Source: Actinomycetospora chiangmaiensis DSM 45062
GTDB taxonomy: Bacteria; Actinomycetota; Actinomycetes; Mycobacteriales; Pseudonocardiaceae
Direction of reading: 5' to 3'
DNA length: 64,000 nt
Assembly (NCBI RefSeq): GCF_000379625.1
Contig: NZ_KB903218.1
Location: 124,001 to 188,000, forward strand
A program made the translations under genes and the position numbers. The notes beneath the pieces are model-generated. The model did no database searches. It was not told where the DNA came from and was given only the letters and a program-made list of their open reading frames with translations. Every line of letters starts with the position of its first letter. The stretch's first letter is position 1. Below are positions 1-64,000 of this stretch, piece by piece.

Positions 1-1
1 C

Positions 2-1063
2 CCGGCCGCCGTGGTCGCGGTGCTGGTCGGCCGGGGCATCGCCCGGTCGGTCCTGCACCGGCGCCGGCGGCAGGGGATCGGGCTCACCAACGTCCTCGCG
101 GTCGGCTCGTCCGAGTCGGTGACCGACCTCGTCGAGCGCACCCGACGGGCCCCGGAGTTCGGGTGGACGGTCGTCGCCGCCTGCACCCCGCGGGGGCAGG
201 GCGACTGCCTCGGCGTCCCCGTCGTCGGGGACCTCGACGACGCGGCCGAGCAGGTCCGGCGCGTCGGCGCCGAGATCGTGGCCGTCGCCCCGGCCCCGGG
301 CTGGTCGGGGCAACGCCTGCACCGCCTCGCGTGGCGGCTCGAGGGCACCGACCTCGACCTCGTCGTCGACCCCGGGCTCATGGAGATCGCCGGGCCGCGG
401 CTGCACATGACCCCGGTCGACGGTCTGCCGATGATCCGGCTGACCCAGCCGACCTTCCGCGGCTGGGGCCGGGTGTCCAAGGCGATCGTCGACCGGTTCC
501 TCGCGGCGAGCGCGATCCTCCTGCTCGCCCCGGTGCTGATCACCCTGGCGGTGCTGGTGAAGCGCGAGGACGGCGGCCGGGTGTTCTTCCGCCAGGAGCG
601 GGTGGGGCGCGGCGGAGAGACCTTCCGGATGCTCAAGTTCCGGTCGATGGTCGCCGACGCCGAGACCGTCCGCGCGGGGCTCCGCAGCGTGAACGAGGGG
701 AGCGGACCGCTGTTCAAGGTCCGCGCCGACCCCCGGGTCACGCGCATCGGACGCATCCTGCGGCGCTATTCCCTCGACGAGCTCCCGCAGCTGTTCAACG
801 TCCTCGGCGGCTCGATGTCCCTGGTGGGTCCCCGCCCGCCGCTGCCCGCGGAGGTCGCGCAGTACGCCGACGACGCCCGCCGACGCCTCCTCGTCCGCCC
901 CGGCATGACCGGCCTGTGGCAGGTCTCGGGACGGTCCGACCTGTCCTGGGACGAGTCCGTGCGCCTCGACCTGCGCTACGTCGAGAACTGGTCGCCCGGC
1001 CTCGACGTGCACATCCTCGCCCGCACCGTCTCCGCCGTCGTCACCGGCCGCGGCGCGTACTGA
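2..1063 (+). CDS. Exopolysaccharide polyprenyl glycosylphosphotransferase (5' end outside window)
   Basis: This enzyme type transfers a sugar-1-phosphate to undecaprenyl phosphate at the membrane, the first step of a polysaccharide repeat unit. The reading frame is open to the window edge, so the N-terminal membrane region is missing; family members are usually about 450-500 residues and about 350 are seen. Visible parts are a CoA-binding-like segment, a hydrophobic span (FLAASAILLLAPVLITLAV), then the catalytic bacterial sugar transferase domain with FFRQERVGRGG, MLKFRSM, MSLVGPRPPL and RPGMTGLWQVSGRS. It begins the polysaccharide cluster, and the next gene follows after 13 nt. The exact sugar cannot be read from the sequence. 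Confidence 0.93.
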   Translation, partial: PAAVVAVLVGRGIARSVLHRRRRQGIGLTNVLAVGSSESVTDLVERTRRAPEFGWTVVAACTPRGQGDCLGVPVVGDLDDAAEQVRRVGAEIVAVAPAPGWSGQRLHRLAWRLEGTDLDLVVDPGLMEIAGPRLHMTPVDGLPMIRLTQPTFRGWGRVSKAIVDRFLAASAILLLAPVLITLAVLVKREDGGRVFFRQERVGRGGETFRMLKFRSMVADAETVRAGLRSVNEGSGPLFKVRADPRVTRIGRILRRYSLDELPQLFNVLGGSMSLVGPRPPLPAEVAQYADDARRRLLVRPGMTGLWQVSGRSDLSWDESVRLDLRYVENWSPGLDVHILARTVSAVVTGRGAY

Positions 1064-1076
1064 GAAGAGACCTCCC

Positions 1077-2426
1077 GTGAAGCCGCTCGACATCCTCGTC
1101 CTGGGCCTGAACTACGCACCCGAGCCCACGGGCATCGCGCCCTACACCACCGGGACCGCCCGCTTCCTCGCCGACGCGGGCCACCACGTCCACGTCGTCA
1201 CCGGGTTCCCGCACTACCCGCACTGGGAGATCGCGCCGGAGTACCGGTCGCGGGGCCCGGTCCTGCACGAGCGCGACGGCGACGTCCGGGTGACCCGCGT
1301 GGCCCATCCGGTGCCGACCGACCCGACCGGGACCGGACGGATCCGGATGGAGGCCGCGTTCGCCGCGCGGGCCGCGCTCGTCGCCACCCCCCGGCCCGAC
1401 GTCGTCCTCGCGGTCAGCCCCGCACTGCTCACCGTGGGGGCGGCCCTGCGCCGCCGCCTCGGCGGGGCGGCGCTCGGCGTGATCCCGCAGGACCTCTACA
1501 GCTACGCCATCGCGGAGGCCCAGGCCCTCGGCGGGCACGCGGCGGGGGTGGCGGCGCGCCTGGAGCGTGCCCTGCTGCGCCGCGCCGACGGGGTCGTGGC
1601 CATCCACGCGAGCTTCGCCCGCTCGCTCGCCGACCTCGGCGTCGACCCGCACCGCATCACCACGATCCGGAACTGGAGCCACGTCACGCCCGTCGACGCG
1701 GCCCCGGACCGGGTCCGCGCCCTGCGCCACGCGTTGGGCTGGGCCGACGACGAGATCGTCGCCCTGCACGCGGGGAACATGGGCGCGAAGCAGGGCCTGG
1801 AGAACGTCGTCGAGGCCGCCCGGCTGGCCGACGCGACCGGGGCCGCCGTGCGCTTCGTCCTGCTCGGGACCGGCAACCAGCGGGCCCGGCTCGAACGGCA
1901 CGGGGCCGGCGTCGGGGCGCTGCAGTTCCTCGACCCGCTGCCCGCGGGCGACTTCGAGCTCGCGATGGCCGCCGCCGACGTGCTGGTGCTCAACGAGAAG
2001 CCCGGCGTCGAGGAGATGTGCGTGCCCTCCAAGCTGACGTCGTACTTCGCCGCCGGCCGCCCGGTGGTCGCGGCCACCGCCGAACGGTCGGCGGCCGCCG
2101 CGGAGATCCGGGCGTCGGGCGGGGGCGTGCGCGTCGCCGCGGGCGTGCCCGAGGACCTGCTCCGCGCGGTCCTGCGCGCCGGGCTCGACCGCGAGGAGGC
2201 CGCCGCGGCAGGTCTGCGCGGCCGGCTGTTCGCCCGGGACGCGCTGTCCGAGGACGCCGCCCGCGCCGCCTACGTCGCCTGGGTCGAGGGGTTGGCCGCA
2301 CGCCGTGCGGGCCGGCCGCCCGAGGTGACGATCCCGGCGCCCCGAACCGCCCCGGACGCCACCGTGGTGGCCGCCACGAGGGTGGACGCATCACCGACGG
2401 AAATGGTCGGGATTCGGCGGGAATGA
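1077..2426 (+). CDS. Glycosyltransferase, WcaI/WbuB-like (GT4-type fold)
   Basis: This is a cytoplasmic glycosyltransferase expected to extend the lipid-linked sugar made by the preceding gene product. The start NYAPEPTGIAPYTTGTARFL and the following FPHYPHWEI are typical of WcaI-like transferases of the colanic-acid type. The C-terminal half has the GT-B donor-site region HAGNMGAKQGLENV, then EEMCVPSKLTSYFAAGRPVVA. The length of 449 residues is normal, with a roughly 45-residue Pro/Ala-rich tail that looks disordered. GTG start 13 nt after the upstream stop suggests one transcript. Donor and acceptor sugars are unknown. Confidence 0.9.
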   Translation: MKPLDILVLGLNYAPEPTGIAPYTTGTARFLADAGHHVHVVTGFPHYPHWEIAPEYRSRGPVLHERDGDVRVTRVAHPVPTDPTGTGRIRMEAAFAARAALVATPRPDVVLAVSPALLTVGAALRRRLGGAALGVIPQDLYSYAIAEAQALGGHAAGVAARLERALLRRADGVVAIHASFARSLADLGVDPHRITTIRNWSHVTPVDAAPDRVRALRHALGWADDEIVALHAGNMGAKQGLENVVEAARLADATGAAVRFVLLGTGNQRARLERHGAGVGALQFLDPLPAGDFELAMAAADVLVLNEKPGVEEMCVPSKLTSYFAAGRPVVAATAERSAAAAEIRASGGGVRVAAGVPEDLLRAVLRAGLDREEAAAAGLRGRLFARDALSEDAARAAYVAWVEGLAARRAGRPPEVTIPAPRTAPDATVVAATRVDASPTEMVGIRRE

Positions 2427-2448
2427 TATTCCACCTGATCGGGTGGAA
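2420..2448. promoter_or_regulatory. Overlapping short dyads in the gap before the first gmd
   Basis: GGAAT-gat-ATTCC (2420-2432) and TTCCACC-tgatcg-GGTGGAA (2429-2448) overlap just after the glycosyltransferase stop. The 108-nt gap is visibly richer in A/T than its surroundings. It may hold an operator or weak attenuator for the gmd gene. No clear -35/-10 pair was recognised. Confidence 0.3.
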
Positions 2449-2534
2449 ATGGTCGACGGCGACTATCAACACCGATGTCGGACACGATATCCCGGGAGAC
2501 GAACCGGGTGCGAAACACTGTTGGGGGATGGGCC

Positions 2535-3542
2535 ATGAAGCGTGCACTGATCACCGGGATCACCGGTCAGGACGGGTCGTACCTGGCGGAACTGCTGATC
2601 GAGAAGGGGTACGAGGTGCACGGGATCATCCGGCGTTCCTCGACGTTCAACACCGGCCGGATCGAGCATCTCTACCAGGACCCGCACGAGCAGGACCCGC
2701 GGTTGGTGCTGCACTACGGCGACCTGACCGACTCCAGCCGGCTGGTCACGCTGATCGAGAAGGTCCGCCCGGACGAGGTGTACCACCTCGCCGCCCAGTC
2801 CCACGTCCGCGTCTCGTTCGACGAGCCCGAGTACACCGGCAACACCACCGGCGTGGGCACCGCCCGCTTGCTCGAGGCCATCCGGATGGTCGGGATCGAG
2901 ACCCGCTACTACCAGGCGTCGTCCTCGGAGATGTTCGGCGCGACCCCGCCCCCGCAGAACGAACAGACCCCGTTCTACCCGCGCAGCCCGTACGGCGCGG
3001 CGAAGGTCTACGGGTACTGGATGGCCCGGAACTACCGCGAGGCGCACGGCATGTTCGCGGTCAACGGGATCCTGTTCAACCACGAGTCCCCGCGCCGCGG
3101 CGAGACGTTCGTGACCCGCAAGATCGCCCGCGCCGCCGCCCGGATCGCGCTCGGTCTCGAGCAGCACGTCTACCTGGGCAACCTCGACGCGGTCCGCGAC
3201 TGGGGCTACGCCCCGGAGTACGTGGAGGGGATGTGGCGGATGCTGCAGGCCGATCACGGGGACGACTACGTGCTGGCGACCGGGACCGCCACCACCGTCG
3301 CGCAGTGGGTCGAGTACTGCTTCGACCACGTCAACCTGAACTGGACCGACCACGTCCGGTTCGACCCCACCTACCTGCGCCCCACCGAGGTCGACGCCCT
3401 GATCGGCGACGCCTCGAAGGCCCGCCGCCGGCTGGGCTGGGCCGCGCAGACCATGCCCGAGCAGCTCGCCCGGATCATGGTCGAGGCCGATCTCGCCGAG
3501 AACCGGGCCGCCGCGCCCCGCCGGACGGCGGGTGCCCGATGA
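2535..3542 (+). CDS. gmd: GDP-mannose 4,6-dehydratase (copy 1)
   Basis: It converts GDP-D-mannose to GDP-4-keto-6-deoxy-D-mannose, the precursor of GDP-fucose, GDP-rhamnose and related deoxy sugars. The 335-residue protein is a short-chain dehydrogenase-type NDP-sugar dehydratase with the NADP-binding [11 protein letters not shown] (residues 7-17), the active-site SSE around residues 130-132 and YGAAK with Tyr153 and Lys157. The ATG at 2535 was chosen because GGGGGA precedes it at good spacing and family members start [14 protein letters not shown]; an upstream in-frame ATG at 2475 would add a non-homologous extension. A second, closely similar gene lies at 5978. Confidence 0.95.
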
Positions 3543-3594
3543 CCGCCGGCGCCCACCTCCCCGCTCTGCACGCCCACCCCGGAAGGACCGTTCG

Positions 3595-5112
3595 GTGACC
3601 GCCCGCGACTACTTCTCCCTGCTCGGCCAGCACTGGCGCACGATCGTCGCGTCCGCCCTCGTCGGGATCGCCGTGGCCGGGATCCTCGTCCTGCTCGCCC
3701 CCGTGAAGTACGCGGCGTCGGTGACCCTCTACATCTCCACCCAGCAGACCAACTCCAGCTCCACGGACGCCTACCAGGGCAGCCTGCTCTCGCAGGACCG
3801 GGTGAAGTCCTACACGGAGCTGCTCTCCAGCTACCGCCTCGGCCAGGAGGTCGCGACCGACCTGAACCTGGCGATGGACCCGCAGGACATCGCCGACGAG
3901 GTGTCCGCCAGCGTCACCCCGAACACCGTGCTGCTCACGGCGGAGGTCACCGACACCTCCCCGCAGCGGGCGGAGGCCATCGCGGGCGCGATCGGGCGCC
4001 GGTTCCCGGCCCTGATCGCCCAGCTCGAGAAGCCCGCCGCGTCGACGCTGCCGCCCTCGGTCAGCGCCACGGTGGTGCAGGGCCCGCTGCTCACCCCGGA
4101 CGCGGTGTCGCCGCGGCCGGTGATCGACCTCGGCATCGGGCTCGCCGCCGGCCTGCTCCTCGGGATCGCGATCGCGGTCCTGCGCCGCACCCTCGACCGC
4201 TCGGTGCGCACGGTGGAGCAGCTGGCCGAGGTCTTCCCGAAGCCGCTCCTCGGGACCCTCGCCGAGGACCGGACCGTCGAGACCCACCCGTTGTTCCTCC
4301 GCGACCGACCGACCTCGCCGATCGCCGAGAGCATGCGCGCGGTCCGGACGAACTTCGACATGTTCGACTTCGACCACGCCACCACCGTCATGGCCGTCAC
4401 CAGTGCGGTCGAGGACGAGGGCAAGTCGACGCTGCTGGTCAACCTGGCGCTCGCCCAGGCCGTGGCCGGGCGCCGCGTGCTCGTGGTCGAGGGCGACCTG
4501 CGCAAGCCGCGCGCCGCCCAGTACCTCGGCCTCAGCGAGGACGTCGGCCTCACGCAGGTGCTCACCGGCCGCGCGGAGGTCGACGACGTGCTGCAGCGGG
4601 GACCCGTGGCGGGTCTCGACCTGCTCGCGAGCGGCCCCCGGCCGCCGAACCCCTGCGAGATGATCGAGTCGACGCAGATGGCCGACCTGCTCGGGTCCCT
4701 GCGTGAGCGCTACGACCTCGTGCTCGTCGACGCCCCGCCGTTGCTGCCGGTGGCGGACGGGCTCGCGCTCGCCCGCCTGGCCGACGGCGTCGTCTTCACC
4801 GTGCGGGCCGGCTTCACCCGGGCCGCGCTGGTGCACCGGGCGCACGACATGCTGCGGACCGCGGGTGTCGACCACGTGGGCGTGGTGTTCAACCGCACCA
4901 CGGACCGCACCGACGGCTACTACGCGGGCTACTACTACGCGGAGCCGCAGCGCACGGCCCTCGCCCCGACCCCGGAGCGCGAGGCCACGCCGACCCCGGG
5001 GCCCACGGCGGCCGGGGCGCACCTCGAGGGCGACGTCGAGCACGCGACCGACCGGGCCCTGGCCCGCCGCGCGGAGCAGCAGGCGTCGGCGACCAGCGGG
5101 CCGCGGTCGTGA
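3595..5112 (+). CDS. Wzz-type chain-length regulator fused to BY-kinase (tyrosine autokinase)
   Basis: This membrane protein controls polymerisation or export of capsule or exopolysaccharide. It has a transmembrane helix near residues 15-36, an extracytoplasmic Wzz-like region, a second helix near 177-197, and a cytoplasmic BY-kinase domain. The P-loop reads SAVEDEGKSTL (270-280), where family members usually have GEGKS preceded by small residues. Walker A' is VLVVEGDLRKPR and Walker B is LVLVDAPP. A tyrosine cluster (Tyr442, 443, 446-448), the usual autophosphorylation site, is followed by a Pro/Thr-rich tail. The GTG at 3595 has GGAAGGA 7 nt upstream, so the longer reading frame from 3532 is not used. 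Confidence 0.92.
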   Translation: MTARDYFSLLGQHWRTIVASALVGIAVAGILVLLAPVKYAASVTLYISTQQTNSSSTDAYQGSLLSQDRVKSYTELLSSYRLGQEVATDLNLAMDPQDIADEVSASVTPNTVLLTAEVTDTSPQRAEAIAGAIGRRFPALIAQLEKPAASTLPPSVSATVVQGPLLTPDAVSPRPVIDLGIGLAAGLLLGIAIAVLRRTLDRSVRTVEQLAEVFPKPLLGTLAEDRTVETHPLFLRDRPTSPIAESMRAVRTNFDMFDFDHATTVMAVTSAVEDEGKSTLLVNLALAQAVAGRRVLVVEGDLRKPRAAQYLGLSEDVGLTQVLTGRAEVDDVLQRGPVAGLDLLASGPRPPNPCEMIESTQMADLLGSLRERYDLVLVDAPPLLPVADGLALARLADGVVFTVRAGFTRAALVHRAHDMLRTAGVDHVGVVFNRTTDRTDGYYAGYYYAEPQRTALAPTPEREATPTPGPTAAGAHLEGDVEHATDRALARRAEQQASATSGPRS

Positions 5113-5852
5113 CCGCAGGGACCCGCACGGCACGCCCGGCGCCGGCGGGTCCCCTTCCGCCGCCGGTCCGGCGGCGGGTGCCCCGCGCGGTCGTCGTCAT
5201 CCTGACGGCGGGTGCGGTGCTGGCCGTCGCGTGCACGCTCGTCGCGACGGCGTTCGCGCCCCGACCCGCCGTCGGGCCCGGCGCCACCGTGGCCGTCATC
5301 GGCGACAGCTACTCGGCCGGGACCGCCCTCGGTGGCCTCGGCGCCGCGAACTGGACGGCCCGGCTCGCCCGGGACCGCGGCTGGCGGATGCACGACCTCG
5401 CGATCCCGGGCACGGGCTACCTCGCCTCCCGGCCCGGTGCGCCGGACTACGCCGCGGCGCAGCTCGACCCCGCCGTCGCCCTGGAGCCGGACCTCGTCGT
5501 CGTACAGGGCTCGCTGAACGACGGCGGTCTGCCGCCGGAGCGGGTGGGCGCCGCGGCCGCGGAGCTCTACGCCGCGATCCACGTCCGCGCCCCGCTGGCC
5601 CGGCTCGTGGTGATCGGGCCGGCCTGGCCCGGGGACACCCCGCCCGCCACGACGCTGGCGGTCCGCGACGCGGTCGGCGAGGCGGCCCGCGCGGCCGGTG
5701 CCGCCTGGATCGACCCGATGAGCGAGCAGTGGTTCGCCGACCCGGCGGCGCGGGCGACGATCGGCGCGGACGGCCTGCACCCCACCGACGCGGGGCACCG
5801 GCTCATGGCCGACCGGACCGCCGACGCGTTGTCGGCCCTCGGCCTCCGGTGA
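5109..5852 (+). CDS. SGNH/GDSL-family hydrolase, membrane anchored
   Basis: It is an SGNH-fold esterase or deacetylase of 247 residues, probably modifying acyl groups on the surface polysaccharide outside the membrane (role inferred from context). A hydrophobic helix near residues 27-49 anchors it. Block I is VAVIGDSYSAG with the nucleophile Ser67; GSLND carries the block III Asn; DGLHPTDAGH carries the catalytic Asp and His. Its GTG start overlaps the stop of the BY-kinase gene by 4 nt (GTGA), indicating translational coupling. The following 125-nt gap to the next gene shows no clear terminator. Confidence 0.87.
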   Translation: MTAGTRTARPAPAGPLPPPVRRRVPRAVVVILTAGAVLAVACTLVATAFAPRPAVGPGATVAVIGDSYSAGTALGGLGAANWTARLARDRGWRMHDLAIPGTGYLASRPGAPDYAAAQLDPAVALEPDLVVVQGSLNDGGLPPERVGAAAAELYAAIHVRAPLARLVVIGPAWPGDTPPATTLAVRDAVGEAARAAGAAWIDPMSEQWFADPAARATIGADGLHPTDAGHRLMADRTADALSALGLR

Positions 5853-5977
5853 ACCCGACCGGGTGAATCGGAACGAATCCGCGACATTCCCGCCGCGTGC
5901 CTCCGTCGCATTCCCAGGGTCTTTTCCCCGCCCGCTCCGACGCACGTGAGAGACACCATTCCCGGAAGGACGAGTAC

Positions 5978-7036
5978 GTGAGCCCGACTGCCGCCAGGAC
6001 CGCATTCATCACCGGCATCACCGGTCAGGACGGGTCGTATCTCGCGGAACTGCTGCTCGCCAAGGGCTACGAGGTGCACGGGCTCATCCGCCGCGCCTCG
6101 ACGTTCAACACGCACCGGATCGACCACCTCTACCGCGACCCGCACGACGCGGGGTCCCGGTTGCACCTGCACCACGGCGAGCTGACCGACTCCTCGCGGC
6201 TGGTGTCGCTGCTCGCGGAGATCGCGCCCGACGAGGTCTACCACCTGGCGGCGCAGTCGCACGTGCGCGTCAGCTTCGACGAGCCGGAGTTCACCGCGAA
6301 CACCACCGGCATCGGGACGATCCGGCTGCTCGAGGCCATCCGGATGATCGGGCTCGACGTCCGCTTCTACCAGGCGTCGAGCTCGGAGATGTTCGGCGCG
6401 ACCCCGCCCCCGCAGCACGAGGACACCCCGTTCCACCCCCGCTCGCCCTACGGGGTGTCGAAGGTCCTCGGCTACTGGACCACCCGCAACTACCGCGAGG
6501 CGTACGACCTCTTCGCGGTCAACGGCATCCTGTTCAACCACGAGTCCCCGCGCCGCGGCGAGACCTTCGTGACCCGCAAGATCGCCCGCGCCGCCGCCCG
6601 CATCGCCCTCGGCCACGAGGCGCTGGTCCACCTCGGCAACCTCGACGCGGTCCGCGACTGGGGCTTCGCCCCGGAGTACGTCGAGGGCATGTGGCGGATG
6701 CTGCAGGCCGACGAGCCCGACGACTACGTCCTCGCGACCGGCACCGCGTACACCGTCGAGGACTTCGCGCGCCTGTGCTTCGACCACGTGGGCCTCGACT
6801 GGACCCGGCACGTGCGCTTCGACGAGCGCTACCTGCGGCCGACCGAGGTGGACGCGCTCGTCGGCGACTCCTCGAAGGCCGAGCGCGAGCTCGGGTGGCG
6901 CGCCCGGACCCTGGCGCCGGAGCTCGCCCGCATCATGGTCGACGCCGAGCTGTCCGCGCTCCGTGGGCCCGCGGCGGACGTCGCCCCGCTGCCCCTGGTC
7001 CCGGCCGGTCGCCCCGACCGGCCGCTCGCGGGCTGA
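5978..7036 (+). CDS. gmd: GDP-mannose 4,6-dehydratase (copy 2)
   Basis: This 352-residue protein is a second GDP-mannose dehydratase, closely similar to the product at 2535. [49 protein letters not shown] and the YGVSK catalytic pair are all retained. The GTG at 5978 is preceded by GGAAGGA with 7 nt spacing, the same layout as the BY-kinase gene; the longer reading frame from 5897 has no such site. It differs from copy 1 mainly in surface segments and has a longer C-terminal tail. The next gene starts 1 nt after its stop. Confidence 0.94.
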
Positions 7037-7037
7037 G

Positions 7038-7739
7038 ATGACGCGTCCCGCCGCCCGGACCCCGTCCCGACGACGGGTGCTCGCCGGTCTCGGCCTCGGC
7101 GTCCCGGCCCTGCTGCTGGCCGCCGCCTGCTCGGACGCCACGGCCGCCCCGGTCCCCGGCGTCCGGCTGCACACCGACTGGACCCGCCGGCCCGCCGGCA
7201 CCGTCCCCGTCCTCGGGGACGACGGCCTCGCCTTCCGGCTCGCGCAGGAGGGCGGGGCCCCGCCGCCCGCCGTCGTCGGGAATGCCCTGCGGGCGGCGAT
7301 GCCGGACCGGACCTCGTCGTCCTCGCTCACCCAGGAGATGCGGTCCCCGGTCCGTCGGCTCGGCGCGACCGTCGCGTTCGGGCCGGGCACGGAGGCGGGT
7401 GCGTTCGTGCTCGCCGCGTGGACCGGCGTCCCCGCCGTGCACGCCTCCTGCCACCTCGTCCTCACCCCGCGGCAGTGGCTCTACGGCGTCATCGAGAACC
7501 AGGAGGCGTTGCGCGTGATCGCCCAGGACACCTTCCCGACCCCCGTGCTGCCGGACACCCCGGTGACGGTGGACGTGACCCTCGCGGGCCGCGTCGCGAC
7601 CCTGCGGCTGCCCGGGGCGTCGGCCACCGTCGACGACCCGCGCATCGCCTCCACGGTCGCCACCGCCCCGAGCTGGGGCTTCTACCGCAGCGGCCCCGGC
7701 GGGGCCGACGTCGCGCTGCTGCAGAGCTGGGCGGGCTGA
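7038..7739 (+). CDS. Exported lipoprotein with twin-arginine-like signal, unknown function
   Basis: I do not recognise the domain. The N-terminus has PSRRRVLAGLGLGVPALLLAAAC: a twin-arginine-like motif, a hydrophobic stretch and a lipobox ending LAAAC, so the 233-residue protein is probably exported and lipid-anchored. The mature part resembles a beta-rich, lectin- or laminin-G-like fold (alternating hydrophobic strands and VDVTLAGRVATLRLPG), which would suit polysaccharide binding, but this is inference. The ATG lies 1 nt after the stop of the gmd copy, and the next gene starts 4 nt downstream, so it belongs to the polysaccharide transcript. Confidence 0.7.
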   Translation: MTRPAARTPSRRRVLAGLGLGVPALLLAAACSDATAAPVPGVRLHTDWTRRPAGTVPVLGDDGLAFRLAQEGGAPPPAVVGNALRAAMPDRTSSSSLTQEMRSPVRRLGATVAFGPGTEAGAFVLAAWTGVPAVHASCHLVLTPRQWLYGVIENQEALRVIAQDTFPTPVLPDTPVTVDVTLAGRVATLRLPGASATVDDPRIASTVATAPSWGFYRSGPGGADVALLQSWAG

Positions 7740-7743
7740 GCGC

Positions 7744-8841
7744 GTGACGGCCCTGCTGCAGGTCCTCCCCACCTACGACCCGGCCTTCGGCGGCCCGGTG
7801 TCCGCGGCGCTCGGCGTCTCGGAGTCCTACGAGGGCGTCGACGGCGTCAGCCTGACGACGATCGGCTGCGGCCCCGCCGGCGCCGGCTGGAGCCGCCACG
7901 ACACCGTCTCGCGCCGGGCGTTCGCGCCACCGGTGGCCCCGCACGTGCTCTCGGTGTCGCCCGGCCTGCTCGCCTGGCTCGTCCGCCGGCTGCGTCGGTT
8001 CGAGCTGGTGCACGTGCACTACAACCGCGGCCTCGTGATGGTCTGGGTGCCGCTGCTCGCCCGCCTTGCCGGGGTGCCCTACGTGCTGCAGACCCACGGA
8101 ATGTGCCGGCCCTGGCGCGGGCCCCTCGCCCTGGTCGACCGGGTCTTCACCCGGCCCGCCCTGCGGCACGCCCACGCCGTGTTCGTCCTCGGCGCCGCCG
8201 AGCGCGACCAGATCCTCGCCGCCGTGCCCACGGCCAACGTGGTCGTCGTGCACAACGCGGTCCGCACGCCCGCGGCCCGCGTCCCGTCCGCCACGGTCCG
8301 CACCGGCGGGCCCCGGCTGCTGTTCTGCGCCCGGCTCCACCCGCGGAAGGGGCTGACCCGGTTCCTCGACGTCGTCGAGCGGCTCGCCCCCCTGCACCCC
8401 GGGCTCGAGGGGCACGTGGTCGGACCGGACGAGGGCGCGCTCGCGGCCGCGCAGGAGCGGGTGCGCGACGCCGGGCTCCCGGTCACCTTCCACGGCGGGC
8501 TCGACCGCGACGAGGTCGACGCCTGGATGGCGCGCTGTGACGTGCTGCTGCACCCGGCCCCGCGGGAGCCGTTCGGGATGTCGATGATCGAGGCCTTCGC
8601 GGCGGACCTGCCCGTGGTCGCGGCCGCCTCCAGCGAGCTCGCGGGCGTGTTCGCCGCCGAGGGGGCCGCGCTGCTGCCCGACGACGACGCGGTGGACGCG
8701 TGGGCCGACGCGGTCCGCCGCGTGCTCGACGAGCCCGGGACGGCCGACGGGCTCCGGACGGGCGGCCGCGCCGTGCTGGACCGGCACTTCTCGCGGGCGT
8801 CGTTGACGCGGACCCTGGCGGGCGTCGTACACGGACCGTGA
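7744..8841 (+). CDS. Glycosyltransferase family 4
   Basis: It is a 365-residue GT-B glycosyltransferase. The N-terminal half has YVLQTHGMCRPWRGPLA, the acceptor-side region. The C-terminal half has FCARLHPRKGLTRFLDV and the family-4 E-x7-E signature EPFGMSMIEAFAADLPVVA, where the glutamates bind the nucleotide sugar. GTG start 4 nt after the preceding stop. It is the last gene of the plus-strand polysaccharide set; the 159-nt gap that follows contains the start region of the TPR gene. Linkage specificity is unknown. Confidence 0.9.
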   Translation: MTALLQVLPTYDPAFGGPVSAALGVSESYEGVDGVSLTTIGCGPAGAGWSRHDTVSRRAFAPPVAPHVLSVSPGLLAWLVRRLRRFELVHVHYNRGLVMVWVPLLARLAGVPYVLQTHGMCRPWRGPLALVDRVFTRPALRHAHAVFVLGAAERDQILAAVPTANVVVVHNAVRTPAARVPSATVRTGGPRLLFCARLHPRKGLTRFLDVVERLAPLHPGLEGHVVGPDEGALAAAQERVRDAGLPVTFHGGLDRDEVDAWMARCDVLLHPAPREPFGMSMIEAFAADLPVVAAASSELAGVFAAEGAALLPDDDAVDAWADAVRRVLDEPGTADGLRTGGRAVLDRHFSRASLTRTLAGVVHGP

Positions 8842-8966
8842 CGGAGGCGATCCGGGTTACGGTCCCCGTCACCCACGCCCGACGACAACGGTGCACGCGC
8901 CGTCGACCTGCGGTGTCCCCGCTCGTGCCCGGGGTTCTCGTTGGTGGGCAGACGCGTGACTTAACG

Positions 8967-8994
8967 TGACCGAAAACGACACATAGGTCACACT
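8967..8994 (+). promoter_or_regulatory. Leaderless-type promoter box with GTGACC/GGTCAC dyad
   Basis: CACACT at 8989-8994 lies 6 nt before the GTG start at 9001. GTGACC (8967-8972) and GGTCAC (8986-8991) form a dyad overlapping it. The same CACACT spacing is seen before 43575, 44200 and 53423. Confidence 0.35.
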
Positions 8995-9000
8995 GCGTAT

Positions 9001-10773
9001 GTGGGAGCACTCCCGGCGGTCACCGCCCGACGACCTGCGCTGACCGCGTCCCTCGGCCGGGTCGCGGAACGACTCGTCGGCGCCCGCGTCGGGACGGCCA
9101 CCGCGCTGCCCGACACCGGCCGCGGGGAGCTCGACGCCGACTACCTGCCACGCGCCGTCGACGAGCGGCTGGCCGAGCTGCTGGCGTCCGGGACGCACCC
9201 CGTCGTCGTGGTGACCGGACCGCCGTCGGCCGGGGTCACCCGCACCGCCGCGCACGCGGTCCGACAGGCCCGGCCGGACGATCTGTTCGTCGAGATCGAC
9301 GACCCGTACCGGGCCCGGCTCGAGGAGGTCGTCGACCGCGCCCGGCGGCGCGCCTCGCCGTCGCGGCCGGTGCTGGTGTGGTGCGACGACGCCCCGCTGC
9401 CGCTGCTCGACCAGGTCCGTGGTGACGTGCTCGCCGCCTGCCGGCAGGACCGGACCACCGTGGTCCGGCTGGTGTTCACGGTGCGCTGGGGGCTGGCGTC
9501 GCTGTCGCGTGGGGAGCTGGCGGCGTCGCGGTTCGCGCCGGTCGTCGTCGCGCCGCTGACGCCGGCGGAGGTCGTCGGGCGCGAGTCCCACGGTCTCGTC
9601 GCCGCCCTCGGTGTCCCGCGCACGGTGGGTCGCCGGGTGGGCGCCCTCGTCTCGTCGGAGACCGCTGCCCGCGAGGCGTTCGCCGGGCCGTCGGGGGACG
9701 TGGTGCGCCTGACCGCGGTCTGGCACCGCCTCGGCGTCCCGGCCGCCCTCGACCTCGACACCCTGGCCGCCCTGCGCCCCGACGACGCCGGCGGCGACCT
9801 CGAGGAGATCGTCACGGGACTGGTCGACGCCGGGTGGCTGCGGCGCACCACCCGGGCGGGGGAGCGGCACCTCGCGCCCGCCCGCGTCCTGGTCGACCTG
9901 GCCCGGCTGCCCTCCGAGGAGCTCGTCGGGTGCATCGCGGCGCGCCTCGACCACCACGCCCGCTACACCGCCGCGCGCACCATGCTCGCCGCCGGCCTCG
10001 ACAGCCTCGCCGCCGCCATGGTGGCCGACCTCGAGCCCGACCCGCTCGGCCCCGCCGTCGCTCTGCGCATCGCCCGGGGCTACGCGGGCCTGGAACGCGA
10101 CCGCGAGGCCGCGCAGTGGTTCGCGTTCGTCATCGCGGTGGGGGACGAGGACCAGGCCCGCGCCGCCCACCGGGGCCTCGGCCTCGTGTTCTACCGCTAC
10201 GACCGGCTCGACCGGGCCCGTCGTCACCTCGACCGCGCCGCCGACCAGCTCGGCGTGCAGGTGGTGCTCGCCGACATCGCGCTGCGCCAGGGCCGGATCG
10301 CCGACGCCCGCACCCTGCTGAGCGTGCTCCGCCGGTCGCGGGACCCCGCACTCGCCGCCGAGGCGTCGTGCCAGCTCGGCACCCTCGAGTCCGCCACCGG
10401 CAACCCCGACGCGGCGCGCGAGGCGTTCACGGTCGCCCTCGGGGCGGCCGACCCGGCCGTGGTCGCCCGGGCCCGGACGGGTCTCGCGGCGCTGCCGATC
10501 CGCGACGAGGGCGAGGCGGCTCCCACCCGCCGTGGCAGCGAAGCGTCGTTGCTGTCGTCCAGTGGGCGGAACGCCGCTTCGTGGAACGAGCCGGACGAGC
10601 CGGCCGGGCCGGCCGGGTCGGACGAGTCGGCCGGGTCGGACGTGGAGCCGGGTCGCGACGCCGAGGTCGAGTCGACGGCGGCCGAGGGCCCGTCCCACGG
10701 GCCGGACGCTCCGGGCGACGGGTCCGACGGCCCGGGCCGGGTCGTCCCGCTCGCGGCGAGGTCGCGCGACTGA
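9001..10773 (+). CDS. TPR-repeat protein with degenerate P-loop NTPase-like domain
   Basis: I do not recognise a named family. The 590-residue protein starts with a region resembling STAND/AAA NTPases: VVVVTGPPSAGVTRT (69-82) resembles a Walker A loop but lacks the Lys, and PVLVWCDDAP resembles Walker B. A helical middle region follows (LVDAGWLRRTTRAGERHLAP reads like a winged helix). Several tetratricopeptide-like repeats follow from roughly residue 325 to 490 (AARTMLAAGLDSLAAAMVA and ALRIARGYAGLERDREAAQ). The last 90 residues are acidic, rich in Gly/Ser/Glu, and look disordered. It may be a scaffold or signalling protein. The GTG start is inferred from the promoter spacing. Confidence 0.6.
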   Translation: MGALPAVTARRPALTASLGRVAERLVGARVGTATALPDTGRGELDADYLPRAVDERLAELLASGTHPVVVVTGPPSAGVTRTAAHAVRQARPDDLFVEIDDPYRARLEEVVDRARRRASPSRPVLVWCDDAPLPLLDQVRGDVLAACRQDRTTVVRLVFTVRWGLASLSRGELAASRFAPVVVAPLTPAEVVGRESHGLVAALGVPRTVGRRVGALVSSETAAREAFAGPSGDVVRLTAVWHRLGVPAALDLDTLAALRPDDAGGDLEEIVTGLVDAGWLRRTTRAGERHLAPARVLVDLARLPSEELVGCIAARLDHHARYTAARTMLAAGLDSLAAAMVADLEPDPLGPAVALRIARGYAGLERDREAAQWFAFVIAVGDEDQARAAHRGLGLVFYRYDRLDRARRHLDRAADQLGVQVVLADIALRQGRIADARTLLSVLRRSRDPALAAEASCQLGTLESATGNPDAAREAFTVALGAADPAVVARARTGLAALPIRDEGEAAPTRRGSEASLLSSSGRNAASWNEPDEPAGPAGSDESAGSDVEPGRDAEVESTAAEGPSHGPDAPGDGSDGPGRVVPLAARSRD

Positions 10774-10895
10774 GCCGGACCATGATCGCCGAGCCCGTGC
10801 GGTGGTCGGGCCGGCCGGTGGACCACCGGCAGCACTCGATGATCACGCGGGCCGGAGCCACCCGTCGTCGGGAACGGGATGGCAGGGTGGGCGGC

Positions 10896-11201
10896 ATGGC
10901 CGTCACGCACGTCGTCACGTTCAGCTGGGCCGAGGGCACCTCGGCCGCGACCGTCGAGGACATCCTGGAGAACCTGCAGTCCTGGATCGACCGCAAGGAG
11001 GGGCTCGAGGGCCTCGTCTCCTGGCAGGCGGGCCCGGACCTCGGGGTGAACGAGGGCAACGCGTCCTTCGCGGTGTCGGCGACCTTCACCGACCGGGAGG
11101 CCTACCTGCGCTACCGCGACCACCCGGAGCACAAGAAGATCATCGCCGAGCAGATCGCCCCGCTCGTCGCCGCCCGCTCCGCGGTGCAGTTCGAGCACTG
11201 A
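10896..11201 (+). CDS. Dabb family (stress-responsive A/B barrel) protein
   Basis: It is a 101-residue ferredoxin-like alpha+beta barrel protein of the Dabb family, which forms dimers of largely unknown role; some members act on small aromatic or polyketide substrates. The pattern MAVTHVVTFSWAEGTSAATV at the start and REAYLRYRDHPEHKKIIAE near the end is characteristic. The reading frame continues far upstream, but the ATG at 10896 fits the family start, and CAGGGT lies 7 nt before it, the leaderless layout seen elsewhere in this window. A strong hairpin follows the stop. Confidence 0.8.
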   Translation: MAVTHVVTFSWAEGTSAATVEDILENLQSWIDRKEGLEGLVSWQAGPDLGVNEGNASFAVSATFTDREAYLRYRDHPEHKKIIAEQIAPLVAARSAVQFEH

Positions 11202-11228
11202 GGTCCCACCACAGCCGGGACGCACGAG

Positions 11229-11260
11229 AGCCCGGCGCACGACGACGTCGTGGCCGGGCT
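11229..11260. terminator. Bidirectional hairpin between convergent genes
   Basis: AGCCCGGC (11229-11236) pairs with GCCGGGCT (11253-11260), and inside it CACGAC (11238-11243) pairs with GTCGTG (11247-11252). This gives a 14-bp stem with one bulged base and a 3-nt loop. It lies between the convergent Dabb and PASTA genes. There is no T-tract. Confidence 0.7.
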
Positions 11261-11275
11261 CCGGGGTCGTCGGGG

Positions 11276-11605
11276 CTACTTGGCGCCCGCGGTCGGGGTG
11301 GTCTTCGGGCCGGAGGGCAGGCGGGACCCGCCGCCGCCCCCGCCGGACCCGTCGTCGTCGGGCCCCTCGTCGGTGGTCGGGCCCGCGGCCGGGTCGTCCA
11401 CCCAGATCATGATGGTGTCGCCGGGCGTCGCCGCCGCACCCGCCTTCGGGCGCTGGTTGGTGATGATGCTGCGTCCCGCGCCGGTGTGCCGGGCGTTCTG
11501 CGGAACGGCCAGCAGACGCGCGTCGAGGGCCGCGTCGTGGGCGTCGGCCGCGGCGAGCCCGACGAGCTCGGGGACCGTGGTCGTGTCGGTGAGGCTGTCG
11601 GCCAT
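11276..11605 (-). CDS. Small PASTA-domain protein
   Basis: The 109-residue protein has one PASTA-like domain (VPELVGLAAADAHDAALDARLL, then IITNQRPKAGAAATPGDTIMIWV), the fold that binds muropeptides or beta-lactams in penicillin-binding proteins and Ser/Thr kinases. There is no signal peptide or kinase domain, so it is a stand-alone PASTA protein. The C-terminus is a Gly/Asp-rich low-complexity linker. TACCGT at 11612-11617 lies 6 nt before the ATG, suggesting a leaderless transcript. Its cellular role is unknown. Confidence 0.78.
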   Translation of the reverse strand: MADSLTDTTTVPELVGLAAADAHDAALDARLLAVPQNARHTGAGRSIITNQRPKAGAAATPGDTIMIWVDDPAAGPTTDEGPDDDGSGGGGGGSRLPSGPKTTPTAGAK

Positions 11606-11611
11606 ACCCCA

Positions 11612-11617
11612 ACGGTA
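11612..11617 (-). promoter_or_regulatory. -10 box of a leaderless promoter for the PASTA gene
   Basis: On the minus strand TACCGT is followed by 6 nt and then the ATG. No SD-like sequence fits in that gap. No convincing -35 was identified. Confidence 0.45.
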
Positions 11618-11820
11618 CCGACCGGTGACGCGTCGTGTCGGCGGGCCCCCGGGGCGTGTCCCTGACGGCTCGACGGCGGATTCACGCGTTCAGAGTAGGA
11701 GCCCGGTCACATCGTTGACGTAGGGTAGCCGTTATCGCGATGAAACCGCGTGGAGCTTGACGTGGCCCCCGGATGCGGACGCGACCACCACCACACGTGA
11801 ACGAACCCCGGGGGTACGTG

Positions 11821-12294
11821 ATGCGCGCCGTCTACCGTGTCCTGGCTTATCTGCTCGCGCTCGAGGTCGTCGTGCAGGCGGCCGCGATCGCCTGGGCCGT
11901 GTTCGGCCTGTCGACCTGGATCGAGAACGGCGGGGTGCTGGACAAGGCCGGGATGGAGAGCGACACCGTCGCCTTCGACGGCGTCGCGGGCTTCGCCGTG
12001 CACGGGATGAACGGCACCGTGATCGTGCCGGCGCTCGCCCTGCTCTTCCTCGTCTCCTCGTTCTTCGCCCGGTTCCGCGGCGCGATCTCGTGGGCGGGTG
12101 CGGCGCTCGGCCTCGTCGTCGTGCAGGTCGCGCTCGGCATCCTCGCCCACTCGGTCCCGGCCCTCGGGATGCTGCACGGCGCCGTCGCCCTCGGCCTGCT
12201 CGTGGTCTGCCTCGTCGCGGCCCGCCGCAGCAGCGCGGCCGACCCGACGCGCGAGCCCGTCCCCACGGGCAGCCACCACGCGCCCGTCGCCTGA
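11821..12294 (+). CDS. Four-helix membrane protein (DUF6220-like)
   Basis: The 157-residue protein has about four hydrophobic helices (VLAYLLALEVVVQAAAIAWAVF; VIVPALALLFLVSSFFA; AAALGLVVVQVALGILA-like; LHGAVALGLLVVCLVAA) and conserved-looking His residues in GFAVHGMNG and MLHGAVAL. That pattern fits the DUF6220 family of small membrane proteins, recognised only tentatively. ATG at 11821 was preferred over an in-frame start at 11773 because GGGGG lies about 8 nt upstream. The multicopper oxidase gene starts 1 nt after its stop, so the two are coupled and may act together in copper or redox handling. Confidence 0.7.
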   Translation: MRAVYRVLAYLLALEVVVQAAAIAWAVFGLSTWIENGGVLDKAGMESDTVAFDGVAGFAVHGMNGTVIVPALALLFLVSSFFARFRGAISWAGAALGLVVVQVALGILAHSVPALGMLHGAVALGLLVVCLVAARRSSAADPTREPVPTGSHHAPVA

Positions 12295-12295
12295 G

Positions 12296-13744
12296 GTGCT
12301 CACCGAGGCCCGTCCTGCGGCGGCCGCCCCGCGTGACCGCCGCACCCGCCGTCGTACCGCCGTCGCGATCCTCGCGACGCTCGCCGTCCTCGCGCCCGTC
12401 GCCTGGTTCTGGGCGGCGAGCCTGCCCGCGGGCAGCTGGTCGGTCGCCACGATTGGCGTTCCCGACGACGGGGGTGGCCCGCCGCTCATGGCCGCGGGCC
12501 ACGACGGGACGGCCGGGCGCTCGGTGGACACGCTGCGGCTGCCGGACTCCGTCCCCGCGGACGTGACGGTCACGCTCGTCGCCCGGGCCGAGGGCGCCCG
12601 CTACACGCTCAACGGGCAGTCGCCCGGGCCGGAGATCCGGGCGGTCGCGGGCCAGGTCGTCGCCGTGCGGTTGGTCAACGCCGACGTCGCGCGCGGCGTC
12701 ACGCTGCACTGGCACGGGGTGGACGTGCCGAACGGCGAGGACGGCGTGGCGGGCGTGACCCAGGACGCCGTCCTGCCGGGCGGGGAGTTCACGTACCGGT
12801 TCCGGGCGGGGCAGGTCGGGACGTACTGGTACCACTCGCACCAGGTCGCCGACGAGCAGGTGAAGGGCGGGCTGTTCGGGTCGTTCGTCGTCGTGCCGCC
12901 CGGGGGAGTGGGCGCCGAGGCGACCGCGCTCGTGCACCTGTTCGACGGTCGGCGCACCGTGAACGGCACCCCCGGCGACGTCGCCGTGCCCGCCGCACCC
13001 GGCAGCACCGTGCGGGTCCGCGTCACCAACACCGACGACGGGCCGATGCGTGCCTGGTCCGCGGCACCGGTCCGCCTGCTCGCGGTCGACGGTACGGACG
13101 TGCACGCCCCGACCCCCGTGACGGGCGCGGCCGTCGCGATCACCGCCGGCGGTCGCGCCGACCTCGAGGTCACGGCGCCGGCCCGGATCGAGCTCGGGGG
13201 AGCGGCCGTCGTCGTGGGAGGCGGCGGGGCGCCCGCGCCCGTGCCGGGCCCGGCGGTCGACCTGCTCTCCTACGGCGCGCCCGCCCCGCTCGGGTTCGAC
13301 CCGACCACCCCGAACCGGGTGTTCGACTACGCGATCGGCCGCCGACCCGGCTTCGTGGCCGGCGTCCCGGGGCTGTACTGGACGATCAACGGCGGGATGT
13401 ACCCCGACGTGCCCATGTTCATGGTGCGCGAGGGCGACGTGGTGCGGATGCGGATCAGCAACACCTCCGGCGAGGTCCACCCGATGCACCTGCACGGCCA
13501 CCACGCGGTGGTGCTCGCCCGCAACGGGGTGCCCTCGACCGGCAGCCCGTGGTGGGTCGACTCGCTCGACGTCCCCGACGGCACGACCTACGACGTCGCG
13601 TTCGTCGCCGACAACCCCGGCGTGTGGATGGACCACTGCCACAACCTGGCCCACCCGAAGCAGGGCCTCGTCGCGCACCTGATGTACGAGGGGGTCACCA
13701 CCCCGTACCGCGCCGGCCCGGACACGCCGAACGACCCGGAGTAG
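12296..13744 (+). CDS. Multicopper oxidase, membrane anchored
   Basis: This 482-residue protein is an extracytoplasmic multicopper oxidase with an N-terminal anchor helix (about residues 21-42). Cupredoxin copper motifs are LHWHG (His138, His140), WYHSHQ (His180, His182), HPMHLHGHH and DHCHNLAHPKQGL at the C-terminus; the residue at the axial type-1 position is Leu. The oxidised substrate is unknown; laccase-like, metal-oxidising and nitrite-reductase-like members share these motifs. The long upstream extension of the reading frame is a shadow of the DUF6220-like gene; GTG 12296, 1 nt after that stop, is the likely start. Confidence 0.9.
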   Translation: MLTEARPAAAAPRDRRTRRRTAVAILATLAVLAPVAWFWAASLPAGSWSVATIGVPDDGGGPPLMAAGHDGTAGRSVDTLRLPDSVPADVTVTLVARAEGARYTLNGQSPGPEIRAVAGQVVAVRLVNADVARGVTLHWHGVDVPNGEDGVAGVTQDAVLPGGEFTYRFRAGQVGTYWYHSHQVADEQVKGGLFGSFVVVPPGGVGAEATALVHLFDGRRTVNGTPGDVAVPAAPGSTVRVRVTNTDDGPMRAWSAAPVRLLAVDGTDVHAPTPVTGAAVAITAGGRADLEVTAPARIELGGAAVVVGGGGAPAPVPGPAVDLLSYGAPAPLGFDPTTPNRVFDYAIGRRPGFVAGVPGLYWTINGGMYPDVPMFMVREGDVVRMRISNTSGEVHPMHLHGHHAVVLARNGVPSTGSPWWVDSLDVPDGTTYDVAFVADNPGVWMDHCHNLAHPKQGLVAHLMYEGVTTPYRAGPDTPNDPE

Positions 13745-13747
13745 GGC

Positions 13748-13868
13748 TGGGTGCAAGCAATGCGTCACTGCTTGCACCCAGTGGCAGGAAAGACGGCACC
13801 GTCAGGCCGGACGTCGACGGTGCCGCTTCTCCTGGCGCTCCGTGCAAGCAGTGACGCATTGCAAGCAC
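13748..13868. terminator. Triple-hairpin intergenic element between convergent genes
   Basis: Hairpin 1 pairs TGGGTGCAAGCA (13748-13759) with TGCTTGCACCCA (13769-13780). Hairpin 2 pairs CGGCACCGTC (13794-13803) with GACGGTGCCG (13816-13825). The 27-bp segment 13842-13868 matches the reverse complement of 13751-13777 at 25 of 27 positions, so the outer segments can also pair with each other. The element fills the gap between the oxidase (+) and the exporter (-). Confidence 0.7.
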
Positions 13869-13878
13869 CGGCAGGTGC

Positions 13879-15612
13879 TCAGGCCCGGACGTCCCGGGCC
13901 ATCGCGAGCTCCGGCGCGGCGACGCGGACCCGCTCGGCGAGGGGACGTCGGCCGGCGGCGGAGACGACGAGCAGGTAGTCACCGGCCCGGGGCACCTCGA
14001 GCCGGTAGTGGCCGGCGTCGGTGCGGGTGTTCCCGACCTGCGCGCCGGTGAGCGCGTCGATCAGGGTCACGGTGCCGTCGACCGGCACCTCGCCGTCGAG
14101 CACCCGCCCCGACAGTCCGGGGACGGTCACCTCCTCGACGGTCTCCGGGCCACCCCACGACTCGCCCGCCGGCAGCTCGCGCGGCGCCGGGCCGGAGTCG
14201 GCCACCACCGCGTGGGGCCGTCCGGCCGGGACGAGCAGCCCGCACACCACGGCCGCGACCAGGAAGATCACGGCGGCGACGAGGAAGGCCCGGTCGTAGC
14301 CCGCGAGGGCCGCGGCCCGGGGCGCGAGGCCGACGCCCAGCGCGGCGGCCGTGGCGGTGCCGGCGATCGAGGACAGCAGCGCCGTCCCCACGGAGCCGCC
14401 GACCTGCTGCATCGTGTTGACCGTCGCCGAGGCCACCCCGGCGTCCTGCCGCTCGACGCCGAGCGTCGCGGTGTTGATCGAGGTCGACATCGCCGTACCC
14501 ATGCCGAGGCCCATGAGGATCATCGGGCCGAGCACGCCGCTCGCGTACGTCGAGCCCGGCGTGAGGTGCGAGAACCAGAACAGCGCGCCGGCCCCCAGCA
14601 GCAGGCCGACGAAGATGAGCGGCTTCGGGCCCAGGCGGGGCAGGACGAGGCCGGGCACGGTCGTCGAGGCACTGACGATCGACGCGACCATCGGCAGGAA
14701 CGCCACGCCGGTGAGCACGGGCGAGAGGCCCAGCTCGGTCTGCATCACGTAGGCGAGGAAGAGCGAGAGGCCGAACATGCCCGTCGTGAGGACGAGGATC
14801 GTCAGGTACGAGCCGCCGCGGTAGCGGTCCCGCAGCACCCGCAACGGCAGCAGCGGGGCGGTGCGGACCCGCTGGACGGCGACGAAGACCGCCAGCAGGA
14901 CGACGCCCCCCGCCAGGAAGGCGTAGACCGGCCACGAGCGCCAGCCGTCGGTCTCGGCGGTTGCGAACCCGAACACGACGCCGAACAGGCCGGCCGAGGC
15001 GAGCACGGTGCCGACCAGGTCCAGGGGCGGGCGCTCGCCCGCCGGGTGCGCTGGCATGAGCAGCAGCGCGCCGATCAGCGCGACGACCGCGAACACCACG
15101 TTGACGTACATGCACCAGCGCCAGTCGGCGTACTCGGTGAGCGTCCCGCCGAGCAGCAGCCCGATCGCGGCGCCGGAACCCGCGAGGGCGGAGAACACGC
15201 CGAAGGCGCGGGCGCGGTCGCGGCCGGCGGGGAACGTCGTGGTCAGCAGGGACAGTGCAGCCGGGGCCAGCACCGCGCCGAACATGCCCTGGAGCGCGCG
15301 GGCCGCGACGAGGAGGCCGAAGCCCGGCGCGAGCCCGCCGAGCACGGAGGCGACCGCGAAGCCGATCAGGCCGACGACGAAGGCCGCCTTGCGCCCGAAC
15401 AGGTCGGAGAGGCGGCCGCCGAGCAGCAGCAGGCTGCCGAACGCGAGTGCGTAGGCCGTGACGACCCACTGGCGCTGCGCGTCGGAGAACCCGAGGTCGG
15501 CCTGCGCGGAGGGCAGCGCGATGTTCACGATCGAGTTGTCGAGGATGACCATGAGCTGGGCGACGCCGATGACGGCGAGGATCCACCAGCGGCGGAGCGG
15601 GGCGTCGGTCAT
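13879..15612 (-). CDS. DHA2-family MFS exporter with C-terminal carboxypeptidase-regulatory-like domain
   Basis: The 577-residue protein is a 14-helix drug:H+ antiporter of the EmrB/QacA type. DNSIVNIALPSAQADLGFS in helix 1 and GGRLSDLFGRKAAF (loop 2-3 motif) are diagnostic. After the last helix (about residue 480) comes a soluble tail with VTVPGLSGRVLDG, VDGTVTLIDALTGAQVG and GHYRLEVPRAGDYLLVV, which reads as a transthyretin/carboxypeptidase-regulatory-like beta domain, unusual on a transporter. The ATG at 15612 lies 7 nt after the -10 box of a MerR-type promoter, so the upstream extension of the frame is not used. The exported substrate is unknown. Confidence 0.9.
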   Translation of the reverse strand: MTDAPLRRWWILAVIGVAQLMVILDNSIVNIALPSAQADLGFSDAQRQWVVTAYALAFGSLLLLGGRLSDLFGRKAAFVVGLIGFAVASVLGGLAPGFGLLVAARALQGMFGAVLAPAALSLLTTTFPAGRDRARAFGVFSALAGSGAAIGLLLGGTLTEYADWRWCMYVNVVFAVVALIGALLLMPAHPAGERPPLDLVGTVLASAGLFGVVFGFATAETDGWRSWPVYAFLAGGVVLLAVFVAVQRVRTAPLLPLRVLRDRYRGGSYLTILVLTTGMFGLSLFLAYVMQTELGLSPVLTGVAFLPMVASIVSASTTVPGLVLPRLGPKPLIFVGLLLGAGALFWFSHLTPGSTYASGVLGPMILMGLGMGTAMSTSINTATLGVERQDAGVASATVNTMQQVGGSVGTALLSSIAGTATAAALGVGLAPRAAALAGYDRAFLVAAVIFLVAAVVCGLLVPAGRPHAVVADSGPAPRELPAGESWGGPETVEEVTVPGLSGRVLDGEVPVDGTVTLIDALTGAQVGNTRTDAGHYRLEVPRAGDYLLVVSAAGRRPLAERVRVAAPELAMARDVRA

Positions 15613-15619
15613 GGTCCCG

Positions 15620-15650
15620 ACGCTAGGACCTGGAGTGCGCTCCAGGTCCA
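15620..15650 (-). promoter_or_regulatory. MerR-type promoter: 19-bp spacer holding a palindromic operator
   Basis: Read on the minus strand, TGGACC (15645-15650) is the -35 and TAGCGT (15620-15625) the -10, separated by 19 bp. The spacer overlaps ACCTGGAG-TGCG-CTCCAGGT (15628-15647), with perfect 8-bp arms. A 19-bp spacer with an internal dyad is the signature of promoters activated by MerR-family regulators. No MerR gene is nearby. The -10 is 7 nt from the ATG, so the transcript should be leaderless. Confidence 0.75.
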
Positions 15651-15673
15651 GACTCTTCCCGGCGTGAGATGGG

Positions 15674-15699
15674 GTTGCGCGCGTCACAGTGCGCGCAAC
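15674..15699. promoter_or_regulatory. Perfect 9-bp dyad in the divergent exporter/monooxygenase region
   Basis: GTTGCGCGC (15674-15682) and GCGCGCAAC (15691-15699) are separated by 8 nt. A second nested pair GGGTTGC (15672-15678) and GCAACCC (15706-15712) surrounds it. It sits between two divergent genes and is a candidate operator for the monooxygenase gene or both. Confidence 0.45.
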
Positions 15700-15779
15700 A
15701 ACGCTGCAACCCTTGCCCGTACCGGCCCCCAGGCGTGACCGTGGTCACCTCACCACTGGCCACAGAGAAGAGGTGCCGC

Positions 15780-17603
15780 GTGACGCAGACCCTGGACCGC
15801 CCCGGGAGCGAGGTCGCCGACCGCGTCGAGGCATGGGTGTCGGCGTTCCAGGACGCCCTGACCGCGCGCGACGTCAGCGCCGCGACGTCGCTGTTCGCCG
15901 ACGAGTGCTACTGGCGCGACCTGGTGTCCTTCACCTGGAACATCACGACGGTCGAGGGGACCGACGAGGTCGCCGACCTGCTGACCAGCGTCCTCGACCG
16001 GATCGACCCCACGAACTTCGCCGTCGACGGCGAACCGACCTCGACCGACGGCGTCGACGAGGCGTGGCTGACCTTCGAGACCGCGGTCGGCCGCGGGACC
16101 GGGCACGTCCGGCTCCGCGACGGCAAGGCCTGGACGCTGCTGACCTCCCTCGACGAGCTCAAGGGCCACGAGGAGGGCCAGGGCGACCGCCGTCCCTTCG
16201 GCACCGAGCACGGCGCGAACCCCGACCGCGTGACGTGGAAGGAGTCGCGGGAGGCCGAGGCCGAGGAGCTCGGCTACACCCGGCAGCCCGAGGTCGTGAT
16301 CATCGGCGGCGGGCAGGGTGGCATCGCCCTCGCGGCGCGGCTGCGCCAGCTCGGCGTGCCGACGATCGTCGTCGAGCGGAACGAGCGTCCCGGCGACTCC
16401 TGGCGCAAGCGCTACAAGAGCCTCGCCCTGCACGACCCGGTCTGGTACGACCACCTGCCCTACATCCCGTTCCCGGACAACTGGCCGGTCTTCGCGCCGA
16501 AGGACAAGATCGGCGACTGGCTCGAGATGTACACGCGGGTCATGGAGGTCAACTACTGGGGCTCGACGACGGCGGAGTCCGCCACGTTCGACGAGGCCGA
16601 GGGTCGCTGGACGGTGACGGTGAACCGCGACCGCGGGAACGGGCCCGAGGAGGTCGTGCTCCGGCCGGCCCAGCTCGTGTTCGCGATGGGCGTCTCCGGC
16701 AAGCCGAACAAGCCCGAGTTCCCCGGCATGGAGCGCTTCCGCGGCGTCATCCAGCACTCCTCGGAGCACCCCGGGCCGCAGGGCTACGAGGACAAGAAGA
16801 TCGTCGTCATCGGGTCGAACAACTCCGCGTTCGACATCTGCGGGGCGGCCTGGGAGGCCGGTGCCGACATCACGATGGTGCAGCGCAGCTCCACGCACAT
16901 CATCAAGTCGGACACGCTGATGGAGCTCGCCCTGGGCGGGCTGTACTCCGAGGAGGCGGTGCGCAACGGCGTCACGACCCGGACCGCCGACCTCACGTTC
17001 GCCTCGCTGCCCTACCGGATCATGGCCGACTTCCAGCGGCCCGCCTATGACGAGGCGAAGGTCCGCGACAAGGAGTTCTACGACCAGCTCCGCGCCGCCG
17101 GCTTCGACCTCGACTTCGGCGACGACGACTCCGGGTTGTTCATGAAGTACCTGCGCCGCGGGTCGGGCTACTACATCGACGTGGGCGCCGCCCAGCTCGT
17201 GGCCGACGGCAAGGTCAAGCTGGTCAACGGGCAGGTCCAGGAGTTCACCGCGACCGGCGTGAAGCTGGCCGACGGCACCGAGCTCGAGGCCGACCTCGTC
17301 GTCCTCGCCACCGGGTACCGCTCGATGATCACCTCGGTCGCCGACATCATCGGCGAGGAGATGGCCGAGCGGGTCGGGAAGGTGTGGGGCCTCGGCTCCG
17401 ACACCACGAAGGACCCGGGCCCGTGGGAGGGCGAGCAGCGCAACATGTGGAAGCCCACCCAGCAGCGGAACCTGTGGTTCCACGGCGGGAACCTCCACCA
17501 GTCGCGGCACTACTCGCTCTACCTGGCGCTGCAGCTCAAGGCCCGCCAGGAGGGGATCGACACGCCCGTCTACAGGCTGGCGCCGTCGCACCACAAGGAG
17601 TAG
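15780..17603 (+). CDS. Flavin-dependent monooxygenase with N-terminal NTF2-like domain
   Basis: The 607-residue protein oxidises an unknown substrate with FAD and NADPH. Residues 1-130 look like an NTF2/SnoaL-like domain (WVSAFQDALTARDVSAATSLF). Then follow the FAD Rossmann motif GGGQGG (176-181), the NADPH motif GSNNSAFD (345-352) and the C-terminal LVVLATGYR. The Baeyer-Villiger/FMO fingerprint is present in altered form, FRGVIQHSSEHP (320-331), lacking the usual aromatic residue before the proline. GTG 15780 has AGAAGAGG upstream at suitable spacing. It may act on aromatic or terpenoid ketones or amines; this cannot be told from sequence. Confidence 0.85.
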   Translation: MTQTLDRPGSEVADRVEAWVSAFQDALTARDVSAATSLFADECYWRDLVSFTWNITTVEGTDEVADLLTSVLDRIDPTNFAVDGEPTSTDGVDEAWLTFETAVGRGTGHVRLRDGKAWTLLTSLDELKGHEEGQGDRRPFGTEHGANPDRVTWKESREAEAEELGYTRQPEVVIIGGGQGGIALAARLRQLGVPTIVVERNERPGDSWRKRYKSLALHDPVWYDHLPYIPFPDNWPVFAPKDKIGDWLEMYTRVMEVNYWGSTTAESATFDEAEGRWTVTVNRDRGNGPEEVVLRPAQLVFAMGVSGKPNKPEFPGMERFRGVIQHSSEHPGPQGYEDKKIVVIGSNNSAFDICGAAWEAGADITMVQRSSTHIIKSDTLMELALGGLYSEEAVRNGVTTRTADLTFASLPYRIMADFQRPAYDEAKVRDKEFYDQLRAAGFDLDFGDDDSGLFMKYLRRGSGYYIDVGAAQLVADGKVKLVNGQVQEFTATGVKLADGTELEADLVVLATGYRSMITSVADIIGEEMAERVGKVWGLGSDTTKDPGPWEGEQRNMWKPTQQRNLWFHGGNLHQSRHYSLYLALQLKARQEGIDTPVYRLAPSHHKE

Positions 17604-17612
17604 TTCGATACG

Positions 17613-17663
17613 GCACGAACGGCACTTTCGCGGCATCTCCGTGCGCGAAAGTGCCGTTCGTGC
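17613..17663. terminator. Perfect 20-bp gene-end hairpin
   Basis: The 20 bases 17613-17632 (GCACGAACGGCAC...) are exactly complementary to 17644-17663, with an 11-nt loop. It follows the monooxygenase stop and lacks a T-tract. Confidence 0.75.
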
Positions 17664-17725
17664 GTTATCCGGCGCTTTCGGAGACGACGGGTGCGGCGGC
17701 TCGGGAGCGCGGGTAGACGAGAGGC

Positions 17726-18694
<969 letters not shown>

Positions 18695-18707
18695 GTGGCT
18701 CCGCCTC

Positions 18708-18747
18708 GTGAGCACTTTCCGTGGTCATAGGCACGGAAAGTGCTCAC
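18708..18747. terminator. 16-bp gene-end hairpin (GTGAGCACTTTCCGTG family)
   Basis: GTGAGCACTTTCCGTG (18708-18723) pairs perfectly with CACGGAAAGTGCTCAC (18732-18747) around an 8-nt loop. It lies between convergent genes and covers the stop codon of the ketosynthase gene. The stretch from the preceding TAG stop onward recurs almost word for word at 35673-35731. Confidence 0.75.
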
Positions 18748-19733
18748 GTGCGCGGCAGCGCACACACCTGCGCGGCGAACGTCAGGCCCGCCCCGAACCC
18801 GCACAGCAGGGCGAGGTCGCCGGGGCGGGCCCGACCCGTCGTCAGGACCTCGTGCATCGCGAGCGGCACCGAGGCCGCCGAGGTGTTGCCGGAGACCGCG
18901 ACGTCGCGCGCCACGGCGACGTGGTCGGGCAGGGCGAGGGCCTTGACCAGTCCGTCGGTGATCCGGGCGTTGGCCTGATGGGGGACGAAGGCCTCGAGCT
19001 GCTCGGGCTTGCAGCCGGCCTTGTCGAGGGCCTCGAACACGAGCGGGACCATCCGCGACGTGGCCCAGCGGAACACCGCCGGCCCCTGCATCCGCAGTGC
19101 GGGCCGCTCGCCGCTCGCGTACGCCTCCGCCCAGGGGACCGACTGCGCGATGAGATCGGCCTGGCTGCCGTCCGCGCCCCATGCGGCCGGCCCGATCCCG
19201 GGCTCGACCGACGCCCCCACCACCGCCGCTCCCGCCCCGTCCCCGAAGAGGAAGGCCGTCGAGCGGTCGGTCGGTTCGACGATGTCGGTCATCCGCTCGA
19301 CGCCGATCACCAGGACCGCCCCGTGACCCGCGTCGACCAGGGAGGCCGCCACCTCGAGGGCGTAGCAGAACCCCGCGCACGCCGCGCCGACGTCCATCGC
19401 CGCGCCGTTCACCGCCCCGATCTCGGCGGCGACCCGCGTGCCGACCTGCGGGCACCCGGTGTCCGCCGACATCGTCGCCACGAGCGTCACCGCGACGTCA
19501 CCCGGGGCGATCCCCGCGGCGGCGAGCGCATCCCGGGCCGCGGCGGCGGCCATCGTCACGACGGTCTCGTCGGGCTCGGCCATGCGCCGGGTCGAGATGC
19601 CGGAGCGGGCGTGGACCCAGGCGGCGTCGACCTCGAGGTGCTCGCACACCTCGTCGTTGGTGACCACGCGGCGGGGGCGGTAGGCGCCCAGCCCGAGGAG
19701 AGCGGCGTGGTGACCGGTGCTGATCGAGCCCAA
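18744..19733 (-). CDS. Beta-ketoacyl-ACP synthase III (FabH-like)
   Basis: A 329-residue thiolase-fold condensing enzyme that joins an acyl-CoA starter with malonyl-ACP, in fatty-acid or secondary-metabolite synthesis. The catalytic triad is visible: Cys119 in GAACAGF, His252 in VPHQANARI and Asn283 in SGNTSAAS. The start appears to be TTG at 19733, preceded by GAGG at 7 nt; no ATG or GTG precedes the conserved region. No other fatty-acid synthase gene is next to it, so a specialised starter role or housekeeping FabH are both possible. Confidence 0.88.
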   Translation of the reverse strand: MGSISTGHHAALLGLGAYRPRRVVTNDEVCEHLEVDAAWVHARSGISTRRMAEPDETVVTMAAAAARDALAAAGIAPGDVAVTLVATMSADTGCPQVGTRVAAEIGAVNGAAMDVGAACAGFCYALEVAASLVDAGHGAVLVIGVERMTDIVEPTDRSTAFLFGDGAGAAVVGASVEPGIGPAAWGADGSQADLIAQSVPWAEAYASGERPALRMQGPAVFRWATSRMVPLVFEALDKAGCKPEQLEAFVPHQANARITDGLVKALALPDHVAVARDVAVSGNTSAASVPLAMHEVLTTGRARPGDLALLCGFGAGLTFAAQVCALPRT

Positions 19734-19902
19734 GAGGATGCCTCGCGAGACGGTCGGGGGAGGTCGTCCTCTCCACGGTCACCCGGCCCCGTGGTTACTC
19801 GGAAGTCCTACTATCTGGTACGCGGGTGCGTCCGGTCACACCCGGTTCCTGTGACCTCCCTGTGACCGCACTCCGACCCTGCCGCCCCGCGCCCGACGGC
19901 GC

Positions 19903-19908
19903 TACGGT
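19903..19908 (+). promoter_or_regulatory. -10 box of a leaderless promoter
   Basis: TACGGT followed by 7 nt and the GTG at 19916. The intervening bases have no SD-like sequence. Confidence 0.45.
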
Positions 19909-19915
19909 CCGGCCC

Positions 19916-20221
19916 GTGACCTCCGCAGCGACCCCCGGCCCCACCACCACCGCGTCGTCCGGCTCGGCGCCGACCGCCGTGTCGGCGGCGGTGCGGGCCG
20001 CCCAGGAGGTGCACACGCTGCGCGTCGAGGTGCCGGGGATCGGGGAGGTGCCGCTGCCGTCGGCCGACGAGCTGGCCTTCGTCGGCGGGCTCGTGGCCCT
20101 CGGGGTGGTCGGTGCGCTCGAGTGGCCGCTGGTGGCGGTACTCGGGGTCGGACGGGTCCTCTCCCACGTCCACCGGTGGCGCAGCCTCGCGGCCTTCGGC
20201 GACGCCCTCGAACACGCCTGA
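19916..20221 (+). CDS. Small membrane-associated protein, unknown function
   Basis: I do not recognise this 101-residue protein. The first 35 residues are Thr/Ser/Ala-rich. A hydrophobic stretch (LAFVGGLVALGVVGALEWPLVAVLGVGRVL) could form one or two membrane helices, followed by a basic/amphipathic end VHRWRSLAAFGDALEHA. GTG 19916 is chosen from the leaderless promoter spacing; the frame extends upstream to 19826 without a better start. The Gln/Gly/Tyr-rich gene starts 22 nt after its stop, so the two are likely co-transcribed and might act together. Confidence 0.6.
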   Translation: MTSAATPGPTTTASSGSAPTAVSAAVRAAQEVHTLRVEVPGIGEVPLPSADELAFVGGLVALGVVGALEWPLVAVLGVGRVLSHVHRWRSLAAFGDALEHA

Positions 20222-20243
20222 ACGAAAGGACACGGAGTCGGTC

Positions 20244-21068
20244 ATGGGATTGTTCGATCCGCAGCGGATCATGAACCTCGTCGGACAGCTCGGCGGGGAC
20301 CAGGGACGTGCGGGCGAGATGCTCGGCGGGCTGCTCGGTCAGGGCGGCCACGTCGACACCGAGCAGCACGGCGGACTGCTGCAGAGCCTCGGCATCGACC
20401 CGAACCACCTCGACAACGGCGGCTACCAGGACCACCTCGACCGGCAGCCCGACGGCGGGCGCGGGCCCGAGCAGCAGGGTGGCTACGGCCAGCAGGACCA
20501 GTTCGGCCAGCAGCAGGGCTACGGCCAGCAGCAGGGTTACGGCCAGCAGCAGGGCTTCGGCCAGCAGCAGGACCAGTTCGGGCGCCAGCAGACTGGTGAC
20601 GACCAGCAGGGCTACGGCGAGCGCGGCGGCTACGAGCAGCGTGGTGACGGCCAGCAGCAGGGCTTCGGCCAGCAGCAGGACCAGTTCGGGCGCCAGCAGG
20701 GTGGCTACGAGCAGCAGGGCTACGGCGAGTGCGGCGGCTACGGCGAGCAGCGGGGCTACGACCAGCAGGACCGGTTCGGCGAGCAGCAGGGCTACGGCGA
20801 GCGCGGCGGCTACGGCGAGCAGCGCGGGTACGGCCAGCAGCAGGGTGGCTACGACCAGCAGGACCGGTTCGGCGAGCAGCAGGGCTACGGCGGGCGCGGC
20901 GGCTTCGGCGAGCAGCGTGGCTTCGGTGACGAGCAGGGCTACGGCGAGCAGCGCGGGTACGGCGAGCAGCAGGGCTACGGCGCGAGCGACGACGACCAGC
21001 AGGGCGGCTACGACCAGCGCGGCTACGACCAGCAGGGCGACGACGACCGCGGCGGGGACCGCTGGTAG
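20244..21068 (+). CDS. Gln/Gly/Tyr-rich prion-like low-complexity protein
   Basis: The 274-residue protein has a folded-looking N-terminus of about 65 residues (MGLFDPQRIMNLVGQLGGDQ, then GLLQSLGIDPNHLDNGGYQD). More than 200 residues follow of imperfect repeats of the type GYGQQQ, GYGEQR, DQFGRQQ and GYDQQD. Tyr, Phe and Arg are spaced regularly in a Gln/Gly background, as in eukaryotic FUS-like prion-like domains. It has one Cys and no signal peptide. The repeat is also evident in the DNA, so length variation by recombination is likely. ATG 20244 has GGAG about 6 nt upstream. The function is unknown; condensate formation, surface or spore-coat structure are possibilities (inference). Confidence 0.8.
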   Translation: MGLFDPQRIMNLVGQLGGDQGRAGEMLGGLLGQGGHVDTEQHGGLLQSLGIDPNHLDNGGYQDHLDRQPDGGRGPEQQGGYGQQDQFGQQQGYGQQQGYGQQQGFGQQQDQFGRQQTGDDQQGYGERGGYEQRGDGQQQGFGQQQDQFGRQQGGYEQQGYGECGGYGEQRGYDQQDRFGEQQGYGERGGYGEQRGYGQQQGGYDQQDRFGEQQGYGGRGGFGEQRGFGDEQGYGEQRGYGEQQGYGASDDDQQGGYDQRGYDQQGDDDRGGDRW

Positions 21069-21082
21069 CGATCGGCGGGCGT

Positions 21083-21139
21083 CGAGACGTCACTCATGCG
21101 GCCCGGCCGCTGTTCCGGAGCCCCGTGGGTGACGTCTCG
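21083..21139. terminator. Gene-end inverted repeat, 11-bp arms
   Basis: CGAGACGTCAC (21083-21093) pairs with GTGACGTCTCG (21129-21139) around a 35-nt GC-rich loop. It lies between the convergent prion-like gene and the minus-strand acyl-CoA operon. Confidence 0.55.
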
Positions 21140-21153
21140 CCGGGCGCGGTGAC

Positions 21154-22011
21154 CTATCGAAGCGCGGCCACCGCCGCGCTCAGCTCCGCGCCCAGCTCCC
21201 GGTCCGGGTTCAACGGCCCGTAGAGCACGTGCTCCGCGCCGGCGTCGGCGTACTCCCGGAGCCGCGCGGCGACGTCGTCCGGCGTCCCGTAGGGCACGCA
21301 CGCGTCGACGATGCGGTCCATGTCCTGCCCGTAGATCTCGCGGAGCCGTCGGACGGCGAGCTCGCGCGCCGCCGCGCGCGAGCCCGCCACCGCCGACCAC
21401 GCGAGCACGCCGCCCGCGACCGGTCCCCGGCCTTGCTCGGCGGCGACGTCGTGGACCACGCGCAGGCCGCGGGCGACCCGGTCCGGCGAGCACAGGTAGG
21501 GCATCCACACGTCGCCCGCGCGCCCGGCGCGGCGCATCGACGCCTCGGAACGGCCGCCGATCCAGATCGGCACCGGGCGCACCGGCGGCGGGTCCATCGC
21601 GTGACCCGCCACGGCATCGCCGCGCAGGTAGGCCCGCACCGTCGGCAGCGCCTCGTCGGTCCGCCGGCCCCGCGAGCTCACCGGGACCCCGACCGCCTCG
21701 AACTCCGCCGGGAACTCCCCGCCGACCCCGACGCCGAGCTCGAACCGCCCGCCCGAGACCCGGTCGACCGACACCGCGAGCTTCGCCGCGAGGGCCGCCG
21801 GGTAGAGCGGCAGCAGGGTCACCGCCGAGAGCAGCCGCACCCGCGAGGTCACCGCGGCGGCGGCGGCGAGGGAGACGAACGCGTTCGACGTGGGGCTGCC
21901 GAACAGGATGTGCTCGCCGCTCGCGACGAGGTCGAACCCGACGTCCTCGGCCCACCGTGCGGCGGCGGGGACGTCCTCGGTGTCGGTCGCCAGCATGAGC
22001 CCGAGTTTCAC
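21154..22011 (-). CDS. LLM-class (luciferase-like, probably F420-dependent) oxidoreductase
   Basis: It is a 285-residue TIM-barrel oxidoreductase of the luciferase-like superfamily. [22 protein letters not shown] at the start, ELGVGVGGEFPAEFEAVGVP (cofactor region) and VPIWIGGRSEASMRRA are typical of F420-using actinobacterial members; flavin use cannot be excluded. GTG 22011 overlaps the upstream stop by 4 nt (GTGA), so it is the translationally coupled last gene of the six-gene operon. Its step in the pathway is unknown, possibly redox handling of an acyl intermediate. Confidence 0.87.
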   Translation of the reverse strand: MKLGLMLATDTEDVPAAARWAEDVGFDLVASGEHILFGSPTSNAFVSLAAAAAVTSRVRLLSAVTLLPLYPAALAAKLAVSVDRVSGGRFELGVGVGGEFPAEFEAVGVPVSSRGRRTDEALPTVRAYLRGDAVAGHAMDPPPVRPVPIWIGGRSEASMRRAGRAGDVWMPYLCSPDRVARGLRVVHDVAAEQGRGPVAGGVLAWSAVAGSRAAARELAVRRLREIYGQDMDRIVDACVPYGTPDDVAARLREYADAGAEHVLYGPLNPDRELGAELSAAVAALR

Positions 22012-22844
22012 GCCTCCGCGCCGTCCACCCGGGTCGAGCTCCGCTCCGCTGCGTCTCCTGCCCGCTGGAGGGTCGCCGCGGCCATTCGGAGATGCACGTC
22101 GTCGACCATCTCGCCGTTCACCACGCCCACCCCGGCCCGGCCCGCCTCGACCACGTCGCGCGCGTGCGCCACCTCCTCCTCGGAGGGCGTGAACACCTCG
22201 TGCGCGAGCGTCACCTGCGTCGGGTGGATGCAGATCTTGCCGTCGTACCCGAGGTCGCGGCCCTCGCCGGCGTCGCGGCGGAAGAAGTCGGTGTCGCGGA
22301 CGTTCACCACCGCCTGGTCCAGCGCGCCCACGCCCGCCAGCCGGGCCGCGAGCAGGACCTCGGAGCGGGCGAACAGCACCTCGTGGCTCGACGGCGTCCG
22401 GCGCCCGCCGATCGAGGCGATGTAGTCCTCGGCGCCGAAGTACGCCGCGGTCACGTCCGCGCCGTCGAGCAGGTCCCGCGCACGCGCGACGCCGCGCGCG
22501 GTCTCGATCCCGACGACGACGGGGCGGTCGCCGATGCGAGCGCGCAGGTCCCGCAGCTGCGCCGGGTCCTCGTACTTCGGGAGCACGACCCCGGCCGCCG
22601 TCGCGGCGACCGCCTCGACGTCGTCGTCGTGCCACGGCGTCGCGGGCGGGTTGACGCGGACCAGGACGAGCGACCCGGCGTCAGGAAGATTCTCCGTGGC
22701 GGTGCGACGGGCCGCGACCTTGTCGTCGGCGGCGACGGCGTCCTCGAGGTCGACCGCGATGGCGTCGGGGGAGGACCGCGGCGCCTTCGCGATCATGTCG
22801 GCGCGACCGCCGGGGACGAAGAGCAGCGATCGCGGCACGGTCAC
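22008..22844 (-). CDS. HpcH/HpaI-CitE-like CoA-ester lyase
   Basis: The 278-residue TIM-barrel protein belongs to the CitE-like lyase family, which cleaves or forms beta-hydroxyacyl-CoA thioesters with a divalent metal. [29 protein letters not shown] (metal Glu/Asp), [10 protein letters not shown] and [13 protein letters not shown] are all present, as is GKICIHPTQ near the end. Known relatives include Rv2498c, a (R)-3-hydroxyacyl-CoA lyase of leucine and itaconate breakdown, and the operon order supports a similar role (inference). GTGA overlaps join it to genes on both sides. Confidence 0.88.
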
Positions 22845-23296
22845 GACGAGGGCCTCCGGTGCATCAGGCCCGTCCGTCGCACGGTGCAGACGGTCTCGTC
22901 GCGCTGGTTCTCGGCGCGGTGGGCGAAGATCACGATGCCCGCGTCGGACCGCGACCGCGACTCGCGCGCCTCCACCACCTCCGTCGACACCCGGACGGTG
23001 TCGCCGGGGAACACCGGCTTCGGGAACACCGCGTCGGTGAGCCCGAGCTGCGCGACGATCGTGCCCAGGGTCAGCTCCGGCACGCTCAGCCCGACGACCA
23101 GCGCCAGCGTGAACATGCTGTTGACCAGCGGGCGGCCGAACTCCGTCCGCGACGCGTAGTCGTGGTCGAGGTGCAGCGGCGCCGGGTTCATCGTCATCGT
23201 CGTGAACAGGACGTTGTCGGTCTCGGTGATCGTGCGCCGGGTCGCGTGCTCGACGACGAGCCCGGGCTTCAGGTCCTCGAACCAGAGTCCACTCAT
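22841..23296 (-). CDS. MaoC-family (R)-enoyl-CoA hydratase
   Basis: A 151-residue hot-dog-fold hydratase. The catalytic region is [22 protein letters not shown], with the Asp and His used in water addition, and [21 protein letters not shown] follows. It probably hydrates an unsaturated acyl-CoA (mesaconyl-, itaconyl- or methylglutaconyl-CoA-like) before cleavage by the CitE-like lyase encoded next, with which it overlaps by 4 nt. The substrate assignment is from gene order only. ATG start 34 nt after the ligase stop. Confidence 0.87.
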
Positions 23297-23330
23297 GCCG
23301 GCGCCAGCTCCGCTTCGCCACGTGTCGCGT

Positions 23331-25244
23331 TCATGACCGCACAGCCTCCCGCAGCACGTCGAGCGACGACGGGTCCTCCAGCGCGGACGTGTCGCTGCGC
23401 GCCTCGCCGTACAGCAGCACCTCGCGCATGAGCCGCCGCATGATCTTCCCGGTGCGCGTCTTGGGCATCGCGCCGGTGACGACGACCCGGTCGGGTCGGG
23501 CCAGCCCGCCGATGGTGTCGCCGACGAGCTGGGTGACCTCGCGGGCGATGTCGTCGGCCCCGCCCGTCGTCGTCACGAAGGCGACCGGCACCGTGCCCTT
23601 GGTGTCGTCCGGGACCCCGACGACGGCGGCCTCGACGACCCGCGGGTGCGACCCCACCACGGCCTCGATCTCCATCGTCGAGAGGCGGTGCGCGGCGACG
23701 TTGATGACGTCGTCGGCGCGCCCGAGCACCCAGAGGTGCCCGTCGTGGTCGACCACGGCCTCGTCGTTCGTGGCGTAGCGGCCGGGGAAGCGCGCGAAGT
23801 AGGTCGAGAGGTAGCGGTCGTGGTCGTCCCAGACCGTGCGGGCCAGCGTCGGGAAGGGCCTCGTCATGACGAGGTTGCCCTTGGTGCCCGCCGGGACCGG
23901 ACGCCCGTCGTCGTCGACGACCTCGCAGGCGTGGCCGGGCAGCGTGGTGCCCGTGGAGCCCGCCTTCAGGTCGTCCACGCCGGCCACGGGGTAGGTCCAG
24001 GTCGACCCGGTCTCGGTCTGGCCGTAGGCGTTGACCACGGGGACGCCGAGGGTCTCGGTGGTCCAGGTGAAGGTCTCGCCGTCGAGGGGTTCGCCCTGCA
24101 CCGTGATGAGGGAGAGCCGGGGGAGCGGGTGGTCGTGGGCGAGCGTGTCGCCGAACTTGCGCAGCATCCGCAGCACCGTCGGGGCGCACAGCACCTTGGT
24201 CACCCCGTGCTTCTCGCAGACCTCGTAGAAGCGCGCCGTCGTCGGGGTGTCCAGCGCGCCCTCGTAGCAGGCGATCGTGGCGCCGTTGGCGAGGCCGCCG
24301 ATCACCGCCTGGATCGGGAACGTCAGCCAGCCGACGTCCGCGGCCACCCAGTACACGTCGTCGTCGGTGATCGCGGTCTGCCAGTGCGCGTTCGCCCAGG
24401 TGCCCAGGAGGAACCCGCCGACCGAGTGCACCACGCCCTTGGGCTTCGACTCGGTGCCCGAGGTGAAGATGAGGAACGCCGGCTCGTTCGGGTCGAGGGG
24501 GACCAGCTCGCTGCCCTCGGGGTGCGCCTCGACCAGCGCCGCGTACCCGGTCTCGCCGTCCTGCAGCGGGACGCCGTTGCCGGTGCGGTCGACCACCACG
24601 ACGTGCTCGAGCGTCGGGGCGTCCGGGCGGGCCGCGCGGAGCGTGTCGAGCAGGGGTACCGGCTTGCCGCGGCGGTAGATCGCGTCCGCGACGACGACCA
24701 CCTTGGCGCGGGCCGAGGCCAGCCGGGACGCCACCGCGTCGCGCCCGAAGCCGGAGAACAGCACGGTGTAGATCGCGCCGATGCGGTTGCAGGCGTGGAT
24801 GGCGGTGAACGCCTCGACGAGGTTCGGCATGTAGATCGCGACGACGTCGCCGCGGCCCACCCCGAGGGCGGTGAGCCCGGCGCCGAGCCGCGACACCTCG
24901 TCGGCCAGCTGGGCGTAGGTCAGCGTGCGGGAGTCCCCGGGCTCGCCCTCCCACACCACGGCGGGCCGGTCCGGGGTGGACTCGGCCCACCGGTCGACGC
25001 AGTTGTCGGCGACGTTGATCCGGCCGCCGTCGAAGTAGGTGAAGTCGCCGAGCTCGCCCGTGCGCACCGTGTCGTAGGGCTGCAGCCAGCGGTGCTGCTC
25101 GGCCACCCAGGCCCAGTAGTCGTCGGGGTCGGCGTCGTGCAGCGCGCGGGCGTGCGCGATCTCCGCCGTGTACCGCTCCGAGCGCTGCTCGGGGCGCAGC
25201 GGGAGCAGCGGGGCGGAGATCAGGGCACCGAGCGAATCGTCCAT
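23331..25244 (-). CDS. Acetyl/propionyl-CoA synthetase-like AMP-dependent acyl-CoA ligase
   Basis: The 637-residue adenylating ligase activates a carboxylic acid with ATP and CoA. It has an ACS-type N-terminal region ([22 protein letters not shown]), the P-loop in variant form [10 protein letters not shown] (the usual Thr-Gly is Glu-Ser), [10 protein letters not shown], the hinge [16 protein letters not shown] and the catalytic Lys in [10 protein letters not shown]. It sits inside the acyl-CoA operon where mycobacterial relatives have none, so it may load the free acid feeding this pathway. ATG 25244 has GAGGAG upstream. Confidence 0.88.
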
Positions 25245-25269
25245 GATCGGCTCCTCCTCAGGGGCGGGA

Positions 25270-26841
25270 TCAGACGGGGCTGACGAGGTGGTGGCGGCGC
25301 GGGGCCGAACGGGTCCAGCCGTCGGCGTGGCGCATCCGGACGGCGAGCTCGGTGCGGAGTCCCTCGCCGGGCACCACCGAGTCGACGACGAGGTCGGAGC
25401 CCATGCGCAGGAGGTTGATCTCGGCGCGGTGCTCCTCGACCCGGGCCGCGACGAACGCCTCGCGCTCGGTCTCGTCGGTGATGTCGGCGATCTTGCGGGC
25501 GTAGACGGCGTTGACCGACGCCTCCGGGCCCATCGCGCCGATGAACGCGCTGGGAAGGGCGATCGTGGCGCGCGGTTCGAAGCCGGGCGCGCACATCGCG
25601 TAGAACCCCGCCGCGTAGGCCTTGCGCAGGATCACCGAGAACTTCGGCACCTCGGCGGAGCTCATCGCGGCGATCAGCTTCGCGCCGTGCCGGATGATGC
25701 CCTGCCGCTCGACCGCCACGCCCACCATGAAGCCGGGGACGTCCTGCAGGAACACCAGCGGGACGTTGAAGGCGTCGCACCAGGAGATGAAGCGGGCGGC
25801 CTTGTCGGCGGAGTCGACGTGGATCGCACCCGAACGCACGCTCGGCTGGTTGGCGATCAACCCCACGACGCGGCCCTCGAGCCGCGCGAGCCCCACCACG
25901 ATCTCGGGCGCCCAGTCCGGCTTGATCTCGAAGAACGAGCCGGCGTCGACGACGCGGTCGATCACCTCGATCACGTCGTACCCGGTCACCGGGTCGGCGG
26001 GGATGACGCCCTCCCAGTCGTCCTTCTCCGGGGCCCGGGCCTCGACGACGGCGGGTCGCGCGGTCCAGTCCGACGGGAGGTAGGAGAACAGCAGCCGGGC
26101 CGCCGCGACGGCCTGCCAGTCCTCGTCGAACACCGAGTCGCCGCACCCGGAGACCTCGGCGTGCATGCGCGCGCCGCCCATCTCCTCCTCGGTGGTGCGC
26201 TCCCCGGTCACCTTCTCGGCCACCCGGGGGCTCGCGAGGAACATCGACGCGCGGCCCTCGACCATCCCGACCCAGTCGGTGAACGCCGGCATGTAGGCGC
26301 CGCCCGCCGCCGACGGCCCGTGCAGGCAGCAGATCTGGGGGACCCGCCCCGAGAGCGCGACCTGCAGCCGGAAGATGGCGCTCGCACCCCGGCGTCCGGG
26401 GAAGAACCCCATCTGCTCGGTGAGCCGGCCGCCCGCGGAGTCGACGAGGTAGAAGACCGGCAGCAGGTCCCGGTCGGCCCGCTCGAGGATGCGGATCTGC
26501 TTCTCGCAGGTCTGCTGCCCCCACGAGCCGGCCTTCACCCCGAAGTCGTGGGCGATCACCGCGACCGGCCGGCCGTCCACCGTGCCGACGCCGGTCACCA
26601 CGCCGTCGGCGGGCAGCGGGCCCGCGAGCAGGCCGTCCTCGACGAAGGAGTCCTCGTCGAGCAGCACCGCGAGGCGTTCCCGGGCGGTGAGGGTGCCCGG
26701 GTAGCGGCTGGTGTCGCCACCCCGGCGTGCCCGCTCGGCGGCCGCGAGGATGTCGTCCGCCGAGGGAGGTGCCGGCGCCCCAGGGGGGACGGGCGCCGAC
26801 ACCTCCCTCCCCGGACGGAGTCCGTTCGCCGTCCCCGTCAC
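25270..26841 (-). CDS. Acyl-CoA carboxylase, carboxyltransferase (beta) subunit
   Basis: This 523-residue protein carries both crotonase-like carboxyltransferase halves and moves CO2 from biotin to an acyl-CoA (methylcrotonyl-, propionyl- or acetyl-CoA type). YPGTLTARERLAVLLDEDSF, YLVDSAGGRLTEQ, GPSAAGGAYMPA and QDVPGFMVGVAVERQGI are standard. It most resembles methylcrotonyl-type AccD1 subunits by operon context (inference). No biotin carboxylase/carrier (alpha) gene is in the window, so the partner must be encoded elsewhere. GTG start overlaps the acyl-CoA dehydrogenase stop by 4 nt. Confidence 0.9.
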   Translation of the reverse strand: MTGTANGLRPGREVSAPVPPGAPAPPSADDILAAAERARRGGDTSRYPGTLTARERLAVLLDEDSFVEDGLLAGPLPADGVVTGVGTVDGRPVAVIAHDFGVKAGSWGQQTCEKQIRILERADRDLLPVFYLVDSAGGRLTEQMGFFPGRRGASAIFRLQVALSGRVPQICCLHGPSAAGGAYMPAFTDWVGMVEGRASMFLASPRVAEKVTGERTTEEEMGGARMHAEVSGCGDSVFDEDWQAVAAARLLFSYLPSDWTARPAVVEARAPEKDDWEGVIPADPVTGYDVIEVIDRVVDAGSFFEIKPDWAPEIVVGLARLEGRVVGLIANQPSVRSGAIHVDSADKAARFISWCDAFNVPLVFLQDVPGFMVGVAVERQGIIRHGAKLIAAMSSAEVPKFSVILRKAYAAGFYAMCAPGFEPRATIALPSAFIGAMGPEASVNAVYARKIADITDETEREAFVAARVEEHRAEINLLRMGSDLVVDSVVPGEGLRTELAVRMRHADGWTRSAPRRHHLVSPV

Positions 26842-27986
26842 GGGATGAGCCGCTTCGAGAGGATCTCCAGCTGGATCTCGTCGGTGCCGCCGCCGATGCG
26901 CAGGATCCGGACGTCGCGCTCGTGGCGCACGATCGGCGTCTCCTCGAGGTAGCCGGCGCCGCCGAAGAGCTGCAGCGCCTCGTCGACGACGTGGTCGGCG
27001 ACCTTCGCGGCGAAGTACTTGGCCGCCGCGACCGAGCGGCCGGCCTCGGGGTGGTCGCGGTCGAGGCGGTCAGCGGCCTGGTAGGTCAGCGCCCGGGCGG
27101 CCTCGAGCTCGATCTCCGCGGCGGCGATCCGGTGCCGGACGGTCTGGAGGTTGGTGAGCGGGGCGCCCGCGACCTCCCGGCCCTTCACGTACTCGATGAC
27201 CATGGTGAGCGCCTCGCTCGCGTGGCCCAGCCCCATCGCCGCGAGCACGACGCGCTCGAGCTGGAAGGCCGCCATGATCTGGTAGAAGCCGCGGTTCTCG
27301 GTGCCGAGGACGGCGTCCGCCGGGAGCTCGACGCCGTCGAGGACCACCTCGCGGGTGTCCGAGGAGTGCCAGCCGAGCTTGCGCAGCGGCTGCCCCACCG
27401 ACAGGCCCGGGGTGTCGGCGGGCACGACGAACGTGGTGATGCCGCGGTGGCCGGTGGCGTCGGTGCGGGCGCCGATCACCAGGACGTCCGCGATGCCGGC
27501 GTTCGTGATGTACATCTTGCGGCCGTCGAGCCGCCAGCCCGTCTCGGTGCGGGTGGCCTTCGTCGTGATGCCCGCGACGTCGGAGCCGGCGCCGGGCTCG
27601 GTGACGGCGATCGACGCGATCGCGGTCCCGGCGGCGATCCGCTCCACCCAGTCCTGCTGCTGGGCCGGGGTGCCGTAGCGGACCAGGTGGGGGCCCGCCA
27701 TGTAGGCGCTGACGAGCGCGCCGACGGCGATGCCGCCGCAGGCGCGGGAGAGCTCCTCGGCGAGGACGGTCACGGCGGTGTTCTCGCCGCCGTCGCCCGC
27801 CGACCCGCCGAACTCGGCCGGGGTCAGCAGGCCGAGGAGACCGGCCGCGCCCATCTCCTTCCACAGCCGCTCCGGCGGGTGGCCCTCGCGCTCGGACTCC
27901 GCGACGACGGGGCGCACCCGCTCGTCGGTGAAGCGACGGACCGTCGCCCGGAAGTCCTCGTGCACCTCGTCGAGCTCGAACGCCAC
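26838..27986 (-). CDS. Acyl-CoA dehydrogenase
   Basis: A 382-residue FAD flavoprotein that introduces the alpha,beta double bond of an acyl-CoA. It shows IAVTEPGAGSDVAGITTKATR (FAD/substrate region), KMYITNAG, then LQLFGGAGYLEETPIVRHERDVRILRI with the late-helix FAD contacts; the catalytic base region is RHERDVR-IGGGTDEIQ. Context suggests isovaleryl-CoA or another short branched acyl-CoA (inference). First gene of the operon; GTG 27986 has GGAGGAG 6 nt upstream, so the longer frame from 28049, which would run through the operator, is not used. Confidence 0.9.
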   Translation of the reverse strand: MAFELDEVHEDFRATVRRFTDERVRPVVAESEREGHPPERLWKEMGAAGLLGLLTPAEFGGSAGDGGENTAVTVLAEELSRACGGIAVGALVSAYMAGPHLVRYGTPAQQQDWVERIAAGTAIASIAVTEPGAGSDVAGITTKATRTETGWRLDGRKMYITNAGIADVLVIGARTDATGHRGITTFVVPADTPGLSVGQPLRKLGWHSSDTREVVLDGVELPADAVLGTENRGFYQIMAAFQLERVVLAAMGLGHASEALTMVIEYVKGREVAGAPLTNLQTVRHRIAAAEIELEAARALTYQAADRLDRDHPEAGRSVAAAKYFAAKVADHVVDEALQLFGGAGYLEETPIVRHERDVRILRIGGGTDEIQLEILSKRLIP

Positions 27987-28017
27987 GCTGCTCCTCCCGT
28001 TGCCCGATCGGTCTCGA

Positions 28018-28029
28018 CCGACCGGTCGG
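28018..28029. promoter_or_regulatory. TetR-type operator CCGACCGGTCGG
   Basis: A perfect 12-bp palindrome with a half-related CCGATCGG just beside it at 28004-28011. It lies immediately downstream of the -10 of the acyl-CoA operon and between that operon and the TetR gene, as expected for repressor binding. The ACCGACCGGTCGG type is common for TetR regulators of acyl-CoA catabolism. Confidence 0.75.
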
Positions 28030-28032
28030 GCG

Positions 28033-28062
28033 AAAGTAGGCCGGGTCACAGCCGGAGGTCAA
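28033..28062 (-). promoter_or_regulatory. Promoter of the acyl-CoA operon
   Basis: On the minus strand TTGACC (28057-28062) and TACTTT (28033-28038) are separated by 18 bp, a good primary-sigma-type promoter. The TetR-type palindrome starts 4 nt downstream of the -10 and would cover the start point. Confidence 0.65.
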
Positions 28063-28081
28063 CCGTCTAGGGTCGTCGGAC

Positions 28082-28678
28082 GTGACACCGCGAGCGAACG
28101 GCAGCCGCGCGGAGGAGCAGCGGCAGCGCATCCTCGCGGCGGCCGTCGGCGTGTTCAGCCGTCGCGGCTACCGGGCGACCTCGATGAACGACGTGGCCGC
28201 CGGGGTCGGGCTGTCCAAGCCGACGCTCTACCACTACGTCGCCACCAAGCAGGACCTGCTCGTGCAGATCTACGAGCAGGTCCTCGACGAGAGCCTCGCG
28301 TCGGCGCGCGCGATCGTCGCGTCGGCGCCGACCCCCCTCGACGCGGTGCGCGCCCTCATCGTGGAGCGGGTCGCCTACACCTGCGAGCACCGGGACCTGC
28401 TGAAGATCTGTTTCGAGGAGGAGTCGGAGCTCCCGCCCGAGCTCGCGCGCCCGATCCTCGAGCGGCGCCGCGCCTTCGAGGCCGTGGTGCTCGAGGCCGT
28501 CGAGGCGCACCTGGCGGCGAGCGGCGCCGAGCTCGCGATGTCGCCCAAGGTCTACGTCAACACCTGCCTCGGCGCCGCGAACTGGGCCTACAAGTGGTTC
28601 CACGCCGACGGTCCGCTGACTCCGCGGGCCCTGGGGCAGCAGGTCGCAGCGGTCCAGCTCGCGGTGCTCTCGGGTTGA
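28082..28678 (+). CDS. TetR-family transcriptional regulator
   Basis: The 198-residue protein has an N-terminal helix-turn-helix (QRILAAAVGVFSRRGYRATSMNDVAAGVGLSKPTLYHYVATKQ...) and a helical ligand domain of normal length. It is transcribed away from the acyl-CoA operon and probably represses it through the palindrome at 28018-28029, responding to an acyl-CoA (inference). TAGGGT at 28068-28073 lies 8 nt before the GTG, so the transcript is probably leaderless, and the divergent promoters overlap. Confidence 0.92.
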   Translation: MTPRANGSRAEEQRQRILAAAVGVFSRRGYRATSMNDVAAGVGLSKPTLYHYVATKQDLLVQIYEQVLDESLASARAIVASAPTPLDAVRALIVERVAYTCEHRDLLKICFEEESELPPELARPILERRRAFEAVVLEAVEAHLAASGAELAMSPKVYVNTCLGAANWAYKWFHADGPLTPRALGQQVAAVQLAVLSG

Positions 28679-28683
28679 CGACG

Positions 28684-28727
28684 GAGTGCGGCAATCTGCG
28701 TCACCACTGACGCACTGCGCCGCACTC
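28684..28727. repeat. Hairpin element, copy 1 flanking the DUF559 gene
   Basis: GAGTGCGGC (28684-28692) pairs with GCCGCACTC (28719-28727), and inside it TGCGTCA (28697-28703) with TGACGCA (28708-28714). A near-identical 44-bp element stands at 29696-29739. Confidence 0.7.
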
Positions 28728-28732
28728 GCCGA

Positions 28733-29638
28733 TCAGACGCGCGCGGCGAGGACCCGGCGTAGGCCGTCGACGAACACCTCGGGCGAGCCGGTCAATTCGT
28801 GCCAGTTGGTGCGGACGACGATCCACCCGGCGGCCATGAGGGCGTTCTGCCGCCGGGCGTCGCGGAGGAAGGCGCGCAGGTCGCGGTGGTAGGCCCAGCC
28901 GTCGATCTCGACGATGACCTTCTCGCGCCGGAACACCACGTCGGCCACCACCCGCCCGAACCCGGGGAGGTCCAGGTCGAGGTTCGCGGTCTAGCCCGTG
29001 ATGCCGTCGGCCGTCATGCAGCGGTGCGCGCGCCGTTCGGCCTCCGAGACCGCTCCCCCCGCGGCGAGGGTCAGGAGTCGCGTGACCACCGGGTTCCCTC
29101 GTCGTCGAGCGCGGCCCTCGTGCAGTCGCTCGAGGATCGGGAGCGCGACCGCCCCGCGCTGCAGCGCCGTGTCCATGACGCGCGCGCCCTCGACCAGACC
29201 CAGCGCGGCGGCCGTGTCGAGCACGGTGTGCGGGAGCGTGGTCACCCGGACACCGCGCTTCGTGTCGCTCGCCGCCCGCGGCACCACGCGCCGCACGATG
29301 CGGATGCCGGGTCGCGTCCGGTGCTGACGACGGGGCGGGACCGCGACGTCGACGACGTCCGGGCACCGGTCGGTCAGTCCGTGCCACCAGGCGGCGGCCG
29401 GACCGACGAGGACGGCGTCCCCGCCCAGGGAGAGCAGGGCGGCCCGGACGAGGACCGTCGGCGTCCGCCGGTGCGATCCGACCAGGTAGACCCGGTGCGC
29501 GAGCCGGGTCCACTCGCCGGCGGCCACCTTGCGGCGCACGGTCGTGTGGCTGTAGCCGCACGCGAGGGCCTGGTCCAGCCTGATGGCGCCGTCCTGGTCG
29601 CGCACGGTCCGGTGGAGACGCTTCTCGTCGAGGCTCAC
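28733..29638 (-). pseudogene. DUF559 (Vsr-like endonuclease fold) protein interrupted by an amber codon
   Basis: Two segments in the same frame are separated only by TAG at 28991-28993. The N-terminal part (LDQALACGYSHTTVRRKVAAGEWTRL, VYLVGS) looks like the winged-helix antitoxin-like domain common ahead of DUF559. The C-terminal part has ADVVFRREKVIVEIDGWAYHRD and AAGWIVVRTNWHEL, the metal-binding core of the Vsr/restriction-endonuclease fold. The stop falls just before the Asp of that core, so a truncated product would lack the nuclease site. A nonsense mutation, amber read-through or sequencing error are all possible. GTG 29638 is the first plausible start; the frame runs on to 29737 through a hairpin. 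Confidence 0.75.
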
Positions 29639-29695
29639 ACGGGTTCTGACGGTGCCCGGGCGCCCGCGGATCCATGGGATCTCCAGCTCGGGGCG

Positions 29696-29739
29696 GAGTG
29701 CGGCGGAATGCGTCACCGGCGACGCACTTCGCCGCACTC
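29696..29739. repeat. Hairpin element, copy 2 flanking the DUF559 gene
   Basis: GAGTGCGGCG (29696-29705) pairs with CGCCGCACTC (29730-29739), and inside it TGCGTC (29709-29714) with GACGCA (29721-29726). It lies upstream of the DUF559 start and matches the downstream copy at 28684-28727 closely. Confidence 0.7.
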
Positions 29740-29811
29740 GAGCACCCTGTCAGCCGAGATGAGCGGGCCCCGGACGGCGGATCGCGTGCGACCGGAGCAC
29801 GATCTCGGTTC

Positions 29812-31290
29812 GTGACGAGCCTCGGACGGCGGTTGGGTGTCGCCCTCGCAGCGGTGTCGGTGGTGGCGGGGTGCTCGACCGGCTCGCCGCCCGCGCCGGC
29901 CTCGGCGCCCGCGACCGTGGCGCCCTACCCCGCGCCGGAGGTGCCGGCCTCCGGGGCCGGACTGGTCCTGCCGCCCGTCGCCGGCGCGGCGCCCGCCACC
30001 GCGGCGCCGTCCGGCGGGGTGCGCCCGGGAGCGGACTGGACGACCTACCACGGGGACGCCGCGCGCGACGGCTACGTCGCGGCCGGTCCCGACCCGTCGT
30101 CGCCGGCCCTGGCCTGGCAGACCCCGCTGGACGGGAAGGTCTACGGGAGCCCGGTCGTCGTGGGTGGCGAGGTCGTCGCCGCGACCGAGGGCGGCTCGGT
30201 CTACGGCCTCGACGCGGTGAGCGGGGCGGTGCGGTGGCGGACCCACCTGGCCGATCCGCTGCCCCAGTCCGCGCTGCCCTGCGGGGACATCGACCCGATC
30301 GGCATCACCGGCTCGCCCGTGTTCGACCCGGCCACCGCCCAGGTCTTCGTCGCGACCACCGAGGCCGGCGTGCGCCACGAGCTCTACGCCGTCGACCCCG
30401 CGAACGGCGCCGTCCGGAGCCGCCGGGACGCCGACGTGCCCGGCGTCGACCCGGCCACCCACCTCCAGCGCGGCGCCCTCCTCGTGTCGCGCGGCACCGT
30501 CTACGTCCCGTACGGCGGCAACTACGGCGACTGCGGGCAGTACCGCGGGAGCGTCGTCGGGCTCCCGACGGCGGGCGGCGGAGCGGCCACGACCTTTGTC
30601 GTCCCGACCGGGCGCGAGGCCGGCATCTGGTCGGCCTCCGGTCCGGCGGGCCTGCCCAACGGCGACGTCGTCGTGACGACGGGCAACGGGGAGGCGACGT
30701 CCGGGGACTGGGACCACAGCGACTCGCTGCTGCGGCTCTCGTCGTCCCTGGCGCTCGTCGACGGGTTCGCGCCCGTCGACTGGGCGCAGGAGAACTCGGT
30801 CGACGCCGACCTCGGCTCGACCGGCCCGGTGCTCCTGCCCGGCACCCACCTCGCGGTCACCGCCGGGAAGGGCGGCGGGGTGTTCCTTGTCGACCTGTCG
30901 GGGCTCGGCGGCGTCGGTGGGCAGAAGGCCGCGCTGCAGGGCTGCGAGTCCTACGGCGGCGGGGCCGCCGCGCCCGTGCAGGGCGGGGGAGCGGTCGCCT
31001 ACCTGCCGTGCAGCTCGGGCCTGCTGCAGGTGCGGGTCGGTCCCGACGGGGCGATGGCCGCCGGGTGGCGGGCGCCCGCCCAGGTGACCGGCTCCCCGGT
31101 GATCGTCGGCAGCACGGTGTGGTCGCTCCAGCAGGACGGCGCGCTGATCGGGCTCGACGCGGCGACGGGGACGCAGCGCGCGACGCTGTCGGTCGGGGAC
31201 GCGACCCGGTTCGCGACGCCGGCCGTGAGCGGCAACGCGCTGTTCCTGCCGACCTCGCGGGGCGTGTCGGCGGTCCGGCTGGCCCCGTGA
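29812..31290 (+). CDS. Lipoprotein with PQQ-like beta-propeller
   Basis: The 492-residue protein starts with a signal peptide ending in a lipobox (VSVVAGC), then a Pro/Ala-rich linker of about 60 residues and a PQQ/WD-like propeller. Repeats such as VYGSPVVVGGEVVAATEGGSVYGLDA and SGAVRWRT recur as QVTGSPVIVGSTVWSLQQDG and ALIGLDAATGTQRATL. It probably sits on the outer face of the membrane; no catalytic residues of quinoprotein dehydrogenases were recognised. GTG 29812 gives the shortest proper signal sequence; upstream residues of the frame do not look like protein. Paired Cys in YGDCGQYRG and elsewhere suggest disulfides. Confidence 0.82.
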   Translation: MTSLGRRLGVALAAVSVVAGCSTGSPPAPASAPATVAPYPAPEVPASGAGLVLPPVAGAAPATAAPSGGVRPGADWTTYHGDAARDGYVAAGPDPSSPALAWQTPLDGKVYGSPVVVGGEVVAATEGGSVYGLDAVSGAVRWRTHLADPLPQSALPCGDIDPIGITGSPVFDPATAQVFVATTEAGVRHELYAVDPANGAVRSRRDADVPGVDPATHLQRGALLVSRGTVYVPYGGNYGDCGQYRGSVVGLPTAGGGAATTFVVPTGREAGIWSASGPAGLPNGDVVVTTGNGEATSGDWDHSDSLLRLSSSLALVDGFAPVDWAQENSVDADLGSTGPVLLPGTHLAVTAGKGGGVFLVDLSGLGGVGGQKAALQGCESYGGGAAAPVQGGGAVAYLPCSSGLLQVRVGPDGAMAAGWRAPAQVTGSPVIVGSTVWSLQQDGALIGLDAATGTQRATLSVGDATRFATPAVSGNALFLPTSRGVSAVRLAP

Positions 31291-31383
31291 TCCGTCGTCG
31301 GACGTTCTCCTGACGAGGACCGGAGCTGACCGCCTCCCTCGCTACGGTTCTCCCACCCAGCAACGATCCGGGAGGAACCGGCC

Positions 31384-31938
31384 ATGAGCACCGACCCGAG
31401 CACCCTGACCGGCGAGCGGCGCGACCTCGTCGAGACCCTGCAGATGCACCGTGCGCTCTTCCTGCGGACGCTGGAGGGGCTCACCGAGGAGCAGGCGAGG
31501 ACCCGGACGACGTTCTCGCTGCTCAACCTCGCCGGGCTGGTGAAGCACGTCGCGCAGACCGAGGCGGGCTGGCTGGAGTTCGCGAAGCGCGGCCCGTCGG
31601 CGATGCCGATGGAGTGGCCGGACGTCGACATGACCGACCCGGTGATCCAGGAGCGGATCGCGTCCGGCGACATGCGCCACGACGAGTTCAACCTGCTCGG
31701 CGACGAGACGCTCGACGGGATGCTGGCGTACTACGCGAAGGTCGCGGACGAGACCGACGCCTACGTCGCGACGGCCGACCTCGACGTCTCGTGGCCGCTC
31801 CCGGAGGCGCCGTGGTTCACGCCGGGCGCCACGCGGTCGGTGCGCCGGGTGGCGATGCACGTCGTCGCCGAGACCGCGCAGCACGCCGGGCACGCCGACT
31901 TCCTGCGCGAGGCGATCGACGGGGCGCGGACGATGTGA
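31384..31938 (+). CDS. DinB-family protein
   Basis: A 184-residue four-helix-bundle protein of the DinB/YfiT-like superfamily, often metal-dependent thiol transferases or hydrolases. The start ERRDLVETLQMHRALFLRTLEGLTEEQ and NLAGLVKHVAQTEAGWLEFA are typical, as is the C-terminal RRVAMHVVAETAQHAGHADFLREAID. The three expected metal His are present (in VKHVAQ, HVVAETAQHAGH). ATG with GGGAGGA at good spacing; TACGGT further upstream is a possible -10. It is bounded downstream by a 22-bp hairpin. Confidence 0.9.
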   Translation: MSTDPSTLTGERRDLVETLQMHRALFLRTLEGLTEEQARTRTTFSLLNLAGLVKHVAQTEAGWLEFAKRGPSAMPMEWPDVDMTDPVIQERIASGDMRHDEFNLLGDETLDGMLAYYAKVADETDAYVATADLDVSWPLPEAPWFTPGATRSVRRVAMHVVAETAQHAGHADFLREAIDGARTM

Positions 31939-31939
31939 A

Positions 31940-31994
31940 CCTGACGAACGGGTCGTTCGTGCACACAGGTGCCACGAACGACTCGTTCGTCAGG
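31940..31994. terminator. 22-bp near-perfect gene-end hairpin
   Basis: 31940-31961 (CCTGACGAACGGGTCGTTCG...) pairs with 31973-31994, with one mismatch and an 11-nt loop. It separates the convergent DinB and GNAT genes and ends next to the GNAT stop. Confidence 0.75.
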
Positions 31995-31995
31995 A

Positions 31996-32445
31996 TCAGG
32001 ACGACGGGGTGACAGCCCGGTCGGTCACCCGCACCCGACGGCGGAGCTCCCCGGTCTCGCGGGAGTCGAAGCCCTGCGCGGCGAGCCAGGCCTGCACGCC
32101 CTCGCGGTCGGGGTGGTTCTCGGGCACGACGTTGTAGACGTAGTTCAGCGAGCGGGCGGCCGCCTCGTCGGCGAGCCGGTTCATCGCCCAGGACCCCACG
32201 CCGTGCCCGCGGAACGCCGGGACCACGGCGACGAGCACCTCGGCGTCGCCCCACGTGTCGTCGAGCCGGCCGAACGCGGTGGTCTCGCCGTCAGCCGTCG
32301 AGACCCGCCACCACGCGTCGCCCAGGGCGTCGCCGTCCGCCGGCGATCCGAGCCCGTGCAGGCCCGGGCCGGCGGGGGAGAAGGCGTCGGCCTTCGCGGC
32401 GTCCCACACCGGCGTCGGCTCCGCGGTCCACGTCCAGTCGGTCAC
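31996..32445 (-). CDS. GNAT-family N-acetyltransferase
   Basis: The 149-residue protein has the acetyl-CoA-binding region VLVAVVPAFRGHGVGSWAMNRLADEAAARS (Q/R-x-x-G-x-G/A motif as RGHGVG) and YNVVPENHPDREGVQAWLAAQGFDSR, typical of GNAT acetyltransferases. GTG 32445 follows GGAGG at about 8 nt. The very long upstream extension of this frame is antisense to boxC and is not coding. The substrate is unknown. Confidence 0.85.
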   Translation of the reverse strand: MTDWTWTAEPTPVWDAAKADAFSPAGPGLHGLGSPADGDALGDAWWRVSTADGETTAFGRLDDTWGDAEVLVAVVPAFRGHGVGSWAMNRLADEAAARSLNYVYNVVPENHPDREGVQAWLAAQGFDSRETGELRRRVRVTDRAVTPSS

Positions 32446-32499
32446 CCTCGACCACCTCCATGAATGTCTACGGGTCTTCCCCACTGCGTCACAGCGTCG

Positions 32500-32505
32500 T
32501 AGAAT
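32500..32505 (+). promoter_or_regulatory. -10 box TAGAAT upstream of boxC
   Basis: TAGAAT at 31 nt before the boxC GTG. The -35 region is not well conserved (TTCCCC-like), so the promoter may need an activator. Confidence 0.4.
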
Positions 32506-32535
32506 GTGGGCCGGACGACAAGGGGAGGTCCCACG

Positions 32536-34242
32536 GTGACGGTGTTGGACGAGCCGGTCAACGAGACGGTGGCCCCCGAGCGGGTCCCGCAGGTCGACTT
32601 CGACACGAGCCCGGACCGCTACCGGCACTGGCGGTTCACGGTCGAGGGCGACACCGCGACGGTGTACCTCGACGTCGACGAGGCCGGCGGCCTGGTCCCG
32701 GGCTACGAACTGAAGCTGAACTCGTACGACCTCGGGGTCGACATCGAGCTCTACGACCTCACGCAGCGGCTGCGCTTCGAGTACCCGCAGGTCCGCAGCA
32801 TCGTGTTGACCAGCGGCAAGGACTCGAACTTCTGCGCCGGCGCGAACATCCGCATGCTGGCCGCGTCGAGCCACCCGTGGAAGGTGAACTTCTGCAAGTT
32901 CACCAACGAGACGCGCAACGGCATCGAGGACATGTCCGCGGCCGGGCAGACGTGGATCGCCGCGCTCAACGGCACCGCGGCGGGCGGCGGCTACGAGATG
33001 GCCCTGGCGTGCGAGCGCATCCTGCTGGTGGACGACCGGTCGAGCGCCGTCAGCCTCCCCGAGGTCCCGCTGCTCGGCGTGCTCCCCGGCACCGGCGGCC
33101 TGACCCGCGTGATCGACAAGCGCAAGGTGCGCAAGGACCGCGCCGACGTGTTCGCGACGAAGTCCGAGGGCTTCGGCGGGCGCAAGGCCGTGGAGTGGAA
33201 GCTCGTCGACGAGGCGGTCGCGCGCCGGGAGTGGGACCGCGTCGTCGCCGAGCGCCGCGAGGAGCTCAAGGGCGACCGGCCGGCCGACGCGCAGGGCGTC
33301 ACCCTCACCCCGCTGCAGCGCACCGTCACCGACGACGCGATCACCTACGACCACGTCCGCGTCACGATCGACCGCGACGCCCGGACCGCCACGCTCGTGG
33401 TCGCGGTGCCAGAGATGAGCGACGACCCGGCCCAGCTCCACGAGCAGGGCGTGCAGCACCCGCTCCTCGCGATCGTCCGCGAGCTCGACGACGCCATCCT
33501 GCGGCTGCGCACCAACGAGCTCGAGATCGGCACCTGGCTGATCCTCACGGAGGGCGCCGTCGGGAACGCCCTCGCGGCCGACCGGCTCATCGCCGGGCAC
33601 CAGGACGACTGGCTCGTCGCCGAGACCACGCGGTACCTCAAGCGGACCTTCAAGCGCCTCGACGTCACGAGCCGCAGCCTCATCGCGCTCATCGAGCCGG
33701 GCAGCTGCTTCGCGGGGCCGTTCCTGGAGCTGGCCCTCGCGTGCGACCGCCAGTACATGCTCGAGGGCACCTTCGAGGAGGCCGAGGACGCCACGCTGCC
33801 CAGCGGCGCCGAGGCGACCGAGCCGGCCACGCTCGTCGTCACAACGGCGCAGTTCGGGACGTTCCCGATGGGCAACGGGCTGTCCCGGCTGGAGTCCCGG
33901 TTCTACGGCGAGTCGCTGGACGCGATCCCGCTCGACACGCCGCTGACGGGCGCCGACGCCGACGACGCGGGCCTGGTCACCGACGCCCCCGACGACATCG
34001 ACTGGACCGACGAGATCCGCATCCTGCTCGAGGAGCGGGCCTCGCTGTCCCCCGACGCCCTGACCGGCATGGAGGCGAACTACCGGTTCGTCGGCCCCGA
34101 GACCATGGAGACCCGGATCTTCGGCCGCCTCACGGCGTGGCAGAACTGGATCTTCGTCCGGCCCAACGCGAGCGGCCCCGAGGGCGCGCTGCGCAAGTAC
34201 GGCACCGGCCGCAAGGCCGACTTCGACCAGAAGCGGGTGTAG
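32536..34242 (+). CDS. boxC: 2,3-epoxybenzoyl-CoA dihydrolase (BoxC)
   Basis: BoxC opens the ring of 2,3-epoxybenzoyl-CoA with water, releasing formate and 3,4-dehydroadipyl-CoA semialdehyde in aerobic benzoate breakdown. The 568-residue protein is a double-length crotonase-fold enzyme: RSIVLTSGKDSNFCAGANIRML and TWIAALNGTAAGGGYEMALACERIL form the oxyanion-hole region, and the C-terminal half has LIEPGSCFAGPFLELALACDRQYM. GTG 32536 has GGGAGG 7 nt upstream. boxB starts 5 nt after the stop. Confidence 0.95.
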   Translation: MTVLDEPVNETVAPERVPQVDFDTSPDRYRHWRFTVEGDTATVYLDVDEAGGLVPGYELKLNSYDLGVDIELYDLTQRLRFEYPQVRSIVLTSGKDSNFCAGANIRMLAASSHPWKVNFCKFTNETRNGIEDMSAAGQTWIAALNGTAAGGGYEMALACERILLVDDRSSAVSLPEVPLLGVLPGTGGLTRVIDKRKVRKDRADVFATKSEGFGGRKAVEWKLVDEAVARREWDRVVAERREELKGDRPADAQGVTLTPLQRTVTDDAITYDHVRVTIDRDARTATLVVAVPEMSDDPAQLHEQGVQHPLLAIVRELDDAILRLRTNELEIGTWLILTEGAVGNALAADRLIAGHQDDWLVAETTRYLKRTFKRLDVTSRSLIALIEPGSCFAGPFLELALACDRQYMLEGTFEEAEDATLPSGAEATEPATLVVTTAQFGTFPMGNGLSRLESRFYGESLDAIPLDTPLTGADADDAGLVTDAPDDIDWTDEIRILLEERASLSPDALTGMEANYRFVGPETMETRIFGRLTAWQNWIFVRPNASGPEGALRKYGTGRKADFDQKRV

Positions 34243-34247
34243 CAGCG

Positions 34248-35675
34248 ATGACCAGTGCGCGACCGAAGATCGACTTCGACGCCAAGATCCCGAACAACGT
34301 CGACCTCGCCGGCGACCGCAAGCTGCAGCGCGCCCTCGAGCGGTGGCAGCCGAACTTCCTCGACTGGTGGGGCGACATGGGCCCCGCCGTCGACACCAAG
34401 GACGTCTATCTGCGCACCGCGGTCGACGTCGGCCGCGACGGCTGGGCGCACTTCGACCACGTCCCGATGAACGAGTACCGCTGGGGCGTCTTCCTCTCCG
34501 AGCACGACCCGGACCGCACCATCGCCTTCGGCGAGCACAAGGGCGAGCCGGTCTGGCAGGAGGTGCCCGGCGAGTACCGGGCCGACCTGCAGCGCCTCAT
34601 CGTCATCCAGGGTGACACCGAGCCCGCGTCCGTCGAGCAGCAGCGCTTCCTGGGCGCGACCGCGCCGTCGCTCTACGACATGCGGAACCTGTTCCAGGTC
34701 AACGTCGAGGAGGGCCGTCACCTCTGGGCGATGGTCTACCTGCTGCACGCCTACTTCGGGCGGGCCGGGCGCGAGGAGGCCGACCAGTTGCTGGCGCGCA
34801 ACTCCGGCTCGGACGACTCGCCGCGCATCCTCGGGGCCTTCAACGAGGAGACCCCGGACTGGCTGTCGTTCTACATGTTCACCTACTTCACCGACCGGGA
34901 CGGCAAGTACCAGCTCGGCACGCTGAAGGAGTCGGGCTTCGACCCGCTGTCGCGCACCTGCGAGTTCATGCTCAAGGAGGAGGCCCACCACATGTTCGTG
35001 GGCACCACCGGCATCGACCGCGTGGTCCGCCGCACCGCGGAGCTCATGCAGACCCACGACACCGAGGAGGTCGCCGGCGCCGGCGGCATCCCGCTGACGA
35101 TGATCCAGAAGTACATCAACTTCCACTACACGGTGTCGCTGGACCTCTTCGGCAACGAGTCCTCGACCAACGCCGCGAACTACTTCACCGCCGGCATCAA
35201 GGGCCGCTGGCAGGAGGAGCGCCGCGAGGACGACCACCGGCTGACCGACGACGCCGGCCACGTCGATGCCTTCCGCGACGGGCAGATCAGCCGCAACGAG
35301 GTCCCGGCGCTGCTCGCGCTGAACCAGGACCTGCGCCACGAGTACATCAACGACTGCAGGACCGGGCTCAAGCGCTGGAACCGCATCCTGCAGAAGGCCG
35401 GGATCGACGCCGAGCTCTATCTGCCCCACGTCGGGTTCAACCGGCAGGTCGGCGCCTTCGCGGGCGCCCACATCACGCCCGACGGCAAGGTCGTCAGCGA
35501 GTCCGACTGGAACGCCCGCAAGGACTCGTGGCTGCCCACCGAGCTCGACAAGACCCACGTCCGGAGCCTCATGCACCCCGTGCTGGAGCCCGGGAAGATC
35601 GCGAGCTGGATCGCTCCGCCGTCCACCGGGATCAACGACAAGCCCGTCGACTTCGAGTACGTGCACTTCCACTAG
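34248..35675 (+). CDS. boxB: Benzoyl-CoA 2,3-epoxidase, diiron oxygenase subunit (BoxB)
   Basis: BoxB epoxidises benzoyl-CoA with O2 at a diiron centre, using electrons from the reductase BoxA. The 475-residue protein shows QVNVEEGRHLWAMVYLL and MLKEEAHHMFVGTTGIDRV, the Glu and His metal ligands, and LSFYMFTYFTDRDGKYQL. The ATG lies 5 nt after the boxC stop. No boxA gene is seen here, so the reductase must come from elsewhere. The upstream extension of the frame through boxC is a shadow. Confidence 0.95.
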   Translation: MTSARPKIDFDAKIPNNVDLAGDRKLQRALERWQPNFLDWWGDMGPAVDTKDVYLRTAVDVGRDGWAHFDHVPMNEYRWGVFLSEHDPDRTIAFGEHKGEPVWQEVPGEYRADLQRLIVIQGDTEPASVEQQRFLGATAPSLYDMRNLFQVNVEEGRHLWAMVYLLHAYFGRAGREEADQLLARNSGSDDSPRILGAFNEETPDWLSFYMFTYFTDRDGKYQLGTLKESGFDPLSRTCEFMLKEEAHHMFVGTTGIDRVVRRTAELMQTHDTEEVAGAGGIPLTMIQKYINFHYTVSLDLFGNESSTNAANYFTAGIKGRWQEERREDDHRLTDDAGHVDAFRDGQISRNEVPALLALNQDLRHEYINDCRTGLKRWNRILQKAGIDAELYLPHVGFNRQVGAFAGAHITPDGKVVSESDWNARKDSWLPTELDKTHVRSLMHPVLEPGKIASWIAPPSTGINDKPVDFEYVHFH

Positions 35676-35685
35676 GTGGCTTCGC

Positions 35686-35731
35686 CCTGTGAGTACTTTT
35701 CCGTGTCCGGGCACGGGATAGTGCTCACAGG
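35686..35731. repeat. Imperfect 20-bp hairpin between boxB and the ligase gene
   Basis: 35686-35705 pairs with 35712-35731 at 17 of 20 positions (words GTGAGTACTTTTCCGTG and CACGGGATAGTGCTCAC). It starts right after the boxB stop and is homologous to 18708-18747 including the flank TAGGTGGCTYCGCC. It may act as a terminator or attenuator inside the box cluster. Confidence 0.6.
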
Positions 35732-35750
35732 CGACCGGAGGGAGCTCCCC

Positions 35751-37382
35751 GTGCTGTCCCACCACCAGCGGTTCAACGCGTCGCACTACCTGCTCGATCG
35801 ACACCTTCCCGACGGCGGGTCGCGGGTCGCCGTCCGGGCGCTGACGCCCGACGGTGTGCGGGAGCTGACGTACGCCGAGGTCGCGGCCGAGGTCCGCACG
35901 GTCGCGGCCGGGCTGCGGGGGCTCGGCGTGCGGCCCGAGCAGCGGGTGCTGATGTGTTGCTCGGACGGCGTCGAGCTGTTCACCGCGATCCTCGCCGCGA
36001 TGCGCATCGGGGCGGTCGCGGTCCCGGTCTCGACGATGCTGCGGGGCCCGGAGCTCGCGAAGCTGGTGATCGACTCCCGCGCGCCGGTCCTGCTCTGCTC
36101 GCCGGAGTTCGGTGAGGTCACGCGGGCGGCCGTGCAGCTCGCCGTCGAGAACGGTGCGCCCGACCTCGCCGACGTGGTCGTCACCCCGGCCGGCGTGCCC
36201 TGCGACGACGCGGCTCCGATGGACGGCTACCCGGTCCGCACCCGGGACTGGACCGACCTCGCGGCGACCGGCTACGGGTTCGACGACGGGCTCTACGCCA
36301 CCTGGGACGAGTCGCCCGCGCTGTGGCTCTACACGTCGGGGACGACGGGCACGCCGAAGGCCGCGATGCACCGGCACGCCGACCTCCGCACGGTGTGCGA
36401 GACCTACGGCGCTCAGGTGCTCGGCATCCGGGCCGACGACGTGTGCTTCTCGGTGGCCAAGCTGTTCTTCGCCTACGGCATCGGGAACTCGATGTTCTTC
36501 CCGCTGTCGGTCGGCGCCTCCTCGGTGCTCTCCCCGGGGCGGCCGTCGCCGGCCGCGATCGCGGCGGTGGTCACCGAGCACCCCGTCACCCTGTTCTACG
36601 GCAGCCCCAGCGTGTACGGCCCGCTGCTCGCGTCGGACCTGCCCGACGACACGTTCCGCCGGGTCCGGCAGGGCGTCAGCGCGGGGGAGGCACTGCCCGC
36701 CCGCATGGTCCTCGGGATGCGCGACCGCTTCGGCGTGGAGGTGCTCGACGGCATCGGCTCCACCGAGGCGCTGCACATCTACCTGTCGAACCGCCCCGGC
36801 GAGGTCGCCCCGGGCACGTCGGGCGTACCGGTCCCGGGCTACGAGGTGGAGATCCGGGCCGAGGACGGGTCGGTGGTCGCCGACGGCGAGAAGGGCACGC
36901 TCTACCTGCGCGCCGACTCGCTGTGCACCGGCTACTGGTGCCGCACCGACGTCAACCGCCGGGTGTTCGAGGGCGAGTGGATGCGCACCGGCGACACCTA
37001 CGTCCGCAACCCCGACGGCACCTACCAGTGCCTCGGGCGCACCGACGACGTCCTCAAGGTCGGCGGCATCTGGGTGACGCCGATGGAGGTCGAGGAGCGG
37101 CTGGTGCTGCACCCGTCGGTCGCCGAGGTGGTCGTCGTGGGTGTTCCCGACGACGACGGGCTCGACCGCACGGTGGCCTGCGTCGTCGCCGCGGAGGGCG
37201 CCGTCGTGGACCCGGAGGCACTCATCGCGTGGTGCCGGGAGGGCCTGGCGTCGTTCAAGAAGCCGCGGCACGTCCTGGAGATCGACGCCGTGCCGCGCAC
37301 CGCGACGGGCAAGGTGCAGCGGTTCCTCGTGCGCGAACTCGCGGCGGCACGACTGTCGGAGGTCGTCGGCGCGCAGGCCTGA
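35751..37382 (+). CDS. bclA: Benzoate-CoA ligase
   Basis: This adenylating enzyme makes benzoyl-CoA, the substrate of BoxB. The 543-residue protein has FNASHYLLDRHL at the start, the P-loop YTSGTTGTPKAAMH, the substrate-pocket region FFAYGIGNSMFFPLSVGA, GSTEALHIYLSNRPGEV and the catalytic Lys in PRTATGKVQRFLVREL. These match benzoate-CoA ligases rather than general fatty-acyl ligases. GTG 35751 is preceded by GGAGGGAG; the frame upstream of it runs through the hairpin at 35686-35731 and is not coding. Confidence 0.92.
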   Translation: MLSHHQRFNASHYLLDRHLPDGGSRVAVRALTPDGVRELTYAEVAAEVRTVAAGLRGLGVRPEQRVLMCCSDGVELFTAILAAMRIGAVAVPVSTMLRGPELAKLVIDSRAPVLLCSPEFGEVTRAAVQLAVENGAPDLADVVVTPAGVPCDDAAPMDGYPVRTRDWTDLAATGYGFDDGLYATWDESPALWLYTSGTTGTPKAAMHRHADLRTVCETYGAQVLGIRADDVCFSVAKLFFAYGIGNSMFFPLSVGASSVLSPGRPSPAAIAAVVTEHPVTLFYGSPSVYGPLLASDLPDDTFRRVRQGVSAGEALPARMVLGMRDRFGVEVLDGIGSTEALHIYLSNRPGEVAPGTSGVPVPGYEVEIRAEDGSVVADGEKGTLYLRADSLCTGYWCRTDVNRRVFEGEWMRTGDTYVRNPDGTYQCLGRTDDVLKVGGIWVTPMEVEERLVLHPSVAEVVVVGVPDDDGLDRTVACVVAAEGAVVDPEALIAWCREGLASFKKPRHVLEIDAVPRTATGKVQRFLVRELAAARLSEVVGAQA

Positions 37383-37485
37383 ACGGGGCCCGAGGTCCGG
37401 GGACCTGCGGGTGCCCGGACGTTCTTGCGTCGCCGCCGTGTCCGATGGCCACGGTGTGTCCGGTGCCGTTCGTGGGAGAGGTGCG

Positions 37486-38028
37486 GGCCGCGATCGACCC
37501 TGGCGACCCCTGCGCGGGGCGCACACACTTCGGCCGCATCCGCGGTCGACCCTGGTGACCCCTGCGCGCCACGCGCACATCTCGGCCGCACCCGTGATCG
37601 ACCGCGAGGACCTATGCGCGTCACGCACGGACCTCGGGTGGAGGTCCGGCCCGCGTGATCAAATATGCGAACTTCGGAGGCGAGTCGCATCGACGCTTGC
37701 GCGTGTCGTACCCGAAGTCGTGATCACGCTCGGAATTGGGGCGAACCCTCGACCGAACGGTGCGCCCTACGCCGGTGTTCCCGCGGCCGATGCGTTCCCC
37801 CACCAAAGTGGGCTCGTGCGGGATCGCCGCAGCCACTGCGTTCCTCCGCCGAAGTGTGTACGTCGTGCGCAGGTGTCGCCCTACCAAGGCGGCCCAGCCG
37901 CGGAACTGTGCGCGCCACGCACAGGGGTCGCCCCAACCGGACGTGCTCCCCGCCGGATTGTGCGCGTCACGCGTTAGATGCCGCCGCGATACGGCGGGTG
38001 TGCCGCGGACTGTGTGCGCCACGCACAG
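37486..38028. repeat. Degenerate 52-bp-period repeat array, locus 1
   Basis: The gap 37383-38048 has no supported gene. Core sites TGCGCG start at 37511, 37563 and 37615 (exactly 52 bp apart). A second set of cores is at 37909, 37961 and 38013 (again 52 bp apart). Around each core is a palindrome-like CTGTGCGCGCCACGCACAG (best copy 37906-37924), and GGCCGC recurs before each unit in the first set. Decayed units lie between (for example at 37790 and 37837). The same unit occurs at 63726-64000 in the same orientation. Confidence 0.7.
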
Positions 38029-38048
38029 GGATCAGCCGGCGCGGCGCA

Positions 38049-38240
38049 TCAGGACGTGGACGGCCACCAGAAGGCGCACGCCAGGTCGAGGTCGACCAGG
38101 TCGGGGTGCCGCCAGAACACCGCGTCGTCGCGGTCGAGCCGTCGGGGCGGGCGCGAACCCGTGGGGCAGTGCGCCTCGTGCGGGACGGGGGCGAGCCGCC
38201 CGGGGCGGGTGGCGGAACAGAACGAGCAGGTGCCGAACAT
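38049..38240 (-). CDS. Small Cys/His zinc-ribbon-like protein, 63 residues
   Basis: Not recognised as a named family. It starts MFGTCSFC and has Cys5, Cys8, His21, His24 and Cys25, a plausible zinc site, and ends with an aromatic stretch ACAFWWPSTS. The ATG is preceded by GGAGGTGG at ideal spacing, among the best SD sequences in the window, which supports a real gene despite its size. It lies between the 52-bp repeat array and the OYE-family gene. The frame upstream of the ATG is not protein-like. Confidence 0.6.
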   Translation of the reverse strand: MFGTCSFCSATRPGRLAPVPHEAHCPTGSRPPRRLDRDDAVFWRHPDLVDLDLACAFWWPSTS

Positions 38241-38475
38241 CGGCCACCTCCGGCAATCGGGCCGTCGGTGGTGGACGACGACTGCGGGGCGTCCCGGGCT
38301 TCCTCGTCGAACCCGGCTGACACGGGATGGTGCCCGCGACGGCCCCGCTCGCTGCCGGATCGTGACGGCACGCACGGCGTGAGCGGCCCCACGGTTGCGA
38401 CGTCGGCCGCGAGCCGGTCGCGCCGGCGCGGCAGGAGGGCGCACCGTTTTCCGTCGGTGGGCGGTTAGGCGTGGT
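38241..38475. other. Gene-free stretch between divergent genes
   Basis: These 235 bases separate the small zinc-ribbon-like gene (-) from the OYE-family gene (+). TAGGCG at 38466-38471 just before the GTG is a possible -10. I see no other supported structure. Confidence 0.4.
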
Positions 38476-39705
38476 GTGAGCCTCTCCGAGCCCCTCGTGC
38501 TGCCGTGCGGTGCGGTGCTGCCGAACCGCCTCGTGCGCGCGGCGATGACCGAGAGCATCGCCGGCCGCCACGGCGACGCGTCGCCGCGCCACGTGCGGCT
38601 GTACCGCGACGCCGCGGCCGGCGGGCCCGGACTGGTGATCACGGGCAACGTCATGGTGGACCGGGCGCACCTGGAGCGGGCCCGCAACGTCGTCGTCGAC
38701 TCCTGGACCGACGATGCCGCGCTGCGACGGTGGGCGGAAGCCGCGTCGGGGGTGCCGACGATCGTGCAGCTCTCGCACCCGGGTCGGCAGACGACCCGTT
38801 TCGTCAACCCGCACCCGGTGGGGCCGTCGTCGGGACCGGCGGTGGCGCTCGGCGGGGCGTACGCGCGGCCGCGGGCGCTGTCGGTCGTGGAGATCGCCGA
38901 CCTGCAGGAGCGGTTCGTCGAGGTCGCCCGCCGGGTGGTCGACGCCGGGTTCGCTGGCGTCGAGGTGCACGCCGCGCACGGCTACCTGCTCTCGAGCTTC
39001 CTCGACCCGACGACGAACCGGCGCACCGACCCGTACGGCGGCTCCCTCGAGAACCGCGCCCGGTTCCTGCTCGGCGTCGTCGCGGGGGTGCGGCGGGCGC
39101 TGCCGGCGACGGCCGTCGTCGCGGTGAAGCTCGACGCGCGGGACGACGACGAGCTCGTGGAGCTGGGCGGGTGGCTCGACGACGAGGGCGTCGACCTCCT
39201 GGAGGTCTCGGGCGGCAACTACGAGAAGCCCGCGATGGTGGGGCTGGACGCGTCGGGCGCGGACCTGGCCGGGGAGCACGAGTCGCCGTTCTGGAACTCC
39301 GCGGCCGCGCTGTCGGCCGAGGTGGACGTGCCGGTGGTCCTGACGGGCGGGTTCCGGTCGCGGACGGAGGTCGACGAGGCGCTGCGGACCGGCGTCTGCG
39401 CCGCGGTCGGGGTGGGCCGGCCGCTCGCCGTCCGACCCGAGCTCGCCGGTCGGTTCGTGCGCGGGGAGGTCGACACCCTCGACCGGCCGGCCCCGCGCCT
39501 CGGCGGACCGGCGCCGGTGCGGGCCCTGCTCGGTGCGGCGGTCGGCGCCGGGTGGCACCGCGTCCAGCTCGCCCGCGCGAGCCGGGGGAGGGGGCCCTGG
39601 CTGCGCCTGCCCGCCCTGGCCGCCGGGATCGACTACAGCGTCGGCGACTGGCTGCTGAGCCTCGTCGAGCGCCCGGCCCGGCTCCGGCGGGCGCGCCGGT
39701 TCTGA
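38476..39705 (+). CDS. NADH:flavin oxidoreductase, Old Yellow Enzyme family
   Basis: A 409-residue TIM-barrel FMN enzyme that reduces alkenes or acts on enoyl-type substrates. It has LPNRLVRAAMTESIAG at the FMN entrance, PTIVQLSHPGRQT, then AGFAGVEVHAAHGYLLSSFLDPTTNRRTDPYGGSLENRARF, the hallmark of the family, and VPVVLTGGFRSRTEVDEAL near the FMN phosphate. No iron-sulfur or NAD-binding C-terminal module is present; the C-terminal 70 residues form a basic helical extension. The first of three nearby GTG codons could also start it. Confidence 0.9.
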   Translation: MSLSEPLVLPCGAVLPNRLVRAAMTESIAGRHGDASPRHVRLYRDAAAGGPGLVITGNVMVDRAHLERARNVVVDSWTDDAALRRWAEAASGVPTIVQLSHPGRQTTRFVNPHPVGPSSGPAVALGGAYARPRALSVVEIADLQERFVEVARRVVDAGFAGVEVHAAHGYLLSSFLDPTTNRRTDPYGGSLENRARFLLGVVAGVRRALPATAVVAVKLDARDDDELVELGGWLDDEGVDLLEVSGGNYEKPAMVGLDASGADLAGEHESPFWNSAAALSAEVDVPVVLTGGFRSRTEVDEALRTGVCAAVGVGRPLAVRPELAGRFVRGEVDTLDRPAPRLGGPAPVRALLGAAVGAGWHRVQLARASRGRGPWLRLPALAAGIDYSVGDWLLSLVERPARLRRARRF

Positions 39706-39732
39706 CCGGGCCGGCACCCGCTCGACGGTCGG

Positions 39733-40188
39733 TCAGAGCGCCCGGGTCAGGTAGGCGCTGTGCGGGTCGTCGCCGTAGTCGCCGAACGGACCGCACGGCT
39801 CGAACCCGTATCTGGCGTACAGGGACCGCGCGGCGACGAAGAACTCGGTCGCGCCGGTCTCGAGGCTGAGCCGGGACAGGCCCGCGTTCCGCGCCTCCGC
39901 GAGGATGTGCTCGAGCACCAGGGCCCCGATGCCCGTGCGCCGCCGGTCGGGGTGGCTGCGCATCGACTTGATCTCGCCCTCGGTGTCGTCGAGGCGCTTC
40001 AGCGCGCCGCACCCGACCACCTCGTCGCCGTCGAGCACCGTCCAGAAGGTCACCCCCGGGGCCCGCAGGGCGTCAAGGTCGAGCGCGTGCACGCTGCCCT
40101 CGGGCGTGATCTCGCGCATGTGGTCGAGGTGGTCCTGCAGGAAGCGGGCGATCCGCGGTCCGCGGAGATCGTCGACGACGATCCTCAT
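39733..40188 (-). CDS. GNAT-family N-acetyltransferase
   Basis: The 151-residue protein shows VVGCGALKRLDDTEGEIKSM, SHPDRRRTGIGALVLEHILAEARNAG (acetyl-CoA loop RRTGIG) and LSLETGATEFFVAARSLYARYGFEPCGPFGDY, typical of small GNAT enzymes of the YafP/PanZ-like kind. ATG with GGAGG upstream. The substrate is unknown. It lies tail to tail with the OYE-family gene. Confidence 0.9.
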   Translation of the reverse strand: MRIVVDDLRGPRIARFLQDHLDHMREITPEGSVHALDLDALRAPGVTFWTVLDGDEVVGCGALKRLDDTEGEIKSMRSHPDRRRTGIGALVLEHILAEARNAGLSRLSLETGATEFFVAARSLYARYGFEPCGPFGDYGDDPHSAYLTRAL

Positions 40189-40230
40189 GGGGTGCCTCCG
40201 ACTCGGGGGTGGACCGCGGACGCCCGCCGC

Positions 40231-41262
40231 TCAGAGCCCCAGCTGCGCCAGGGCGGACTCGGCCTGCGCCACGATCGCGTCGGGCCCGGTGACCTCGTCG
40301 GCGTCCGCGGCCTCGCCCATGTCGCCCGCCTGGTAGCGGGTCCACACCCCGGCGTGGATGCAGGCGGCGCGCCAGCGGGCGAACGCGATGTAGAAGTCGA
40401 TGTCGGGCAGCTTCGCGCCCGTCGCCTGCTCGTAGCGGGCGATGAGGTCCTCGCGGGTGGGGAAGCCGCCGAGCTGCGTCGGGTTCGGCAACGCGGCCGG
40501 GACCTCGTCCCCGGGCTGCGACCACGAGACGAGGATGTGCCCGAGGTCGCAGTAGGGGTCGCCGATGGTGGCGAGCTCCCAGTCGAAGACCGCCGCCGCG
40601 GACCCGTCGTCGAGATAGGAGATGTTCCCCGTGCGGAAGTCGCCGTGGGCGATCCGGTTGGCGGGCGGCTCGGGGACGCGCTCGGCGAGTGCCTGGTGGG
40701 CGCGGTCGATCGCGGTGAGGTCCTCGACGGCGGACTGGTGCGCCTGCCGGTGCCAGCGCTTGAGCTGGCGCTCGACGAAGTTGCCGGGGCGCGCGAGGTC
40801 GTCGAGCCCGACCTCCGCGGGCTCGACGGCGTGCAGGGCGGCGAGCACGTCCATCGTCGACTCGCCGATGCGGCGCTTGACGTCGGTGGAGGTCACCCAG
40901 TCCGCGTCCTCGACACTGTTGAGCACGCGGCCGGGCGCGAAGTCCATGACGTAGAAGTCGACCCCGGCGACGTCGCGGTCGTCGCAGAACGCCACGGGTG
41001 GGGGCACCGGCACGTCGGTGGGGGCCAGGGCGGAGAGGAAGCGCCACTCGCGGCCCATGTCGTGCGCGGTCTCCAGCACGCCCCCGAGCGGCGGACGCCG
41101 CAGCGCCCAGGTGCGCCCGGCGTCGTCCGACACCCGGTAGGTCAGGTTGGAGCGCCCGCCCGTGATGCGCCGGAACACGGGCTCGCCGGACACGTCCGGG
41201 ACGTGGTCGAGGAACCAGGCCACGGCCTCGTCGGGAACTCCGCTGTCTCCGCTACGGCTCAA
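40231..41262 (-). CDS. Aminoglycoside-phosphotransferase-fold kinase (acyl-CoA-associated type)
   Basis: A 343-residue protein with the APH kinase fold. FRRITGGRSNLTYRVSDDAG is the nucleotide loop, RIAHGDFRTGNISY the catalytic HxDxxxxN, and VFDWELATIGDPYCDLG the metal-binding Asp. It resembles the APH-like domain found next to or fused with acyl-CoA dehydrogenases (ACAD10/FadE36-like), so small-molecule phosphorylation in lipid metabolism is likely. The start is probably TTG 41262, overlapping the upstream gene by 11 nt; an internal GTG is possible. Confidence 0.85.
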   Translation of the reverse strand: MSRSGDSGVPDEAVAWFLDHVPDVSGEPVFRRITGGRSNLTYRVSDDAGRTWALRRPPLGGVLETAHDMGREWRFLSALAPTDVPVPPPVAFCDDRDVAGVDFYVMDFAPGRVLNSVEDADWVTSTDVKRRIGESTMDVLAALHAVEPAEVGLDDLARPGNFVERQLKRWHRQAHQSAVEDLTAIDRAHQALAERVPEPPANRIAHGDFRTGNISYLDDGSAAAVFDWELATIGDPYCDLGHILVSWSQPGDEVPAALPNPTQLGGFPTREDLIARYEQATGAKLPDIDFYIAFARWRAACIHAGVWTRYQAGDMGEAADADEVTGPDAIVAQAESALAQLGL

Positions 41263-42241
41263 GGGTCACCACGATCTTCCCGACCTGGGCGTTCGACTCC
41301 AGGTACTCGTGCGCCTCCACGATCGAGTCCAGCCCGGTGAACACCCGGTCGACCTGCGGCGCGAAGTCCCCGGAGCGCAGCCCGGCGCCCACGAACTCGC
41401 CCGCGCGGCGCAGCCGCTCCTCGTCGTGCGTCATCGCGAAGAGCGTATAGCTGCGCATCCACAGATCCGGCAACGTCTCGGCGGGGAAGATCGTCGGCTG
41501 CCCCGAGAGCAGGCCGTGGATCATGACGATGCCGCCGGCCGCGGTCGCACGGCACAGGTCGGCCACCCCGGGCCCCGCGACGGCGTCGAAGACGTGCTCC
41601 ACCCCGCGGCCGTCGGTGATGGCGAGGACCCGGTCCACCAGGTCCTCCTCTCCCGTCGCGACGACGTGCGCCGCGCCGGCGTCGAGGAGCTGCTGCGCCT
41701 TCGACGAGGACCGCGACGTCGCGATCGGGATCGCCCCGACCCGGCGGGCCACCGCCATCGCCGCGAGCCCCACGCTCGAGGTGGCGGCCGTGATCAGGAC
41801 GTGGTCGCCGGCCTTCAGCCCGCCGGTCTCGACGAGCCCGCCGTAGCCCACGAGGAACGGCATCCAGACGGCGGCGCCGTCGATCCAGGAGGTGCCCTCC
41901 GGCAGCGGGACGACCGCCCGCGCCGGGACCAGGGCCTGCTCGGCGTACACCGAGTAGTCGTTCATGGAGAAGCCCGGCACCACGCTGACGCGGTCCCCGA
42001 CGGCGAACCGCCCGGGCGTGCCGACCGCCGACACCGTGCCGCTGGCCTCGTAGCCCAGCCCCGCGGGCAACCGCGCCTGCTCGATGTAGGTGCCGCGCCG
42101 GAACATCGACTCGGCGCGGTTGAGGCCGATCGCCGCGACGTCGACGACGAGCTCGCCGGACGCGGGCTCGGGATCGGGCACCTCCTCGATCCGCAGCACC
42201 GACGGGTCGCCCAGCTCGGAGAACCGCACCGCCCTCGTCAT
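41252..42241 (-). CDS. Zinc-free MDR-family quinone oxidoreductase / enoyl reductase-like
   Basis: The 329-residue medium-chain reductase lacks the Cys/His set of zinc alcohol dehydrogenases. It has MTRAVRFSELGDPSVLRIEEVPDP, LPAGLGYEASGTVSAVG and the NADPH motif HVLITAATSSVGLAAMAVARRVGAIPIATSRS. It is typical of NADPH:quinone reductases (QOR/CrtA-like). It is translationally linked to the phosphotransferase gene by overlap and diverges from the P450 gene. Confidence 0.9.
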   Translation of the reverse strand: MTRAVRFSELGDPSVLRIEEVPDPEPASGELVVDVAAIGLNRAESMFRRGTYIEQARLPAGLGYEASGTVSAVGTPGRFAVGDRVSVVPGFSMNDYSVYAEQALVPARAVVPLPEGTSWIDGAAVWMPFLVGYGGLVETGGLKAGDHVLITAATSSVGLAAMAVARRVGAIPIATSRSSSKAQQLLDAGAAHVVATGEEDLVDRVLAITDGRGVEHVFDAVAGPGVADLCRATAAGGIVMIHGLLSGQPTIFPAETLPDLWMRSYTLFAMTHDEERLRRAGEFVGAGLRSGDFAPQVDRVFTGLDSIVEAHEYLESNAQVGKIVVTLEP

Positions 42242-42305
42242 GACCGGTGATCGTGCCCGGCGTGGCGGGCTCCCGCACCCTCTTCCCGGGCGGGGGAGGC
42301 GGTCC

Positions 42306-42311
42306 TAGCGT
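42306..42311 (+). promoter_or_regulatory. -10 box TAGCGT upstream of the P450 gene
   Basis: TAGCGT lies 18 nt before the ATG, leaving room for a short leader with the SD AGGAGG. It lies in the divergent region with the quinone reductase gene. Confidence 0.4.
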
Positions 42312-42329
42312 GGTCGGCAGGAGGCAGCC

Positions 42330-43526
42330 ATGACCACCATCGAACCGGCCCCTGCGGACACCGTCGCCCCCGACACCACCGACGAACCGGCCCTCCTGGC
42401 CTGGCTCGCCCGCATGCGTGCCGAGCATCCCGTCTGGCGCGACCGCTACGGGATGTACCACCTGTTCCGCCACGCCGACGTCCTCGCCGTCCTGCGCGAC
42501 CCCGCCCGCTTCTCGTCGGACCGCAGCCGGCTCGCGCCCGCCACCGCCGCCGTGTCGCGCGGCATGCTCACCCAGATCGACCCGCCCGAGCACCGCCGGC
42601 TGCGCTCCATCGTCTCCACGGCCTTCACGCCGCGCCGCGTCGCCGACCTCGAGCCGCGCATCCGCGAGATCACGCGGGGCCTGCTCGACTCCCTTCCCGA
42701 CGCCGGGTCGTTCGACCTGGTCGACGCCCTCGCGTTCCCGCTGCCCGTCACCGTGATCGCGGAGATGCTGGGCCTGCCCGAGGCCGACCACCCGCTCTTC
42801 CGAACGTGGGCGGACCGGTTGTTCTCCATGCAGGTCGACGACCCCACCGACCCCACGTTGGGCAGCCGCGTCGCCGAGGCCATGGCCGACATTCGTGCCT
42901 ACCTCACCGCGCGCGTGCAGGAGCGGCGGACGACCCCGACCGACGACCTGGTCTCGGCGCTGGTCGCGGCCGGGCTCGACGACGAGGAGGCGGCCAACTT
43001 CTCGCTGCTGCTCCTGCTCGCCGGACACATCACGACCACGGTCCTGCTGGGCAATGCCGTGCGCACCTTCGCCGAGCACCCCGGGGTGTGGGAGGGCCTG
43101 CGCGCGGACCCGACCACGATCCCGGCGGCGCTCGAGGAGGTCCTGCGGCTGCGCAGCCCGTTCGTCATGACGGCGCGGGTCACCACGGAGCCGGTCGGGA
43201 TCGCCGGGGTCACGATCCCGGCCGACCGGTTCGTGATGCCCTGGCTGCTGTCGGCCAACCACGACGAGGAGGCCTTCGCCGAGCCGGAGGCGTTCGTCCT
43301 GGACCGGGGGATCGGAGGTGGTGCGCAGACCGCCTTCGGTCACGGCGTGCACTTCTGTCTGGGGGCGCCGTTGGCCCGGGTGGAGGGGCGGGTCGCCCTG
43401 GAGGAGCTGACCGCCCGATACCACGCGCTGTCGCCGGCGACGGTCTCGACGGAGGCACTCCAGCCCTACCCGCGAGGGGTGCTCGGGGTGCGGCAGCTGC
43501 CGGTGAAAGGTGTCCGAAGCTACTGA
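42330..43526 (+). CDS. Cytochrome P450
   Basis: The 398-residue soluble haem monooxygenase has the I-helix AGHITTT (231-237), the ExxR pair Glu270/Arg273, and the haem loop FGHGVHFCLGAPLAR with Cys343. The length and N-terminus (EPALLAWLARMRAEHPVWRD) suit bacterial class I enzymes needing ferredoxin and reductase partners; none is next to it. The ATG is preceded by AGGAGG. The substrate is unknown. Confidence 0.95.
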   Translation: MTTIEPAPADTVAPDTTDEPALLAWLARMRAEHPVWRDRYGMYHLFRHADVLAVLRDPARFSSDRSRLAPATAAVSRGMLTQIDPPEHRRLRSIVSTAFTPRRVADLEPRIREITRGLLDSLPDAGSFDLVDALAFPLPVTVIAEMLGLPEADHPLFRTWADRLFSMQVDDPTDPTLGSRVAEAMADIRAYLTARVQERRTTPTDDLVSALVAAGLDDEEAANFSLLLLLAGHITTTVLLGNAVRTFAEHPGVWEGLRADPTTIPAALEEVLRLRSPFVMTARVTTEPVGIAGVTIPADRFVMPWLLSANHDEEAFAEPEAFVLDRGIGGGAQTAFGHGVHFCLGAPLARVEGRVALEELTARYHALSPATVSTEALQPYPRGVLGVRQLPVKGVRSY

Positions 43527-43561
43527 AGGTGACCGGTTGCGGGCAGATTTTCACGGTGCGT

Positions 43562-43567
43562 CACACT
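43562..43567 (+). promoter_or_regulatory. CACACT box 7 nt before the SNase-like gene
   Basis: CACACT with 7 nt to the GTG at 43575, the same layout as at 8989, 44188 and 53410. Probably a leaderless promoter -10 (inference). Confidence 0.35.
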
Positions 43568-43574
43568 GTCGCGC

Positions 43575-44141
43575 GTGACGACCGGGACCGCACCGCGCGT
43601 GCTCCTCGCGATGGCGTGTCTGGCCGCGCTGCTCGGCGGGGTCGCGGTGCTCTCCGGGGCGGTCCCGGTCCCGCCCCTGCCGGCCGCGGCCCCCGCGCCG
43701 CCGACCGTCTCGCCGGCCGCGGCACCCGAACTGCTCGCGGCCGCTCCCACCGGGGCGCGCGCCACGGTGCTGGCGGTGGCCGACCCGGTGACGGTCGACG
43801 TCCGCCTCGAGGACGGGCGGACCCTGCGGGTGCGGGCGCTCGGCGTCCAGCCGCCGGAGCGCTGCTACGCCGAGCAGGCGCAGCAGTTCGCCCGGAAGAC
43901 GCTGGCCGGGCAGGCGGTGACCCTCGTCGGCGACGGGCGCTCGGACCGCTTCTCCCGCGCCCTGGCCTGGGTCTCGCTGCCGCAGGACGACTACGCCGTG
44001 CTCGCGGCGGAGGCCGGCACGGTGAAGGCCTACGCCGCCGACGCGCCACCGGAACGGATGCCGGCCGTCCGCGCCGCGCAGGACCGCGCGGAGCAGGCGC
44101 GGCGCGGCGTGTGGGGCGCGGAGTGCGCGGCACGCCGGTGA
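43575..44141 (+). CDS. Exported SNase-like (thermonuclease-fold) protein with altered metal site
   Basis: A 188-residue protein with a signal peptide or anchor (about residues 8-28), a Pro/Ala linker and a staphylococcal-nuclease-like barrel. Aligning by motif, VRALGVQPPE corresponds to the nuclease RLLLVDTPE region: Arg87 and Glu95 match catalytic Arg35 and Glu43, and Arg128 in DRFSRALAW matches Arg87. The calcium ligands Asp21 and Asp40 are replaced by Val72 and Gln92. It may be a non-nucleolytic binding protein or use another metal. GTG start fits a leaderless promoter. Confidence 0.75.
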   Translation: MTTGTAPRVLLAMACLAALLGGVAVLSGAVPVPPLPAAAPAPPTVSPAAAPELLAAAPTGARATVLAVADPVTVDVRLEDGRTLRVRALGVQPPERCYAEQAQQFARKTLAGQAVTLVGDGRSDRFSRALAWVSLPQDDYAVLAAEAGTVKAYAADAPPERMPAVRAAQDRAEQARRGVWGAECAARR

Positions 44142-44187
44142 GCAGAAAAGGTCGTCCCCACGGCCTTTAGTGCGCACCCGCCCTGGG

Positions 44188-44193
44188 CACACT
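44188..44193 (+). promoter_or_regulatory. CACACT box 6 nt before the EamA-like transporter gene
   Basis: CACACT, GCGGGA, then ATG 44200. It supports the ATG over the in-frame GTG at 44170. Confidence 0.35.
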
Positions 44194-44199
44194 GCGGGA

Positions 44200-45060
44200 A
44201 TGCTGCTCGCCGGGGTGCTGGTGGCCGTGGCGGCGGCCGCGAGCAACGCGGTCGGCTCGGTGCTGCAGCGGTCGGCCTCGCGCCACCACGACCCGTCGTC
44301 GGGATGGCGCGGGACCGTCGTCGGGCTGCTCCGTCGGCCCGCGTGGACGGCGGGGATCGCCGCGCACGTGCTCGGGTTCGCCCTCCAGGCGGTCGCGCTG
44401 TCGCTGACCCTGATCACCGTCGTCCAGCCGGTGCTCGTCGCCGAGCTGCCCTTCACCCTGGTGCTGGCCGCCCGGCTGATCGGGGCGCCGCTCGGCCGGC
44501 GGGCGTGGCTGGCCGTCGGGGCGATGGCCCTCGGCGTCGGGTCGTTCCTCGCGAGCCTCGACCCGCGCGGCGGCGGACCGCAGGCCGCCACGACGACGGG
44601 CTGGCTGGTGGGGACCACCGTCGTCGTGATCGTGCTCGCCGTGCTGGTGGTGCTCGGCCGGGCGGGCCGGGGCCGTGAGCGGGCGCTGTGGTTCGGGACC
44701 GCGACCGGCGTGACGTACGGGTTCAACGCCGCGCTCCTCGCGGGGCTCGGCCCGGCCTATGCCGAGGGCGTCCGCGGGGTCCTCGCGTCCTGGCAGTTCT
44801 ACGGCGTCCTCGTCGGCGGGACCGTGTCGTTCGTCCTCCTCCAGCAGGCGCTGCAGGCCCACGACCTCATCTGGGCCCAGCCCGGGATCACGCTCGCCAA
44901 CCCGCTCGTCGCGGTGCTGTGGGGGCTCACGGTCTTCGGCGAGCGGGTGCCGTTCGACCTGCGCCTGATCGGCGTGGTCGGCGGCGTCGCCGCGATCGTC
45001 GTGGGGACCGTGGTGCTCAGCCAGGTCGAGGAGGAGGTCGACGAGCTCGATCCGGGCTGA
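44200..45060 (+). CDS. DMT/EamA-like multi-helix transporter
   Basis: The 286-residue membrane protein has about nine or ten hydrophobic helices. It starts MLLAGVLVAVAAAASNAVGSVLQ and contains VQPVLVAELPFTLVLAARLIG and the repeat-like HDLIWAQPGITLANPLVAVLWGLTVFGERV, where VFGE resembles the C-terminal EamA repeat end. It is a small-solute exporter or magnesium-transporter-like protein of the DMT group (MgtE/NIPA-like features possible). The substrate is unknown. The start ATG 44200 was preferred over GTG 44170 because of the promoter box. Confidence 0.82.
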   Translation: MLLAGVLVAVAAAASNAVGSVLQRSASRHHDPSSGWRGTVVGLLRRPAWTAGIAAHVLGFALQAVALSLTLITVVQPVLVAELPFTLVLAARLIGAPLGRRAWLAVGAMALGVGSFLASLDPRGGGPQAATTTGWLVGTTVVVIVLAVLVVLGRAGRGRERALWFGTATGVTYGFNAALLAGLGPAYAEGVRGVLASWQFYGVLVGGTVSFVLLQQALQAHDLIWAQPGITLANPLVAVLWGLTVFGERVPFDLRLIGVVGGVAAIVVGTVVLSQVEEEVDELDPG

Positions 45061-45122
45061 CTCACAGCCCACGCACAGCCGGCGCTGGTCGTGATCATGC
45101 GCTCGGACCGCACCCTGGCAGC

Positions 45123-46550
45123 GTGGGATATCAGCGTGGCCTGTCCCTGCTCGACGGCTGGCTGCCGTGGACCGTCCAGGCGGTGGTGCTCGTCGCGCTG
45201 CTCGCCGTCCTCGCGCCGTTGGTCCTGGCCCGACGACAGGTCCGGGGCCGCTGGGTGCGGCTGCTCGCGGTGGTGGTGCTCGGGGTCGTCGGGGCGTTCG
45301 CCGTGCTGTGGGCGTTCGCCGGGAGCGGCCTCGCGTCCGACCCGGCGCCGGCGCTGCTGTGGGTGTGGGTCGGGCTGGCGGTCGCGGCCGTGGTGGCCGT
45401 CATCGTCACCTGGGGTCGCGCGCCGTGGTGGCGGCGCGGCCTGTCGGTGCTCGTGGTCCCGCTGTCGCTGGTGTGCGTGGCGGTCGTCGGCAACCAGTGG
45501 GTCGGCTACGTGACCACCGTGCAGGAGGGGTGGTCCGAGCTCGACGCCGGGCCGTTGCCCGACCAGGTGGACGCCGACGCGCTGCCCGGGATGATCGGAC
45601 ACCCGCGGCCGACGGGTGCCGTCGTCACGGTGTCGATCCCGTCGACCGCGAGCGGCTTCGCCCACCGCGACGAGGACGTGTGGCTGCCGCCCGCGTACTT
45701 CGCGGCCGGACCCCGCCCGGCGCTCGGCGCGATCATGATGATCGGCGGGGAGTTCAACACCCCGGCCGACTGGATCCGGGTCGGGAACGCCGTGCAGAGC
45801 GCCGACGCCTACGCCGCCGCCCACGGCGGCCTCGCGCCCGTCCTCGTGTTCGCCGACGCCGGCGGGACGTTCAACAACGACACCGAGTGCGTCGACGGGC
45901 CGCGCGGCAACGCGGCCTCCCACCTCACGAAGGACGTGGTGCCCTACGTCGAGCAGAGCTTCGGCGTCTCGTCCGACCCCCGCGCCTGGGGCGTGGTCGG
46001 CTGGTCGATGGGCGGGACCTGCGCGGTCGACCTCGCGGTGATGCACCCCGAGCTGTTCGACTCCTTCGACGACATCGCCGGCGACGCCGGGCCCGAGGTC
46101 GGCACGAAGCAGCAGACGATCGACCGGCTCTACGGTGGGAACGCCGCAGCCTGGGCCGCGTACGACCCGGCGACCGTCCTCGCCGCGCACGCGCCCTACG
46201 CCGACACCGCCGGGTGGTTCGACGACAGCTCCGACAGCGGCGGCGGCGGGTACGGCGGCTACCGCGGCGGGACCGGGCAACGCCCGCCCGGCGCCCGCCC
46301 GCCCGGGTCCTACCACCCGCCGTCGGGAACCTCCGGGATCGGCGGTCGCGGCGGCGGGGGAGCGACCGGCCAGGAACTGCCCGCGGCGCGGCAGCTGTGC
46401 GCCCAGGCGCAGACGCGGGCGATCGCGTGCACGGTGGCGACCCAGCCGGGCCGGCACTCGTGGCAGTTCGCGACGACGGCGTTCCAGCTGGTCCTGCCGT
46501 GGATGGCGGACCGGGTCGAGCACCCGGGGGTGGCGGCCTCGGCGGCGTGA
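45123..46550 (+). CDS. Membrane-anchored esterase (Ag85/esterase-D-like) with Gly/Pro-rich insertion
   Basis: The 475-residue protein has four N-terminal helices (residues about 15-130), then an extracytoplasmic alpha/beta hydrolase of the esterase/mycolyltransferase-like group. The nucleophile elbow is GWSMGG, and GRHSWQFATTAFQLVLPW carries the catalytic His. Between the Asp region and the His there is an odd insertion of about 50 residues rich in Gly, Pro and Ser (SGGGGYGGYRGGTG). GTG 45123 is 6 nt after CACCCT; the long frame upstream is a shadow of the transporter gene. It probably acts on cell-envelope lipids or esters (inference). Confidence 0.85.
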   Translation: MGYQRGLSLLDGWLPWTVQAVVLVALLAVLAPLVLARRQVRGRWVRLLAVVVLGVVGAFAVLWAFAGSGLASDPAPALLWVWVGLAVAAVVAVIVTWGRAPWWRRGLSVLVVPLSLVCVAVVGNQWVGYVTTVQEGWSELDAGPLPDQVDADALPGMIGHPRPTGAVVTVSIPSTASGFAHRDEDVWLPPAYFAAGPRPALGAIMMIGGEFNTPADWIRVGNAVQSADAYAAAHGGLAPVLVFADAGGTFNNDTECVDGPRGNAASHLTKDVVPYVEQSFGVSSDPRAWGVVGWSMGGTCAVDLAVMHPELFDSFDDIAGDAGPEVGTKQQTIDRLYGGNAAAWAAYDPATVLAAHAPYADTAGWFDDSSDSGGGGYGGYRGGTGQRPPGARPPGSYHPPSGTSGIGGRGGGGATGQELPAARQLCAQAQTRAIACTVATQPGRHSWQFATTAFQLVLPWMADRVEHPGVAASAA

Positions 46551-46713
46551 GCACCTGGTGCCCCTGGCAGGAAAGTGTCACTGCTGTCACCGGGCGCCAG
46601 GAACGTCACATCGTCGGTCGGCCGGCGCGCGAGTCCGTCCGCGAGAGTGGCAACACGCAGGTTCGGCACCGCTCGGGCATGCCTGATGTCACCTTCGCGA
46701 CGGGCGGACCGAG
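46551..46713. other. Intergenic stretch with imperfect repeats
   Basis: CTGGTGCCC (46555-46563) can pair with GGGCGCCAG (46592-46600) with one mismatch, and the words CAGGAAAGTGTCAC and CAGGAACGTCAC form a direct repeat. It separates the esterase (+) from the convergent toxin-like gene (-). No gene is seen. Confidence 0.4.
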
Positions 46714-46965
46714 TCAGAGGTAGGTCACCTCGACGACGGTCACGACGCGGTCGCGTTCGATGACACCGAAGACGACGAAGGCCGTGCTCTCGTCCCCGAT
46801 CACGGCGACGCGGAGCCCGGTGAGCGTTGTCGGCGAGTACGGCCTCCCGAGGTCCGAGGGTGAGAGCTCGAGGGCGACACGCAGTTCCGCGAACGCCGTG
46901 AGCAGCGGCGGTGGCATCGCCTCGAGGGCGGCGACGACCTCATCGACCAGCTGGACCCGGTACAC
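46714..46965 (-). CDS. RelE/ParE-like toxin candidate
   Basis: The 83-residue protein begins YRVQLVDEVVAALEAMPPPLLTAFAELRVALELSPSDLGRPY and ends LRVAVIGDESTAFVVFGVIERDRVVTVVEVTYL, a helical hairpin followed by beta strands as in RelE-fold mRNA interferases. Catalytic residues of RelE are not clearly kept, so activity is uncertain. GTG start 3 nt after the stop of the DUF6247-like gene; the pair looks like an antitoxin-first toxin/antitoxin unit. Confidence 0.65.
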   Translation of the reverse strand: MYRVQLVDEVVAALEAMPPPLLTAFAELRVALELSPSDLGRPYSPTTLTGLRVAVIGDESTAFVVFGVIERDRVVTVVEVTYL

Positions 46966-46968
46966 CCG

Positions 46969-47283
46969 TCAAATGCCCGCCTTGCGGCGGGTCACCTCGA
47001 ACGGCTCGTCATCCGGAATCGGTGCCTCGGTGACGATCTCCGCCCATCGGCGGACCGCAGCGCGGAACCGGTCGGGGTCCATCCACAGAATCGCGATGGC
47101 CCGGTAGTGCTCGACGGAAGCGTGGACCGGTGCGAGGTCGAGGGTGCGGCGCGCCTCGTCGAGGGCGGCCTCGTACTCGGCGAGGAAGCGGCTGCGCTCC
47201 GGCTCGGGCAGACGGTCCCGCACCTGGGCGGGTGACGCCCCGCGCGGCAGCGGCCCCTCCCCGGCGACCGGCTCGGCTGTCAT
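46969..47283 (-). CDS. DUF6247-like protein, antitoxin candidate
   Basis: A 104-residue protein with LPEPERSRFLAEYEAALDEARRTLDLAPVHASVEHYRAIAILWMDPDRFRAAVRR, a pattern I associate with DUF6247 proteins found before RelE-like toxins in actinobacteria. It has an acidic, Pro-rich N-terminus and no DNA-binding motif that I can identify. ATG 47283 lies 7 nt after TACGCT, so the transcript is probably leaderless; the frame continues to 47358 without a good start. Confidence 0.65.
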   Translation of the reverse strand: MTAEPVAGEGPLPRGASPAQVRDRLPEPERSRFLAEYEAALDEARRTLDLAPVHASVEHYRAIAILWMDPDRFRAAVRRWAEIVTEAPIPDDEPFEVTRRKAGI

Positions 47284-47290
47284 GCCCCGC

Positions 47291-47296
47291 AGCGTA
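47291..47296 (-). promoter_or_regulatory. -10 box of a leaderless promoter for the toxin/antitoxin-like pair
   Basis: On the minus strand TACGCT, GCGGGGC, then ATG. The 7-nt spacing leaves no room for an SD. Confidence 0.45.
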
Positions 47297-47397
47297 GCGA
47301 CGCCCCCCGACACCGTGGGCCTGTTCGAGGACGTCAACGTCCGACCGGCCTCCGTCAACGCCGCGTCAAGAGCCCCTCCGCGACGAAGAGCTGCTCC

Positions 47398-47403
47398 TAG
47401 CGT
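47398..47403 (+). promoter_or_regulatory. -10 box TAGCGT upstream of the DUF397 gene
   Basis: TAGCGT lies 41 nt before the GTG at 47445, giving a leader of about 34 nt in which GAGG (47430-47433) could serve as SD. Confidence 0.35.
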
Positions 47404-47444
47404 CGGACCCGCATGATCACCGACGACCCCCGAGGACGGACGAC

Positions 47445-47636
47445 GTGGACACGACCTGGCGTTCCAGCAGCTTCGCGAGCGGCACCGACCGCGTCGAGTG
47501 GCGGGTCGACGCGGGCAGCGTCGAGCTGCGCCACGGCGGACACGCCGAGCAGGGCACGCTCGTGTTGTCCCGTGCGGAGTGGCAGGCGTTCCTGGCCGCG
47601 GCCAAGTCGGGCCAGGCCGGCGCGATCGCCTACTGA
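47445..47636 (+). CDS. DUF397-family small protein
   Basis: The 63-residue protein matches the DUF397 pattern: an N-terminal WRSSSFASGTDRVEW, a middle strand VELRHGG and the C-terminal LVLSRAEWQAFLAAAKSGQ. DUF397 proteins usually pair with a helix-turn-helix XRE protein in Streptomyces and relatives; no such partner gene adjoins it here. Its stop is directly next to the convergent LuxR gene stop (1-nt gap). The central Cys usually present in the family is absent. Confidence 0.82.
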   Translation: MDTTWRSSSFASGTDRVEWRVDAGSVELRHGGHAEQGTLVLSRAEWQAFLAAAKSGQAGAIAY

Positions 47637-47637
47637 G

Positions 47638-48672
47638 TCAGAGCACCAGCCGGGCCGTCATCTCGCGGCGGCTGGACACACCGAGTTTGGTGAACACGAC
47701 CTTGAGGTGGTCCTGCACCGTGTGCGGCGACAGGTGCAGCGAGGCGGCGATGCCCCGGGTGTCGACGCCCTGCAGCACGAGCAGCGCCACCTCCTCCTCG
47801 CGGGCGGTGAGGCCGTGCGCGGCGAGGGCGAGCCGGCTCAGCTCCGCGCGGGACGTGGGCTCGACCGTGAGGACGACGTGGCCCTCCGCGCCCGGTCCGG
47901 ACAACGGCGCGCTGCGCAGGCTGAGCCAGCGGCCCGAGGCGCCGAGGACCCGCGACTGCCCCGGGACCTCCTGACGACGGGTGCTCGCGACCACCGCGAG
48001 CATGCTCGCCGGGAGCTGCCCGTGCTCCCGGCCGCCGAGCTCGCCGATGGTCACCTCGGCGGCCGGGGTCAGGTGCGTGACCTGGTCGGTCCGGTCGACG
48101 ACGAGGACCGCGGGTCCGGGGTCGGCGGCCGCGTGCACGACGTCGCGGTCGGCCCGGAACAGGCAGCGCTGGATCGCCTCGGCCACCACCGTGCTCACCA
48201 CGCCCAGCTGGTCGCCCTCGCCGGCCGTGAACGGCGGGTCACCGGGACCCCGGTAGAGCGCGAGCGCGCCCCACATCGCCCCGCGGTCGGTGAACGCGAC
48301 CCGGATCTCGTCGGTGAAACCGAACCGGGGCGCCATGAACTCGCGGTGCCGCCGGCAGCGGTCGGGGTCCCCGTCGGTGTCGACGGAGAGCACCCCGACC
48401 GGGGGCCGGCGCCGGGCGATCTCGCCGAACCCGTTGACGTCCGGCGGGCCGTACTCGGTGGCGGCGAACTCCTCGTCGCCGACCCCGAGGTCGCGGGTCT
48501 TCGAGGCCCACGTGATCAGGCCGGTCGTCGGGTCGGTGGTGGCGAAGCAGGCGAAGTCGAACGCCACGTGACGCGCGACGGCCGTGTAGACCGTGCGGGC
48601 CAGTGCGTCGCGGTCCGCGGCCACCGTGGGCATGCGTCGCAGTCGGTCGAGCAGTGCTCGGGATCCCCCCAT
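47638..48672 (-). CDS. LuxR-family regulator with GAF-like sensor domain
   Basis: The 344-residue protein has an N-terminal GAF-like region (HVAFDFACFATTDPTTGLITWAS, and GDQLGVVSTVVAEAIQRCLF), a PAS-like middle (AVLVVDRTDQVTHLTPAAEVTIGELGG) and a C-terminal LuxR helix-turn-helix (GLTAREEEVALLVLQGVDTRGIAASLHLSPHTVQDHLKVVFTKLGV...). It has no receiver domain, so it senses a ligand directly. The start may be ATG 48672 or ATG 48681; neither has a clear SD. It diverges from the hemerythrin gene, which it may regulate. Confidence 0.87.
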   Translation of the reverse strand: MGGSRALLDRLRRMPTVAADRDALARTVYTAVARHVAFDFACFATTDPTTGLITWASKTRDLGVGDEEFAATEYGPPDVNGFGEIARRRPPVGVLSVDTDGDPDRCRRHREFMAPRFGFTDEIRVAFTDRGAMWGALALYRGPGDPPFTAGEGDQLGVVSTVVAEAIQRCLFRADRDVVHAAADPGPAVLVVDRTDQVTHLTPAAEVTIGELGGREHGQLPASMLAVVASTRRQEVPGQSRVLGASGRWLSLRSAPLSGPGAEGHVVLTVEPTSRAELSRLALAAHGLTAREEEVALLVLQGVDTRGIAASLHLSPHTVQDHLKVVFTKLGVSSRREMTARLVL

Positions 48673-48709
48673 GGCCACCATGCTGCGCCCGGAACCGGTG
48701 GGGGAGAAC

Positions 48710-48723
48710 CCCAGGTTCCTGGG
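48710..48723. promoter_or_regulatory. Palindrome CCCAGGTTCCTGGG in the LuxR/hemerythrin gap
   Basis: Perfect 6-bp arms with a 2-nt centre, lying between divergent genes. It is a candidate binding site for the adjacent LuxR-type regulator. Confidence 0.4.
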
Positions 48724-48760
48724 ATGGGACCGGCCCGGCGGGCGCCGCAGGCTCGATGCC

Positions 48761-49525
48761 ATGACCACGACGAACGCCCTCGAGTCCCGCCACCGCCACG
48801 ACTCCCGCTGCTGGTGGGACCACCTGCAGGCCGGCTGGGTCTGCCCGCCCGTGACCCGGACGCCGGAGCGTCCCCCCGTCGACGTCCGCGACATGCTCGT
48901 CGTGCACACCGCCCTGCTCCGCGAGTTCCGCCTCGCGCCGGCCGCCGTCGGCCGGGTGGCTCTCGGGGACCGGCGCCGGGCCGCCGCCGTCGGGAAGCAC
49001 CTGCGGCTGCTGTGCGACCTGCTCCACCACCATCACCAGGGCGAGGACGAGCTCCTGTGGCCGCCGCTGCGCGACCGGGTTCCACACGCCGCCCTCGCCC
49101 GCCTCGAGGCGGCCGAGGCGCAGCACGTGGAGATCGACGCCGCCCTCGACCGGGTCGCCGCGGCGCGCCGGACCTGGACCGCCACGGTCGACGCGGCGGG
49201 CCGGGACGCGCTGGTCACGACCCTGTCCGACCTGCACGGCCTGCTCGCCGAGCACCTCGACCTCGAGGAGCGCACCCTGCTGCCCCTCGCGGCGGTGCAC
49301 CTCACCGAGGCCGAGTGGGCCGCGGTCGGGGAGGCCGGCGCGGCGGCGGTGCCGAAGCCCGTGCTGCCGCTGGTGTTCGGGATGTTCGCCTACGAGGGCG
49401 ACCCCGAGGTGCTCGCGACGATGCTCGCCGCGGCTCCCGCGCTCCCGCGGGCGATCGTGCCGCGCATCGCGCCGCGCATCTACGCCCGCCGCGCGGTCCG
49501 GATCCACGGCACCGCGCGCCCCTGA
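48761..49525 (+). CDS. Hemerythrin/HHE-domain protein
   Basis: A 254-residue four-helix protein with a non-haem diiron-type His/Glu set: VVHTALLREF, LLHHHHQGEDELLWPPL, QHVEIDAAL and HLDLEERTLLPLA. Such proteins bind O2 or NO or buffer iron and redox stress. The C-terminal 80 residues form a second helical part (LPLVFGMFAYEGDPEVLATM) seen in actinobacterial hemerythrin-like proteins. ATG 48761 was chosen as the first Met after the divergent operator; the frame upstream is not protein-like. Confidence 0.88.
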   Translation: MTTTNALESRHRHDSRCWWDHLQAGWVCPPVTRTPERPPVDVRDMLVVHTALLREFRLAPAAVGRVALGDRRRAAAVGKHLRLLCDLLHHHHQGEDELLWPPLRDRVPHAALARLEAAEAQHVEIDAALDRVAAARRTWTATVDAAGRDALVTTLSDLHGLLAEHLDLEERTLLPLAAVHLTEAEWAAVGEAGAAAVPKPVLPLVFGMFAYEGDPEVLATMLAAAPALPRAIVPRIAPRIYARRAVRIHGTARP

Positions 49526-49547
49526 GCGGCGTCGGCCCGGCCCGACG

Positions 49548-50525
49548 TCAGCCCACGGCCGTCCGCAGCGCCGTCACCATGCGTCCCCGGAAGGCGCGCA
49601 TCGACGGCGCGGCCGGCACGTTCGCGTCGGCCCCGTGGTACATCGCGGGCTCGACGTGGAGCTCCACCGGCACCCCGGCGGCACGCAGCCGCCCGGCGTA
49701 GGAGACGTCCTCGTCGTGGAAGAGGTCCTGGTCGCCGACCCCGATCCAGGTCGGCGGCAGGCCCGCCAGGTCCCGACGACGGGCCGGCGCGGCGCCGTCG
49801 GGCACACCGGCCGAGCCCGCGGGGCGCCCCACGTAGGCCGTCCACGCGCGGCGGTTCATCCGCGCGTCCCACACGAACCGGCCGCGACCGCCGGGGACGC
49901 GGGCGAGCGCCGTCCGGTCGTCGAGCATCGGGTACTCGAGCAGCGCGAACGCGACCGGGCGGCCCTCGTCGTGCGCGCGGTGCACGGTGGCCGCCGCGAG
50001 TCCGCCGCCGGCGCTGGCCCCGCCCACGGCGATGCGGTCCGGGTCGACGCCGAGTTCGGCGGCGTGGTCCTGCAACCAGCGCAGGGCGACGACGCAGTCG
50101 TCGAGGTCGGCCGGGAACGGGTCCTCGGGGGCGAGCCGGTAGTCCACGCTGACGACCAGTACGCCCGCCTCCGCGGCGAAGCGGCTCGCGAGGTCGTGGT
50201 CCATGCCCGGGTGCCCCACGAGGTGCCCGCCGCCGTGGATCCACAGCAACGCACCGCTGGGGGTGGGCCGCGACCCGCCGTCGTAGAGGAGGACCGGGAC
50301 TCCGCCCGGAACCGTCCGCTCCGTGACCTCCACGCCCGGCGCGACCGCCGTGTCCTCGCGCATCCGGGCGCGCAGCGCCGGGAGCACCGCCAGGGGCACC
50401 CGGGCGTAGGAGATCAGCAGCCGCGGGGTGCGCAGCTCGGGTGCGACCCGCGCGAGAGCACGCGCCGTCCCGACGGCCCACGTCCCCAGCAGGACGCCGA
50501 GGAGGGCGGCGACGATGCGCCTCAC
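49548..50525 (-). CDS. HSL-family alpha/beta hydrolase (esterase)
   Basis: The 325-residue esterase has an N-terminal hydrophobic segment (IVAALLGVLLGTWAVGTA) that may be an anchor. It carries the oxyanion loop LLWIHGGGHLVGH, the nucleophile GGASAGG, PTWIGVGDQDLFHDEDVSYA with the catalytic Asp and EPAMYHGAD with the His. These are hormone-sensitive-lipase-family features. GTG start overlaps the upstream FAD-oxidase stop by 4 nt, so the two are coupled; the shared substrate could be a hydroxyacid ester (inference). Confidence 0.9.
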   Translation of the reverse strand: MRRIVAALLGVLLGTWAVGTARALARVAPELRTPRLLISYARVPLAVLPALRARMREDTAVAPGVEVTERTVPGGVPVLLYDGGSRPTPSGALLWIHGGGHLVGHPGMDHDLASRFAAEAGVLVVSVDYRLAPEDPFPADLDDCVVALRWLQDHAAELGVDPDRIAVGGASAGGGLAAATVHRAHDEGRPVAFALLEYPMLDDRTALARVPGGRGRFVWDARMNRRAWTAYVGRPAGSAGVPDGAAPARRRDLAGLPPTWIGVGDQDLFHDEDVSYAGRLRAAGVPVELHVEPAMYHGADANVPAAPSMRAFRGRMVTALRTAVG

Positions 50526-51907
50526 AGGACCTTGCCCGGGTTGAGGATGCCGTGCGGGTCGAGGGCGGCCTTGACCGCGCGCTGCATGGCGAGGTTCTCG
50601 GGGGACTGCTCGGCGACGAGGCCGTCACGCTTGAGGAGGCCGACGCCGTGTTCGCCGGTGACCGTTCCACCGAGGTCGATCGCGTCGGCGATGATCTGGT
50701 GGAACGCGGCCTGGGCGCGCTCGCGGGCGGGCTCGTCGCCGACGGGGGTGACCAGCAGCGGGTGCAGGTTCCCGTCGCCGGCGTGGGCGATGTTGGCGAT
50801 GGTGGTGCCGGCCCGCTCGCCGATGGCCTGGATGCGCGCGAGCATCTCGGGCACCGCCGCGCGCGGGACGCAGACGTCCTCGGTGAGCACCGGCCCGAGC
50901 CGTTCGAGCGCGGGGTAGGCCAGGCGTCGGGCCGCGAACAGCGCGTCGGCCTCCTCGGCGTCGGCGGCGCGGGCGGAGAAGGAGGCGCCGGCGGCGTCGA
51001 AGTGCCGGATCATCTCCTCCGCCTCGGCCTGCCCGGCGGCGCCCGGCGCGTCGGAACGGCCGAGCAGCAGGACGTCGGCCTCGGCGGAGATGCCGAGGTT
51101 CTTCCAGTCGTCCACCGCCTGCAGGCACGTCCTGTCCACCAGCTCGAGCGCGCTCGGCGTCAGACCGGCGGCGGTGATCGAGGCGACCGCGCGGCCGGCG
51201 TCGACGAGGTTCGCGAAGTACCCGGCGACGGTCTGCTCGGGCGCCCGGGCGGGACGGAGCTTGACGGTGATCTCGGTGATCAGCCCGAGGGTGCCTTCCG
51301 AGCCGACCATGAGGCCCGCGAGGTCGAGGCCCGCGACGCCCTTGGCGGTGCGGCGCCCGAGGCGGACGAGCTCGCCGAGGCCGTTGACGACCTGGACGCC
51401 CAGGACGTAGTCCCGCGTGACGCCGTACTTGACGCAGCACATGCCGCCGGCGTTGGTGGCGACGTTGCCGCCGATGGTCGACCAGGGGCTCGACGCCGGG
51501 TCCGGCGGGTACCAGAGGCCCTGCTTCGCGCACTCGGCCCGCAGGTCGTCGTTGACGATCCCCGGCTCGACGACGGCGAGCCGCTCGGCCGGGTCGATCT
51601 CGTGGATGCGGGTCATCTGCTCGAGGCTCACCACGACGCTGCCCGCGACGGCGTTCGCGCCGCCCGAGAGGCCGGTGCCCGCACCGCGGGGGACCACCGG
51701 CACCCTGTGCTCCAGGCACGCCCGCACCACCGCCTGGCACTGCGCCGCGTCGAGCGGGCGCACGACCGCCGCCGGCAGCTCCCACGGCGCCCACTCCGCG
51801 TCGTCGTGCGCGTAGGAGGCGAGGACGTCGGGGTCGTCCACCACCCGGTCCGCGGGCAGCGACGCCCGCAGCGTGGCGACGACGGGTGCCGGGGCGACGG
51901 TGGTCAT
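50522..51907 (-). CDS. FAD-linked oxidase, glycolate/D-lactate dehydrogenase type (GlcD-like)
   Basis: A 461-residue VAO/PCMH-fold flavoprotein that oxidises a 2-hydroxyacid. FAD-binding parts are VVPRGAGTGLSGGANAVAGSVVVSLEQM and YPPDPASSPWSTIGGNVATNAGGMCCVKYG, and LVGSEGTLGLITEI-like MVGSEGTLGLITEITVKL follows. The C-terminus has HAGDGNLHPLL and TGEHGVGLLKRDGL, the metal/substrate His motifs. ATG 51907 was chosen over 51970. No GlcE/GlcF partner is adjacent, consistent with a single-subunit enzyme. Confidence 0.92.
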   Translation of the reverse strand: MTTVAPAPVVATLRASLPADRVVDDPDVLASYAHDDAEWAPWELPAAVVRPLDAAQCQAVVRACLEHRVPVVPRGAGTGLSGGANAVAGSVVVSLEQMTRIHEIDPAERLAVVEPGIVNDDLRAECAKQGLWYPPDPASSPWSTIGGNVATNAGGMCCVKYGVTRDYVLGVQVVNGLGELVRLGRRTAKGVAGLDLAGLMVGSEGTLGLITEITVKLRPARAPEQTVAGYFANLVDAGRAVASITAAGLTPSALELVDRTCLQAVDDWKNLGISAEADVLLLGRSDAPGAAGQAEAEEMIRHFDAAGASFSARAADAEEADALFAARRLAYPALERLGPVLTEDVCVPRAAVPEMLARIQAIGERAGTTIANIAHAGDGNLHPLLVTPVGDEPARERAQAAFHQIIADAIDLGGTVTGEHGVGLLKRDGLVAEQSPENLAMQRAVKAALDPHGILNPGKVL

Positions 51908-51941
51908 GGGGGCTCTCCGCGGCTCGGGAACGGGATCGGTC

Positions 51942-52886
51942 TCACGGTAACCCGACCCCCTGACGATCACGGTCCGCGAACGTCCGACGGTGACCCGAGG
52001 TCCCGGCCCGCCCGACCGCGGCCGCCGCGCGCTCGAGGGCTGCCGGCGAGGCAGGGGCGAGCGGCATGCGCACGTCCGGGGTCGCGATGCGGCCGGTCGC
52101 GTGCAGCAGGGCCTTCACGACGACGGGGTTGGGTTCGGCGAACAGGGCGGTCACCAGCGGCAGGAGCGCGTCGTGGTGGTCCCGGACGGCGGTCGCGCGG
52201 CCGGCGAGCCCGTCGGCGACGAGCGCCGCGAACCGGTCCGTGGCGACGTGCGCGGACGCCGCGATCGCGCCCCGCCCGCCGAGGAGCACGGTGGGGGCGA
52301 TGAACGCGTCGTCCCCGGCGAGGACGGCGAAGTCCGGGGGAGCGGCGGCGAGTACGGCCGCGGTGTCGAGGTCGAGGGCGCCGGTCGCCTGCTTGAGCCC
52401 CACGATCCGCGGGTGGGCGGCGAGGTCCAGCAGCGCGGTCGCGCCCAGACCGCGCCCGGTCCGCGCCGGCACGTTGTAGACCACCAGTGGCACCGGGGAC
52501 CGGTCGGCGACGTGGGTCAGGTGCGCGACGACCGCCGCCTCGGTGGGCCGCACGTAGTACGGCACCACGGTGAGCGCGGCGGTCACACCCGGCACGTCGG
52601 CGAGGGCGGCGTGCCGGGCGAGCGTGCTCCGGGTGTCGTTCGTCCCGGCCGCCACCATCAGCCCGGCGCCCCGCGCGGCCGCCACCTCGGCGCACACGCC
52701 GACCACGGCGCGCCGCTCCTCGGGCGTCAGCGACGTCGGCTCGCCGGTGGTGCCGAGGGCCACCAGGCCCCGCGCCCCGTCGTCGAGGACCTCGGTGGCG
52801 AGCCGGCGCAGCGCGTCGAGGTCGACCTCGTCGCGGGACGTGAAGGGGGTGACGAGCGGGACCCAGAGCCCGGCGGGATCGACCAT
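51942..52886 (-). CDS. DapA-superfamily aldolase/dehydratase
   Basis: The 314-residue TIM-barrel class I aldolase-type enzyme has LGTTGEPTSLTPEERRAVV, VVPYYVRPTEAAVVAHL with the Tyr, PLVVYNVPARTGRGL and the Schiff-base Lys in IVGLKQATG. It may be dihydrodipicolinate synthase or a relative such as a keto-acid aldolase; this is not decided, because a second copy is usual in actinobacteria and no lysine genes are near. ATG 52886; the frame upstream of it is non-homologous. Confidence 0.87.
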   Translation of the reverse strand: MVDPAGLWVPLVTPFTSRDEVDLDALRRLATEVLDDGARGLVALGTTGEPTSLTPEERRAVVGVCAEVAAARGAGLMVAAGTNDTRSTLARHAALADVPGVTAALTVVPYYVRPTEAAVVAHLTHVADRSPVPLVVYNVPARTGRGLGATALLDLAAHPRIVGLKQATGALDLDTAAVLAAAPPDFAVLAGDDAFIAPTVLLGGRGAIAASAHVATDRFAALVADGLAGRATAVRDHHDALLPLVTALFAEPNPVVVKALLHATGRIATPDVRMPLAPASPAALERAAAAVGRAGTSGHRRTFADRDRQGVGLP

Positions 52887-53017
52887 GTCCGGACCCTGGC
52901 GCGCGGCCGCCGGGAGGAGAAGCGAGAAAAGCGAGGGGGAGCGTGAAGCAGGGCTGCAGGCCGGACGGTCGACGCGACCCCGTAACACGCCCGGCGCCGC
53001 CCCCGGGGCGAGATCGC

Positions 53018-53023
53018 TACGGT
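53018..53023 (+). promoter_or_regulatory. -10 box of a leaderless promoter for the ferredoxin-like gene
   Basis: TACGGT, 7 nt (GGAGACG), then ATG 53031. It argues for the ATG over the GTG at 53022, which would fall inside the -10. Confidence 0.5.
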
Positions 53024-53030
53024 GGAGACG

Positions 53031-53405
53031 ATGCCTTCCTCCTCGGGCCCCACCGTCACCCTCTGCCGGGGCTGCTGCTGCGGCACCGTCCGCAAGCACC
53101 CGGGGGTCGACCACGCCGGGCAGGTCGAGCGGCTGCGCGAGGGGACGGCCGGGGCGGGCCGGGTGAAGCTCTCCGACTGCCTCGACGCCTGCGCCCAGTC
53201 GACCGTCGCCGTGGTCTCGCCCTCGCCCGAGGGGCGGCGGGCGGGCGGGAAGCCGGTCTGGCTGCTCGGGGTGCTCGACCGCGACACCGAGGACGAGATC
53301 GTGGCGTGGGTGCACGCCGGCGGCCCGGGGGTGGCCGACCCGCCCGGGATGCTCGACCTCCGCGTCTTCACGCCCGCCCGGCGGATCCGCACACAGGTGC
53401 CCTGA
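53031..53405 (+). CDS. Small (2Fe-2S) thioredoxin-like ferredoxin-domain protein
   Basis: The 124-residue protein has Cys12, Cys15, Cys16, Cys17 near the start and Cys50/Cys54 (LSDCLDACAQSTVAV), close to the C-x(n)-C ... C-x3-C pattern of thioredoxin-fold (2Fe-2S) ferredoxins such as the NuoE-like and NirD-like families. It could be an electron carrier or a metal/CobW-like accessory protein. The polyol dehydrogenase gene begins 17 nt downstream with its own promoter box. Confidence 0.7.
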   Translation: MPSSSGPTVTLCRGCCCGTVRKHPGVDHAGQVERLREGTAGAGRVKLSDCLDACAQSTVAVVSPSPEGRRAGGKPVWLLGVLDRDTEDEIVAWVHAGGPGVADPPGMLDLRVFTPARRIRTQVP

Positions 53406-53409
53406 CGCG

Positions 53410-53415
53410 CACACT
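53410..53415 (+). promoter_or_regulatory. CACACT box 7 nt before the polyol dehydrogenase gene
   Basis: CACACT, GGGCGGC, then ATG 53423. It lies directly after the preceding stop at 53405, so the gene may have its own leaderless promoter. Confidence 0.35.
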
Positions 53416-53422
53416 GGGCGGC

Positions 53423-54451
53423 ATGCAGCGCGTCGCCGTCCTGACCGAGCCGGACCACGTCGTCCTGGAGGACCGGGAGATCCCGGAACCGGGTCCGGGG
53501 CACGTCCAGGTGCAGGTACGCGCGGTCAGCGTGTGCGGCTCGGACGTCCACTACTACGACCACGGGCGCATCGGCGGGTTCGTCATGCACGCCCCGCTCG
53601 TGCTCGGGCACGAGACGGCGGGCGTGGTGACCGCTCTCGGGCCCGGGGTGACCGCACCCGTCGTCGGGACCCGGGTGGCGGTGGAGCCGCAGGAGGAGTG
53701 CGGGCAGTGCGCGCAGTGCCGGCAGGGCCGCTACCACCTGTGTCCGTACATCCAGTTCTTCGCGACGCCGCCGGTCGACGGCTCGTTCGCCGAGTACGTC
53801 GTGGTGCCCGCCCACCGGGCGCACCCGGTGCCGGACACCCTGTCCGACGAGGCCGCCGCGCTCATCGAGCCGCTGTCGGTGGCACTGCACGCGGCGGCGA
53901 AGGCCGACATCGGCCCGGGCTCACGCGTGCTGGTCAGCGGGGCCGGGCCCGTGGGACTGCTGTGCCTGCAGGTGGCGCTCGCCCGCGGGGCGTCGGCGGT
54001 CGTGGTCACCGACGTCATGGCGCTGCGCCGGGAGGCGGCGACGGAGTACGGCGCGACCGCCGTCGTCGACGCCAACGACCACGACGCGGGCCTCGCCGTC
54101 GTCAACGCGGTGCTCGGGCAGGCCGACGTGGTGCTGGAGTGCACCGGCGTGCAGCCCGCCATCGACCTCGCGGTCGCGGCCACCGCGCCGGCCGCGACCG
54201 TCGTGCTCGTCGGGACCGGGGCGACCGTGACCCTGCCGCTGGACGTCGTCCAGGCCCGCGAGCTCGTGGTGAAGGGGACCTTCCGGTACGCCCACGTCTA
54301 CCCGGCGGCGATCGACCTGGCGGCCACCGGCCGGATCCGGCTCGACGACATGGTGACCTCGCACCACCCGCTCGAGGACGCCGTCGGCGCCCTCCTCGCG
54401 GCCCGCCGGGACCCGATGGCGCTCAAGGCCGTGGTGCACCCGTCGTCGTGA
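53423..54451 (+). CDS. Zinc-dependent polyol (sorbitol/xylitol) dehydrogenase
   Basis: The 342-residue medium-chain alcohol dehydrogenase is close to sorbitol/L-iditol 2-dehydrogenases. The catalytic zinc site is SVCGSDVHYYDHGRIGGFVM and LGHETAGVV; the structural zinc Cys are in ECGQCAQCRQGRYHLC; the NAD motif is VLVSGAGPVGLLCLQVALA. It oxidises a sugar alcohol to a ketose. Its 3' end overlaps the convergent MFS gene by 29 nt, so both C-termini share the same DNA. Confidence 0.92.
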   Translation: MQRVAVLTEPDHVVLEDREIPEPGPGHVQVQVRAVSVCGSDVHYYDHGRIGGFVMHAPLVLGHETAGVVTALGPGVTAPVVGTRVAVEPQEECGQCAQCRQGRYHLCPYIQFFATPPVDGSFAEYVVVPAHRAHPVPDTLSDEAAALIEPLSVALHAAAKADIGPGSRVLVSGAGPVGLLCLQVALARGASAVVVTDVMALRREAATEYGATAVVDANDHDAGLAVVNAVLGQADVVLECTGVQPAIDLAVAATAPAATVVLVGTGATVTLPLDVVQARELVVKGTFRYAHVYPAAIDLAATGRIRLDDMVTSHHPLEDAVGALLAARRDPMALKAVVHPSS

Positions 54452-55631
54452 CCCGGCGGCCACGTGCCACCACCGCGAGCGAGACCAGCGCGAGGCCGCC
54501 GAGGACCCCGAACAGCACGCTGTAGGACACGGCGAGGGAGGCCACGGCGAGCACGGCGGGAACGATGAACCCGACGTAGGCGAGCGCGTAGAACACGGCG
54601 GTCAGCCCGGCGAGGTGGCGCGGGGCGGCCAGGCGCTGGACCTCGGCGAGGCCGCTGACCAGCGCGAAGCCGTAGCCGACGCCGAGGACGACGGCCGCGG
54701 CGATCGCGAGCACCACGCCCGGGGTCGCCGCGGTCCACGCCGCGAGCGCCATCCCGACGACGGCGAAGAGCGCGGCGACCATGCCACCCCGGGCGTCGTC
54801 GAACCCGAGCCGCTTCGCCAGCGACTGGGCGCCGACACCGGCCACGAGGGTCACCGCGGTCATGAGGGCCGCGAACGCGACGGCGTGGCCGGGGACGGCC
54901 GCGGCGACCAGGGACGGCAGCACCGCGTAGGCGATCCCCGCGCAGGTGAACACCCACGGCGCGACGGGTGCGACGACGGTCCAGAACTCGCGGTGCCCGC
55001 GGACGGGGATGCGGAGGTCGTCGCGGAGGCGTCCCGACGTGGGGGCGGCGAGCGTCTCCGCGGTCCGCACCGCGAGCAGGCCCAGCGGCACCCCGACGAG
55101 CACGTGCACCGCGTAGGAGAGGACCTCCGGGTACGGCGCCCACTGGGCGAGCACCCCGGCGGCGGCGGGCCCGAGCAGGAAGCCCAGGGTCAGCGACATG
55201 GCCGCGCGCGAGGCGCCGCCGGTGCCGGAGAGCTCCTTGATCCAGGTGGAGCCGACGGCCATCGCGACGCCGAGCGCGAGGCCCGCGAGCACGCGGCCGA
55301 GGAAGAGCAGCGGCACGGTGTCGCCGCCGAGGGCCAGCACCAGGCTGCCGGCGATCGCGAGCGGCGGCGCGGCGAGCATGAGCGGCTTGCGCCCGAACCG
55401 GTCGGACAGCGGGCCGCCGACGAGCATGCCGGGCACGATCCCGAGGACGTAGGCGCCGAGCAGCACGTCGACCGTCGCGGTGGAGAAACCGCCGAGCTCG
55501 CGGTACATCACCATCAGCGGCGTGAACTGGTTGCCGCCCCACGCGACCACGAAGAGCGCCAGCCCCACGGGGAGCCAGCTGGTCGAGCGCCCGACGACGG
55601 GTGCGTCCCGGTCCTCCAGGGTCGCGGTCAT
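54423..55631 (-). CDS. MFS transporter (sugar/drug type)
   Basis: A 402-residue, 12-helix permease with GGPLSDRFGRKPLMLAAPPLAIAG (loop 2-3 motif) and GRVLAGLALGVAMAVGSTWIKELSG. The neighbouring polyol dehydrogenase and GntR regulator suggest uptake of a sugar, polyol or organic acid, but the short loops also fit a drug exporter. ATG 55631 overlaps the GntR stop by 4 nt (ATGA), so both form one unit. The last codons overlap the polyol dehydrogenase gene tail to tail. Confidence 0.87.
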   Translation of the reverse strand: MTATLEDRDAPVVGRSTSWLPVGLALFVVAWGGNQFTPLMVMYRELGGFSTATVDVLLGAYVLGIVPGMLVGGPLSDRFGRKPLMLAAPPLAIAGSLVLALGGDTVPLLFLGRVLAGLALGVAMAVGSTWIKELSGTGGASRAAMSLTLGFLLGPAAAGVLAQWAPYPEVLSYAVHVLVGVPLGLLAVRTAETLAAPTSGRLRDDLRIPVRGHREFWTVVAPVAPWVFTCAGIAYAVLPSLVAAAVPGHAVAFAALMTAVTLVAGVGAQSLAKRLGFDDARGGMVAALFAVVGMALAAWTAATPGVVLAIAAAVVLGVGYGFALVSGLAEVQRLAAPRHLAGLTAVFYALAYVGFIVPAVLAVASLAVSYSVLFGVLGGLALVSLAVVARGRRVTTTGAPRP

Positions 55632-56287
55632 CGGGTGCGTCCTCCTCGGTGGGTGTCGTCCAGGTGGGTCACCAGCGCGGCGCGGAAGCCCTCGACGTCG
55701 GCCGCGGCGATGAGGTCGCGCAGGGTCCGGTGCTCGGCGAGCACCGACTCCGCGGCAGCGCTCCGGCCCCGGACGGACTCGGCGGTCATGCGCTGCTGGC
55801 GCTCGCGCAGGCTGCGGTAGAAGCCGGTGAGCAGCGAGTTCCCCCCGGCGTCGGCGATGAGCCGGTGGAACTCGGCGTCCGCCGCGACGAAGGCCGGCAG
55901 GTCGCCGTCGTCGTGGGTCTTGCGCTGGACCGCGATGGCGTCGTCGAGCTCGCCGACGAGGGCGTCGAGATCGTGCGGCCGGGCGGCGACGTCGGCGACG
56001 GCGTGCGTCTCGAGCAGGGCCCGGGCGTCGAGCACCTCGTCGATCTCGCGCGGGGCGACCGGGACCACGAGCGCGCCGCGCTTGGGGAACAGCCGCAGCC
56101 ATCCCTCGACCTCGAGGCGCAGGAACGCCTCGCGGACCGGGGTGCGCGACACCGTGAGCACGGCCGCGATCTCGCCCTCGCTCACCATCCGGCCGCCCTC
56201 GAGCTCGCCGGTCAGTACCCGTTCCTTGACGTGGCGGTAGACGAGGTCGGCAGCGGAGCACGCAGAGGCACCACTGGTGGACGACAT
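55628..56287 (-). CDS. GntR-family regulator, FadR subfamily (FCD domain)
   Basis: The 219-residue regulator has a winged-helix N-terminus (ADLVYRHVKERVLTGELEGGRMVSEGEIAAVLTVSRTPVREAFLRLEVEGWLRLF...) and an all-helical FCD ligand domain with metal-binding-type residues in FVAADAEFHRLIADAGGN. It is followed by, and probably controls, the MFS transporter. TAGCTT at 56294-56299 is 6 nt from the ATG, and the adjoining TGGATACAAGCT resembles a GntR/FCD operator half-dyad, so self-regulation is likely. Confidence 0.9.
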   Translation of the reverse strand: MSSTSGASACSAADLVYRHVKERVLTGELEGGRMVSEGEIAAVLTVSRTPVREAFLRLEVEGWLRLFPKRGALVVPVAPREIDEVLDARALLETHAVADVAARPHDLDALVGELDDAIAVQRKTHDDGDLPAFVAADAEFHRLIADAGGNSLLTGFYRSLRERQQRMTAESVRGRSAAAESVLAEHRTLRDLIAAADVEGFRAALVTHLDDTHRGGRTR

Positions 56288-56293
56288 GGATAC

Positions 56294-56299
56294 AAGCTA
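56294..56299 (-). promoter_or_regulatory. -10 box of a leaderless promoter for the GntR gene
   Basis: On the minus strand TAGCTT, GTATCC, then ATG. The surrounding CTTGTATCC resembles part of a GntR-family site, so the regulator could bind over its own promoter. Confidence 0.45.
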
Positions 56300-56351
56300 G
56301 CCGGGATGATCGATTGGTAGCAACCGAACGTGGTCGGGTGCACACGGTCGT

Positions 56352-56384
56352 CCGGTGGCGGCGACGGGCCGTCGCCGCCACCGG
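56352..56384. terminator. Perfect 14-bp hairpin at the end of the GlcG/HbpS gene
   Basis: CCGGTGGCGGCGAC (56352-56365) pairs with GTCGCCGCCACCGG (56371-56384), loop GGGCC. It lies just past the stop (on the minus strand) of the gene at 56392. Confidence 0.7.
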
Positions 56385-56391
56385 CGGGGGC

Positions 56392-56826
56392 CTACGCCCC
56401 TGTGCGCGCCACCAGCCCGGCCGCCTCGATCCCGGCGACGACGGCCTCCTCGTCGGCGAGGGAGGCGTCGCCCGACGCGCCGGCGGCGCCGATCACCTCG
56501 CCGTCCGCGTCGACGATGAAGACCCCGCCCGGCACCGAGAACACCTTCCCACCCGCGAGGGCGGCGACCGAGGTGAAGAACTCGGGGGAGTCGGACGCGC
56601 GCTGGGCGATCGCGCGGCTGTCCATCATCAGGCCGATGACGCCGTGGGCCTTGGCGATCGCGACGTCGGGTCGCAGGAAGCCCGACCCGTCGGCGCGGCC
56701 GAGCGCGACGAGGTGGCCGCCGGTGTCCAGGACCGCCACGGTGAGGGGCTTGTAGCCCGCCGACTCGCCGTGCTTGAGCGCCTCGGCGACGATGGTGCGG
56801 GCGTGCTCGTAGGTCAGGGAGCTCAT
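56392..56826 (-). CDS. GlcG/HbpS-family (haem-binding-like) protein
   Basis: The 144-residue protein has the family features YEHARTIVAEALKHGESAGYKPLTVAVLDTGGHLVALGRADGSGFLRPDVAIAKAHG and a C-terminal VPGGVFIVDADGEVIGAAGASGDASLADEE. GlcG/HbpS proteins form octamers; HbpS binds haem and senses redox stress, others are of unknown use near glycolate genes. ATG 56826 has AAGGAAGGG upstream. A gene for a FAD glycolate-type oxidase lies about 5 kb away, not adjacent. Confidence 0.88.
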   Translation of the reverse strand: MSSLTYEHARTIVAEALKHGESAGYKPLTVAVLDTGGHLVALGRADGSGFLRPDVAIAKAHGVIGLMMDSRAIAQRASDSPEFFTSVAALAGGKVFSVPGGVFIVDADGEVIGAAGASGDASLADEEAVVAGIEAAGLVARTGA

Positions 56827-56893
56827 GGCCCTTCCTTTCCCCGCGACGCGCCGCGTCATCCACCGTCCCGCGAGCCGGGCCGACTCCGGGAGA

Positions 56894-56899
56894 TACCGT
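56894..56899 (+). promoter_or_regulatory. -10 box of the leaderless promoter of the SpoIIE/CarH-like/STAS operon
   Basis: TACCGT, 7 nt, then ATG 56907. It sets the start of the phosphatase gene and probably drives the three-gene unit. Confidence 0.5.
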
Positions 56900-56906
56900 G
56901 GGACGC

Positions 56907-58574
56907 ATGGACCCGACGATGCCGGCGGGGGCTCCCACGCCGACACCGCCGAGAGGTCTGCGCAGCCTGCAGGCACGGATGCTGGCCGGGCTGACCGAGG
57001 CCGTGCTGGTCACCGGCCCCGTCCACCCCGGGGGCGAGGAGATCGTGCACGCCGCGAACCCGGCGGCCGCGCGGCTGCTGCCGGGCCTCGTCGTCGGGAC
57101 GGTCGTCGCGGACGCGGGGTACGACGCCCTCACCGACGCGCTCGTCCGGGCCCGGCCGGGCTTCGAGGCCGAGATCGACGGCCGCGTCCTCGCGGCGCGG
57201 GCGGTGCGGCTCGACGAGGACGGCGCGGTGGTCGACGCCCTCACCTGCTGGTACCTGCGTGACGTCACCGAGGAGCGCCGGGGGTCGGCCTCGCTCGTGC
57301 GCGCCCAGGCCCGGGCCCAGTTCCTCGCCGAGGCCGGCCGTGCACTGCACGGCGTGCTCCACCTCGACCGCACCCTGCGCACCGCCGTCTCCCTCGCGGC
57401 GGGCGTCCTCGCGCCGACCGTGCTGGTGATGCTCGCCGACGGCTCGGACACCGTCCGGTGGGCCCGCGCCGACGGCGGGGAGAGCCGGCCGCACACCGGG
57501 GAGCTGACTCGGACCGCGCTGCGCTCCGCCCCCCGGCTGCACGAGGCGCTCGTCGGCCGCGCGCCCGTCGACCCGTGGGTGACCGTCGAGCTCGCCGAGC
57601 TGCCGGTCTGGAACGAGCGGCCGGCGGGCGAGGTCGTGGTCGTCCCGGTGCCCGGCGCCCTCGTGCAGGGCGTGCTCGTCCTGGTGGGCCCGGCGGCCGA
57701 CGCCGACGCCCTGCCGCTGGGCGAGGAGTACGCCGTCCGCGTCGGCACCGCGCTCTCGGCCGCCGCGCTCTACCGCGAGCAGGCCCACCTCGGGCACGTG
57801 CTGCAGGCGAGCCTCGAACCGCCGCCCCTGCCCTCCGACACCGCGGGCGGCCTGCTCGTCGGCAGTGCGTACCGCCCCGCCCGGGAGAGCCTCCGGGTGG
57901 GCGGCGACTTCTACGAGGTGCTGCCCCGCACCGACGCCGGCCGCACCCCGTTCCTGCTGGGCGACGTGTGCGGCAAGGGCATCGAGGCCGCCGTGCTCTC
58001 CGGCCGCGTCCGGCAGTCGCTGCACGCGCTGCGACTCGTCGAGCAGGACCCGGCGACCCTCCTGCGCCTGCTCAACGTCGCCCTGCTCGATGCCGCCGAC
58101 CTCGACGCCCCCGGCACCCCGGGGGCGGCGGTGGCCATGCCGCGCTTCGCCACGATGGTGCTCGGCGACGCGGCGGGCCTTCCCGACGGCGGGTCGCGGC
58201 TGCGGCTGGCCACGGGCGGCCACCCGCCGCCCTACGTGCTGCGGGCGGACGGTCGCGTCGAGGAGGTCGACGTCGCGGGCTCGCTCGTCGGCGCGCTGCG
58301 GGACGCCGAGGTCGGCGCCGCGGAGGTCGTGCTCGCCCCGGGCGACACCTGTCTGCTCTACAGCGACGGTGTCACCGAGGCGCGTGGTGGGCCCACCGGC
58401 CGCGACTTCTACGGCGAGGAGCGCCTCGAGGCCGCGCTCGCCGGCTGCGTCGGGGCCCCGCCCCAGGTGATCTGCGAACGCGTGCTGCAGCTGCTCGGCG
58501 GCTGGCTGGGCGGGCGGGACCACGACGATGTCGCGCTGCTCGCCCTGCAGGCGCCCACCGGGAGGCGCGCGTGA
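56907..58574 (+). CDS. SpoIIE/PP2C-type phosphatase with PAS- and GAF-like sensor regions
   Basis: The 555-residue protein is a partner-switching phosphatase that would dephosphorylate a STAS antagonist. Residues about 20-130 look PAS-like (LTEAVLVTGPVHPGGEEIVHAANPAAARLLP) and 150-310 GAF-like (AAGVLAPTVLVMLADGSDTVRWARA). The PP2C domain has SAYRPARESLRVGGDFYEVLP and FLLGDVCGKGIEAAVLSGRV with Mn-binding Asp, LATGGHPPPYVLRADG and the C-terminal RDHDDVALLAL. GTGA overlap couples it to the cobalamin-domain gene. No anti-sigma kinase lies in this unit. Confidence 0.92.
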   Translation: MDPTMPAGAPTPTPPRGLRSLQARMLAGLTEAVLVTGPVHPGGEEIVHAANPAAARLLPGLVVGTVVADAGYDALTDALVRARPGFEAEIDGRVLAARAVRLDEDGAVVDALTCWYLRDVTEERRGSASLVRAQARAQFLAEAGRALHGVLHLDRTLRTAVSLAAGVLAPTVLVMLADGSDTVRWARADGGESRPHTGELTRTALRSAPRLHEALVGRAPVDPWVTVELAELPVWNERPAGEVVVVPVPGALVQGVLVLVGPAADADALPLGEEYAVRVGTALSAAALYREQAHLGHVLQASLEPPPLPSDTAGGLLVGSAYRPARESLRVGGDFYEVLPRTDAGRTPFLLGDVCGKGIEAAVLSGRVRQSLHALRLVEQDPATLLRLLNVALLDAADLDAPGTPGAAVAMPRFATMVLGDAAGLPDGGSRLRLATGGHPPPYVLRADGRVEEVDVAGSLVGALRDAEVGAAEVVLAPGDTCLLYSDGVTEARGGPTGRDFYGEERLEAALAGCVGAPPQVICERVLQLLGGWLGGRDHDDVALLALQAPTGRRA

Positions 58575-59602
58575 CCGCTCCGACGACGTCGACGACCACC
58601 CTCCGCGCGGAGTACCTCGACCGCCTCGCCGCCTCCGACGAGGAGGGCGCGATCGCGGTCGCCCTCACCGCGCTCGACGCCGGCCTGGACGTCGAGGACG
58701 TGCTGCTCGACGTCGTCGCCGGGGCGCAGCGCGAGGTGGGCGAGCGCTGGGCGGCCGGCACGTGGACCGTCGTGCAGGAGCACATCGCCACCCACATCTC
58801 CGAGCGCGTCGTCTCGGCCGTCACCCGGCACCGCCCGGCCGACCCGCCGACCGGCGTCGGTCGGATTGCCGTCGCCTGCCTCGACGGCGAGTGGCACGCC
58901 CTGCCCGCCCGCCTGCTCGCCGAGGTGCTCGCCCGGCACGGGTGGGAGGTCACCTTCCTCGGCTCCAGCGTGCCCGCCGCCCAGCTCGCGGTGCATCTGC
59001 ACGAGACCGGGCCCGACGTCGTCGCGGTCTCCAGCTCGCTGCCCTCCCGCCTGCCGGCGGCCCGCCGCATGGTCGAGGCCTGCCGCGCGTCCGGCGTCCC
59101 GATCGTCGCCGGCGGCGCCGCGTTCGGTCCGGCCGGGGAGTGGGCCACCGCGGTCGGCGCCGACGGCTGGGCCCCCGACGCCCGCGCCGCGGCCGCCCTG
59201 CTCGCGGGCACCCTGCCCCGGCGCGACGACGGGCGCGTCGACGACGCCTCCCGCGAGGAGGAGTCCCTGCTCCGGACCCGTCGTCCGGAACTGGTCGCCT
59301 GGCTGGCCGCGCGCGTGCGGGCCGGGTACGGCACCGACCCGCTCTCCGACGACCAGCTGACCGACGACCTCGGCCACCTCGTCGACTTCCTGGCCGCCGC
59401 CGTCTACGTCGACGACCCCGGGCTGCTCGCCCGCTTCGTGCGCTGGGTCGGCACCGTCGCCGTGCCCGGCGGGCTGACCCGCGAGGAGCTGCGGCCCGCG
59501 GTCGACGACCTCGCCGCCCGCCTCGCCGACTCGCCCCGCACGGCCACGCTGCTCCGCTCCGAGCCCGTGCAGGAGGCGTGTTCCGGGACGGGCGTGGCAT
59601 GA
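58571..59602 (+). CDS. CarH-like cobalamin-binding sensor protein without DNA-binding domain
   Basis: The 343-residue protein carries the two-part cobalamin fold of B12 photoreceptors. The helical cap has W60-x9-E70-H71 (ERWAAGTWTVVQEH), the exact Wx9EH signature of CarH. The Rossmann part has His109 in DGEWHALP (the lower axial ligand position), then AVSSSLPSR and IVAGGAAFG. CarH has a MerR-type DNA-binding head; here there is none. Instead, a 125-residue helical C-terminus (ELVAWLAARVRAG, LVDFLAAAVYVDDPGLLARF and LTREELRPAVDDLAARL) resembles RsbRD-type N-terminal modules. The gene overlaps the SpoIIE and STAS genes by 4 nt, so a light- or B12-gated partner switch is inferred. Confidence 0.85.
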   Translation: MTAPTTSTTTLRAEYLDRLAASDEEGAIAVALTALDAGLDVEDVLLDVVAGAQREVGERWAAGTWTVVQEHIATHISERVVSAVTRHRPADPPTGVGRIAVACLDGEWHALPARLLAEVLARHGWEVTFLGSSVPAAQLAVHLHETGPDVVAVSSSLPSRLPAARRMVEACRASGVPIVAGGAAFGPAGEWATAVGADGWAPDARAAAALLAGTLPRRDDGRVDDASREEESLLRTRRPELVAWLAARVRAGYGTDPLSDDQLTDDLGHLVDFLAAAVYVDDPGLLARFVRWVGTVAVPGGLTREELRPAVDDLAARLADSPRTATLLRSEPVQEACSGTGVA

Positions 59603-59952
59603 GCCCGGAGGCGCCGGAGTTCGCGGTCCGCACCGAGAAGGAACAGGTGCCCGACGTCGGGCCCCGGGTCCTCCTGGTCGTCGCGGGCGACATCGACTAC
59701 ACCCACCACGAGGCGCTCGAGGCCGCGATCGACCACGAGATCGCGCGGGCGAACGCGCCGCTCGACCTCGTCGTCGACCTCGCCGCCGTGCCCTACTGCG
59801 ACTCCTGCGGCATGCGGGTGCTGCTCGGGGCCGCACAGCGCATCGACGCCGCCGGCGGGTCGTTCGGGCTGCGCGGCGTCCACGGTCAGGTCGCGCGGGC
59901 ACTGCGGCTCACCGGCCTGGACCGGGTGCTCGGCGTCGCCGGGTCGGGTTGA
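59599..59952 (+). CDS. STAS-domain anti-sigma-factor antagonist
   Basis: The 117-residue STAS protein is the likely substrate of the SpoIIE phosphatase. It has VLLVVAGDIDYTHHEAL, VVDLAAVPYCDSCGMRVLLGAAQRI with the phosphorylatable Ser69, and VARALRLTGLDRVL. The ATG overlaps the preceding stop (ATGA). In its unphosphorylated form it would capture an anti-sigma kinase and free a sigma factor; that kinase is not in this operon. Confidence 0.92.
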   Translation: MSPEAPEFAVRTEKEQVPDVGPRVLLVVAGDIDYTHHEALEAAIDHEIARANAPLDLVVDLAAVPYCDSCGMRVLLGAAQRIDAAGGSFGLRGVHGQVARALRLTGLDRVLGVAGSG

Positions 59953-59985
59953 ACCGGCCGGACGACGGGTGATCTAGTCCGACGT

Positions 59986-60801
59986 ATGACCACGTTGCCC
60001 GAAACCCTGGAGACCCTCGCCGTCGACCGGCCCGCCGAGCACGTCGCCCGGGTCTCGCTCGTGGCGCGCGCGATGTCGCCGACCTTCTTCGCCGAGCTGC
60101 CCCGGGTCATGGCGGCCCTCGACGCCGATCCCGACACCCGCGCGATCGTCGTCACCGGCGTCGACGGCCGGTTCTCCTACGGCCTGGACCTGATGGCCGC
60201 GGCCGGCTCGCTCGGTGGCGTGCTGGGCGATCCGAGCGCGAAGAACCGCGAGTGGTTCCTGCGCCACGTCCGGGAGCTGCAGGGCTCGATCACCTCGGTC
60301 GCCGACTGCCCCACCCCGACGGTCGCCGCGATCGAGGGCTGGTGCGTCGGCGGCGGCGTGGACCTGGTGACCGCCTGCGACGTGCGCCTCGCGAGCGCCG
60401 ACGCGCTGTTCTCGGTGCGCGAGGTCCGCATGGCGATGGTCGCCGACATCGGGTCGCTGCAGCGTCTCGTCGGCATCGTCGGCGACGGGCACCTGCGTCA
60501 GCTCGCGCTCACCGGCGACGACGTCCCGGCCGCGGAGGCCGAGCGGATCGGTCTGGTCAACCGGACCTTCGGGTCGGCCGAGGAGCTCGCCGCGGGGGCC
60601 CTCGAGCTCGCCGGCCGCATCGCCGCCAACTCCCCGCTCGTCACCCGGGGCATCAAGGACGTGCTCGACGCCGAGCGTGCGCCCCGCGTCGAGGCGGGCC
60701 TGCGCTACGTCGCGGCCTGGAACGCGGCGTTCCTGCCCAGCGCCGACCTGCAGGAGGCGTTCACCGCGTTCGCCGAGAAGCGGCCGCCGAAGTTCGCCTA
60801 G
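59986..60801 (+). CDS. Enoyl-CoA hydratase/isomerase, dienoyl-CoA isomerase-like
   Basis: A 271-residue crotonase-fold enzyme. FSYGLDLMAAAGSL and PTVAAIEGWCVGGGVDLVTACDVRLAS form the oxyanion hole. Glu146 in VREVRMAMVAD and Asp154 in DIGSLQRL match the acidic pair of delta3,5-delta2,4-dienoyl-CoA isomerase, used to break down odd double bonds. ATG is preceded by TAGTCC with 5 nt spacing. Its stop overlaps the convergent kinase gene by 3 bases (CTAG). Confidence 0.9.
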   Translation: MTTLPETLETLAVDRPAEHVARVSLVARAMSPTFFAELPRVMAALDADPDTRAIVVTGVDGRFSYGLDLMAAAGSLGGVLGDPSAKNREWFLRHVRELQGSITSVADCPTPTVAAIEGWCVGGGVDLVTACDVRLASADALFSVREVRMAMVADIGSLQRLVGIVGDGHLRQLALTGDDVPAAEAERIGLVNRTFGSAEELAAGALELAGRIAANSPLVTRGIKDVLDAERAPRVEAGLRYVAAWNAAFLPSADLQEAFTAFAEKRPPKFA

Positions 60802-61964
60802 AACGTCCCGGCGGGCCCCGACGGGCCGGGCACCCGGACCACGGTGCGCGTCCCGGGGCCCGTCGTGTCCAGGGAGAAGGTCCCGCCGACCCCCTCGACG
60901 CGCGCCCGGGTCGAGGCCAGCCCGATGTGACCGTCGGCCAGCCGGGTCGCGAGCACCGCGGGGTCGATCCCGACCCCGTCGTCGGCCACCTCCAGCGACC
61001 GTCCCCCGGGACCGTCGTGCAGCGCGACCGTCACGTGCGCCGCCCGGGCGTGCTTCGCGACGTTCGTCAGCAGCTCACGGGCCACCCCGAACAGCAGCCG
61101 GTCGTGCGGCCCGGACGGCAACGTCCCGCCGTCCACGGTCACCGCGAACCCGGCCTGCGCGGCCGCCCGTTCCGCGACCCGCCGCACCGCCACCACGAGC
61201 CCGGCCTCGTCGAGCACGTAGGGGTGCAGCGCGAACACCACCTCGCGGATCTCCCGGATGCCTGCGCGCAACGCGTCGTCGGCGGCCTCGGCGCCGTCCA
61301 GCTCGTCGAGCTCCTGGCCGGCCACGAGCAGCGTCTGCAGCGCGTGGTCGTGCAGGTCCTCGGCGAGCCGTCGTCGCTCCCGGGCCTCGGCGTCGAGCGC
61401 CTGGGCGGTCAGCGCGTCGGCGTCGGCGAGCAGGGCACGGATGCGGGTGGCCCGGCGGGCGAGGACCACCGACAGCAGGAACGTCGCCACCGCGACGAGC
61501 GTGAGCACCGCGGCCTCGGCGGCGAGGGTGGTGACCTCGATCGCGGGCCGTTCGATCGCCGCCGTGAGGACGAACGACGCGAGGGTCGCCACCCCGACCG
61601 CCGCGGAGAGCGCGGGCCGGTACCGGAACGCCGCCATCACGGGGATCACGACGTAGGCCAGCGTCGGCAGGGTCCCGCCGCCCCCGGCGAGCAGGGCCAG
61701 GACCGTGATCGCGACGAGGTCGGTCGTCGTCGCGACCAGCCCCGTCGTCGGTGCCACCGGCCGCCGCGTCACGCGCGTGAACCAGCCGACGGCGAACAGC
61801 CCGTAGGCGGCCAGCACCACCCAGAACCCGACGCCCTCCACACGCGTCTGGTCGAGCGCGCCCGTCACACCGAGCAGCGCCACCAGGCCGAACCGCAGCA
61901 GGCTCGTCGTCCGCGAGGCCTCGGCCTGGAACTGCGCGAGCGCCCGCTCGGCCGGCGTGCTCAC
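60798..61964 (-). CDS. Sensor histidine kinase, NarL-type (HisKA_3)
   Basis: The 388-residue kinase has five or six N-terminal helices (residues 20-170) as a membrane sensor without a clear external domain, then the HisKA_3 dimerisation site RERRRLAEDLHDHALQ with His205 as phosphoacceptor, and a HATPase with RELLTNVAKHARAAHVTVAL (N box), VADDGVGIDP and HIGLASTRARVEGVGG. GTG start overlaps the response-regulator stop by 4 nt. The signal is unknown. Confidence 0.92.
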   Translation of the reverse strand: MSTPAERALAQFQAEASRTTSLLRFGLVALLGVTGALDQTRVEGVGFWVVLAAYGLFAVGWFTRVTRRPVAPTTGLVATTTDLVAITVLALLAGGGGTLPTLAYVVIPVMAAFRYRPALSAAVGVATLASFVLTAAIERPAIEVTTLAAEAAVLTLVAVATFLLSVVLARRATRIRALLADADALTAQALDAEARERRRLAEDLHDHALQTLLVAGQELDELDGAEAADDALRAGIREIREVVFALHPYVLDEAGLVVAVRRVAERAAAQAGFAVTVDGGTLPSGPHDRLLFGVARELLTNVAKHARAAHVTVALHDGPGGRSLEVADDGVGIDPAVLATRLADGHIGLASTRARVEGVGGTFSLDTTGPGTRTVVRVPGPSGPAGTF

Positions 61965-62608
61965 TCCAGCAGCCCGCGCCGCATCGCCTCGGCCACGGCC
62001 GCCGCCCGCTCGGTGACCTCGAGCTTCTCGTACATCCGCTGCACGTGGGTCTTCACGGTGCTCGGCGCGACGTAGAGCTGCTTCGCGATCGCCGGGGTCG
62101 TCAGTCCCTGCGCCATGAGCCGCAGGATCTCGGTCTCCCGCTCGGAGAGTGCCGGTCCTCGGTCGGCCCGGCGGTGCCGGATCTCCCCGGCCAGCCCGGC
62201 GGCGAGGTCCGCGGGCAGCACGGTGCCGCCGTCGGCCGCCGTCCGGACCGCCTCGACCAGTTCCCGACGACGGGTCTCCTTCGGCAGGTAGCCCGCCGCC
62301 CCCTCCTCGAGGGCGCCGTACACGAGCGTCGGGTCGGTGAACGCCGACAGCACGACGATGCGCGTGGCCACGCCGTCGCGCGCGGCGCGTCGGACGATCT
62401 CCGTCCCGTCGAGCCCGGGCATCCGGTGGTCGACCAGCGCCACGTCGGGGCGGTGCTCGACGATGGCCGCCAGCGCGGCGTCCCCGTCCTCGGCCTCCCC
62501 GACGACGTCGATCCAGCCGCTGCCGGTCAGCGCGCGGACGACGCCGTCGCGGTACATCTCGTGGTCGTCCGCGACGACCACCGTGATCTTCTCGCGGCTG
62601 TCACGCAC
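61961..62608 (-). CDS. NarL/FixJ-family response regulator
   Basis: A 215-residue regulator with a receiver domain (VVVADDHEMYRDGVVRALT, Asp60 in ALVDHRMPG, LPKETRRRELVEAV) and a LuxR helix-turn-helix (LSERETEILRLMAQGLTTPAIAKQLYVAPSTVKTHVQRMYEKLEV...). It pairs with the overlapping kinase gene. GTG 62608 overlaps the end of the upstream hydrolase gene by 8 nt, so the hydrolase, regulator and kinase may form one operon. Confidence 0.93.
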   Translation of the reverse strand: MRDSREKITVVVADDHEMYRDGVVRALTGSGWIDVVGEAEDGDAALAAIVEHRPDVALVDHRMPGLDGTEIVRRAARDGVATRIVVLSAFTDPTLVYGALEEGAAGYLPKETRRRELVEAVRTAADGGTVLPADLAAGLAGEIRHRRADRGPALSERETEILRLMAQGLTTPAIAKQLYVAPSTVKTHVQRMYEKLEVTERAAAVAEAMRRGLLE

Positions 62609-63647
62609 TCGCCCAGAACTCCGTCGCGACCTCGAGCCAGCGCTCGGCGGCGTCGACGTGGGGACCGTGACCGGATTCGGCGAACATCTCCGTCCGCGCC
62701 CGGCCGCCCGCCTGCTCGTAGCGGGCGAGCACCTCGCGGATCTGCGACACCATCGGCTGCGGGGGGAACACGTCGTCCCCGGGCCAGCCCGGCACGATCC
62801 CGACCTGCCCGAGGGTGCCGAGCTCCAGCATCGAGCCGTCGGCCACCACCACGTCCCGGGTGCCGTGCGTCCACAGCACGGGCGGCTTCGGGTCCAGCTC
62901 GGGCAGCCACGACCAGTCGCAGTACTTCGGCGACAGCGCGTTCAGCAGGCCGCGCGTGCCGGGGGCGGCGCCGGGCCAGTTCTCCGAGGTCGTGGCGTCG
63001 CCGGGGTAGCCGTCGTCGCCGATCTGCGACAGCAGGATCTCGTCGACGAGCAGGTCCTCGCGCTCCTGGGGCAGCCGGAAGTCGGGTGACCAGTAGGTGC
63101 CGGCCATGACGTTGCGCGGGCTCAGCGCGTCGTCGCCGGAGCGGTCGCCCTCGCGCAGCTTCGCGACGAACTGCTGGTTGGCGACTCCCGCGCCCGACCC
63201 GGCGAAGTCCGCGAAGCACGGCCGCCCGTCCGCGAGCGTGCCGCCGTAGCCGTGCGGGCTGACGGGATCGAGGAACAGCAGGCTCGCCACCGGCCGCTGC
63301 CGCGCGACCAGCGCGATCGCCGCGCCCGCCGTCGACCACCCGACGAGGTGCGGGCGCTCGATCCCGAGGGTGTCGAGGTAGGAGACGAGGTCGTCGGCCC
63401 AGTCGCCGAGGCCCCGGGTGGCGTCGATCGGGGCCGGTTCCGTGCGCCCGAAGCCGCGCATGTCGGGGGCGAGGAACCGCCACCGGTCGCTCGCCGGCGA
63501 CATCAGGTGCTCGAAGAACCGGCCGGTCGACAGGTTGCCGTGCACCAGCACGACCGGCTCGCCGTCCGCCGGGCCCGACGTCAGGTGGTGGATGCGGATA
63601 CGGGCCTCGACGGTCCCGGCCTCGACACCGGGGAGCAGCTCACTCAT
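62601..63647 (-). CDS. Alpha/beta hydrolase
   Basis: The 348-residue hydrolase has VVLVHGNLSTGRFFEHLM (oxyanion loop), the nucleophile Ser105 in LVGWSTAGAA and the His in AESGHGPHVDAAERW, with an insert of about 100 residues between as a lid. It could be an esterase, lactonase or epoxide-hydrolase-like enzyme. TAGCGT lies 10 nt upstream of the ATG on the minus strand, leaving almost no leader. It is the first gene of the unit that includes the two-component pair. Confidence 0.88.
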   Translation of the reverse strand: MSELLPGVEAGTVEARIRIHHLTSGPADGEPVVLVHGNLSTGRFFEHLMSPASDRWRFLAPDMRGFGRTEPAPIDATRGLGDWADDLVSYLDTLGIERPHLVGWSTAGAAIALVARQRPVASLLFLDPVSPHGYGGTLADGRPCFADFAGSGAGVANQQFVAKLREGDRSGDDALSPRNVMAGTYWSPDFRLPQEREDLLVDEILLSQIGDDGYPGDATTSENWPGAAPGTRGLLNALSPKYCDWSWLPELDPKPPVLWTHGTRDVVVADGSMLELGTLGQVGIVPGWPGDDVFPPQPMVSQIREVLARYEQAGGRARTEMFAESGHGPHVDAAERWLEVATEFWASA

Positions 63648-63725
63648 GGTGCCCGGGACGCTAGTGCCGCGCGGCCGTCCGCGGAACGACCTTCATGACG
63701 ACGGGTGTGCCCGTGCCGGTGCCGC

Positions 63726-64000
63726 TGCGCGTCGCACACAGTCCGTCCGTGGACGCGAGCGATTCCGGGGACTCCTGCGCGTCGCGCACACACGCCGCTA
63801 AGTGACACGACCGGTCTGGGGGAGTCCTCCGCGCCGCGCACACAGTCCGCTGGGCGCCGGGACCGGTCTCGCGGAGTCCTGCACGCGGCGCACACGATCT
63901 GCCGGGCGACGCGAGCGGTTCCGCGGACTCCTACGCGTTGCGCACACATTCCGCTCGGCGACCCGGCCGGGTGCGGAGATTCCTCTGCGTGGCGCACGCA
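63726..64000. repeat. 52-bp-period repeat array, locus 2 (runs past the window end)
   Basis: Core sites begin at 63726, 63776, 63828, 63880, 63932 and about 63985, spaced 50, 52, 52, 52 and 53 bp. Each core reads like TGCGCGTCGCGCACACA followed by TCCGC-type bases and is an imperfect dyad; a preceding GGAGTCC or GGACTCC word recurs too. The unit matches the array at 37486-38028 in the same orientation. A 52-bp period is not a multiple of three, so the open frames across it are not coding. Confidence 0.75.

Follow-up and report, generated by a model that had tools for sequence, protein, structure and literature searches.

The closest described system is SasPcob, a standalone photocobilin from Saccharothrix syringae (8J2W, 8J2X; PMC10979010). 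It has the same two-domain architecture as the protein considered here (46% identity) and shares its Trp, Glu-His and His B12 residues, the bilin-pocket Asp and Trp, and predicted STAS, SpoIIE and PP2C partners, but carries His137 where our protein has Q138. A second photocobilin, AbDPcob (8J2Y), has the same sensory unit of B12 and globin domains, 30% identical in the Foldseek match of the model. In AbDPcob the output is a fused diguanylate cyclase and a His replaces the Asp, whereas our locus encodes a separate phosphatase and STAS protein. Light raises the activity of the enzyme attached to AbDPcob (PMC10979010). CarH from T. thermophilus (5C8A/5C8D) shares the cap and Rossmann AdoCbl photosensor, the W-x9-EH motif and the lower axial His. 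Compared with CarH, our protein lacks the MerR head and the His following the cap Trp, and has an additional globin domain. On the output side, the RsbU/RsbV/RsbW-SigB and RsfB/UsfX-SigF systems share a PP2C phosphatase and a STAS antagonist with a conserved Ser. Our locus differs from both in that its sensor is a separate photocobilin gene situated between the partners, in an operon without a kinase.

A link between photocobilins and partner switching is not new, as SasPcob was predicted in Saccharothrix to potentially interact with STAS, SpoIIE and PP2C proteins (PMC10979010, 2024). New here are the conserved gene order, loci bearing a kinase gene, co-occurrence with heme oxygenase, a sister group lacking the bilin-pocket Asp, and a genome without a PF01126 heme oxygenase match.

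A photocobilin gene between phosphatase and STAS genes

The locus lies in a 64,000-nucleotide stretch of the genome of Actinomycetospora chiangmaiensis DSM 45062 (the window), a soil actinobacterium. A sequence-only reading had described three genes with GTGA and ATGA overlaps, and the frames, coordinates and overlaps were all borne out (Table 1). No kinase or sigma factor gene is present within the trio. An Rfam search of positions 54000-62700 gave no match, nor did a search for sigma-70 promoters and terminators, which carries little weight in such GC-rich DNA.

Table 1. Features of the photocobilin locus, in window coordinates
Feature	Position	Strand	Evidence
SpoIIE-type PP2C phosphatase, 555 aa	56907..58574 (alternative GTG start 56898)	+	PF07228 2e-43
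Photocobilin, 343 aa, GTG start, GTGA overlap with phosphatase gene	58571..59602	+	PF02607, PF02310
STAS anti-anti-sigma factor, 117 aa, ATG start, ATGA overlap with photocobilin gene	59599..59952	+	Pfam STAS 1.5e-16
HbpS-like gene (PF03928), divergent neighbour	56392..56826	-	Pfam

Within the middle protein, both B12-binding_2 (1.1e-13) and B12-binding (2.2e-19) scored over their Pfam cut-offs, and a four-helix cap and Rossmann B12 domain span residues ~8-212. A MerR DNA-binding domain was sought by Pfam and gave no match at E<=1. The CarH-type AdoCbl photosensory core without a MerR head, as originally proposed, is upheld by both Pfam and the structural model. This model was confident (pLDDT 92.4, pTM 0.89), placed the cap helices first, and matched the SasPcob structures by Foldseek (TM 0.86/0.90, 337 columns, 46% identity). 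By phmmer, 8j2w/8j2x aligned with residues 12-325 at E 3e-73 versus 1.1e-5 for CarH 5c8a, and assignment as a plain CarH relative was rejected.

The published light-response signature (GxxW, EH, GxxH and GxxxP) is present in full, as G57/W60, E70/H71, G106/H109 and G131/P135, with W60, E70, H71 and H109 at exactly the positions first noted for them. These four residues and G57 were invariant across all 130 aligned loci, which include the window's own (L006) and at least five pairs from two collections that are probably one locus each (L007/L036, L008/L037, L010/L039, L011/L047 and L023/L107); 102 of the 130 retained the full signature. Bis-His ligation in CarH uses His132, beside Trp131. Here the residue next to W60 is A61 rather than His, and the CarH bis-His light adduct is therefore not expected. 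Sequence and model both identify the middle protein as a photocobilin, predicted to bind AdoCbl. A CobA/CobO/BtuR adenosyltransferase is encoded in the same genome.

The C-terminal region had initially been read as an RsbRD-like helical tail. This assignment was rejected, as Pfam RsbRD gave no match at E<=1 and the tail instead aligned with the photocobilin globin as far as residue 325. The globin-like bilin domain occupies residues ~225-328.

For the phosphatase, the PP2C domain with its metal-site Asp residues lies at ~331-548. Residues D334, D353 and D541, which we take to form this metal site, were kept in 97, 96 and 97 of 97 aligned relatives, respectively. The N-terminal half had no match in a Pfam scan; the strand-helix order of the model suggests that it may be PAS/GAF-like. 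The best PDB match of the phosphatase model (pLDDT 84.0, pTM 0.57) was the RsbU/RsbW-domain protein Rv1364c (3ke6). The STAS protein matched TIGR00377 (1.7e-20) and, in the PDB, most closely RsfB (8ih8, 1.1e-7). It has the Ser69 ascribed to it in the sequence-only reading, presumably the phosphorylatable Ser, and this predicted phospho-acceptor was present in 80 of the 82 STAS genes found downstream.

Conservation of the gene order

Comparison of related sequences shows that many actinobacteria keep the three genes in the order phosphatase, photocobilin, STAS. Among the best-scoring 80 of 472 relatives, a sample that favours near kin, a phosphatase gene was directly upstream in 79 and a STAS gene directly downstream in 70, completing the trio, where "directly" denotes the same strand and <=600 bases from the domain edges. 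In 20 distant loci (32-47% identity), all from the window's own family, the phosphatase was upstream in 18 and the full trio present in 12. Loci without a detected downstream STAS gene numbered 10 of the best 80 and 8 of the distant 20, and the upstream phosphatase was missing in three relatives (1 of 80 and 2 of 20). The HMMs used to find PP2C and STAS genes were built up on the surveyed loci, starting from the window's own proteins; the alignments comprised 25 of 29 non-own loci (A1), 38 of 80 loci (A2) and 20 of 79 phosphatases (A3). The window's genome has just 8 SpoIIE matches (~7 genes) in 5.86 Mb. Against so few SpoIIE genes in that genome, a phosphatase at 79 of the 80 best loci indicates linkage beyond chance. 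A plasmid search returned 18 records with a match. Of five opened, three carry the trio, one has no adjacent STAS gene, and one match lies beside gas vesicle genes.

Genes flanking the trio were less constant. The HbpS-like neighbour was found in 13 of the 14 Actinomycetospora loci, all but L043, which ends too early upstream, and in 0 of 86 others; it was kept as a neighbour only. A downstream histidine kinase/LuxR pair and an enoyl-CoA hydratase gene recurred in 3 and 5 of the 14 Actinomycetospora loci, respectively (E 1e-40), and neither was retained as part of the cassette. At the same threshold, the six flanking genes searched for had no counterpart in the remaining 86 loci.

The bilin pocket and heme oxygenase

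An alignment read by eye identified D266 and W292 as counterparts of the SasPcob bilin residues Asp270 and Trp296. Q138, in contrast, stands where SasPcob has a His that contacts biliverdin. As a photocobilin, the window protein may carry a second, red-absorbing chromophore (biliverdin). Heme oxygenase bears on the same question. PF01126 had no match in the window's genome, as opposed to 5 of 5 sampled genomes of the genus. In the one genome compared (G075), the PF01126-bearing stretch corresponds to DNA missing between contiguous flanks in the window's genome (G000). The lack of PF01126, together with Q138 in place of His, suggests that DSM 45062 may lack the red channel.

The protein may accordingly be a B12-only sensor in this strain, with a structural globin, no bilin, and green light acting via B12, while output still passes through the phosphatase and STAS protein. 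We consider this a serious candidate, though with somewhat less than an even chance. It is a narrower form of our preferred explanation, and the two can both hold. Beyond the missing PF01126 and Q138, it is favoured by a sister group whose genes mostly sit in the same operon and which keeps the B12 residues but lacks the Asp in 17 of 20 distant loci; weak binding in AbPcob has been tied to loss of this Asp (PMC10979010). However, D266 and W292 are retained, and biliverdin could come from outside or from another enzyme, as a PF14518 gene is present in the genome. Q138 also occurred in 12 of 14 Actinomycetospora loci (among the best 80 of 472 relatives) and so accompanies heme-oxygenase-bearing genomes too.

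Asp-type photocobilins co-occurred with heme oxygenase within genera (p ~0.001) after four doubtful genomes were dropped; all four have heme oxygenase but are either broken or without a clear Asp, such that dropping them works against the association. An earlier classing by E-value gave heme oxygenase in 33 of 40 Asp-type genomes (within-genus p 0.0006, genus-level p 0.036). With all photocobilins pooled, heme oxygenase was found in 41 of 55 genomes versus 45 of 95 without a photocobilin (no match below ~1e-30). In all three comparisons, 44 heme-oxygenase-negative genomes were assigned as the remainder of the sample and locus and genus lists were transcribed by hand. We tentatively suggest that the cassette could be widespread in Actinomycetota as a self-contained route by which light reaches alternative sigma factors, existing in two natural versions: a biliverdin-coupled B12 sensor (Asp266, mostly His138, heme oxygenase co-occurring) and a bilin-less B12 switch (mostly Arg138, Cys/Val266). 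DSM 45062, without PF01126, would be a possible intermediate.

Predicted output through partner switching

As the photosensory core shares its operon with a phosphatase and a STAS antagonist, partner switching is the likely output. The operon is probably a light-input module, in which the photocobilin would act via the phosphatase and STAS protein on a predicted kinase and a sigma factor of the SigF/SigB family. That light controls a sigma factor is likely. Green light, or red light via bound biliverdin where present, would break the Co-C bond of the photocobilin. Loss of the adenosyl group would cause the dimer to fall apart, and the phosphatase would then dephosphorylate Ser69 of the STAS protein. 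The STAS protein could in turn capture an RsbW/UsfX-type kinase encoded elsewhere, freeing the sigma factor. By likeness to the photocobilin-diguanylate cyclase AbDPcob, the direction may be activation by light.

Candidates for the kinase occur in several settings. A HATPase_c_2 gene directly follows the STAS gene in L154 and L155, which come from separate genomes within a single genus, and directly precedes the phosphatase gene in L078. The window's genome also has HATPase_c_2 genes over the cut-off, one of which adjoins a SigB/SigF/SigG-family gene. Our own HMM found kinase-like genes in the examined flanks of 35 of 100 loci; it was built from seven seeds, one (L117) in the wrong frame, and Pfam confirmed L154, L155 and L078 only.

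These flanking kinase-like genes would also suit a stressosome-like unit, in which the globin plays the part of RsbR's non-heme globin and a larger RsbR/RsbS/RsbT-type assembly relays the signal, instead of its reaching the phosphatase directly. PMC10151467 describes photoglobins as homologous to the RsbR globin, and a Streptomyces plasmid relative has a divergent STAS, ATP-binding, STAS set adjoining the trio. We nevertheless regard this arrangement as unlikely: Pfam finds no STAS domain within the photocobilin itself, the examined flanks of 14 Actinomycetospora loci contain no further STAS or kinase match, and the six window flanking genes include neither by Pfam, except for one sensor histidine kinase. 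Less probable still is a sensor that responds to the AdoCbl pool and not to light. In its favour, this fold binds AdoCbl, which by itself makes AbDPcob less active than the apoprotein (PMC10979010), and in one relative an adenosylcobinamide amidohydrolase gene lies immediately upstream. Against it, the complete light-response signature is retained, and photocobilins of the D266 type are found together with heme oxygenase, for which a B12 gauge would have no use.

With the operon conserved, the partners predicted in PMC10979010 can be put to a direct test. If light-driven partner switching is correct, B12 photochemistry would steer sigma factors by protein-protein contact, beyond the DNA binding of CarH and the fused enzymes of the AbDPcob type. 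It would likewise provide a green or red light input to the stress or developmental programmes of soil actinobacteria.

The middle protein of the cassette

Three overlapping genes, encoding a PP2C phosphatase, a B12 protein and a STAS protein, had been described by the sequence-only reading. They are present as claimed, with Pfam families that agree, and each junction is a four-base overlap on the plus strand. W60, E70, H71 and H109 of the 343-residue B12 protein and S69 of the STAS protein were also found at the claimed positions. The closest named relatives among genome contigs were Actinomycetospora proteins (at most 90% identity).

Cassette and flanking genes in the window
Feature	Position	Strand	Remarks
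HbpS-like gene (PF03928), divergent from cassette	56392-56826	-	in 13/14 Actinomycetospora loci
PP2C phosphatase gene	56907-58574	+	Pfam SpoIIE 2e-43
B12 protein (photocobilin) gene, 343 aa, GTG start	58571-59602	+	Pfam B12-binding_2 1.1e-13, B12-binding 2.2e-19
STAS protein gene, 117 aa	59599-59952	+	Pfam STAS 1.5e-16
Histidine kinase (HATPase_c) and LuxR-type response regulator genes, downstream	60798-62608	-	near cassette in 3/14 Actinomycetospora loci only
Alpha/beta hydrolase gene	62601-63647	-	relative downstream of cassette in 13/14 Actinomycetospora loci

Searching all PDB sequences matched residues 12-325 of the middle protein to SasPcob, the standalone photocobilin of Saccharothrix syringae (8j2w and 8j2x; 3e-73), and also gave the photocobilin AbPcob (8j2y; 3e-39); CarH, the MerR-headed AdoCbl photoreceptor, scored far below SasPcob (5c8a; 1.1e-5). 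An AlphaFold2 model, built on an alignment of its own sequence and 38 relatives (39 in all), was confident (pLDDT 92.4, pTM 0.89). Foldseek ranked 8j2w first (TM 0.86/0.90, 337 columns, 46% identity), followed by AbPcob and then a MerR-family B12 domain. By sequence and predicted fold, the protein is thus near certainly a photocobilin, a class whose structures were published in 2024 (PMC10979010). The proposed likeness to CarH stands for the residues W60, E70, H71 and H109, but SasPcob is the nearest relative, and for the best CarH entry, 5c8d, the query-length TM-score was 0.51. The RsbRD-like tail had to be abandoned: as the photocobilin matches show, the tail is a bilin-type globin, and Pfam returned no RsbRD match at E<=1. 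The guess was not baseless, though, since the RsbR globin and the photoglobins are homologues (PMC10151467).

In Streptomyces, heme and aquo-cobalamin are ligands of HbpS (PMC4991794); because EfgA was the sole solved-structure match of the HbpS-like product, a tetrapyrrole role for this neighbor is only a lead.

Conservation of gene order and ligand-binding residues

A scan of species genomes yielded 472 relatives, and gene order was counted in the best-scoring 80 loci, drawn from Actinomycetospora, Mycobacterium, Streptomyces, Nonomuraea, Nocardia, Amycolatopsis, Saccharothrix, Actinoplanes and others. In 79 of them a PP2C gene immediately precedes the photocobilin gene on its strand; in 70 a STAS gene comes immediately after it, and both neighbors are there in 70. 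With only 8 SpoIIE matches, representing about 7 genes, in the 5.86 Mb of the window's genome, the phosphatase-photocobilin adjacency is far beyond chance. Among 20 distant loci of the window's own family (32-47% identity), the respective counts were 18, 12 and 12. The predicted phospho-acceptor Ser of the STAS protein was kept in 80 of 82, and phosphatase residues D334, D353 and D541 in 97, 96 and 97 of 97.

Five Streptomyces plasmid records were inspected: the trio was found in three, one lacked an adjacent STAS gene, and in one a photocobilin-type gene lies upstream of neighboring gas vesicle genes (L185, 5974-9943). On three Streptomyces plasmids (L184, L186, L187; about 7470-8000) a MarR-family regulator follows the STAS gene; light-inducible carotenoids of Corynebacterium glutamicum are under a MarR-type regulator (PMC6739363). 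In Streptomyces fungicidicus, an adenosylcobinamide amidohydrolase gene lies just upstream of a phosphatase-photocobilin pair (L188, 3312-5841).

Residue equivalences were read by eye from the SasPcob alignment, in which PDB chain numbering runs six below that of the paper. W60, E70, H71 and H109 correspond to Trp61, Glu71, His72 and His108, the cap, dimer and axial residues (PMC10979010), and were unchanged in all 130 aligned loci. The window protein and 102 of the 130 loci carry every element of the published light signature (GxxW, EH, GxxH, GxxxP; PMC11796333). Ala follows W60, so a CarH-style bis-His light state is not expected; the SasPcob light state is likewise water/hydroxide-ligated (PMC10979010).

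In SasPcob biliverdin is held by Asp270 and Trp296, the equivalents of D266 and W292; a third residue, His137, extends to the biliverdin bound in the partner subunit (PMC10979010) and is replaced by Q138 in the window protein. Of 14 Actinomycetospora loci, 12 had Q138; of the 66 others in the 80-locus set, 64 had His there. W292 was retained in 129 of 130 loci, the remaining one being a gap. D266 was present in 27/30 family and 80/80 genome loci and in only 3/20 distant family loci, where position 266 was mainly Cys (8) or Val (7) and position 138 was Arg in 17. This sister group (L157-L173; e.g. L158, L166, L168-L171), with Cys or Val for the biliverdin Asp and mostly Arg138, mostly shares the same operon and leaves the B12 core residues unchanged; its members may lack a bilin or take a different ligand.

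Signal output

In the PDB, the STAS protein matched RsfB best (1.1e-7). The phosphatase model, less certain overall (pLDDT 84.0, pTM 0.57), had the RsbU/RsbW-domain protein Rv1364c as its top PDB match. The window trio contains no kinase gene. A HATPase_c_2 gene directly follows the STAS gene in two genomes of one genus (L154, L155) and directly precedes the phosphatase gene at another locus (L078). The window's genome has 17 HATPase_c_2 matches above cut-off, and on its contig C12 one such gene directly precedes a SigB/SigF/SigG-family sigma gene, forming a candidate pair. On a Streptomyces xanthophaeus plasmid (L184, 2588-4027), a STAS - ATP-binding - STAS set diverges from the trio and resembles an RsbR/RsbT/RsbS set. 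The cassette likely passes light signals to a partner switch.

The abstract of the photoglobin paper by Schneider et al. (2022) reportedly proposes that B12 and photoglobin domains pair up in a light-sensing bundle that acts in signal transduction. SasPcob was already said to interact potentially with STAS, SpoIIE and PP2C-like phosphatases, suggesting a stress-response role (PMC10979010), so our starting interpretation is in part a re-discovery of a published prediction. Among the open-licence PMC matches listed, none presented an experimental test of the phosphatase/STAS link by title or abstract start. Four findings appear new relative to the main texts of the accessible papers: how widely the operon is conserved, its versions with a kinase gene, the association with heme oxygenase within genera, and the sister group without the Asp.

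Chromophore supply

Heme oxygenase (PF01126) was surveyed in 150 genomes of the window's family, with four dropped from the Asp-type class. It was present in 29 of 36 genomes with a checked Asp266-type photocobilin versus 45 of 95 without a photocobilin (p about 0.001, labels shuffled within genera; p 0.002 with the Asp-less group added to the comparison). Where the Asp-less type was the only one, the frequency (8/15) did not differ from that of photocobilin-free genomes (within-genus p 0.33). The pattern fits biliverdin as a natural ligand of Asp-type photocobilins.

Seven of the 36 Asp266-type genomes lacked a PF01126 gene, among them the window's own (no match in a 97.6%-complete assembly), while five of five sampled same-genus genomes had one. 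The 3.4-kb stretch carrying the only PF01126 match of one congener (G075; L175, 3327-6699) is missing within contig C31 (191694-196115) of the window's genome; both flanks are contiguous there, 38 bases apart, so a gap between contigs does not explain the absence at this site. The genome has a PF14518 gene, a conceivable other source of biliverdin, and a CobA/CobO/BtuR adenosyltransferase, which is needed for AdoCbl. Given the missing PF01126 gene, red-light sensing is doubtful in this A. chiangmaiensis strain; green-light sensing is likely.
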